Source: Cyclobacteriaceae bacterium
Lineage (GTDB): Bacteria > Bacteroidota > Bacteroidia > Cytophagales > Cyclobacteriaceae
Direction of reading: 5' to 3'
Assembly (NCBI GenBank): GCA_020436085.1
Contig: JAGQYM010000047.1
Coordinates: forward strand, 1-32,925
Length of the DNA stretch: 32,925 bases
Part shown: positions 1 to 32,925 of the stretch, piece after piece
Layout of the letters: each line of letters opens with the position of its first letter
Position numbering within the stretch: position 1 is the stretch's first letter
Notes under the pieces: generated by a model
Seen by the model: the letters and a program-made list of their open reading frames with translations, nothing else
What the model was told of the DNA's origin: nothing
Databases searched by the model: none
Made by a program: the position numbers and the translations under genes

Positions 1-2
1 TA

Positions 3-584
3 GGTAAAGTGAAAGTTCAATTAGGCGATGCGCGGAACTTAAAGGACGTAAGTGACAAATCTATTTCTGCAATTATCACCTCACCGCCTTACCTAAACGC
101 ATTGGACTACATGAGAGGGCATAAGCTTTCCTTGGTATGGCTGGGACACAAAATTAGTGAGTTGGGCAACATTCGTTCAAACAGCGTTGGCGTTGAGAAG
201 GGCCCAGACTCTACCGCTGATCTCCATCTCACAACCGAACTGACAAAAGGGCTTAATCACTTGGAAAAACTACCAAGGAGAAAACAAAACATGATTAGAC
301 GGTATGCACTAGATATGTACGAAGTTGTAGAGGAATCCGCCAGGGTCTTGGAAAAAAAGGGCCAGGCAACATTTGTTGTTGGCAATTCTTGTATCGATGA
401 AATTTTTGTCGAGAATGCACTGATTATTCGGAATAGCTGCAAAATGGCAGGATTACGACTGGTGAGTCAAAAGGAAAGGGAAATTCCTCAAAATAAAAGA
501 TACTTACCACCACCGTCTTATGATAACGTCTCAACTTTTAAAAGCAGAATGAAAACTGAATCGGTTATGAGGTTTTCAAAGTAA
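3..584 (+). CDS. DNA amino-methyltransferase (N4-C/N6-A), 5'-truncated by window edge
   Basis: The reading frame is open to the left edge, so this is the C-terminal part of a longer gene; a GTG lies at 9 but need not be the start. Visible are a GDAR motif leading to the catalytic motif IV TSPPY (Ser codon at 81), then a conserved LNALDY stretch, and about 90 residues later a hydrophobic strand followed by VVGNS, the usual motif VI-VIII layout of N4/N6 amino-methyltransferases. The AdoMet-binding FxGxG motif I is absent from the visible part. It must lie upstream if the enzyme is complete, which suggests a motif order with I before IV. The enzyme would methylate exocyclic amino groups of DNA using AdoMet. 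It is the first visible gene of a compact co-directional cassette ending with a HerA-like ATPase; the gap to the next gene is 6 bp. The likely role is self-DNA marking in a defence or epigenetic system (inference). The family call is firm; the target site is unknown. Confidence 0.85.
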   Translation, partial: GKVKVQLGDARNLKDVSDKSISAIITSPPYLNALDYMRGHKLSLVWLGHKISELGNIRSNSVGVEKGPDSTADLHLTTELTKGLNHLEKLPRRKQNMIRRYALDMYEVVEESARVLEKKGQATFVVGNSCIDEIFVENALIIRNSCKMAGLRLVSQKEREIPQNKRYLPPPSYDNVSTFKSRMKTESVMRFSK

Positions 585-590
585 ATTTCA

Positions 591-1229
591 ATGGCACAAG
601 CAACACCAGATGAGATAGAATTACATAAACTGATCCGGTTAGGTGATGACTTGGCGTTTGCTAAACTTTGCGACACGTATCTTGAACCAACAATCAAAAA
701 GGTCCGGAATTTCAACTGGCAAATATATTTGAGTGATAGCAGCTTGATTTCAGAAGTAGTCATTGACTCCTTTTACGGGTACTTCTACAATCCCGAAAAA
801 TTCAATCCTGAAAAACAAACGCTCGAAAAATTTCTTGTGATGGATGCTGAAGGTGACTTGAAAAATGCCTGGTCAAAACGAGCGAAACATCAGCAAAAGT
901 TCAAATCAATAGATAACGAAGTCGAGTTTAATGAACAATATTGGAACAGCAAGAAAGAGGGAAATGTGAGCGTTGACACGCCAACTCAAATCATGATTGA
1001 TAACGAAGCGGAAAAAATTTTGAATGCTGAGCTAGAAAAACATTTTGACTCAGACAAGGACGTTGAAATGGCGAATCTAATACTTGCTAAGGAAAGGGGC
1101 ACAGATGCTTATGCCTGCGTTCTAGAAATTACTCACCTCAGTTTTGAAGAACAACAGCAAGAGGTAAAAAGGAATAAAGACAGAATTAAGAAAGTTTTGG
1201 ATAGAAAGATGAAGGGCAAACAATTTTAA
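591..1229 (+). CDS. Sigma-70/ECF-like protein within HerA cassette
   Basis: This 212-residue soluble protein starts six bases after the methyltransferase stop. Residues about 15-35 (RLGDDLAFAKLCDTYLEP) resemble the region-2 start of ECF sigma factors (GD..AF..L...Y). The following stretch, with VIDSFYGYFYNPEKFNPEK and a KFL segment, fits the helical core of sigma region 2, where a short-chain D.F motif precedes a 'filled in X% of the array' spacer. The C-terminus (about 165-212) is basic and helical, with EEQQQEVKRNKDRIKKVLDR, which could be a degenerate region 4 or a coiled coil. A clean region-4 helix-turn-helix is not evident by eye. The role could be directing RNA polymerase to the cassette promoter, or a repurposed nucleic-acid-binding protein. 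The family call is by pattern only and is moderate; the gene itself is secure from codon structure and tight spacing. Confidence 0.6.
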   Translation: MAQATPDEIELHKLIRLGDDLAFAKLCDTYLEPTIKKVRNFNWQIYLSDSSLISEVVIDSFYGYFYNPEKFNPEKQTLEKFLVMDAEGDLKNAWSKRAKHQQKFKSIDNEVEFNEQYWNSKKEGNVSVDTPTQIMIDNEAEKILNAELEKHFDSDKDVEMANLILAKERGTDAYACVLEITHLSFEEQQQEVKRNKDRIKKVLDRKMKGKQF

Positions 1230-1240
1230 AAGAAACCACA

Positions 1241-1606
1241 ATGGACGAAAAAATTAAGATGTTGGAACTAGCCTCATGCAAGGCCGCAGCCGACAGTGGC
1301 TTTATTGCCTATCTAGTGAACAAATATTTGGAAGTCGAAAATATTTCAGAACAGGAGATTCTTTCCGCGCTTCATTGTTCGGAAGAAGATTATTTCAAAT
1401 TAAAATTGTGCAGAGTTCCAGATGTCAATGCAACTGACTTTGTTTCTCGATTGAACAGAATTTCTGAGTACACAAATTCATCTTCAGTTGAGTTGAATAA
1501 AATTATTAAACGGGCTAACTCAATTTTGAGATTGAGCGGAGACAATGTTGAACAGCACAACTATTTAATGGCCGCAAGAGATAAGCAAAACAAAGAAAAG
1601 AAGTAG
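1241..1606 (+). CDS. Small helical protein, probable HTH/XRE-like partner of ImmA/IrrE peptidase
   Basis: This 121-residue acidic-to-neutral helical protein starts 11 bp after the sigma-like gene and ends 4 bp before the metallopeptidase gene. Residues about 35-60 (ISEQEILSALHCSEEDYFKLKLCRVP) read like a divergent helix-turn-helix: a helix, a short turn at HCSEED, then a second helix. A second helical block follows (FVSRLNRISEYTN.SSVELNKII). Small XRE-like repressors or antitoxins are the usual neighbours of ImmA/IrrE peptidases, and position here supports that pairing. There is no signal peptide, membrane segment or metal motif. The function is not established: the HTH reading is a visual inference, and the protein might instead be an adaptor for the sigma-like gene product. 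The gene call is good; the role is weak. Confidence 0.55.
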   Translation: MDEKIKMLELASCKAAADSGFIAYLVNKYLEVENISEQEILSALHCSEEDYFKLKLCRVPDVNATDFVSRLNRISEYTNSSSVELNKIIKRANSILRLSGDNVEQHNYLMAARDKQNKEKK

Positions 1607-1610
1607 TCTA

Positions 1611-2363
1611 ATGAAATTTATATCCTCTGTTGTTACTCAGGCCGCAAAGGACTTTTGGAAAAGAGCCGGAAGAAACGGTGTGTTTCCTTGTGACATTAGT
1701 GGAGCAGTGAATCTTGTTTTGCCAATTGACATCATTTGCCTTTCTGAATTGAGCCTTAAGAAAATTCAACTCTGGCTAACAACGCGAAAAGTATTTATTG
1801 ACCTCGAAATAGATGACCGACTACTCCACGGCTTTATACTAATTTCTAGGGGCTGCGGGTTTATCTTTATTAACGGAACTGACACTGAAGAAGAGAGAAG
1901 GTACACAATTGCTCATGAGGCAAGTCACTTTCTATTGGACTATAAATTTCCAAGAGAATTAGCTGTTCGGAAATTAGGTGAATCTATTTTAGAGGTAATG
2001 GATGGCTACCGTGAGCCAACACTTGAAGAAAGAATTGATGGAGCACTTACATCGGTAACGATCAAGCCGTATACACATTTACTAGAAAAGACCGGGGACG
2101 GGACCTTTGACTGCTTGAATATCCAGCACTCAGAAAATGAGGCGGATGCCCTGGCTTTAGAATTGTTGGCTCCTAGCGCAACCGTCATCAAAGACACTAA
2201 CCCCAACAAGACTAAGATTTCATTCTACGATTTCAAAAATCAGTGCTATCACATTTTGAGAAGCAAATATCTGATACCCGATTCAATTGCCGAGGCTTAC
2301 TCTTCCAAACTTGCTTATGTAGCCAAAGGGGCGCCATCGCTCGTTAGCAGGCTGGGATTTTGA
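1611..2363 (+). CDS. ImmA/IrrE-family metallo-endopeptidase
   Basis: This is a 250-residue cytosolic zinc peptidase. The gluzincin motif HEASH lies at about residues 103-107 within an IAHEASHFLLDY context. The third ligand region is NEADALALELLAPS at about 178-191, the standard spacing and wording of the ImmA/IrrE (DUF955) family. The N-terminal 80 residues are less conserved and include a possible sensor or substrate-docking region (SELSLKKIQLWL). Family members such as ImmA and IrrE cleave a cognate DNA-binding repressor (ImmR, DdrO) after DNA damage or mobile-element cues. By that analogy this enzyme would relieve repression by a neighbouring HTH protein, probably the 121-residue gene 4 bp upstream (inference). 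A 52-bp gap separates it from the next gene. The family assignment is firm; the substrate is unknown. Confidence 0.88.
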   Translation: MKFISSVVTQAAKDFWKRAGRNGVFPCDISGAVNLVLPIDIICLSELSLKKIQLWLTTRKVFIDLEIDDRLLHGFILISRGCGFIFINGTDTEEERRYTIAHEASHFLLDYKFPRELAVRKLGESILEVMDGYREPTLEERIDGALTSVTIKPYTHLLEKTGDGTFDCLNIQHSENEADALALELLAPSATVIKDTNPNKTKISFYDFKNQCYHILRSKYLIPDSIAEAYSSKLAYVAKGAPSLVSRLGF

Positions 2364-2415
2364 GTTTGTCGAACTTTTTATCGGCAATTGGGAATAGCTA
2401 ATTGAAAGGATAAAA

Positions 2416-3630
2416 ATGGACAAAAAGGAACAAATATCATCATCAGACCTACCAAAGAACACTGGTGAGAATGCTTTGTCCATTGATGATTTTCACAAGG
2501 CATTTGGGGAGAACTTTTCTGATGCAATTGATATAAATACTTGGAGTATCGGTGCAAATCTCTCTGAGCTCTATCCGCTAATCGAAGCAGAATGGTTGCA
2601 AGCCAAAACTGATGAAAGTAAGAATCAAAAAATTTTCAGAGAAAAGGTATTTCCGAGAATCAAAGAAGTTGGCAATGTCCCTTTTGCCGGCTTGCACGAT
2701 GATGTAAACGATGTCAAACAGTTACTCGACAAAATGCACAGAGGCTTTCTATTCAATGGTGCTGTTACCGCCTGCGGAAGCACACATGTGATTTTCAATA
2801 CTGTCCCGCTCACGATCACTCAAATAGGAATTTGCCTGGTAAACTACGAAAGGCAACACGGGAGTTATTCACATCGATTGTTCAGGAGAGACTTGAGATT
2901 TAAAAGTGACGACCCGATTCAAGAGGCTCTTGACTTGATTGAGAAAAGAAGAAGCGATGACAATGCCGGTGACAAACGTAGTGCCATGAGCAACCTTGCT
3001 GTAAGAGGAATTAAGGCATACACAGAAAGAGCAATCCTTTTGGACAAAAAAGATGTGAAAACAAAATGGCTTTTGGGAAGTGGTAGCCCTGCGCCATACG
3101 AACTCATGACAGGATTTTGGGGAAGTAAAAAGGAAATGAAAGACAAATCCATTGAATTAATGAGTCGAATGATTTTGGAGCATCAGCGATTTGTTTATGT
3201 ACATAGTTGCGAAAAGTTTCCTGATTTATGGACTTTAGGCAACGCTTTGAATCCATTTGAGTACTTAATTCTTGGTTCACTTGAAGATGATCTAGTCCGT
3301 AGAGTTGATCTTGGCGGGACGAGGGGGGTTATTAGAGAATCTTATGCCGATTTCGCAAAGCAGGTGGGTTCGAAAATTGTCCGTGGAATTTATCGCGTGT
3401 CAAATCAAGCCCAACCTCAGATCTTTTACGGACACATCGACCATATTCGAACTGCTGCTTTAATTGCAATGGCTGACAGTGTTTTTCAACTGCACTCGGG
3501 GAGCCCTATGCTTCTTGATTTAGCATCGAACCTTTGTAAAATGAATTTTAGTAAAAACGATTTATTCTCATCAATTCAACAAGCATCAATAAAAGCAGAA
3601 GTAAAACTTCGGGTAGCTAATAGTCATTAA
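2416..3630 (+). CDS. Uncharacterised 404-residue protein, candidate NurA-like partner of HerA
   Basis: The start is supported by AAAGGA at 2405-2410, five bases before the ATG. The protein is soluble with a variable N-terminal 90 residues, then a block at about 110-155 (FNGAVTACGSTH then a hydrophobic strand and LVNYERQHG). It continues with an ER pair and a LLGSGSPAPYELMTG block near 215-240, and ends in a C-terminal module with GHIDHIRTAAL, ADSVFQ and HSGSPMLLDLA. This order, and the position directly before a HerA ATPase gene (11-bp gap), recall NurA 5'-3' nucleases: an N-terminal DGS acidic motif, a middle lDGsL motif, and a C-terminal GfP..L..A motif. The expected DGS aspartate appears as CGS, so the nuclease may be inactive or use other acids (ER, GHID). 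The NurA reading is an inference from pattern and position; I do not recognise the family with certainty. Confidence 0.5.
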   Translation: MDKKEQISSSDLPKNTGENALSIDDFHKAFGENFSDAIDINTWSIGANLSELYPLIEAEWLQAKTDESKNQKIFREKVFPRIKEVGNVPFAGLHDDVNDVKQLLDKMHRGFLFNGAVTACGSTHVIFNTVPLTITQIGICLVNYERQHGSYSHRLFRRDLRFKSDDPIQEALDLIEKRRSDDNAGDKRSAMSNLAVRGIKAYTERAILLDKKDVKTKWLLGSGSPAPYELMTGFWGSKKEMKDKSIELMSRMILEHQRFVYVHSCEKFPDLWTLGNALNPFEYLILGSLEDDLVRRVDLGGTRGVIRESYADFAKQVGSKIVRGIYRVSNQAQPQIFYGHIDHIRTAALIAMADSVFQLHSGSPMLLDLASNLCKMNFSKNDLFSSIQQASIKAEVKLRVANSH

Positions 3631-3641
3631 ATAATTGCTCT

Positions 3642-5465
3642 ATGGAAAATAACGGACAACCCCGGCAATCAGAATTGCACGAAATTATCGACAAGGAAAT
3701 TTTAAATAACGGTGGAGAATGGGCAAGCGACCCGAATTGTGAAGGTGCAACTGGCATGACAATGTTCGATCTTCCTAACAGCCAGGACAATTTAATTTCT
3801 GTCCTTCTACCAATGAATAAAATAAAAGATATCGGTGCGCATTCGATTGTGGAGATAAGAAGCAGGAGCACGGCAAATGGCGGGGATGGGAAAATCTATA
3901 GAGGCATTGTTGTTGCAGGTCCCTTTCATGACCCAGATGGAATTCGTGCCGATGCACCAATTCTAATCTCAACCACTATCAATGGTGCAATTTTTCTTCC
4001 CAATTTTCATGGTAGAGTTTTAGTGGAATTACTAGGAGAATTGAATGAAGATGCGATAATGCCGCCTAGATTCCGACCATTGCCAAATAGTCCAGTTTTT
4101 GTTTTGGATAAAGAGGAAACTGCTAACGTATTAAATGTGCAAGGCAATGTATCACTTGGCCAAGCAATCGGACACGACAGCATTGACGTGTGCATCCCGG
4201 CTGACAAGAAGGTTGTTTTGCCACGACACACTGGAATTTTAGGAACAACCGGAGGAGGTAAGTCAACAACAGTTTCTGGACTGATTGACCAGTTCCAAAA
4301 AGAGGGTATTGCAACTATTCTGATAGATACTGAAGGTGAGTACACACACATGGACAAGGCGACAGAAGCTGGCAATATGAAAAAGCTTCTAAGCAAGCGT
4401 GGAATTGACCCTCATGGAATAGAAAATATAAAGGTCTATTACCCGTTTGGTCGGGAAACGAGGGCAGATGAATCCACTCCTTCCAGTGAGTTTAATTTGA
4501 AGTTTTCAAACCTCTCCCCTTATGCTGCTGCCGACATACTTGGTTTGACTGAGGCTCAATTTTCTAGATTTATTAAGATTTACGATGCCGCTAAACTGAT
4601 TTTGAGAGACCTTGGTATTTATCCAACGAGGCAACAGCAAAACGAAGTTCTAGATTACGATGAATTTGAGTCAGGCTATCCTCACATCACACTTTCCCTA
4701 TTGATTGACATTGCTGGTCTTGTTCTAGAAAAGATCTCTGTCGGTTTTGAATGGCACGTGCATAACAATTTTATTAGGCAGGGCAAGCAGGCCATCGCTA
4801 AACGAATTGAAGTTGTTGCTAAAGGAACTGATAGTGAAACTTCATGGAAAGCGCTGCTTGGTAAACTTGGGCAACTCAATAGAACCAAAATGTTTGACAG
4901 GCAAGATGACGCAGACATTCCTTACACAGAGTTGGTCAAAGCAGGCACTGTTTCAATTTTTGATTTAAGTGATTCCGATTCCACACTCGTCAATAATATC
5001 GTAATCGCTAATCTTCTCCGCGGTGTTCAACAAGTACAGGAAGCCGCTTACGAGGATGCGATTGCAAAGAGTAAAAGCCCAACCCCAGTCGTGATAATTA
5101 TTGAAGAAGCGCATGAGTTTTTGTCGAAGGAGAGAATTAATAAAATGTCAAACTTGTTCGAACAGGTTGCTAGAATAGCAAGACGAGGAAGAAAACGCTG
5201 GCTGGGTTTGATGTTCGTTACTCAACTTCCTCAGCACCTGCCTGACGAGGTCCTAGGCTTGATAAATAGCTTTGTACTTCATAAAATTAACGATGCAACT
5301 GTAGTAAGTCGACTAAAACGATCAATAGGTGGTGTCGAAGAAAGTTTGTGGAACAAACTGCCCAATCTGGCCCAAGGGCAAGCGATCGTTTCAACACCAA
5401 GTTTAACAAGGCCGCTTTTAGTTGCGATGCATCCGACACCTTGTAAGTTGCTCATGGTTGACTAA
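3642..5465 (+). CDS. HerA-like (DUF87/FtsK-HerA superfamily) hexameric ATPase
   Basis: This 607-residue DNA translocase has an N-terminal beta-rich region (about 40-170) fitting a HAS-barrel. Walker A is GTTGGGKST at residues 201-209, followed by an IDTEGEY strand. An insertion of about 200 residues separates this from Walker B, IIIEEAHEFL, with EEAH at 488-491. Then come an arginine-finger-like stretch (RIARRGRKRWLGL), the sensor strand FVTQLPQHLP and the HKINDATVV block typical of HerA. HerA forms hexameric rings that translocate on dsDNA and work with a NurA nuclease in end resection; in bacteria HerA homologues recur as the motor of anti-phage systems (Sir2-HerA, DUF4297-HerA). It is the last gene of the cassette, 11 bp after the 404-residue candidate partner. 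No terminator is visible in the 44 bp downstream. The family assignment is very secure; the role in defence is inferred from context. Confidence 0.93.
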   Translation: MENNGQPRQSELHEIIDKEILNNGGEWASDPNCEGATGMTMFDLPNSQDNLISVLLPMNKIKDIGAHSIVEIRSRSTANGGDGKIYRGIVVAGPFHDPDGIRADAPILISTTINGAIFLPNFHGRVLVELLGELNEDAIMPPRFRPLPNSPVFVLDKEETANVLNVQGNVSLGQAIGHDSIDVCIPADKKVVLPRHTGILGTTGGGKSTTVSGLIDQFQKEGIATILIDTEGEYTHMDKATEAGNMKKLLSKRGIDPHGIENIKVYYPFGRETRADESTPSSEFNLKFSNLSPYAAADILGLTEAQFSRFIKIYDAAKLILRDLGIYPTRQQQNEVLDYDEFESGYPHITLSLLIDIAGLVLEKISVGFEWHVHNNFIRQGKQAIAKRIEVVAKGTDSETSWKALLGKLGQLNRTKMFDRQDDADIPYTELVKAGTVSIFDLSDSDSTLVNNIVIANLLRGVQQVQEAAYEDAIAKSKSPTPVVIIIEEAHEFLSKERINKMSNLFEQVARIARRGRKRWLGLMFVTQLPQHLPDEVLGLINSFVLHKINDATVVSRLKRSIGGVEESLWNKLPNLAQGQAIVSTPSLTRPLLVAMHPTPCKLLMVD

Positions 5466-5509
5466 TTCCGTTTTCCAAATCGTGCTCTCATAGAACCGAC
5501 AATTTGCGA

Positions 5510-5517
5510 TATCTTTG
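5510..5517 (+). promoter_or_regulatory. Candidate Bacteroidota -7 element (TATCTTTG)
   Basis: TATCTTTG matches the Bacteroidota -7 consensus TAnnTTTG exactly and lies seven bases before the ATG at 5525, which would give an almost leaderless transcript. No convincing -33 TTG element was found at the usual spacing. Confidence 0.4.
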
Positions 5518-5524
5518 GGCTAGT

Positions 5525-5971
5525 ATGAACCGAACCACGAAAGGATTTCTTCTGACGTTTGTTGCACTGATTGTTTGTTATCAATCTGCGCTATCCCAAC
5601 GCAATCCAACTGAGACATTGATCCTTAAAATCTCCAGTCAGAAATCGGATTGGATGGTAAAACAAAAGATAGATTCACTAAAGGCATTGATGGACGATCA
5701 GTTCTTGTTCATTCACTCCAATGGATGGACGCAATCAGCGAAGGATTTCTTCGATGACTTTGCCTCCGGCAAACTGGTGTATACCCACATCGAACCTATG
5801 GAGGCATCTGTCAGAATCTTCAATGAAACGGCTGTACTAACGGGTAAGGGAAATTTTTCCGGCACAGTCGAGGGCAAGCCTTTCAAACTTCCATTGATTT
5901 ACACGGAAGTGTATGTGGTGAAAAATCAACGTTGGATTTGGGTGTCACGCCAGTCTACGCGGCTTCCTTAA
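5525..5971 (+). CDS. Secreted NTF2-like (DUF4440/SnoaL-type) protein
   Basis: The ATG at 5525 is preferred over an in-frame TTG at 5504 because it begins a clean signal peptide (hydrophobic core LLTFVALIVCY, then a SALSQ cleavage region near residue 25). The mature protein of about 120 residues has the DUF4440 pattern: an N-terminal helix with DSLKALMDDQFLFIHSNGW, a DFFDDFASGKLVYTHIEP helix-strand, and a final sheet with AVLTGKG and the terminal WVSRQSTRLP. These NTF2-fold proteins often bind small ligands or act as isomerase-like enzymes; no catalytic residues can be assigned here. The protein is presumably periplasmic. It is convergent with the permease gene, 11 bp away, and starts the ordinary chromosomal region after the HerA cassette. 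Confidence 0.75.
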   Translation: MNRTTKGFLLTFVALIVCYQSALSQRNPTETLILKISSQKSDWMVKQKIDSLKALMDDQFLFIHSNGWTQSAKDFFDDFASGKLVYTHIEPMEASVRIFNETAVLTGKGNFSGTVEGKPFKLPLIYTEVYVVKNQRWIWVSRQSTRLP

Positions 5972-5982
5972 AAATTATCGGC

Positions 5983-8592
5983 CTATTCCGTCTTCAGTCC
6001 ATCCACTGCGTTGGTTTTGAAGACTTTGACCACCTGCGTGGAGATGGTGCCTAGCAAAACAAAGATGAGCAAAATAGCAGCCAGCCCCACATGCCAAAAC
6101 GTAACATTCATATGATACGCGTTAGCGAAATCCATGATTGCCACAATCACCACATAGCTAAGTGGTGTTCCCAGCGCGAGCGAAAAACCGAGCAGGAGGT
6201 AATATTGTTGAAAAATGCTGTTGCTGATATTTTTAATATTGGCACCCAGAACCTTTTTTATGCTGAACTCCTTCTTGCGGCTTGATACATTCAATGACAC
6301 TAGTCCATACACACCCAGCAACGCCAGCATCACAGCAACGGATGCAAAGACTCTCCACACATGCCCATGGATGCTAAGCTGTACATAGTAGGTTCCCCAT
6401 ACGTCTTCCTGGTAGCCACCGCTGAAAGGTGATTCCGGAAAAAGCAACGACCATTTTTTTCGAAGAAATTCGTAAGACTCACGCATTGATCCCTTCTCCA
6501 CTTTCATGGACAAGAACCGATAATCACTCTTATCGGCATGTGTGAAAAAAGTCGGCCGCAACGGACTGGAAAAACTGTAGCTGTGAAAGTCCTTCACCAC
6601 ACCAATCACCTCATATTGCACGCTGTCCATTTTGAATTGCTCTCCAACTGGATTATCCCAGCGGAGTCGTTCAACCATAGTTTGGCTAACTACCACGCCT
6701 TGTCGATCGCTGGTTTCATGTTCATTGAAACCTCTACCCTGAACGATATCGACACCCATTGTATTGAAGTAGTTGCCATCCACGGCTAACATGTCAACCT
6801 CCTGCTCCTGACTCGGAAAGGCAATCAACACCTGTCGCTGCTGCCTGCCAATATGCTGCACCGAACGCGCAGTTGAGATAACGTGAGCATTTTCTTCCAT
6901 CACATTCTTCAACTGCTCCACGGAGAGCTCATCCGGCAATTGCGCATAGATCACATCGCGATTGCTGTAACCCCACTCCCTTTCAGCCAGGTAATCGCTG
7001 TTGAGTGTAAAGATCACTGCGCTGGTGATAAACACACACGCCAAAACAAGTTGAAAACCTAAAAAAACTTTGGTAATCGGGTTCTTTTGACCAAACCGTA
7101 GTGACCCTCTGAGTATACTGACGGGTTGAAACCTGGAAATGTAGAGCGCAGGGTAAATGCCAGAAGCGATGGCGGTAAAGAACATTACAACCACAAGGAA
7201 GATCCACAAGTTAACATCACCGAATTTAAAGTCCATGCTGAAATACCAAAGTCCTTCAAACCAGGGAATGACTACGAAACGTCCCAAGAGGATACCAATC
7301 AACAACGCAAAAAAAGTAGTGACAATATTCTCTGACAGAAACTGCAAGATGATCACTTTGCGTGTAGCACCAATGGATTTTCTAACACCAAGTTCCTTCA
7401 ATCTTTTTGTGACCGATACAATCGCGATATTGATGTAATTGGAACAAGCGAGCGCCAACATTAGAATGGAAATTGCTGCCAGGAAAGCGATAGAAGCGAT
7501 GTTATCTTTTGTACCCTCACGAAAAATATCGTCTCGGATGTCTTCGGTTTTAATGTGCAGTGTAGCGAGTTGTTCCAGTCCAAGTGAATCAATGGCAAAG
7601 TCTTCCGACACGGCTTCATTTTGCAATTGCCTGTACTTAGTCATGCCCCGAAGTACGGGCTTGATGTCCTTAGGATCATTCACCTGAATAAAGGTGGCGT
7701 TGAGTTGTGCAGCCCAATCGTGAAAGTTGTAGTCTGATTCGCTGGTACGCAGATTGTCAAAGTGGGCGAGAAAGGTGAAGTCCATACTACGCGCATCGGG
7801 AAACTTACGCGCCACACCCACAACTTTGAACTCTTTGCTTCGGTCTTTATCAAAATTTATAAGCAGAATCTCTCCAACTGGATTCTGTTCCCCAAAATAC
7901 TTTTCAGACATTGGCTCGCTGATGACAATGCTATTAACATCCTTAAGAGATTCAGCAGCACCCCATTTCAGTGGGAATGTAAACATCTGGAGAAAGGTGG
8001 GATCAACCAGACGAATGCGTTCATTAAAAACCTGATCGTGATATTTCACCACAATGTTCCGATCTTCTACCCTGCATACTTTTTCTATTTGTGGAAAATC
8101 CTGTTGCAATGATTCAGCCAGCGGACGTGGTGTTCTGCCATATTCTTGCATTGTTCCATTTCGAGGTGCAAATGCTGTGACGAGGTAAACTGAATTTTTA
8201 TTCTCGTGAAACTGGTCCCTGTCGTAGGTCCAACGGAAGATAGCGTAGGAGAACATGCAAATCCCGATCGCGGAGGCAAGTCCAAACAAATTGATAAACG
8301 AATTGAGTGGGTTCTTCATTAACCCGCGAATGGAGACCTTGAAATAATTACTTAACATGCCAAATCGGTTAAATGAGTTTAAGAATCGAAACTGCCGGAT
8401 CAAACCAGGTCGCAGGAGTTTGATCATCTCCCAAGTATAAATGCGTATTGCTTTTCGCACAGAATACCGTTCCACATTGTCGAAGAAAATTTCTTCCATG
8501 TCGCCTTCAATCTCTTCGAGATACTGTTCCCGAATGAAGAGGCGGAGGAGCTTAAGCGGCCACTTTGGTGGATGTAAGGATTCGTTTCTCAT
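5983..8592 (-). CDS. FtsX-like ABC transporter permease with N-terminal permease-prefix domain
   Basis: This is an 869-residue inner-membrane protein. The start at 8592 (MRNESLHPP) is chosen because its A is shared with the TGA stop of the PadR gene (TGATG), a typical translational coupling; a longer in-frame start at 8637 would overlap PadR. The first 75 residues form the soluble 'permease prefix' seen in Bacteroidota (YLEEIEGDMEEIF). Then come a first TM helix (SFINLFGLASAIGICMF), a MacB-type periplasmic domain, a three-helix FtsX block (IASIAFLAAISILMLAL onward with LKELGVRKSIGA), a second MacB domain and a second FtsX block (VSSRKKEFSIKKVLGAN), ending in KTNAVDGLKTE. No ATPase gene is adjacent, so it must borrow one or act as an orphan. 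The likely role is lipoprotein or peptide extrusion, or cell-envelope signalling (family knowledge); the substrate is unknown. Confidence 0.9.
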   Translation of the reverse strand: MRNESLHPPKWPLKLLRLFIREQYLEEIEGDMEEIFFDNVERYSVRKAIRIYTWEMIKLLRPGLIRQFRFLNSFNRFGMLSNYFKVSIRGLMKNPLNSFINLFGLASAIGICMFSYAIFRWTYDRDQFHENKNSVYLVTAFAPRNGTMQEYGRTPRPLAESLQQDFPQIEKVCRVEDRNIVVKYHDQVFNERIRLVDPTFLQMFTFPLKWGAAESLKDVNSIVISEPMSEKYFGEQNPVGEILLINFDKDRSKEFKVVGVARKFPDARSMDFTFLAHFDNLRTSESDYNFHDWAAQLNATFIQVNDPKDIKPVLRGMTKYRQLQNEAVSEDFAIDSLGLEQLATLHIKTEDIRDDIFREGTKDNIASIAFLAAISILMLALACSNYINIAIVSVTKRLKELGVRKSIGATRKVIILQFLSENIVTTFFALLIGILLGRFVVIPWFEGLWYFSMDFKFGDVNLWIFLVVVMFFTAIASGIYPALYISRFQPVSILRGSLRFGQKNPITKVFLGFQLVLACVFITSAVIFTLNSDYLAEREWGYSNRDVIYAQLPDELSVEQLKNVMEENAHVISTARSVQHIGRQQRQVLIAFPSQEQEVDMLAVDGNYFNTMGVDIVQGRGFNEHETSDRQGVVVSQTMVERLRWDNPVGEQFKMDSVQYEVIGVVKDFHSYSFSSPLRPTFFTHADKSDYRFLSMKVEKGSMRESYEFLRKKWSLLFPESPFSGGYQEDVWGTYYVQLSIHGHVWRVFASVAVMLALLGVYGLVSLNVSSRKKEFSIKKVLGANIKNISNSIFQQYYLLLGFSLALGTPLSYVVIVAIMDFANAYHMNVTFWHVGLAAILLIFVLLGTISTQVVKVFKTNAVDGLKTE

Positions 8593-8930
8593 CAAGCCAG
8601 TTTCACTTCGTACGCCAGTTTGGGAATGGCACTCCACAAACCCGCACGAATGTTTTTCATTTCTTCCAAAACCTTGCGGCCGTGAGACGTGGTAGCATAG
8701 ATGCGCTTTCGCTTGCCTCCTCTTTTCTGTGTTGGTTCGCCAAATTGAGAAGTTAAATATCCTTTGTCTTCCATCCGCTTGAGTGCAGACTGTATCGAGC
8801 CGACACTCAGTTTCTCTTTGAGCCTTTCCTCCAGTTCACGTTTTATTTCAACGCCATAAGCTTCCGATTGCAACGCGGCAACTGTGAGTAGAACCAGTTC
8901 TTCGAATTCACCCAGTTTGGTTTTCTTCAT
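8592..8930 (-). CDS. PadR-family transcriptional regulator
   Basis: This 112-residue winged-helix protein has the N-terminal PadR signature LGEFEELVLLTVAAL, the YGVEIKRELEERL helix, the recognition helix region SVGSIQSALKRMEDKGYLTS, and a basic wing (TQKRGGKRKRIYATT) before a short C-terminal dimerisation helix. It is the first gene of a two-gene minus-strand operon with the permease, overlapping it by one base. In Bacteroidota such PadR/permease pairs are common, the regulator presumably controlling its own operon in response to an envelope or drug signal. Two 12-bp direct repeats 28-73 bp upstream (8958-9003) could be its operator. The family is firm; the ligand is unknown. Confidence 0.92.
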   Translation of the reverse strand: MKKTKLGEFEELVLLTVAALQSEAYGVEIKRELEERLKEKLSVGSIQSALKRMEDKGYLTSQFGEPTQKRGGKRKRIYATTSHGRKVLEEMKNIRAGLWSAIPKLAYEVKLA

Positions 8931-8957
8931 ATCACGTGGGAGTGATTGGTATATTAA

Positions 8958-9003
8958 TCGTAATTGCAGTAAATATGTTGCATTATTTTATTCGTAATTG
9001 CAG
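8958..9003. repeat. Pair of 12-bp direct repeats upstream of padR-permease operon
   Basis: TCGTAATTGCAG occurs at 8958-8969 and again at 8992-9003, a 34-bp start-to-start spacing (about three helical turns). The flanks are also partly alike (TTAA/TTAT before each). The pair lies just upstream of the PadR start, so it is a candidate operator or activator site. The spacer contains an ATGTTGCAT dyad at 8975-8983. Confidence 0.5.
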
Positions 9004-9048
9004 ATTTTATATAGAAACCCTCTTCCTGATCAAAAAAGGCAATAAAAA

Positions 9049-9074
9049 ATCCCCAGGCGGTGAAGCCCAGGGAT
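9049..9074 (-). terminator. Rho-independent terminator of the MBL-fold hydrolase gene
   Basis: The hairpin is ATCCC (9049-9053), a CA bulge, GGC (9056-9058), loop GGTGAA, GCC (9065-9067), a CA bulge and GGGAT (9070-9074). On the minus strand it is followed by a run of T residues (complement of the A-rich 9032-9048), 26 bp after the hydrolase stop codon. Confidence 0.75.
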
Positions 9075-9100
9075 CAATTCAGTAACTGTAATCCTATCCT

Positions 9101-9985
9101 CTACTTCTTCGTTAGGTTCTCGGCCACCATCATCACGAAGTCTTTGCCCTTCACAAATCCCTTGCCCCATTCAGCATCGTACTTGGAAGCAATCGGCAAG
9201 TTGGCGATGTCCTCAGTTTTCGTTCCTTTTTTCAATGCAGCAGCAACTCCGTCTCGAATTTCGGCTAAACGATCGCGAAAAGCCTGAACATCTTTTTTGC
9301 TGGCGAGTTCACCATGACCGGGAATGATCTTCGTATTGTCATCCATGATCTTCAGCATCTGATCAAGCGTGGCGATAAATCCATTGATTCCTCCCCCACT
9401 GTTCGTATCCACAAACGGATAACCATACTGCACGTACATGTCGCCTGTATGAATGACGTTCGCTTTGGCAAACTTGATAATTACATCGCCATCTGTATGT
9501 CCCGTATTGAAATGATACAGTTCGAGATCTTCATTGTTCCAATGAATATTCATTCTGTCTGGGAACGTAACTACTGGCCACGCTGCCTTGTCGCGCGGTG
9601 GCACTACGCGATCTCTTACTTTGCCTTCCTTCATCATGCGTTCCCGCACGTTGTCATGCGCTACGATCGTCACACCCCACTTTTTGAAATTATCATTACC
9701 TCCTGTGTGGTCACCGTGAATGTGCGTATTGATCAGCATCTTGATTTCACCTCCACCTTCCTCAACCACAGTCTGGGCAATCTTTCCAGATAATGGACCG
9801 AACTGATTGTCAATAATCAGAGCTCCGTCTTCTCCCTTCAAAAAACCAATATTACCACCTGCTCCTTTCAGCATATAGATGGTCTCAGTGATTTTCAAAG
9901 GACGAATCCTAACGGTATCATAATTGGTTTGTGCCGATGCGTTGATGACCAAGGCAAAAGCAAGAAGGGCGACAAAATGCTTCAT
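9101..9985 (-). CDS. Secreted metallo-beta-lactamase-fold hydrolase
   Basis: This is a 294-residue protein with an N-terminal signal peptide (MKHFVALLAFALVINASAQ). The dinuclear zinc motif HIHGDH is at residues 88-93, with H163 in GHTDGD, D182 in HTGDMY and H224 in PGHGEL, so all the usual metal ligands are present. The pattern is that of the broad periplasmic MBL-fold hydrolase group that includes class B beta-lactamase-like and quinoprotein-relay proteins. Nothing in the sequence fixes the substrate, and beta-lactamase activity cannot be assumed. The gene is monocistronic: it has its own terminator downstream and a 126-bp divergent gap to the Ada-like gene upstream. The fold and metal site are certain. 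Confidence 0.9.
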   Translation of the reverse strand: MKHFVALLAFALVINASAQTNYDTVRIRPLKITETIYMLKGAGGNIGFLKGEDGALIIDNQFGPLSGKIAQTVVEEGGGEIKMLINTHIHGDHTGGNDNFKKWGVTIVAHDNVRERMMKEGKVRDRVVPPRDKAAWPVVTFPDRMNIHWNNEDLELYHFNTGHTDGDVIIKFAKANVIHTGDMYVQYGYPFVDTNSGGGINGFIATLDQMLKIMDDNTKIIPGHGELASKKDVQAFRDRLAEIRDGVAAALKKGTKTEDIANLPIASKYDAEWGKGFVKGKDFVMMVAENLTKK

Positions 9986-10111
9986 GTTTTATTTTTTTTG
10001 GATTTCTAAGGTACTACATCGTGGGTGCAATTAACAACAAGTGCGCAAGTTTCAGGTTGAAAAAAGACGGCTACACGACCAATTTTGAATCATCAAAAAA
10101 CAACTAGATTT

Positions 10112-10966
10112 ATGATGGTGACTCAAAACGAACAAAATATCAACTATTACCGGATTGAGCAGGCAATAAGATATCTGGAAGAGAATTTTCAAACACAGCC
10201 GAATCTGGATGACGTGGCGGAAAAAGTGCATCTCAGTCCATTTCATTTTCAAAGGCTGTTCACAGAATGGGCGGGCATTAGTCCAAAGCGTTTTCTCCAA
10301 TTTCTCACGGTAGATTTCCTAAAAGAAAAATTATCGGAATCACGCAATCTTGTTGAAGCAGCGGAGACAGCCGGCCTTTCCAGTCAATCGCGCGTGTACG
10401 ATTTATTTACTACTCTTGAAGCGGTGACGCCACAGGAATACAAAACCAAAGGCGGTGGAACGACTATTTACTATGGAATTCACGAGACTCCTTTTGGTCG
10501 ATGTCTTTTAGGCGTGACTGAAAGAGGCGTTTGTTGGTTGTCGTTCATACCCACAGACGAAGATCCAAAGATTGAATTGGAGCAAATGAAATCCCATTGG
10601 CACAATTCTATTTTTTACGAAGATGAATCACGAACTCAATACGTAGTCAATCAAATTTTTTATAAAGGGCAACGTGATAGCAAACTTCATCTCTTTGTGA
10701 AGGGCACAAATTTTCAGGTGAAGGTGTGGCGGGCTTTGTTAGACATTCCTACAGGAAGTGTAACGACTTACCAAGGCATCGCAGAAAAAATTGATTCTCC
10801 AAAAGCGATGCAGGCAGTTGGGTCGGCTGTAGGCTCAAACCACATTGCCTATCTCATTCCATGTCACCGTGTCATTCGCAAAGACGGAATTCTTGGTGAA
10901 TACCGCTGGAGCGCAGCACGGAAGAAAAGCATCATTGGCTGGGAGATGGCAAGAAGTGTTGGATAA
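10112..10966 (+). CDS. AraC-MGMT fusion, Ada-like O6-alkylguanine-DNA methyltransferase lacking N-terminal Ada domain
   Basis: ATGs at 10112 and 10115 are preferred over an upstream in-frame TTG at 10085; the 284-residue product starts directly in an AraC HTH domain. Residues about 10-110 hold the two HTH units (LDDVAEKVHLSPFHFQRLF and VEAAETAGLSSQSRVYDLF). Residues 115-195 are the MGMT N-terminal RNase-H-like part, and 198-284 the DNA-binding/active-site domain with the acceptor Cys251 in IPCHRV, preceded by FQVKVWRALLDIP. The enzyme removes O6-methylguanine lesions by suicidal alkyl transfer to Cys251, and the AraC part suggests transcriptional activation. The about 90-residue zinc-binding Ada sensor domain of E. 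coli Ada (methylphosphotriester acceptor) is absent, so how the regulator is switched is unclear. It is convergent with the oxidase gene, with a 3-bp gap. Confidence 0.92.
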   Translation: MMVTQNEQNINYYRIEQAIRYLEENFQTQPNLDDVAEKVHLSPFHFQRLFTEWAGISPKRFLQFLTVDFLKEKLSESRNLVEAAETAGLSSQSRVYDLFTTLEAVTPQEYKTKGGGTTIYYGIHETPFGRCLLGVTERGVCWLSFIPTDEDPKIELEQMKSHWHNSIFYEDESRTQYVVNQIFYKGQRDSKLHLFVKGTNFQVKVWRALLDIPTGSVTTYQGIAEKIDSPKAMQAVGSAVGSNHIAYLIPCHRVIRKDGILGEYRWSAARKKSIIGWEMARSVG

Positions 10967-10969
10967 ATA

Positions 10970-12226
10970 TTATAGTCCAGCCCTTCCCAGTCCGAGAAAA
11001 CCAACTGGCAAATCCGTTTTACCCTTCATAGCCATGTCTGCAAGCACTTCCCCAATACCTGAAGACATTTTAAATCCATGTCCGCTGAAACCACAGGCTA
11101 CCACCACTTGCTTGTTGAAACCTGGCAGGTAGTCAAGAATAAAGTTCTCATCCGTAGTGGTAGTATAAAGGCAGCTTTTTAAACTAAGTATAGATGCCTG
11201 CGCTGATGGCATGTACTTTTCCAGTACGTAGCGAATATCGTCTTCGGTGCCTGCAGTTACATTTCGGTTGACTTTGTCGGGATCGGAAACTTCACCCGGG
11301 AAGTGATGGGCAAGTTTCAAACCGAGAGGTCCACCAAAACGCTCGGGTGGCAAAATCGGGAATCCGTAGTACGATCCTCTCTCAGGATCTTCTAGTATCC
11401 AACACGGGAACTTTCCCAACTCAAAGTCATCCCAATTTTTCGGTGACACCCACGCCAGCATCTGTTTCGTTACTTTCAATTTCGGTTTGAAATTGGGAAT
11501 CACTTTTGAGGCCCATGCCCCCGCAGATATTATCAGCCGGTTACATGAATAAGTTCCTCCGTCTGTCTGCACGGTTATTTTACCGCCTTCTTGTTTCCAT
11601 TGCCGTACCCTCGTTCTAGTCTTTATCGTTGCGCCACTTTCCATCGCCAATTGTGTATATAATAATATGGCGCGCTCTGGTGTGATAAATCCTGCGTTGG
11701 GTTCATAGATCACTTCAAAATCATCGGGCACACTGAATGCGGGAAAAAGAGATTTCGCTTTGTCGGGTGACGACCTCGCGATCGGCACATCGTATAATTC
11801 TGATGATTTCTTTATTCCTTTGATGAAGTCACTGTCCGGTCGACCGAAATAGGCAAGACCACAGTTCTCAAAAACTCTCGCCTTTGTTTGTTTCTCCAAC
11901 GACTTCCAGTTTTCATAAGACCGTTGCAGCAGGGGCACATAATCCGGATGCTCGAAATAGGCCATGCGAATGATTCTACTCTGGCCCGCATGTGAGCCCT
12001 GATCGTGGGAGATGTCAAACTGCTCTATGCCAAGCACCTTATAGCCGTTGCGCGCCAGGTGATAGCAGGCAGGGGCACCCATTGAACCCACTCCAATAAC
12101 AATCGCATCAAAGTGGCTTGCTTGCTGTTGCTCTCCTTCCGAAGGGTTAGTAGCTTGAGCAGATGACAAAGCTGAAACGCTCAGTGCTGCAGTTGCTGAT
12201 TTGGTGATGAACTCTCGTCTCTTCAT
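10970..12226 (-). CDS. Tat-exported FAD oxidase of the MSOX/SolA family (sarcosine or N-methyl-amino-acid oxidase-like)
   Basis: This 418-residue protein begins with a twin-arginine signal (MKRREFITKSATAAL and an AQA cleavage region), so the folded flavoprotein is probably exported. The dinucleotide motif is GVGSMG at 45-50 inside AIVIGVGSMG. The acidic strand end GIEQF and the SHAGQSRIIRMAY block are hallmarks of monomeric sarcosine oxidase and N-methyltryptophan oxidase. The covalent-FAD cysteine corresponds to C352 in KSCLYTTTTDENFILD. The reaction is expected to be oxidative demethylation or oxidation of a secondary or N-methyl amino acid, giving H2O2. It lies 56 bp downstream of ggt on the same strand, suggesting one transcript and a joint role in extracellular amino-acid derivative use (inference). 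The exact substrate is unknown. Confidence 0.88.
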   Translation of the reverse strand: MKRREFITKSATAALSVSALSSAQATNPSEGEQQQASHFDAIVIGVGSMGAPACYHLARNGYKVLGIEQFDISHDQGSHAGQSRIIRMAYFEHPDYVPLLQRSYENWKSLEKQTKARVFENCGLAYFGRPDSDFIKGIKKSSELYDVPIARSSPDKAKSLFPAFSVPDDFEVIYEPNAGFITPERAILLYTQLAMESGATIKTRTRVRQWKQEGGKITVQTDGGTYSCNRLIISAGAWASKVIPNFKPKLKVTKQMLAWVSPKNWDDFELGKFPCWILEDPERGSYYGFPILPPERFGGPLGLKLAHHFPGEVSDPDKVNRNVTAGTEDDIRYVLEKYMPSAQASILSLKSCLYTTTTDENFILDYLPGFNKQVVVACGFSGHGFKMSSGIGEVLADMAMKGKTDLPVGFLGLGRAGL

Positions 12227-12282
12227 AACAAATCGGATTTAGGTCCAATCAAGTTACGAAGAATCCAGGCACAAAAGATTAA

Positions 12283-13971
12283 TTAGTACCCGGCAGCTTG
12301 CCCGTCTTTTCGAGACTCTGAAGCTCCATAGTATACTTTATTCTTTTCGTCCCACTTGATGGCCTGATAGCCGCCATAGGCATTCACACTATATTCAATA
12401 TCGTGACCCATCTTCAACAGTTCACGGATGATTTCATAATCAAATCCACTTTCAAAACTACACACACCTCCATTGCTCATGTTGGTGCCTGTAGGCTGCG
12501 ATGATCCTGCGTGACGCACGCGTGGAGCATCTCCGGCTTCTTGCAGGCCCATTTCAAAGTCGATAAGATTAACAATCACTTGCACTTGTCCCTGTGGCTG
12601 CATCGCTCCGCTCATAAGACCGAAACTAATGAAGGGTTTACCGTCTTTGGTAATGAATGCGGGGATGATGGTGTGGAAAGGTCTTTTACCCGGAGCATAT
12701 ACATTAAAGTGATTGGCATCTGACAGATTGAAAAGATTGCCGCGATTCTGAAGAATAAAGCCCAGCCCAGTTGGCACCATACCAGAACCTAGCAATGCGT
12801 AATTACTTTGAATCAGAGAAACCATATTACCGTCCTTATCAGCAGTCGTTAAATAAATAGTATCTCCGCCTTCGAGGTCACCAGCAGGATAACTTTTAGC
12901 GGCAGCGTTAGGATCAATTAACGCTCTTCTCTTAGTCGCATATTCTTTAGAGATCAGTTGCGTTACGGGCACTTTATTAAAACTCATATCGGCATAAAAC
13001 TTTGCGCGATCTTCGTATGCAAGTTTTTTGGCCTCAATAAAAGCATGGATATACTCTTTGCTTCCAAAACCCATCTTCTTAACATCATATCCCTCCAGGA
13101 TGTTAAGCATCTGAAGCGTAGCGATGCCTTGCCCGTTGGGAGGAAGCTCCCACACATCATAACCACGGTAGTTGGTACTCACTGGCTCCACCCATTCTGA
13201 TTGGTGACTTGCCAGATCATCATAAGAAAGAAATCCGCCATTGGCTTTCATGTAGGCATCAATGGTGCGCGCGATCTCGCCTTTGTAAAATTCATCGCGG
13301 CCTTTTTTGGCAATTAGTTCATACGATTTCGCCAGCCCTGGATTCTTAAACATTTCACCTTTCCTTGGCGTATGTCCATTGGGCATAAATGTTTCTTTAA
13401 AACCTGCGAACTTCTCACGTGCTGGCGCGTTGTCTTCGATCTCGTACGCGATTAGTTCCGACATTGGAAATCCATTCTTCGCATAGTCGATAGTTGGCTT
13501 TAAGATTTCCTCCATCTTCAGTTTGCCAAATTTTTTATGCAGCTCAAACCATCCATCCACGCAGCCTGGAGTAGAGATGGCCAACGGGCCCAGGTACGGC
13601 ATGCGCGTCATCCCTTTCTCAACGAGATATTCACGCGTCAAACTCTTTGGAGAACGTCCACTGGCATTTAGTCCGTAAAGCTTTTGGGTTTTAGCATCCC
13701 ACACGATGGCAAACAAGTCTCCACCGATCCCACACATTTGTGGTTCCATGAGTCCAAGTGCTGCATTGGCAGCGATAGCAGCATCTACCGCGCTGCCTCC
13801 CTTTTTCAGAATATCAATTGCAACCTGCGTGGCCAGCGGTTGACTGGTAGCCGCCATTCCATTGGGTGCAATAATTTCAGAGCGAGTAGCAAATGTTTTA
13901 CCGGTTACGCGATCTTGAGCATAACTAAATACAACACTAATAGAGCAGAGAGCAAAAAGAATCTTCTTCAT
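12283..13971 (-). CDS. ggt: Gamma-glutamyltransferase (periplasmic)
   Basis: This 562-residue Ntn hydrolase has a signal peptide (MKKILFALCSISVVFSYAQ). The large-subunit start IIAPNGMAATSQPLATQVAI and the GIGGDLFAIV block are classical GGT sequence. Autoprocessing should occur before the catalytic Thr371 in GGDTIYLTTADKDGN, equivalent to Thr391 of the E. coli enzyme; the substrate-binding region SGMVPTGLGFILQNRG follows. The enzyme hydrolyses or transfers gamma-glutamyl groups from glutathione and related peptides. Length and processing site fit a complete gene. It is the first gene of a two-gene unit with the Tat-exported oxidase. The 490-bp region upstream carries repeats whose TTAACA orientation faces this gene. 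Confidence 0.95.
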   Translation of the reverse strand: MKKILFALCSISVVFSYAQDRVTGKTFATRSEIIAPNGMAATSQPLATQVAIDILKKGGSAVDAAIAANAALGLMEPQMCGIGGDLFAIVWDAKTQKLYGLNASGRSPKSLTREYLVEKGMTRMPYLGPLAISTPGCVDGWFELHKKFGKLKMEEILKPTIDYAKNGFPMSELIAYEIEDNAPAREKFAGFKETFMPNGHTPRKGEMFKNPGLAKSYELIAKKGRDEFYKGEIARTIDAYMKANGGFLSYDDLASHQSEWVEPVSTNYRGYDVWELPPNGQGIATLQMLNILEGYDVKKMGFGSKEYIHAFIEAKKLAYEDRAKFYADMSFNKVPVTQLISKEYATKRRALIDPNAAAKSYPAGDLEGGDTIYLTTADKDGNMVSLIQSNYALLGSGMVPTGLGFILQNRGNLFNLSDANHFNVYAPGKRPFHTIIPAFITKDGKPFISFGLMSGAMQPQGQVQVIVNLIDFEMGLQEAGDAPRVRHAGSSQPTGTNMSNGGVCSFESGFDYEIIRELLKMGHDIEYSVNAYGGYQAIKWDEKNKVYYGASESRKDGQAAGY

Positions 13972-14156
13972 GGAGGTTAGTATTAGACCACGATAATTGT
14001 GAAAAAGAAGCCTTCCTCAAATGGCTATTATCTGAAAGGTGCCAAATCGGGAGCTCACCCATAGATTAATGAGTATCAAAAGCCAGGGTTCACCCCCCCT
14101 AAACGGTCTAAACAATAGCGCGAAGCCCATTTTCATCCTCAAAAGTGGCTGTCCAA

Positions 14157-14185
14157 TGTTAAGTTTATGTTAAGCAATTGTTAAC
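14157..14185. promoter_or_regulatory. Three 11-bp-phased TGTTAA repeats (PHO-box-like site)
   Basis: TGTTAA occurs at 14157, 14168 and 14179, spaced exactly 11 bp apart (reverse complement TTAACA, N5, repeated). This matches the layout of PhoP/PhoB-type direct-repeat boxes, e.g. the TTAACA repeats of Bacillus PhoP. The opposite orientation recurs as GAAACA at 14233 and TTAACA at 14244, also 11 bp apart. Downstream on the + strand is a phosphate-selective-type porin, which fits phosphate control, but a shared ggt control is equally open. Confidence 0.5.
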
Positions 14186-14223
14186 CACACCAGATTGGTA
14201 GAGTTAATTATTTACCTTATGGT

Positions 14224-14240
14224 AATGTTTTAGAAACATT
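14224..14240. repeat. 7-bp inverted repeat AATGTTT-TAG-AAACATT
   Basis: This is a perfect 7-bp dyad with a 3-bp spacer, overlapping by two bases a preceding TTACC-TTAT-GGTAA dyad at 14212-14225. There is no T-run, so it is more likely an operator than a terminator. Confidence 0.45.
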
Positions 14241-14428
14241 AAATTAACATAAGAAGCGGGTTAGGCCGTTCGCAGTAAGCTGCTAATTATCAAGTAGTTC
14301 GAGCAAAAAGATACTTCAGTGAAATCTCGAGAGGATTTCCATCTAAAATAGGGAAAACCTGTTGTTAACATTGGACATACCAATTTTGGGTGGGTGCCGG
14401 AACCCGTAAATCCAAGGGGTCGATTCTC

Positions 14429-14436
14429 TACTTTTG
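14429..14436 (+). promoter_or_regulatory. Candidate -7 element of the porin gene (TACTTTTG)
   Basis: This is an exact match to TAnnTTTG, 25 bp before the ATG at 14462. A clear -33 element was not found, so this is provisional. Confidence 0.4.
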
Positions 14437-14461
14437 CGCACAGGCCCAAACAAAAAGCTTA

Positions 14462-15625
14462 ATGCTCGCACGTTCACTTGTTGGTCTTTTTGCCTTCCTC
14501 AGTTTCATTCCCTTCACCCTTGCACAGGACAAAACCTCCAGCACTTTTGGCAAGGGAATTCGAATTGCAGCCAAGGATTCGTCATTCACCATGAAGTTTA
14601 GTACCAGAATCCAAACGCTGTATGATGGCAGGTTAAACCTGGAAACCAACGACTATAACGATCGGTTTATGACTCGCAGAGCCCGCCTCAAATTTGATGG
14701 GTTTGCCTACAGCCCAAAGCTGGTTTATAAAATAGAATTGGCGGTTGCTAGTTCTGATATCGCGGGCGGGGATAGCAATGAATTTGGAAATACATCGCGC
14801 ATCATTCTTGATGCGGTTTTAAAATGGAACTTCGCGCCCAACTGGGAACTATGGTTTGGACAAACTAAGCTGCCCGGTAATCGCGAGCGTGTGATCTCAT
14901 CTCAGAACCTTCAATTTGTCGATCGCAGCAATGTCAATGCCAGGTTCAATATTGACCGCGATGCCGGTATTCAACTTCACTATGGAAAAAATAAATTCAA
15001 CTTTGTTAGCTCAGTATCGCTTGGCGATGGAAGAAACATCGTTTCCAACAACGTAGGGGGATACGACTACACAGTTCGTGGAGAGTATTTGCCTTTCGGT
15101 GAATTTAAGAGTGGTGGTGACTATTTCAGCGCAGACCTGAATCGGGAAGAAAAGCCCAAGCTTTCCATTGGAGTGACCTACGACTATAATGACCGTGCAT
15201 ACCATGAACAAGGGCAACTTGGAGATGCACTTCCTGCGCAACGTGATCTGGAGACATGGTTTGTAGATGCTCATTTTAAATACAACGGTTGGTCGTCACT
15301 CCTCGAGTATGCACACAAGACTTCCCCAGATGGAGCCGCGATCTTTGATGGCAATGGGAATTTCGTTGATGCCTTTTATACCGGGGAGGGAATCAGCTGG
15401 CAAGGTGGATACCTATTCAAAAATAATTTTGAACTAGCTGGACGCTATACACAGGTAAGTCCTGAGCGTGTCACGCTACGAAATGATAACACGCAATACA
15501 CCCTGGGTGTTTCAAAATATTTCGTGGGTCATAGCCTTAAAATTCAAAGCGATGTCACCTTGATCAAGGAGGACACACGCGATGATGTACTCATGACTCG
15601 CCTTCAGGTGGAATTATCTTTCTGA
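14462..15625 (+). CDS. Phosphate-selective porin O/P-like outer-membrane protein
   Basis: The start at 14462 begins a signal peptide (MLARSLVGLFAFLSFIPFTLAQ); an in-frame start at 14390 would add an unlikely leader. The 387-residue precursor shows the Porin_O_P pattern: FGKGIRIAAKDSSFTMKFSTR with an R-rich RRARLKFDG strand, FVDRSNVNARFNIDRDAGIQ, alternating beta strands throughout, an FNFVSS strand, and a final aromatic-ending strand (LQVELSF). OprP/OprO-type porins form trimeric, anion-selective channels, classically for phosphate or polyphosphate. The specificity here is inferred from family membership only, but the phased repeats upstream support phosphate control. It is probably monocistronic, with 105 bp to the next gene and no visible terminator. 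Confidence 0.82.
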   Translation: MLARSLVGLFAFLSFIPFTLAQDKTSSTFGKGIRIAAKDSSFTMKFSTRIQTLYDGRLNLETNDYNDRFMTRRARLKFDGFAYSPKLVYKIELAVASSDIAGGDSNEFGNTSRIILDAVLKWNFAPNWELWFGQTKLPGNRERVISSQNLQFVDRSNVNARFNIDRDAGIQLHYGKNKFNFVSSVSLGDGRNIVSNNVGGYDYTVRGEYLPFGEFKSGGDYFSADLNREEKPKLSIGVTYDYNDRAYHEQGQLGDALPAQRDLETWFVDAHFKYNGWSSLLEYAHKTSPDGAAIFDGNGNFVDAFYTGEGISWQGGYLFKNNFELAGRYTQVSPERVTLRNDNTQYTLGVSKYFVGHSLKIQSDVTLIKEDTRDDVLMTRLQVELSF

Positions 15626-15730
15626 GTAAATCCCACGTTTTACGGCATCCCCTCCGTTTCTCATCCAATTTTCTGAACTTTCGAAGGGGGTTATTCGTAC
15701 TCTTTAGGAACCACCTAAATCTATTCTGAG

Positions 15731-16531
15731 ATGCGATTGATGAGGAAATTTTTCAGATTTCTTTCACTTGACCTGTGGGGGCGTCTTCCAGGTAGCTGGC
15801 AGCGCTCATTATCAAGGATTTATGCTCAGCTGTATTCCAAAAGTTACAGCCGCCACTTTATTGGTCCGTACTGTAAAATCAACTATCCCGATCCTGAATA
15901 CCTGACTCAATTCAAGCCGGCCAGTGGTGCATCATCTTATACGAGCTTTCAAGATTTCTTTACACGCGTTTACAAGGAACCGATCCGCATTGACAGCGAT
16001 GCCATCTGGCCTTGCGAAGGATTACTTTGCGAACACGGTCGGGTGAGCGAGACGAGTTTGGTGAGTGTGAAAGGTCAGAAGCGACACCTTAGAACAATTT
16101 TTGGTGACCGCGGAAATGCCATTCCGAAGGACTATTACTTCTCAAATGTATTTCTGCACAACAACAACTACCACCGGATACACAGCCCGGTGAAAGGATC
16201 AGTGACACGCATAGAGCACATCCCTGGTGACCTGGTGATATTAAGACCATGGATTTATAAAAGTGATCCTTCGTTGCCAGCTTTACGCAATGAGAGATAC
16301 AACGTTGATATAAGAAGTGAATCTGGTGCAGAGTGGTTTCTGTCAATTGTTGGCGGTCCAGCCGTAGGATCCATTGTCCTCTCCGAAGGCATGAAAGTTG
16401 GCAGCTTCGTGCAGATAGGTGAAGAACTTGCCAAATTTCTTTTAGGCTCCACATGCTGCATTGCATCTCCAAAGCCTGTAGACAGTTCGCTGCTTGGCAA
16501 ACAAGTCTTTGTCGGCCAGCCGATCGGGTAA
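15731..16531 (+). CDS. psd: Phosphatidylserine decarboxylase (pyruvoyl enzyme) with PCEG in place of PaDG
   Basis: This 266-residue proenzyme has FQDFFTRVYKEPIRID (about 73-88), then WPCEG at 93-97. The conserved NYHRIHSPVKG (146-156) carries H148 and H151. The C-terminal self-cleavage site is LGST at 238-241, between Gly239 and Ser240, which would yield the pyruvoyl-bearing alpha chain. PSD makes phosphatidylethanolamine from phosphatidylserine at the inner membrane. In E. coli the triad Asp90/His147/Ser254 drives self-processing; the aligned position here is Glu96, a conservative but unusual change. No adjacent PS synthase is seen. The family is strong because of LGST and HRIHSP; whether it decarboxylates PS or is a paralogue is not settled by sequence. 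Confidence 0.88.
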   Translation: MRLMRKFFRFLSLDLWGRLPGSWQRSLSRIYAQLYSKSYSRHFIGPYCKINYPDPEYLTQFKPASGASSYTSFQDFFTRVYKEPIRIDSDAIWPCEGLLCEHGRVSETSLVSVKGQKRHLRTIFGDRGNAIPKDYYFSNVFLHNNNYHRIHSPVKGSVTRIEHIPGDLVILRPWIYKSDPSLPALRNERYNVDIRSESGAEWFLSIVGGPAVGSIVLSEGMKVGSFVQIGEELAKFLLGSTCCIASPKPVDSSLLGKQVFVGQPIG

Positions 16532-16625
16532 ACCACCTGCGGATCGTGTTTGCCTTTAAGTCATCGGATGAGTGACTATTTGCATAATTTTCCCTTATTT
16601 CATCGCATCCTAATCCACACCAACT

Positions 16626-18203
16626 ATGATGCGATTTTCATTTGTCCTGCTCGCCTTCTTTTTTTCCCTTACGGCCTGCCAACAGAAGTATGATCTGCTG
16701 ATCAAGAACGGATCTGTGTATGACGGCACAGGAAATGCGCCAGTAAAAGCTGACGTTGCTGTTAATGGCGATCGAATTGTAAAAGTGGGAGACCTTTCCT
16801 CTGCAACAGGTACTCGTATTATTGATGCCGAAGGAATGGCGGTAGCACCGGGATTTATCGATCTGCATGCACACCTGGAGCCATTGCTTGAGTTACCACA
16901 GGCAGAAAGCGCTCTTCGGCAGGGCGTGACCACTTCACTTGGTGGTCCAGACGGATCTTCTCCTTGGCCTATTGGACAATACCTGGATGAAGCAGACAGC
17001 ATTGGCATGGGAATGAACGTGGCATTTCTCGTTGGCCACAACACTGTGCGAAGAAATGTGATGGGAATGGACAACAGGCCGCCTTCAGCTGAAGAGCTCC
17101 AAGCCATGAAAAATCAGATCAGGCAAGGCATGGAAGAAGGGGCATTTGGCATGTCAACTGGATTGAAGTATTTGCCGGGAGCATTCTCCAATGTAGATGA
17201 AGTAATTGCTCTCTCTGAAGTGGCGTCCAAGTACGATGGCATCTATACCTCTCATCTGCGCGAAGAAGGAATGGGATTGCTCGAAGCTGTGGCGGAGGCA
17301 ATAAAGATTGGTAAAGTTGCTAACATTCCGATCGTGCTTACCCATCACAAGGCGATAGGTACAAAAATGTGGGGCGGCAGTGTGAAGACGCTGGCTATGG
17401 TAGATAGCGCGCGAGCGATCGGCATAGATGTAATGATGGATCAATATCCTTACAACGCCAGCTATACAGGCATTGGAATTTTAATTCCATCCTGGTCGAT
17501 GGCTGGTGGTATCGAAGAGTTTAAGAAGCGATTAAAAAAACCTGCGTTGCTCGATAGCATCAAACGCGGGATCATTAACAACATTCTTTATGATCGAGGT
17601 GGCGCAGACCTGAATCGAATTCAGTTCGCACTTGTCGACTGGAAGAAAGACCTGGAAGGTAGAACCCTGCATGACTGGTTGGTGGAAAGAAATATGGAAC
17701 CGTCTGTTGAGAACGGAGCAGATCTGGTTATCGAGGCGCAGCTCAATGGTGGGGCCTCCTGCGTTTATTTTGCAATGGACGAAGCTGACGTAGAGCGTAT
17801 CATGAAACACCCTCAAACGATGATCGCTTCGGATGGAAGATTGGTAGCACCTGGAGATGGTCATCCGCACCCAAGATGGTACGGCACGTTTCCGCGCGTG
17901 CTTGGCGTTTATGCGCGTGAAAAAAATGTGTTGACTCTGGAAGATGCTGTAAGAAAAATGACATCACTGCCAGCCGATAGACTCGGGCTAAAGGAGCGTG
18001 GAAGAATTCAAGAAAATACTTTCGCTGACATTGTGGTGTTCAATCCAGAAACTGTAGTCGATAAAGCTACTTTCCAAAATCCACACCAGTATCCTGAAGG
18101 CATTGATTACGTCATTGTAAATGGTCAACTGGCCGTTGACAATGGAGAATTCAAAGACATCCGTTCAGGTAAGGTGCTGAGAAGAAAGAATTACGAAAAG
18201 TAA
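16626..18203 (+). CDS. Lipoprotein amidohydrolase of the N-acyl-D-amino-acid deacylase family
   Basis: This 525-residue protein has a lipoprotein signal (lipobox LTAC, Cys18), so it is membrane-anchored outside the cytoplasm. The metal motif HAH is at 81-83, with H210 in YTSHLREEG and H240 in VLTHHKAIG, 30 residues apart as in the Alcaligenes D-aminoacylase (H220/H250). A later IASDGRL supplies the catalytic Asp. The conserved Cys96 of D-aminoacylase (GNCG) is replaced by Asp109 in GGPDG, so metal binding may differ. The family hydrolyses N-acyl-D-amino acids, or in related members D-peptide or hydantoin substrates. Two ATGs in tandem (16626, 16629) are both plausible starts. It is convergent with the carboxypeptidase gene, with a 3-bp gap. 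Confidence 0.87.
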   Translation: MMRFSFVLLAFFFSLTACQQKYDLLIKNGSVYDGTGNAPVKADVAVNGDRIVKVGDLSSATGTRIIDAEGMAVAPGFIDLHAHLEPLLELPQAESALRQGVTTSLGGPDGSSPWPIGQYLDEADSIGMGMNVAFLVGHNTVRRNVMGMDNRPPSAEELQAMKNQIRQGMEEGAFGMSTGLKYLPGAFSNVDEVIALSEVASKYDGIYTSHLREEGMGLLEAVAEAIKIGKVANIPIVLTHHKAIGTKMWGGSVKTLAMVDSARAIGIDVMMDQYPYNASYTGIGILIPSWSMAGGIEEFKKRLKKPALLDSIKRGIINNILYDRGGADLNRIQFALVDWKKDLEGRTLHDWLVERNMEPSVENGADLVIEAQLNGGASCVYFAMDEADVERIMKHPQTMIASDGRLVAPGDGHPHPRWYGTFPRVLGVYAREKNVLTLEDAVRKMTSLPADRLGLKERGRIQENTFADIVVFNPETVVDKATFQNPHQYPEGIDYVIVNGQLAVDNGEFKDIRSGKVLRRKNYEK

Positions 18204-18206
18204 ATC

Positions 18207-19898
18207 CTACTTCAGCGAAAGATCTTTTCGGGTCGTTCCTCCTTTTTCCGACTCAACCACAAGTTGAGCAGATGGGTTTTTACCGGTGATCTTTACCACA
18301 TAAGTTACTTTCGTTTTATTAACACCTTCACCATCTCTGGATCCAGCCAGGTTACCAAGGTCTTTTCTGTTTTCACCTGAGATCAACTCCGCATCTTTCA
18401 ATGTGATCATGGCTCTCACCGGCTTGGCAATTTTCATTTCAAGAGCCCGTTCTGTCATATACGTGGGCAGGTAGCCTTCATTTTCAACAGTAGCTTCGAT
18501 CTTCATTACCTTCCCTTTTTCCACTGCGGTCACGTTAACATCTTTCACCACTACGCGCGGGCTAATCTCTGCAAGCCAAATCATCCACGGTACATACTTT
18601 TCGATCTCACCTTTCAACATTTCGGTTGGTGGATTCTGGCGAGTAAACTTCGTGTCCCATCCACCAATCTCTACTTGCCCAAGTTGGGGATGATTATAGG
18701 GTTGCCAATTCACAAAACCTTTGCCTCCCAACTTATCATCATTCCATTTCATTCTTTCCTTATCGGAAACCTTTCCATCCTTGTCATAGTCTTCACCAAA
18801 GCCTCCCCAGAACTCCGGTACAAAACCAACAACTCCAAAATCCCAATAGCCCCAGCTAATCAGTGTGCCATGACGGTGAAGTTTGGGATTGGTATAACTC
18901 GCTAAAGCTTTTTGACCTGTTGTTGTCTCGTATTTTCCGGAAAGCTCCAGTATCAGTCTTTGGTCTTCGAGATTAAAATTGTCCCATGCAATGGTTGATG
19001 GAAGTCTGAACAAGAAGCCACCTGAGGTATGACCATGGAAAATACCGGTAATATTTCGGTGAGCATTAATAAACTCAATAGTATGCCGTGTCTCAGGTTC
19101 AGACAACGGATAAGGACCAGCTCCTTGCTGCTCACTTTCCAAACCCCAGTTGCGAGGAAAGTTTCTGTTCATATCAATTCCACCGATGCCATCTTCGTTG
19201 AATCTACCATCTCCATCATCATCGATACCTTCCTCATACACATCATAGAAGTCTCCTTCGAAATCATTTTCACTCCTCTTTACCATAATGCGTGGATCAT
19301 CTTTACTGATCTTCCATACCCCGGCAGGGTTTTTCACTCTCATATCAGTAATGAGGTTGTCTTTGTTCAAGTCATCTCCACCATCTTCGTCCAATAGGCC
19401 ATCCATGTCTTCGTCATAAGGTCGTGGAGTGCTGCGCAAATGATGTATGGTGTTCAAAGCGATATCAGCACCATCAGGATTAAACTTGGGTCGTACGTAG
19501 AGTGTTCTTGTATCAACCAGGTGTTTTACTCTTGCATCTTTTGCATAGTTGCTCAAAATGTACCACGCAAAATGAAGAGACACTTCACCACCAGCCAATT
19601 CGCCAGCATGAATGTTGCCATCGTAATAGTAGGCTGGTTTATCAGCCGCAGCGCCCGTTTGTTTGTTTGTAATCTCCAACATCATCAATGGTGTTCCTTT
19701 CAGGGTTTGACCAATTGTGTATAGGTTGGTAAGACCAGGGTAAGCCTCACTCCAACCTTTAAGCAGCGCATGGGCATCGGCAGTGCTGTGATATTTTTTC
19801 CAGTTTGGATTTTTGGGGTCTTCCGACTGGGCGAGAACTGGGCTTGCGACTACGTTAACAAGGAAACAAAAAGTGAGTAAAAGATGACGTGGATTCAT
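18207..19898 (-). CDS. Secreted M14 zinc carboxypeptidase with Ca-loop-like insertions
   Basis: The start at 19898 (MNPRHLLLTFCFL) gives a clean signal peptide ending VLAQS; a longer frame to 20024 adds an unlikely leader. The 563-residue product has the M14 zinc motif HAGE at 97-100 (H97, E100) in DGNIHAGELAGGE, the substrate-binding MNRNFP block, a third zinc His in GIFHGHTSGG (H288 or H290), and a likely catalytic Glu in GFVPEFWG. It probably trims C-terminal residues from peptides in the periplasm or outside. Two acidic insertions, DEDMDG (162-167) and DDDGDG (226-231), match DxDxDG calcium-loop patterns between the zinc motif and MNRNFP. The last 130 residues look like a beta-sandwich (VKDVNVTAVEKGKVMKIEA). 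Confidence 0.9.
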   Translation of the reverse strand: MNPRHLLLTFCFLVNVVASPVLAQSEDPKNPNWKKYHSTADAHALLKGWSEAYPGLTNLYTIGQTLKGTPLMMLEITNKQTGAAADKPAYYYDGNIHAGELAGGEVSLHFAWYILSNYAKDARVKHLVDTRTLYVRPKFNPDGADIALNTIHHLRSTPRPYDEDMDGLLDEDGGDDLNKDNLITDMRVKNPAGVWKISKDDPRIMVKRSENDFEGDFYDVYEEGIDDDGDGRFNEDGIGGIDMNRNFPRNWGLESEQQGAGPYPLSEPETRHTIEFINAHRNITGIFHGHTSGGFLFRLPSTIAWDNFNLEDQRLILELSGKYETTTGQKALASYTNPKLHRHGTLISWGYWDFGVVGFVPEFWGGFGEDYDKDGKVSDKERMKWNDDKLGGKGFVNWQPYNHPQLGQVEIGGWDTKFTRQNPPTEMLKGEIEKYVPWMIWLAEISPRVVVKDVNVTAVEKGKVMKIEATVENEGYLPTYMTERALEMKIAKPVRAMITLKDAELISGENRKDLGNLAGSRDGEGVNKTKVTYVVKITGKNPSAQLVVESEKGGTTRKDLSLK

Positions 19899-20008
19899 AG
19901 TACGGTTATTTGTCAAGTAAGGTAGTAACCCACTGTAGTATGCAAAACGGCATTGTGACGGATGGCAAGACTCGTGGAAAAACAGTCGCGGGCGTACAGG
20001 AGCTTTCT

Positions 20009-20016
20009 TATCTTTA
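20009..20016 (+). promoter_or_regulatory. Candidate -7 element (TATCTTTA)
   Basis: TATCTTTA differs from TAnnTTTG only in the last base and lies 19 bp before the ATG at 20036. The same variant is seen at 31650, before another gene in this window. Confidence 0.3.
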
Positions 20017-20035
20017 TCCTTCAAATCGACCTACT

Positions 20036-21118
20036 ATGGAATCCGCACAAGAAAAAGGCGTCAAGGCAGTCAATCAGGAGTTCAAGCGCTACGAACAGGT
20101 AAACAAGAACCAAACGTATCACCTCTCAGAAAAGGAAGGCGAAGAACAGTTTGATGACGAATACGAAATCAAGACGTCAGACATGAGCCTTTATTTTCAT
20201 GGCGGAGAAGAGGGCAAAAAAGAATTTGCGCGACAGTTGGGTGAAGCCATGGAAGGAATAGGCTTTACCATTCTCTCTGGGCACGGAGTTGATCCAACGC
20301 TCTATGAGGAGGCTGAGAAAAAAATTGCCGAGTTTTTTGAGACAACGACTCGCGAGGAACGAATGAAATATCACGCGAAACGTGTAGGGTCCGTCAATCA
20401 GGGATACTTCCCCATGAAAGAAACCACGATCATTCATCCCGATCTGGTGGAAGGCTGGGTGTTTTGTAGAAGAGCATTCAATCTCGACAACGATCCGAAC
20501 TTTAAGGAATCAGATTATTGGCCGCGTCCAGGCTATGAGCCTTTTTTTAGAAAAGTGGTAATGGAGCACGAGAAACTCATCTTACCGATTATGCAAAGTA
20601 TTCTCTCTTACCTAGGAGCTGACCCTCATTTGTATGATAAAAAATTGAAGGGAACCAATTTCGGTTTTCGTCTCAACTACTATCCCGCCATTAGTGCAGA
20701 AGATGATGCATCAGGTGCCGGTCGCATGCTAGGCCACGAAGATGTCGATCTATTTACCATCCTTCCCGCGCAGTCAGTAGACGGATTGCAGGTGCTCAAC
20801 CGCGAGAACATGAAATGGATCAGACTCAAAGCACCTAAAGGAGCTATTGTGTTAAATACCGGTGACTACATGCAGCGCATCACCAATGACAAGCTGCCTT
20901 CCACTACACATCGCGTAAGTAAACCGATTAATAAACAGCAGAACAACACGCCTCGTATCAGCCTGCCGATGGCAGTATATGTGTGGGAGGATGAGGTGCT
21001 GGAAGTGCTACCCAACACTGGAGCACCAAAGTATGGACCGATACGTGCTGAAGAATTTCACACGAAAATCACCAGCAAGTATTATGGTGATGACTACTCT
21101 AAAGACAAAGCAAAGTAG
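20036..21118 (+). CDS. 2-oxoglutarate/Fe(II) oxygenase of the isopenicillin-N-synthase family
   Basis: The ATG at 20036 (MESAQEKG) is preferred to in-frame upstream starts, giving 360 residues; the IPNS family usually has 300-360. The N-terminal DIOX_N-like part has FTILSGHGVDPTLYEEAEKKIAEFF. The double-stranded beta-helix core carries the iron triad H234-x-D236 (MLGHEDVDLFT) and H292 (TTHRVSKP), and the 2-oxoglutarate-binding R307-x-S309 (TPRISLP). No signal peptide is present, so it is cytosolic. Family reactions include hydroxylation, desaturation and ring closure; ethylene-forming and gibberellin oxidases share this layout. The substrate cannot be told from sequence. It is convergent with the next gene with 1 bp between stop codons. 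Confidence 0.88.
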   Translation: MESAQEKGVKAVNQEFKRYEQVNKNQTYHLSEKEGEEQFDDEYEIKTSDMSLYFHGGEEGKKEFARQLGEAMEGIGFTILSGHGVDPTLYEEAEKKIAEFFETTTREERMKYHAKRVGSVNQGYFPMKETTIIHPDLVEGWVFCRRAFNLDNDPNFKESDYWPRPGYEPFFRKVVMEHEKLILPIMQSILSYLGADPHLYDKKLKGTNFGFRLNYYPAISAEDDASGAGRMLGHEDVDLFTILPAQSVDGLQVLNRENMKWIRLKAPKGAIVLNTGDYMQRITNDKLPSTTHRVSKPINKQQNNTPRISLPMAVYVWEDEVLEVLPNTGAPKYGPIRAEEFHTKITSKYYGDDYSKDKAK

Positions 21119-21119
21119 A

Positions 21120-22478
21120 TTATCTCTTCGCCACTTTAGATAACATCGAGTTTAGGGAATCTTTTGGCAAATACTTTTCGCCAATCATCACCGCTTCAAT
21201 TTGAGTCGTGTTGGAGATGTCTTCAAGAGGGTTTGCATTAAGCACGACAAGATCGGACACAGCTCCAGCTTGAATGACTCCAGCGTCATCTTTTCCAAGA
21301 TATTTTGCCACGTTGCTGGTTCCTGTTTCGAGTGCCTCATAAGGCGTAAGACCAGCATCCACCAGATATTTCAACTCGTGATGTACAGAAAATCCTGGAA
21401 CATTAAATATCTGTGGCGCATCCGATCCCAACAGAATTCCAACTCCAGCCTCCTGACATTCACGAATCAACTTCCTTCTCAACTCAATGTAATCCTCTAC
21501 TTTTTGACTGTCGAATCGTTTGTCTGCAAGTAAACTTGATTTGGCATTTCCCCAATTATCAAGCGTCTCCTGTTTCATGTATTTCATTTCGGGTGCATTG
21601 AGAAAAACAGAACCTTCAATCGGTGACATCCATCGCTCGGCCAGTGCCTGCGTTGGTACCATCCAAATGTCATGTTCTTTTAGCCCTTGAATGATTTTGG
21701 GAATTCTGGCGGTATCGGCCATGGGCGATGAATAAATTCCAAACAATCCATTACCCTCCTCTCCGATTTTTTCAATGTTAGGTACCAGCGCTTCTACAAA
21801 GCCATCCATGTGATCGATGGAAGAATACCCTGCGTCAATTGCACGCTGAATTCCCACATCAAATGACACGTGCCCAACGAACGGGATTCCTACCTCATTT
21901 GCGGTTGTTGATATGGCACCAAATGTTTCCGGAGTAAGACCAGGATGCAATTTCAAATAGTCGTATCCAGCGGCTTTTTGATCTCGAACTTTTTGTGCGC
22001 CTTCTTCCGCGGTCTTTACGGTGTTGCCATTGAATGAAGGACCCGTAGTATAGAAATGTGGGCCTAATATTTCTCCGTTATTAATTTTTTCTCTCAGCTC
22101 CAGGTGCCTTGGATGGCCGAGCATTCCTCGGATAGTGGTCACGCCATTGGCTAAAAACAATGACAACACCTCTTTCATTGGTTCGATGTCGTCAACTGGT
22201 GGAACGTGGGCATGCATTTCGGCCAAGCCTGGCAACAGAAATTTTCCAGTACCGTCAATTACAGTCGCGTCATCGTTGTATGGCACATTCCCCGTCTCCC
22301 CTATCGCCACAATCTTTCCTTCACTCACCAATACATCTTGCCTCTCCAGAATTCTTTCCTGATCCATTGGGATCACTGAAATGTTGCTAAATATCCATTG
22401 CGCGTGCTCAGATTTTTTTGGTGTGGTTTGACACGCAGCAAGAACAGAGATAGTCAGAAGGAAGAGTAATTTTTTCAT
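21120..22478 (-). CDS. Lipoprotein amidohydrolase (imidazolonepropionase-like)
   Basis: The start at 22478 (MKKLLFLLTISVLAACQ) gives a lipobox LAAC with Cys16; the 452-residue protein is therefore probably an extracytoplasmic lipoprotein. The metal-binding HAH is at 89-91 in LPGLAEMHAHVPP. Further amidohydrolase landmarks are LKLHPGL, PFVGHVSF, SSIDHMDGF and the catalytic Asp in LLGSDAPQ. This layout is typical of the Xaa-Pro-dipeptidase-like or imidazolonepropionase-like group, many of which are exported in Bacteroidota. A substrate cannot be named; an acyl-amino acid or dipeptide is likely. Upstream are 224 bp shared with clpB on the divergent strand. Confidence 0.85.
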   Translation of the reverse strand: MKKLLFLLTISVLAACQTTPKKSEHAQWIFSNISVIPMDQERILERQDVLVSEGKIVAIGETGNVPYNDDATVIDGTGKFLLPGLAEMHAHVPPVDDIEPMKEVLSLFLANGVTTIRGMLGHPRHLELREKINNGEILGPHFYTTGPSFNGNTVKTAEEGAQKVRDQKAAGYDYLKLHPGLTPETFGAISTTANEVGIPFVGHVSFDVGIQRAIDAGYSSIDHMDGFVEALVPNIEKIGEEGNGLFGIYSSPMADTARIPKIIQGLKEHDIWMVPTQALAERWMSPIEGSVFLNAPEMKYMKQETLDNWGNAKSSLLADKRFDSQKVEDYIELRRKLIRECQEAGVGILLGSDAPQIFNVPGFSVHHELKYLVDAGLTPYEALETGTSNVAKYLGKDDAGVIQAGAVSDLVVLNANPLEDISNTTQIEAVMIGEKYLPKDSLNSMLSKVAKR

Positions 22479-22603
22479 GGGGTTGAGTTTAACAAGGCGC
22501 GAAAAGTACGGAATAGGCAGTTTAATTCTAATCAATGTTCCGTGTTTGGTTTGCTTCGGGGCTTAGCTTTTTCAGTCATTATGGCCGAACCAGCTGATTA
22601 TGG

Positions 22604-22618
22604 GTCATTTTTAATGAC
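22604..22618. promoter_or_regulatory. 6-bp inverted repeat GTCATT-TTT-AATGAC between amidohydrolase and clpB
   Basis: This is a perfect 6+6 dyad with a 3-bp spacer, 84 bp before the clpB start. It has no T-run, so it is a candidate operator rather than a terminator. It does not resemble CIRCE. A TACAATTTG stretch further downstream (about 22657) resembles a -7 element with one extra base. Confidence 0.35.
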
Positions 22619-22702
22619 ATAGTTTCCTGATTTTAATGGTTTTAGGGTGTGGATTACAATTTGATCATAGGAGTTCAAAACCGTACAAAGCTTACAAGGA
22701 CA

Positions 22703-25321
22703 ATGAACTTTGAAAAATTCACGATAAAATCGCAGGAGGCACTTCAGAAGTCAGCAGAGATTGCCATTGGTAATCAAAACCAGGCTATTGAACCCGCTCA
22801 CCTGCTAAAAGCGATAATTGAGACAGATGAAAACGTCTCCACTTACCTGTTCAAAAAATTAAACGTCAGTGAGTCAATTCTGGCTAACAAGCTGGAGGAG
22901 ATCATGAACACATTTCCAAAAGTAACTGGTCAACAGCCACACCTTTCCGCTACAGCGAATCAAGTTCTGCAAAACGCAGAAAAAGAATTGCGTGAACTGA
23001 AGGATGAGTACATCGCTGTTGAACATTTGCTGCTCGCGCTGCTCAATACCAAAGACAAAGTTTCTGCAGTGATGAAGGACGCGGGGTTCGAAAGGTCGGC
23101 ATTAATCAAAGCGATTAAAGAGTTACGCGGTGGCGCGAAAGTAACTGATCAAAATGCGGAAGCGAAATACAAATCATTGGAGCGGTATTCCAAAAACCTG
23201 AACGACCTGGCCAAGAAAGGAAAAATTGATCCTGTTATTGGTAGAGATGAGGAGATCAGGCGGGTTTTGCAAATCCTTTCAAGAAGGACAAAGAACAATC
23301 CAATACTATTAGGAGAACCCGGTGTTGGTAAAACAGCTATCGTTGAAGGTATGGCACAACGCATCGTAGATGGTGACGTGCCTGAAAACCTGAAGGACAA
23401 AATCCTTGTGTCACTGGACATGGGATTATTGGTAGCCGGAGCCAAATACAAAGGTGAGTTTGAAGAAAGACTCAAAGCCGTGATCAAAGAAGTAGTCGAC
23501 TCGAACGGGCAAATCATTTTGTTTATCGATGAGATTCACACCCTGGTAGGTGCTGGTGGCGGTGGTGAAGGTGCGATGGACGCTGCCAATCTATTAAAAC
23601 CTGCGTTGGCCAGAGGTGAGCTTCATGCTATTGGTGCTACCACTCTAAAGGAGTATCAAAAATATATTGAGAAAGACAAAGCACTTGAAAGAAGATTTCA
23701 ATCTGTGGTTGTGGATGAACCCTCAGTCGAGGACTCAATTTCAATACTTCGCGGTATCAAAGACAAATATGAACTCCATCATGGCGTGAGGATTAAAGAT
23801 GATGCTGTGATTTCAGCCGTTGAATTGTCGCATCGTTACATTTCAGATCGCTTTCTCCCAGATAAAGCTATCGACCTGATGGACGAAGCTGCATCCAAAC
23901 TTAGATTGGAAATGGACTCAATGCCCGAGGAACTTGACGAGTTGAACAGGAAGATCATGCAACTGGAGATCGAGCGTGAGGCCATTCGAAGAGAGAAGGA
24001 TAAAGAAAAAGAATCTGTGCTCAACAAAGTGATTGCTGAGTTATCTGAATCAAGAAATGCCTTGAAAGCACGTTGGGAAAATGAGAAGGGAGTTGTGCAC
24101 GGCATTCAACGTGAAAAGGAAAATATAGATAAACTGAAGTTCGAAGCTGAAAAAGCAGAGAAAGCGGGAGACTACGGGACAGTCGCAGAGATTCGCTATG
24201 GTAAGATCACGGAAGCGGAACAAAGATTGAAAGACCTGCAACAGCAAATGAAAGATTTGCAGGGCGATCATTCGCTACTTAAAGAAGAAGTAGACAGTGA
24301 AGACATTGCTGAAGTGGTGGCCAAATGGACGGGCATCCCTGTATCAAAAATGCTTCAGAGCGAAAGAGAAAAATTATTAACACTGGAAGATGAACTAGGC
24401 AAACGCGTAGCAGGGCAAGAAGAGGCAATTCACGCCTTGAGTGACGCAGTGAGAAGAAGCCGCGCAGGCTTGCAAGATCCGAAACGCCCCATTGGTTCAT
24501 TCATCTTTATGGGCACTACGGGTGTGGGTAAAACAGAATTGTCAAAAGCCCTTGCCGAATATCTCTTCAATGACGAAAACGCCATGGTGCGCATTGACAT
24601 GAGTGAGTATCAGGAAAGGCACTCAGTAAGCAGATTGATAGGTGCCCCTCCCGGATATGTTGGATATGATGAGGGCGGTCAGCTTACCGAAGCAGTAAGA
24701 CGCAAGCCTTATTCAGTAATCCTGTTGGATGAAATCGAAAAAGCGCATCCTGATGTATTCAACATTTTGTTGCAAGTGTTAGACGATGGTCGACTGACTG
24801 ATAACAAAGGTCGTGTGGCGAACTTTAAAAACACGATCATCATCATGACGACTAACATTGGTTCGCACATTATTCAGGAAAGTTTTGAGAGCATCAGCGA
24901 GCAGAACTACTTCGAAATACTGGAAGACACGAAAGAAAAGGTAGTGGACTTGTTAAAGAAATCGGTGAGGCCTGAGTTTATCAACCGTATTGACGACATT
25001 ATCATGTTCAGGCCGCTAAGCAAGACTGATGTGAGAAAGATTGTGGGAATTCAGTTTGGGCTGATTCAAAAACGACTAGATGAAACAGGAATAAAAGTGG
25101 ATATCTCGGAGGCAGCCCTGGATCGCTTGGCTCAACTGGGGTTTGATCCTCAGTATGGAGCAAGACCGTTGAAGAGAGTATTGCAGAGAGAAATCCTCAA
25201 TGAACTTTCCAAACAGATACTAGCTGGTAAGATTCACAAGGACTCTGTTATCTATATCGATTTGAAAAACGAGGTTGAGTTTGAATTTCAAAACCTCGAC
25301 CCAGTAGAGGAAGTACATTAA
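22703..25321 (+). CDS. clpB: ATP-dependent disaggregase ClpB
   Basis: The start at 22703 ([17 protein letters not shown]) is the normal ClpB N-terminus; an upstream in-frame start at 22649 would add 18 unrelated residues. The 872-residue protein holds the Clp_N repeat domain, AAA+ 1 with Walker A GEPGVGKT and the [11 protein letters not shown] Walker B, and the long coiled-coil M-domain (about 400-530, [14 protein letters not shown]). AAA+ 2 follows with [21 protein letters not shown] and the pore-loop GYVGYDEGG, then the C-terminal D2-small domain. It rescues aggregated proteins with the DnaK system after heat or oxidative stress. It is monocistronic, bounded by a strong terminator. Length is normal for the family. 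Confidence 0.98.
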
Positions 25322-25327
25322 CCAACA

Positions 25328-25358
25328 AAAACGCCCCGTTATGCGGGGCGTTTTGTTT
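25328..25358. terminator. Strong bidirectional rho-independent terminator
   Basis: The hairpin is AAAACGCCCCG (25328-25338), loop TTATG, CGGGGCGTTTT (25344-25354), then GTTTTA. The 11-bp stem, with A-run on one side and T-run on the other, can stop transcription from both clpB (+) and the convergent potassium-channel gene (-), whose stop codon lies at 25358-25360. Confidence 0.9.
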
Positions 25359-26425
25359 TATTCTGCTCTGAAAAGTCCCTCCTCTATGTGGAACATTCGT
25401 TTTAGCTTCTGCTGTCCCTTCCTGTCCATCAACAGAATTAGGTAGTCCCCCTGCTCAATTGTCATTGAGCCCTCTGGGTTTTTGAACATTTTTCGTTGGC
25501 CGTCTACTTTTTTTACAATTCCGATCAACACAACATTACTTTCCTTTTTTAAATCGAAAAACGCCTTGTCGTAATACATTCCCGCCAGGGGATTATCCTT
25601 TCGCACCACTACCTGCTTCATGTCATATTCATCATCGTCATGCGCATATGCAATAATCTCTTCACTAAAGAGTGCCACATCCGGTTCGTAGATATAGCTT
25701 GCCAATAATTTGGATGATATTTCATTCTTGGAGATCGCATAAGTGACACCTGCATGATGGAAAGTACTTTTCAAATTTCCGTTGTCAAGTGTCACTACAT
25801 AATTCAGATTGTCAAAATGCTTCTTTAGGTTGATGATGTACACCAACTTTTCAGTGTCATCAGCCAGATTCACGAATATGATGGAGGAATTACGAATATT
25901 CGCTTTTTCCATCAGTTCAAAATTGTTGTAATCCGAGTACAGCGTGTATACCAAATCCGATGAATAGTATTCACGAATGATGTCAATATCCATTCGATCT
26001 TTAGTGATCACCGCCACCTTTTTTCCGGCAGCTGTTAGATGCTCCATCACCGACTGGCTGAATTCATTCCAGCCTATCACTACCACGTGATCTGAAAAGG
26101 ATGTGCCATTAAGGCCCAAAGCCTTGTTTTCTTTTAGTGTACTCATAATGCTTGCGATCTGTCCTATAATAAAACCATAGACACCCAAACTGGAAAGAAG
26201 GAAGACAAATCCGAGCATCCGTCCTTCATAGGTCACCGGATACACATCTCCATAACCCACAGTAGTAAGGGTGGCAATTGCATACCAAACTCCGTCTTGC
26301 ACGGTAACTATCCTTGCATCCTGAGCTCCCTGCTCCAGCAAAAGCATCCAGTAAACCAGCATGCTATAAGCCGAAAGCAAGATGATAATAGTGATTAAAG
26401 TCTTTCTGTAGACGGGTTGATTCAT
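25358..26425 (-). CDS. Two-TM potassium channel with RCK (TrkA-N/TrkA-C) domains
   Basis: This 355-residue protein has a first TM helix at about 9-29 (LITIIILLSAYSMLVYWML), a pore loop ending in the selectivity filter TVGYGD (55-60), and a second TM helix (about 68-93). A Rossmann RCK-N domain follows (VVVIGWNEFSQSV, with a G-rich-like VIGWNE), then a TrkA-C-type C-terminal domain (LAGMYYDKAFFDLKKESNVVLIGI). It resembles MthK/Kch-type channels gated by cytosolic ligands such as Ca2+ or nucleotides. Here the usual GxGxxG of NAD-binding RCK is GWNEFS, so nucleotide binding is doubtful. It is monocistronic and convergent with clpB. The family is firm. Confidence 0.93.
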   Translation of the reverse strand: MNQPVYRKTLITIIILLSAYSMLVYWMLLLEQGAQDARIVTVQDGVWYAIATLTTVGYGDVYPVTYEGRMLGFVFLLSSLGVYGFIIGQIASIMSTLKENKALGLNGTSFSDHVVVIGWNEFSQSVMEHLTAAGKKVAVITKDRMDIDIIREYYSSDLVYTLYSDYNNFELMEKANIRNSSIIFVNLADDTEKLVYIINLKKHFDNLNYVVTLDNGNLKSTFHHAGVTYAISKNEISSKLLASYIYEPDVALFSEEIIAYAHDDDEYDMKQVVVRKDNPLAGMYYDKAFFDLKKESNVVLIGIVKKVDGQRKMFKNPEGSMTIEQGDYLILLMDRKGQQKLKRMFHIEEGLFRAE

Positions 26426-26496
26426 CTTCGCAATTGCCTTCGGTCAAATAACTGAAAAGAATGCGAAATAAAAATGTCGGCAGGCAATAAACTAAA

Positions 26497-26512
26497 TACG
26501 AAAATATTCGTA
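26497..26512. promoter_or_regulatory. BlaI-type operator 1 (TACGAA-N4-TTCGTA)
   Basis: This is a perfect 6-4-6 palindrome upstream of the BlaI-like gene. Its arms are identical to the second copy at 26554; the centre-to-centre distance is 57 bp. It lies upstream of the TAATCTTG promoter-like element at 26543. Confidence 0.7.
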
Positions 26513-26542
26513 TTAAATCTTGGAAACGATCAATAGAAGCTA

Positions 26543-26550
26543 TAATCTTG
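26543..26550 (+). promoter_or_regulatory. Candidate -7 element of the blaI-M56 operon (TAATCTTG)
   Basis: TAATCTTG differs from TAnnTTTG by one base and lies between the two TACGAA palindromes, 23 bp before the BlaI start. Repressor binding at the flanking operators would be expected to block it. Confidence 0.35.
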
Positions 26551-26553
26551 AAT

Positions 26554-26569
26554 TACGAAATTATTCGTA
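26554..26569. promoter_or_regulatory. BlaI-type operator 2 (TACGAA-N4-TTCGTA)
   Basis: This is a second perfect 6-4-6 palindrome with the same arms as operator 1, ending four bases before the ATG at 26574, just where a repressor would occlude the transcript start. The two copies make autorepression of this operon the obvious reading. Confidence 0.75.
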
Positions 26570-26573
26570 GATA

Positions 26574-26966
26574 ATGACTGGAAAAAACACATCGGTGAAA
26601 CCCACGGGAAAGGAACTCGAAATCCTGCAAGTGATTTGGGAGAAAGAATCGTGTAGCGTGAAGGATATTCACAAGGCCATGGGTGGTGACCAGAAAAATG
26701 GCTACACCACGATTCTCAAACTTCTGCAGATCATGTTTGAAAAGGGAATCGTGAGCAGGAAGAAAAGTGGGAAGCTTCACCTCTACGAAGCGTCTGTAAC
26801 AAAAGAAAACACCAAACAGCAGCTGGTGGATAAACTCATCGAAACTGTTTTCGAGGGATCAGCTTCTGAACTGGTGATGAGCGCATTGGGAAATACGAAG
26901 TCTTCCAAAGAAGAAATCAAAGCCATCAGAGCTTATCTTGATAAAATCGAAGGAGGTGACAAATGA
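26574..26966 (+). CDS. BlaI/MecI-family transcriptional repressor
   Basis: This 130-residue winged-helix protein starts with KPTGKELEILQVIWEKESCSVKDIHKAM and the recognition region GYTTILKLLQIMFEKGIVSRKKSG, the BlaI/MecI pattern. The C-terminal helices (QQLVDKLIETVFEGSASELV) form the dimerisation part. It should bind the two flanking palindromes as a dimer. Its ATGA stop/start overlap with the downstream M56 gene makes a translationally coupled pair, as in blaI-blaR1/mecI-mecR1, where the membrane peptidase cleaves or triggers loss of the repressor. In Bacteroidota such pairs are frequently unrelated to beta-lactam resistance, and no beta-lactamase gene is adjacent. Confidence 0.94.
   Translation: MTGKNTSVKPTGKELEILQVIWEKESCSVKDIHKAMGGDQKNGYTTILKLLQIMFEKGIVSRKKSGKLHLYEASVTKENTKQQLVDKLIETVFEGSASELVMSALGNTKSSKEEIKAIRAYLDKIEGGDK
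26951..26956 (+). promoter_or_regulatory. Strong Shine-Dalgarno (AGGAGG) for the M56 gene
   Basis: AGGAGG lies six bases before the ATG at 26963, inside the end of the blaI-like gene. Near-perfect anti-SD complementarity stands out in this window, where most starts lack an SD. Confidence 0.6.
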
Positions 26967-28993
26967 TGAATTTAATTAATCTCATACCGTCCTACATCAT
27001 CAATGCCATTGGGTGGACTTTGATTCACACGCTATGGCAGGGAGCACTGATCGCAATTACTGTGACCATTGCTTTGAAAATGATTCCCGCAAGGATGTCA
27101 AATCTTCGCTACGGCCTAGCTTGTTCAGCGATGGCCATACTGTTTATTCTCTCCGTTGGTACTTTCATTTATGTAATAGAGCCACCCGTTCCAACCGACC
27201 TGTCGCTTTCATATGTCGTTCTTGTTAATGGAATGTTTGATACCACCTCGTCTGGATTTGACTTGCGAACTTTGATCGGAGCTGTGAACAGCAACATGAC
27301 TTCCATATTCTGGATTTGGGTGCTAGGTGTTGTTGTATTTGCTATTCGCTTTGGTGGCGGACTTCTTTACATCCATCAGTTAAAGAAGAAAGTGATCAGT
27401 GTTGAAAAGCAATGGATCGACAAACTAGATCACCTGAAGAACAAACTCGGTGTAAAATCGATGGTCAGAATCTTTGAATCCGTTCACGTCAGCAAGCCTA
27501 TGGTTTTTGGTTACGTCAAACCGATGATCATCCTCCCTTTAGGAATGCTTACTGGATTGCCAACTCAACAAATTGAGTCAATTCTTATTCACGAGTTAGT
27601 CCACATTAAGCGTCATGACTTTTTAGTTAACCTCATTCAATCGTTGATGGAGATCGTTCTCTTCTTTAATCCTTTCGTGTGGATTCTCTCGTCAATGGTA
27701 AGAACCGAAAGGGAGTTCTGCTGCGATGATCAGGTGATTCGGGCAGGTTCAATGTCGATCGACTATGTGCAAGCCCTCGCGAGCCTTGAGGAAGGAAGCT
27801 TCAGAACGCCAGCACTCGCCATGGCATTGGGCAGAGACAAATTTCAAGTATTCAACAGAATCAAAAGAATTATGGAAAAATCAGTAAACAACGAGCCCAA
27901 CAAAGTACGCCCTGCCGCTTTGCTTATCCTGATAGGTACCGCACTTGCTTGCGCATCATGGCTGGCTCCTGAAAAGCTTAATAACTCCAACATCGGTCCG
28001 GATGCAAGCCTGGCTATGACTGCACCAGCTGATACGACATCCCGACCCAGAAAAAACAAGACCAAAGACAAGGCGAAGTCCGCTGACAAATCCAAATCAA
28101 AAACTGAATCAATCAGTGACAACTCTGAAAGGAGTGAAGACACAAGTACACAAAACTTTCATGTCACGGATGACGATGGAAGAAGCGCCAGCTATTCGCG
28201 AAAAGTAATTACCACATATGACGAAGATGGAAATCCACATGAGGAGGTAATTGAAGAATATGACGGTGACGAAGACCTAAGACATCTGTTCTCCAGCCAC
28301 GGTAACTTTTCTTTCGCTATACCAGCGATACCCAATATCCCGGCAATTCCTAACATCCCAGCGATTCCTAATATTCCCAACATTCCTGCCGTGCCAGTCG
28401 CCCCTTTTGGATCTTTTTATTACTACGATGATAATGATAGCACTCCCGGATTCCGCCACTTCTCGCATCGGGATCAAGAGGAATGGGAAGAATTTGGACG
28501 TCAAATGGAGGAGAACTTTGAAAAATTCGGAAGAGAAAGCGAGGAGTTTGGGCGGATGATGGAGGCGTGGGCTGACGAATTTTCAAATGGATTTCAATTC
28601 CAGTTCGATGGTTTCGACAGAGATTTTGACATAAAGATGGATGACTTTCACGAACGAATGAGTGAATTTCAAAATAGTGACGAATTCAACTATCACTTAG
28701 ATAAGAGCCTGGAAGAGCTGGAGAGAGGCCTTCGCAAAATGAAGGAGAGTATGAGAATCTCTGATGAAGAATTAAAAAATATAGATAAGAATTTCAAGCA
28801 GTATGAGGCCGAACTGAGAGATCAATTAATAAAAGACGGTTATCTCAAAAAAGGGGAGAAAGTAGAATCTATGTCGTGGGGCGATGGCAAGCTTACTGTC
28901 AACGGTATTCGGATTAAAGATTCTGACGTAAAAAAGTACGAAACGCTCTCGGAAAAATTCTTTGACGGTAAACGCGGATTCTACATTCACTAG
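26963..28993 (+). CDS. M56 (BlaR1-like) membrane metallopeptidase with Ile-Pro repeat and acidic tail
   Basis: This 676-residue protein has four TM helices in the first about 330 residues (e.g. 12-36, 50-72, 113-137). The zinc motif HELVHIKRHD has H210, E211 and H214, and a downstream helix supplies EREFCCDDQVI, as in M56 BlaR1/MecR1. A late hydrophobic helix near 313-328 (PAALLILIGTALACASW) would be a further TM segment. After that there is no penicillin-binding sensor domain. Instead there is a K/S/D/E-rich linker, three copies of the hexapeptide PAIPNI (454-471), then an acidic, Phe-rich helical region (EEFGRQMEENFEKFGRESEE) and a small C-terminal domain (KYETLSEKFFDGKRGFYIH). It should act on the BlaI-like repressor in response to an unknown, non-beta-lactam signal. 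Its end shares a CTAG with the convergent cytochrome gene. Confidence 0.9.
   Translation: MMNLINLIPSYIINAIGWTLIHTLWQGALIAITVTIALKMIPARMSNLRYGLACSAMAILFILSVGTFIYVIEPPVPTDLSLSYVVLVNGMFDTTSSGFDLRTLIGAVNSNMTSIFWIWVLGVVVFAIRFGGGLLYIHQLKKKVISVEKQWIDKLDHLKNKLGVKSMVRIFESVHVSKPMVFGYVKPMIILPLGMLTGLPTQQIESILIHELVHIKRHDFLVNLIQSLMEIVLFFNPFVWILSSMVRTEREFCCDDQVIRAGSMSIDYVQALASLEEGSFRTPALAMALGRDKFQVFNRIKRIMEKSVNNEPNKVRPAALLILIGTALACASWLAPEKLNNSNIGPDASLAMTAPADTTSRPRKNKTKDKAKSADKSKSKTESISDNSERSEDTSTQNFHVTDDDGRSASYSRKVITTYDEDGNPHEEVIEEYDGDEDLRHLFSSHGNFSFAIPAIPNIPAIPNIPAIPNIPNIPAVPVAPFGSFYYYDDNDSTPGFRHFSHRDQEEWEEFGRQMEENFEKFGRESEEFGRMMEAWADEFSNGFQFQFDGFDRDFDIKMDDFHERMSEFQNSDEFNYHLDKSLEELERGLRKMKESMRISDEELKNIDKNFKQYEAELRDQLIKDGYLKKGEKVESMSWGDGKLTVNGIRIKDSDVKKYETLSEKFFDGKRGFYIH
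28322..28375 (+). repeat. Three in-frame 18-bp repeats encoding PAIPNI
   Basis: Three tandem 18-bp units encode P-A-I-P-N-I (residues 454-471 of the M56 protein), with a further PNIPAV-PVAP degenerate run to about 28405. Codons vary between units, so the repeat is old or under protein-level selection rather than a fresh slippage product. Confidence 0.8.
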
Positions 28994-29415
28994 CGCGACT
29001 CACACTTTTCAAGAATTGAAGAAACGCGTGTTACTTCAATCATTCCCTTGTCATGCGTCCAGTTGTTGTAGATGTAGGTAGCAATTTCAGCTACTTCCAA
29101 ATCTGAAAGTAAGGGCACGCCAGGCATCGGCTGATTGTATGCTTTACCGTTGACGATAATCTCGCCTGACTTTCCGTTTTTGATCAGGCAAATTACTGAG
29201 TCAATGTTTTGATCCATGAAATCAGATTCATCCAGTGGCGGATAAAGAAGCCCTAGACCTTTCCCAGATTTCTGATGACAGTTGCTACAATGTGTAACAT
29301 AGAGTTCTTCGCCCTGAACAATATATTGCTGAAATTTTGAGTCGCGACTCTTTCCGCCAGGCCCACATCCCCAAATCAGAATTGATCCAAAAAGCAGAAC
29401 CACCCACCTATTCAT
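28990..29415 (-). CDS. Monohaem cytochrome c lipoprotein
   Basis: This 141-residue protein has a lipobox (IWGC, Cys17), so it is anchored in the periplasm. The haem motif CSNCH is at 43-47, and the axial Met is likely M97 in YNQPMPGVP; the LSDLEVAEIATYIYNNW helix completes the class I cytochrome c fold. It is a probable electron carrier for a terminal oxidase or another redox enzyme. It is the last gene of the MOSC-SCO-cytochrome minus-strand operon, overlapping the SCO gene by 8 bp. Its stop shares CTAG with the convergent M56 gene. The family is firm; the redox partner is unknown. Confidence 0.93.
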   Translation of the reverse strand: MNRWVVLLFGSILIWGCGPGGKSRDSKFQQYIVQGEELYVTHCSNCHQKSGKGLGLLYPPLDESDFMDQNIDSVICLIKNGKSGEIIVNGKAYNQPMPGVPLLSDLEVAEIATYIYNNWTHDKGMIEVTRVSSILEKCESR

Positions 29416-30019
29416 ATTCCTTCTTCAGCCGCGCGATGTCTGCAATCAGCCTGTTGACATCATCCTCTTTTGTGCCATCGTACTTACCACGAATACGCTG
29501 CTGCTTGTCAACCAGCAGGAAAGCGCCACTGTGAATAAACCCATCGGGCTCCGACTTATCCTCCATTGCGGTGGCGAAGTAACTCGTCTGGGCGATCTTG
29601 TAAATTGAATCCTTTACACCCGTCACAAAATGCCAGCGGTCGCTGGAAACACCAAGACGTTCTGCAAATGAATGAAGTAACGCAACCGTATCATATTCCG
29701 GATCGATGGAGTGTGAAAGCAATTTTACATCAGGAATGTCAGACGTTGCCTCATAAACTCGCAACATCTGAGTTTTCATTATCGGACAAATGGTTCTGCA
29801 TGAAGTGAAGAAGAAATCTGCAACATAAATCTGGTCCTTAAACGTGTCGTTCGTAATCAGCGAACTGTCTTGATCAACAAACTTAAAATTGGCGATGTGG
29901 TGATACACTGTATCATTTCCGACAACCTCTCGTTGACCGAATATAGGAAGCGGTTGCTCTTTTTTCTTGCAAGCAGAAAGAATCAGCAGTGAGATAAAAA
30001 TTAATGCTCCGTACTTCAT
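29408..30019 (-). CDS. SCO1/SenC-family copper chaperone lipoprotein
   Basis: This 203-residue protein has the lipobox LSAC (Cys17). The thioredoxin-fold copper site is CRTIC (C74, C78) inside FFFTSCRTICPIM, with the third ligand H163 in GFIHSGAFLLVD, so all Cu ligands are present. SCO proteins deliver copper to the CuA site of cytochrome c oxidase or act as thiol-disulfide reductases. It overlaps the MOSC gene by 4 bp (ATGA) upstream and the cytochrome c gene by 8 bp downstream, so the three are co-translated. Together with the cytochrome this points to assembly or function of a respiratory oxidase or a copper enzyme not in this window. Confidence 0.94.
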   Translation of the reverse strand: MKYGALIFISLLILSACKKKEQPLPIFGQREVVGNDTVYHHIANFKFVDQDSSLITNDTFKDQIYVADFFFTSCRTICPIMKTQMLRVYEATSDIPDVKLLSHSIDPEYDTVALLHSFAERLGVSSDRWHFVTGVKDSIYKIAQTSYFATAMEDKSEPDGFIHSGAFLLVDKQQRIRGKYDGTKEDDVNRLIADIARLKKEYE

Positions 30020-30837
30020 ATTAGCTGAACAGTTGAGTGAACTTGAATTTTGTCTCCTTCTTTAATGATATTATGATCAAGGGCTACCAGATTTGCACCG
30101 AAGTTGACCTTGTTATCAATCCTTCTAAACTTTGCAAGCGTGGCCAATGGCTCAGTCCCTTGCTTGCCCGTTTCAGGATCAATCGTAGTTAGCACACACC
30201 GGGCACATAACTTAAGATTGACAAATCTATTATCACCTATTGTAAACTCTCGCCAGGAATCTTCAGCGAATGGCTTCCCCCCGGAGAACACCAGATTGGG
30301 CCGAAAACGCTTCATAGAAATCGGTGCGCTAAGTCTATTATTGAGGTCATCCAGCGAACGCTGACCAATGATTAAAAAAGGATATCCATCCGCCAGACTT
30401 ACGTGCTCTTGATTTGTTGCGTAGCCTTGATCAACGAGTCGATCATTCTCCTCTGGGAAGAAAACCAACTTGCATGCAAGATTCATTTTCTCGGAAAACC
30501 ACTGACTATGCTCCTTGCTCAGCTCTGCAACTTTCACGGTGTCATCCCATATTGTAGCTTCAAAATGTTCACCGGTCCTTTCAGGATTTTTCGGAATCTC
30601 AATTATATCTCCCTCAAAGCGTACACTGAATGACTCTCCGAAATTGCCAAGCTTAAATTGCGACATCAGAGGAAAGGCTCGCTGCGTAATGAACATATTG
30701 TTTTCATCCATGAGCATGTATCGCCTGTCGTATTGAAATCCTTTTTCCATCACCTGGGCTGACGAAAGCCTGATGCCACCAAGCGACTTAACGGGGTAAA
30801 TCCAAATCTCTTCCAGCTTATATGTATCCATGTTCAC
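30016..30837 (-). CDS. MOSC-domain protein (YcbX/mARC-like)
   Basis: This 273-residue protein has an N-terminal MOSC_N beta-barrel (EEIWIYPVKSLGGIRLSSAQV, YDRRYMLMDEN) and a C-terminal MOSC domain. The domain contains FRPNLVFSGGKPFAEDSWREFTIG and the conserved LCARCVLTTIDPETG, whose Cys is the presumed molybdenum-cofactor ligand of YcbX and mARC. Such proteins use Moco to reduce N-hydroxylated compounds. No ferredoxin domain is fused here, unlike YcbX, so a separate electron donor is needed, perhaps the cytochrome c of this operon (inference). It is the first gene of the operon; two starts (30837, 30831) are possible. It is divergent from the Crp-like gene over about 98 bp. Confidence 0.88.
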   Translation of the reverse strand: MNMDTYKLEEIWIYPVKSLGGIRLSSAQVMEKGFQYDRRYMLMDENNMFITQRAFPLMSQFKLGNFGESFSVRFEGDIIEIPKNPERTGEHFEATIWDDTVKVAELSKEHSQWFSEKMNLACKLVFFPEENDRLVDQGYATNQEHVSLADGYPFLIIGQRSLDDLNNRLSAPISMKRFRPNLVFSGGKPFAEDSWREFTIGDNRFVNLKLCARCVLTTIDPETGKQGTEPLATLAKFRRIDNKVNFGANLVALDHNIIKEGDKIQVHSTVQLI

Positions 30838-30922
30838 TTAAAAGAATGCCACAAACTTAGTGATAGATGCATGATTGGCCACGGTCATTTGAATTTTTAA
30901 ACACTATTTTCTGTTCACGTGT

Positions 30923-30930
30923 TATATTTG
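30923..30930 (+). promoter_or_regulatory. Candidate -7 element (TATATTTG) of the Crp/Fnr gene
   Basis: This is an exact TAnnTTTG match, five bases before the ATG at 30936, implying a leaderless transcript. It supports 30936 as the true start rather than the in-frame upstream one at 30867. Confidence 0.45.
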
Positions 30931-30935
30931 AAGTT

Positions 30936-31613
30936 ATGGGCAAGGAATCTGCGCTATGGTATTTTGAAAGTGTAAACCTGTACAATATCCTTTGTCCACA
31001 CAAGGTGAAAACAATGGCCAGCGATCACACCTTTGTGGAGTTTAAAAAGGATGATTTCATTTATTTCCCTAATGAGAAGTCTACACACATTTATATGATA
31101 GTCAACGGTCGTGTTAAAATCGGCCACTATCTGGATGAGGGAAAGGAAGTCGTGACCTCAATTTTGAGTACAGGAGAAATCTTTGGTGAACTTGCCCTTG
31201 CTGGTGAAGACGAGAGACGAGACTTTGCGCAGGCGATGGATAGCGTCACCATCTGTCCGCTAAGTATTGATGACCTCAAAGATTTGATGAAAGAAAACAA
31301 GGAGCTCAGTTTTAAACTGTTGAAGCTCGTTGGTTTAAGGCTGATGAAACTTGAGCGCAAACTTGAGTTGTTAGTCTTCAAAGACGCGCGCACTCGCATC
31401 ATTGAGTTTCTTAAAGACTCCGCTGCGTGGAAAGGAAAGAAAGTTGGATTTGAGACAATGATTCCCACCAAACTCACACATAAGGACATCGCTGCGCTGA
31501 CAGGCACCTCGCGACAAACGGTCACTACAATCCTGAACGAGCTAAAGGAGCAAAATCTGATCAATTTTGACAGAAGGAAAATACTGATTCGCGACTTAAG
31601 TCTACTGAAATAA
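30936..31613 (+). CDS. Crp/Fnr-family transcriptional regulator
   Basis: This is a 226-residue protein. The cyclic-nucleotide-binding-like barrel spans about 20-130 (YMIVNGRVKIGHYLDEGKEVV, GEIFGELALAGE), followed by a long dimerisation helix and a C-terminal Crp-type HTH with LTHKDIAALTGTSRQTVTTILNEL. There is no FNR-type N-terminal cysteine cluster; the C in the ILCPHK segment near residue 20 is single. In Bacteroidota these proteins often control respiratory or stress genes. The divergent MOSC-SCO-cytochrome operon is a likely target by position (inference). It is followed by an outer-membrane barrel gene after 64 bp. Confidence 0.94.
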   Translation: MGKESALWYFESVNLYNILCPHKVKTMASDHTFVEFKKDDFIYFPNEKSTHIYMIVNGRVKIGHYLDEGKEVVTSILSTGEIFGELALAGEDERRDFAQAMDSVTICPLSIDDLKDLMKENKELSFKLLKLVGLRLMKLERKLELLVFKDARTRIIEFLKDSAAWKGKKVGFETMIPTKLTHKDIAALTGTSRQTVTTILNELKEQNLINFDRRKILIRDLSLLK

Positions 31614-31649
31614 GTCGGACAGACGACTGGAATCATTCAATCCGTATTT

Positions 31650-31657
31650 TATCTTTA
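31650..31657 (+). promoter_or_regulatory. Candidate -7 element (TATCTTTA) of the barrel-protein gene
   Basis: This is one base off TAnnTTTG, 20 bp before the ATG at 31678, within a TTTTATCTTTAGG context. Confidence 0.3.
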
Positions 31658-31677
31658 GGTATCACACCATAACGCTG

Positions 31678-32514
31678 ATGAGAGCATTCCTTCTGTGCAT
31701 ATTGCTAACACCTTCGTTTCTGGCTAACGGTCAAAGTCCCTGGGTTGCAGGAAAAGGTAAGGGTTACGTTCAAGTCGGGTTTACCAGCATCGGACCATAT
31801 CAAGAGCTTTTTCAATCTGATGGTGGTAGCTACCGATTGAGCCACGTCATCACAGACAGAACGCTTCAATTTTTTGGTGAGTATGGAGTTGCCGACCACA
31901 CATCCATACTTGCATCTGTTCCATTCAAGTTTCTAACGCAAGGCGAAGGATTTGATCCCTTTTTCCCGGCAACGCGAAAAACCTCCTTTTCCACGATAGG
32001 AAACATTCAAATAGCAGCACGTCACAATTTCACTGATGAAAAATTCCTGTTAAGCACACAATGGACGCTTGAAATTCCCACAGCAGGTTTTGATGAACTA
32101 AATAGCATACGAGGTGGATTAAATGCTTACTCCCTTATTCCATCTATGAGCATAGGAAAGGGGTTTTCTAATTTTTATGCATTCGCTTCCACCGGCTTTG
32201 CCGTGAGAACCAACAACTACAGCAGCGATTTCAGAGTCGGTGCTGAAGCAGGATATAAAGTGATTGATCGCATCTATTTAATACTGGTGCTGGATATTGT
32301 TGAAAGCCTGAAGAATGGTAGCGTTTTCGAAGACTTAACACTTCGAAGAATAGGCCTCTACCTCAACAACCAAAGTTACTTTGCCTATGGCATCAAAACC
32401 ATTATTGGATTTACTGACAAGCTAGGCATAAATGGTGCATTCTATGGAGCAAGATCAGGAAACCTTGTTGCTCGATCCCCAAGCCTAAATTTGGGCGCCT
32501 ATTATAAATGGTAA
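31678..32514 (+). CDS. Predicted outer-membrane beta-barrel protein
   Basis: This 278-residue protein has a signal peptide (MRAFLLCILLTPSFLANGQ) and a chain of amphipathic strands (GYVQVGFTS, TLQFFGEYGV, HTSILASVPFKF, NIQIAARHNF, LSTQWTLEIP), ending in the aromatic-terminated LGAYYKW typical of Bam-inserted barrels. I do not recognise a named family; the layout resembles the small 'transporter/phenol-MetA-like' barrels of Bacteroidota. The function is unknown. It lies 64 bp after the Crp-like gene and may be its target or part of its transcript. It is convergent with the right-edge gene, with a 3-bp gap. Confidence 0.7.
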   Translation: MRAFLLCILLTPSFLANGQSPWVAGKGKGYVQVGFTSIGPYQELFQSDGGSYRLSHVITDRTLQFFGEYGVADHTSILASVPFKFLTQGEGFDPFFPATRKTSFSTIGNIQIAARHNFTDEKFLLSTQWTLEIPTAGFDELNSIRGGLNAYSLIPSMSIGKGFSNFYAFASTGFAVRTNNYSSDFRVGAEAGYKVIDRIYLILVLDIVESLKNGSVFEDLTLRRIGLYLNNQSYFAYGIKTIIGFTDKLGINGAFYGARSGNLVARSPSLNLGAYYKW

Positions 32515-32517
32515 ACG

Positions 32518-32925
32518 TTAGTCATGCATTGTACGCCAATCCATCGGAAGATCATCCTCGGTATCAACATCGTTTAAGGTTTCCAATTCAATAAACGAAA
32601 GTTGAAGCTTTTTGAAATCCTCAATGGTATCAAACAACACAGAGTCAGTGCTCCATCTTTTATTAAGAAATAGAGTAGGAATGATTTGCTTCAACCCAAG
32701 CAAATAGTATCCGCCATCCTCTGCAGGACCGATCACAGTATCTCCGTTTTCAAATTGACGAAAAGCTCCCGCCAAAATTTCAGTATTCAATTCAAGGCAA
32801 TCTGTACCAATGATGCAGGCTTGCTCATAACCCGCAGCAAATGCGTATTCAAATGCATTCTGCATTCGCTGTCCCAGATCATCACCAACCTGCTTTTGTT
32901 TCTTAAATACTTTCTGAGACCAAAT
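32518..32925 (-). CDS. DUF2064/TIGR04282-type glycosyltransferase, truncated at right window edge
   Basis: The frame stays open to 32925, so about 70 N-terminal residues or more lie outside the window. The visible part has DDLGQRMQNAFEYAFAAGYEQ, the family's conserved start of the catalytic block. Then come IIGTDCLELN, a DxD-like metal region, the GPAEDGGYYLLGL signature and KRWSTDSVLFDT. This is the TIGR04282 group of GT-A-fold nucleotidyl/glycosyl-transferases, often near arsenosugar or radical-SAM genes. Its substrate is not known here. The C-terminus LPMDWRTMHD is intact. Confidence 0.9.
   Translation of the reverse strand: MWSQKVFKKQKQVGDDLGQRMQNAFEYAFAAGYEQACIIGTDCLELNTEILAGAFRQFENGDTVIGPAEDGGYYLLGLKQIIPTLFLNKRWSTDSVLFDTIEDFKKLQLSFIELETLNDVDTEDDLPMDWRTMHD

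Follow-up and report, generated by a model that had tools for sequence, protein, structure and literature searches.

The stretch of DNA analysed here (the window: 32,925 nucleotides of contig JAGQYM010000047.1 from a Cyclobacteriaceae bacterium) opens with a cassette of six co-directional ORFs, all on the plus strand, which occupies positions 3 to 5465 in the ORF listing (Table 1). The intergenic gaps measure 6, 11, 4, 52, and 11 bp in gene order, and the GC content is 0.408, compared with 0.443 in the remainder of the window, in agreement with the first-pass annotation, which had described six co-directional genes with gaps of 4–52 bp in a discrete, AT-richer cassette. Screening of the cassette proteins with PADLOC gave generic HerA, methyltransferase, mad8/mad2, and capP-type matches, and nothing else. 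A DUF4440 gene lies downstream of the cassette; it has matches in 21 of 30 genus genomes, with at most 45% identity outside its own genome.

Table 1. Features of the window cassette, with the basis of each assignment.
Feature	Position	Strand	Basis
DNA amino-methyltransferase, C-terminal half	3..584	+	PADLOC MTase_II, motif TSPPY
p2, ECF-like sigma factor	591..1229	+	NCBIfam sigma70-ECF, Foldseek on model
p3, small protein, candidate inhibitor and candidate protease substrate	1241..1606	+	position only
ImmA/IrrE (M78) metalloprotease, HExxH intact	1611..2363	+	Pfam Peptidase_M78
Predicted ECF-type promoter of p5-HerA	2367..2397	+	motif pattern
p5, putative HerA partner, fold without family match	2416..3630	+	gene order, conservation
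HerA/FtsK-type DNA motor	3642..5465	+	Pfam DUF87, PDB 4d2i, motifs

The first gene matches PADLOC MTase_II (4.4e-17), and this truncated copy reaches only 0.1 to 0.15 against Pfam. Because window base 1 is the contig start, the window holds the C-terminal half alone; the missing N-terminus was located at the end of contig C180 (G000:C180:3-356; L022:1-377, minus strand), where the neighbouring gene looks, on visual inspection, like an M20 peptidase. The homologue at locus L006 is complete (399 aa, 81% identical over the common part) and carries DPMVGSGT and TSPPY. Complete homologues thus combine SAM motif I with (S/D/N)PPY, as in amino-methyltransferases (m4C/m6A), and the window retains the TSPPY half; the earlier assignment to this family stands. 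The earlier call of a HerA/DUF87 motor is borne out by matches to Pfam DUF87 (1.8e-20), HerA_C (3e-11), and the HerA structure PDB 4d2i (1.9e-21), and by Walker A, Walker B, sensor Q, and Arg finger motifs that place the window protein with the HerA/FtsK motors; in the HerA of locus L071, two of these four motif strings are not matched exactly.

Between these two lie the three genes that the first-pass annotation had called sigma-like, HTH-like, and ImmA/IrrE. The window p2 matches NCBIfam sigma70-ECF at 2.4e-4, under the curated cut-off (best among four homologues: 1.1e-5), and the first 18 PDB matches of its low-confidence model in Foldseek are titled sigma-factor or transcription-complex, none at E <= 0.001. 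ECF sigma factors combine sigma2 and sigma4 domains; the weak HMM matches and the model search point to a sigma2-like region, and p2 appears to be an ECF-like sigma factor, in line with the earlier sigma-like label. The ImmA/IrrE assignment agrees with Pfam Peptidase_M78 (3.7e-7); the window protease has an M78 domain with HExxH, as expected of CapP, and matches PADLOC capP (3.5e-8) across about 40 residues around that motif. Matches of the same span were found in all five M78 members scanned, and HExxH is kept in all seven of the cassettes described below. The p3 gene lies between the sigma and protease genes in each of the seven, the place expected of a co-encoded anti-sigma, and database searches gave no credible family match for its product, a candidate anti-sigma or HTH repressor; the HTH-like label is not upheld.

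The searches brought the total to seven cassettes, of which five come from genomes or MAGs and the other two from phage-like contigs of a viral collection, with the order sigma–p3–M78–p5–HerA and an adjacent methyltransferase gene fixed in all seven (L071 is counted although its sigma gene is cut by the contig start). Since the same set turns up in six other places, the association of these genes is beyond chance, and the possibility raised at the outset that they co-occur only in this strain fails because the seven cassettes extend well beyond it. Among 194 order genomes, HerA proteins of the window subfamily (E <= 1e-30) were identified in three, and these are the very genomes that encode p5. 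Further searches gave zero new cassettes: in plasmids (queried with window p5, window HerA, and L016 p5), in viral contigs (protein profiles), and in phage records (HerA; one weak partial match); p5 searches of 345 and 395 phylum genomes and of 222 and 8 family genomes recovered already-known copies only. In one search, seven of ten matches were marginal (E 0.04–0.09) and were discarded.

The 52-bp gap before p5, in which the first-pass annotation had overlooked a promoter-like element, holds TGTCGAACTT (2367–2376), 14 bases, and GGAATAG (2391–2397), an ECF-type promoter pattern of the general form TGTCGAACTT-N13/14-GGAATAG that occurs a single time in the window's genome. The 10-mer TGTCGAACTT lies upstream of p5 in six of the seven cassettes, among them L069, which was detected by protein and held out; in L071 the exact promoter is absent (best 11/17). 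Ten bases is the longest word common to three independent gaps, a length reached by none of 20,000 single-base shuffles. The pattern TGTCGAACTTN{10,17}GGAA occurs 1, 1, 2, and 1 times in genomes G000, G383, G405, and G941, each count including the gap site and the additional G405 copy lying within its sigma gene; a reversed control pattern occurs 0, 1, 1, and 0 times, respectively. Used alone in a blind search of viral contigs, a stricter pattern returned six matches, one of which was a new cassette, and the other five had zero cassette genes. The distance from the end of the box to the p5 start is 10 to 45 bp in five cassettes; the -10-like box of L069 overlaps the earliest position at which its p5 could start. 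With one mismatch allowed, TGTCGAACTT occurs 4 times in the window versus 2.8 expected, so that the motif carries information only in its exact form and at its proper place. Predictions from a generic scan for promoters and terminators were no better than shuffles. In the available part of PMC8103513, the E. coli RpoE box is GGAACTT and classical ECF -35 boxes contain AAC; the -10 box of our element differs from the classical ECF CGT type as given there. The promoter pattern in the 52-bp gap suggests two transcription units with an internal switch instead of one operon, the cassette sigma probably driving p5-HerA. We infer that p2 recognizes the TGTCGAACTT element.

These features are consistent with a mobile, self-regulating modification-plus-HerA module, probably directed against invaders, in which p5-HerA is sigma-gated, a reading to which we give an even chance; the defence role is suggested by gene content, mobility, and neighbours. 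The methyltransferase would mark host DNA, and p3 would keep the ECF-like sigma silent; this inhibitor step is drawn from gene position, since no family could be assigned to p3. The ImmA/IrrE protease would be switched on by a signal that may be single-stranded DNA, by analogy with CapP (activated by ssDNA, CapP then cleaves CapH, according to the available text of PMC13373217), and would cut p3; the released sigma would transcribe p5-HerA from the predicted gap promoter, and a ring motor of HerA with p5 would act on unmarked DNA. More tentatively, with the chances somewhat against it, the effector pair may be transcribed only by the cassette sigma, freed by the ImmA/IrrE protease, from a private promoter with about one site per genome; this would be a sigma-gated defence spread across distant bacteria and phages, in one lineage of which the motor partner is non-catalytic yet strongly constrained.

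The gap element could instead be an operator bound by p3 or by some other repressor, with the sigma-like protein a degenerate DNA-binding part of the complex and a CapH–CapP-type switch placed before HerA. The capP matches of the M78 proteases, the XRE-like look of p3 (by eye), and a similar site within the L016 and L069 sigma genes would fit this reading; however, two boxes 13–14 bp apart, including a GAACTT box, and their position just upstream of p5 fit a promoter, long palindromes were not seen by eye, and p2 resembles sigma region 2. We therefore regard an operator as rather unlikely.

For p5, there were zero Pfam, PADLOC, or PHROG matches and zero PDB matches better than E 0.05, and the predicted model has a mean pLDDT of 32.7. 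The first-pass annotation had proposed a NurA-like nuclease partner, and an ordinary restriction-modification system, in which HerA and an active NurA-type nuclease cut DNA unmarked by the methyltransferase, would follow this reasoning. We take the NurA motif that holds the catalytic Asp to be the one labelled DGS. Asp49 of the T. kodakarensis NurA is essential, according to the available part of PMC12977600. In favour of such a nuclease, p5 of L016 and L017 contains DG[ST]x4D and G[FY]P[MIL]x[LI]xxA with NurA-like spacing, and none of 200,000 shuffles of each protein gives both motifs (which were picked after viewing the sequences). Against it, L069 and L071 deviate from the first motif, window p5 lacks both, and none of four p5 members matches Pfam NurA. 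In the hhalign comparison of p5 and NurA profiles, column-permuted controls equalled or exceeded the observed score in 12 of 60 cases with seven p5 members, 11 of 60 with five, and 2 of 60 with four (these tests covered 9 of the 15 NurA loci, those for which a plus-strand ORF was retained). Identification of p5 as NurA is thus rejected at profile level (Pfam, hhalign, Smith–Waterman shuffles), and the restriction-modification reading is, in our estimate, also rather improbable. NurA (PF09376) was matched in 24 of 198 genomes, the window's own genome not being among them. Residues invariant in the other five cassettes, including the DG of the candidate catalytic motif, are replaced in p5 of the window and L006, which have probably lost catalysis, if the p5 family ever had any; it may be that none of the p5 proteins is a nuclease. 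In the sigma-gated module, p5 of these two loci would serve as a HerA adaptor or substrate grip, or as partner to an outside nuclease.

The cassette is probably mobile, with copies both in bacteria that are unrelated to one another and on contigs of phage-like character. At L070 it is flanked by type I restriction-modification genes and a serine recombinase, and at L071 it lies beside phage tail genes. That two of the seven copies come from a viral collection, one of them next to phage tail and lysozyme genes, would suit a cassette that works for a phage or other mobile element, in DNA transfer, superinfection control, or help with packaging, and not for the cell; we consider this improbable, as five copies sit among chromosomal-looking genes (by eye, at least 3.7 kb viewed per side), and the methyltransferase and the L070 neighbours fit defence. 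The L016 methyltransferase is frameshifted, such that this locus would carry HerA-p5 without a working methyltransferase, and the L017 HerA is interrupted by an in-frame TAG; therefore decay or misassembly may affect part of the set. That the window copy itself is decaying and functionless, which these lesions and the replaced p5 residues might suggest, is very unlikely, given intact motor and protease motifs and a p5 dN/dS of 0.024 versus L006, the lowest of the six genes (NG86; dS saturated, a rough value).

As the first-pass annotation had supposed, no named system with the whole six-gene set was found. MADS (methylation-associated defence) is an eight-gene set, mad1–mad8. PADLOC mad8 matches window HerA (1.7e-24) and mad2 matches the L017 methyltransferase (7.2e-8); however, generic HerA models match window HerA better (1e-32), and only mad8 and weak mad2 are among the matches listed (for the L017 methyltransferase, the best 25 of 50), and MADS was rejected for its missing parts. 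In DUF4297-HerA and other HerA-plus-partner anti-phage complexes, a HerA ring motor stands beside a partner gene, as here (the available text of PMC11291478), whereas our cassette adds a methyltransferase and a three-gene switch, and p5 has no match to DUF4297 or another Pfam family, excluding identity with DUF4297-HerA. HerA–NurA likewise pairs the motor with a partner of ~400 aa (PMC12977600, in part), and some p5 members carry two short NurA-like motifs; p5 differs in having no profile-level similarity. CapH–CapP resembles our cassette in its M78 protease and small upstream gene before an effector pair (PMC13373217, in part), but here there is an extra sigma factor with a sigma-type promoter pattern, and p3 is not recognizable as CapH. 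HerA/FtsK capture systems and BRC draw HerA into defence neighbourhoods with DNA-binding partners (available portions of PMC10853773 and PMC12839542); in contrast, the six window proteins have no Pfam match to Orc/CDC6 ATPase, PglZ, DUF6079, or DUF4007, and BRC and Dnd capture systems were rejected for missing parts.

Overall, the discrete, recurrent cassette first described persists, stripped of its NurA-like and HTH-like labels, and with its own putative sigma factor and a matching promoter-like site ahead of the DNA-motor genes it suggests a self-switching weapons module. The immune-operon regulators CapW, CapH–CapP, and CapK–CapS work by lifting repression (PMC13373217, in the part available). 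If our reading is true, the cassette would bring along both an RNA-polymerase specificity factor and the promoter to match, and so allow portable arming of defence genes in a new host, independent of host promoters. Given an exact promoter pattern and seven cassettes, the sigma-gating idea can be tested directly, and the p5 family, with five members that have conserved candidate active-site residues and two without, offers a natural comparison.

The six-gene cassette of the window is real and recurrent, and its architecture is well supported. The ORFs called in the window match the order, strand and gaps described in the first-pass annotation: a methyltransferase (MTase), an ECF-like sigma protein (p2), a small protein (p3), an M78 (ImmA/IrrE) protease (p4), p5, and HerA. 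Base 1 of the window is the first base of contig C133, which belongs to a 4.4-Mb draft genome, and the MTase is truncated by this contig start; using a profile of MTase homologs, its N-terminal part was located at the end of contig C180, ~145 bp from a putative M20 peptidase gene (named by eye), with ~80 MTase residues between the two contigs unassembled. At the downstream border, the cassette is followed by a DUF4440 gene.

A HerA scan of the genome_contigs collection, which detects close relatives only, returned one locus (L006, in a Chitinophagales MAG; 85% identity) with all six genes in the same order as in the window, within different surroundings. Searching 390 sampled genomes of the order with a p5 profile recovered the window's own genome and two further true relatives (L016 and L017), each with six genes in conserved order at local identities of 23–57%, and a fifth cassette (L069), also with six genes in this order, came from 206 sampled genomes of the family. 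Two further copies (L070 and L071), on IMG/VR contigs, keep the usual order of the sigma, p3, M78, p5, and HerA genes, and their MTase gene follows at the 3′ end in convergent orientation. The L071 contig begins within the sigma gene, which was recognized by its C-terminal part (E 7e-12); p3 of this copy was recognized at E 7e-19. The total is seven cassettes, five with the MTase upstream and two with it convergent. The system is rare: p5 carriers numbered 1/345, 3/390, 2/395, 1/222, 1/8, and 2/206 sampled genomes, in counts that include known carriers every time and come from overlapping samples. The HerA subfamily (E ≤ 1e-30) was present in three of 194 genomes, exactly the p5 carriers. The MTase family also exists apart from the cassette, as an Allorhizobium plasmid (L019; NZ_CP049245.1) encodes a copy with 42.5% identity to the L017 MTase, and the other five cassette genes are absent from the surrounding 21 kb. 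Next to this copy are another methyltransferase, an annotated sensor histidine kinase gene, and hypothetical genes, which possibly represent another system. In the libraries used, no named system corresponds to this gene set, in line with the first-pass annotation; in the open literature, no title or abstract among the matches listed describes the set.

Coordinates of features in and around the cassette loci
Locus	Position	Strand	Feature
Window	5983-32925		Ordinary chromosomal look by eye (ABC permease, PadR-type regulator, ClpB-like, M56/BlaI-like pair)
L016	5474-6651		MTase in pieces over several frames (genuine lesion or assembly error)
L016	6998-7028	+	Perfect promoter-like site within sigma gene
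L017	7306-9147		HerA broken by in-frame TAG (genuine lesion or assembly error)
L069	near 11235	-	Near copy of the p5 motif within sigma gene, same codons as the L016 site
L069; L017	3287-4930; 3373-4114		TIR-like genes, HEPN/MNT-like pair near the cassettes (named by eye)
L070	462-7940		Type I R-M genes (R, M, S) and AAA_21 (AbiEii-like) ATPase gene
L070	14890-16251		Serine recombinase
L070	17413-18069		Second protein with Sigma70 region 2

Intergenic gaps are short, except for 52 bp ahead of p5. A promoter pattern at this position is well supported: in six of the seven cassettes, TGTCGAACTT is followed after 13–14 bp by GGAATAG, with second-box variants GGAAATAG (L017) and GGAATGG (L069), and in L070 the element falls inside the M78 gene, at its end. 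The remainder of the gap is hardly alignable outside the closest pair. The longest word common to the gaps of the window, L016, and L017 is 10 bases, a length reached in 0 of 20,000 single-base shuffles of these three gaps (one reached 9); the 10-mer also stands in L069, a locus reached through its protein, and so serves there as a held-out confirmation. Counted over whole genomes, TGTCGAACTTN{10,17}GGAA occurred 1, 1, 2, and 1 times in the window's genome and genomes G383, G405, and G941, respectively, vs 0, 1, 1, and 0 times for a reversed control pattern. The extra G405 copy is the site within the L016 sigma gene; the copies in the L016 and L069 sigma genes are perhaps internal autoregulatory promoters. 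Among 2.9 million contigs of a viral collection, the DNA pattern gave six stretches, one a cassette and five without one; the L070 contig was first reached via this pattern alone. The −35-like box resembles the Escherichia coli RpoE GGAACTT, and classical ECF promoters carry AAC in the −35 box (PMC8103513); their classical CGT −10 was not seen in the gap element.

The p2 protein is sigma-like: of four members, two match sigma70-ECF (best 1.1e-5) and one Sigma70_r2. Its predicted model is of low confidence (mean pLDDT 52.1); judged by their titles, its first 18 Foldseek matches are entries for sigma factors or transcription complexes. None of them reaches E ≤ 0.001; sigmaE region 2 is among them, with a TM score of 0.69 by target. 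The HExxH motif of p4 is retained in all seven cassettes, and PADLOC capP matches all five M78 members scanned (of seven) over ~40 residues (3.3e-7 to 1.2e-10). CapP is described as ssDNA-activated and as cleaving CapH (PMC13373217); by analogy, p4 may cleave p3. Family searches with p3 gave no credible match; by eye, it looks XRE-like.

The window HerA has the motor motifs, and its nearest solved relative is HerA in the PDB. Database searches with p5 gave no family match. The NurA-like label proposed for p5 is not adopted here: L016 and L017 do carry DG[ST]x4D and GFPMLIDIA-type motifs spaced much as in NurA, but profile comparison with nine NurA proteins scored no better than column-permuted controls (permuted columns at or above the observed score in 12/60 with seven p5 members, 11/60 with five, and 2/60 with four). 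A DG pair, the H of GHG, an RGFP stretch, and a C-terminal ERxTR tail are invariant in p5 of five other cassettes, and all are replaced or missing in the window and L006; an HD pair (in four others; FE in L071) is likewise FN in both. The replacements are common to these two separate assemblies, except at the GHG histidine (S in one, N in the other). Between the window and L006, dN/dS is lowest for p5 (0.024, vs 0.037–0.093 for the other five genes) by NG86 with saturated dS; YN00 gave values for only two of the six genes. In trees without support values, the window–L006 stem is long for p5 (0.65 vs 0.19 for the L069 tip) and not long for M78 (0.38 vs 0.56). The replaced residues, lowest dN/dS, and long stem together fit a putative change of role in this lineage followed by strong constraint.

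Cassette GC content is lower than that of the flanks in five of seven loci, equal in L070, and higher in L069. The L071 cassette adjoins phage tail and GH108 lysozyme genes. The L070 cassette is flanked by the type I R-M and AAA_21 genes at one end and by the serine recombinase at the other, so that this stretch of the phage-like contig reads as a defence island. We infer that events would run from protease to inhibitor to sigma protein, that p2 would recognize the gap promoter and drive p5–HerA, and that the cassette would have a role in defence.
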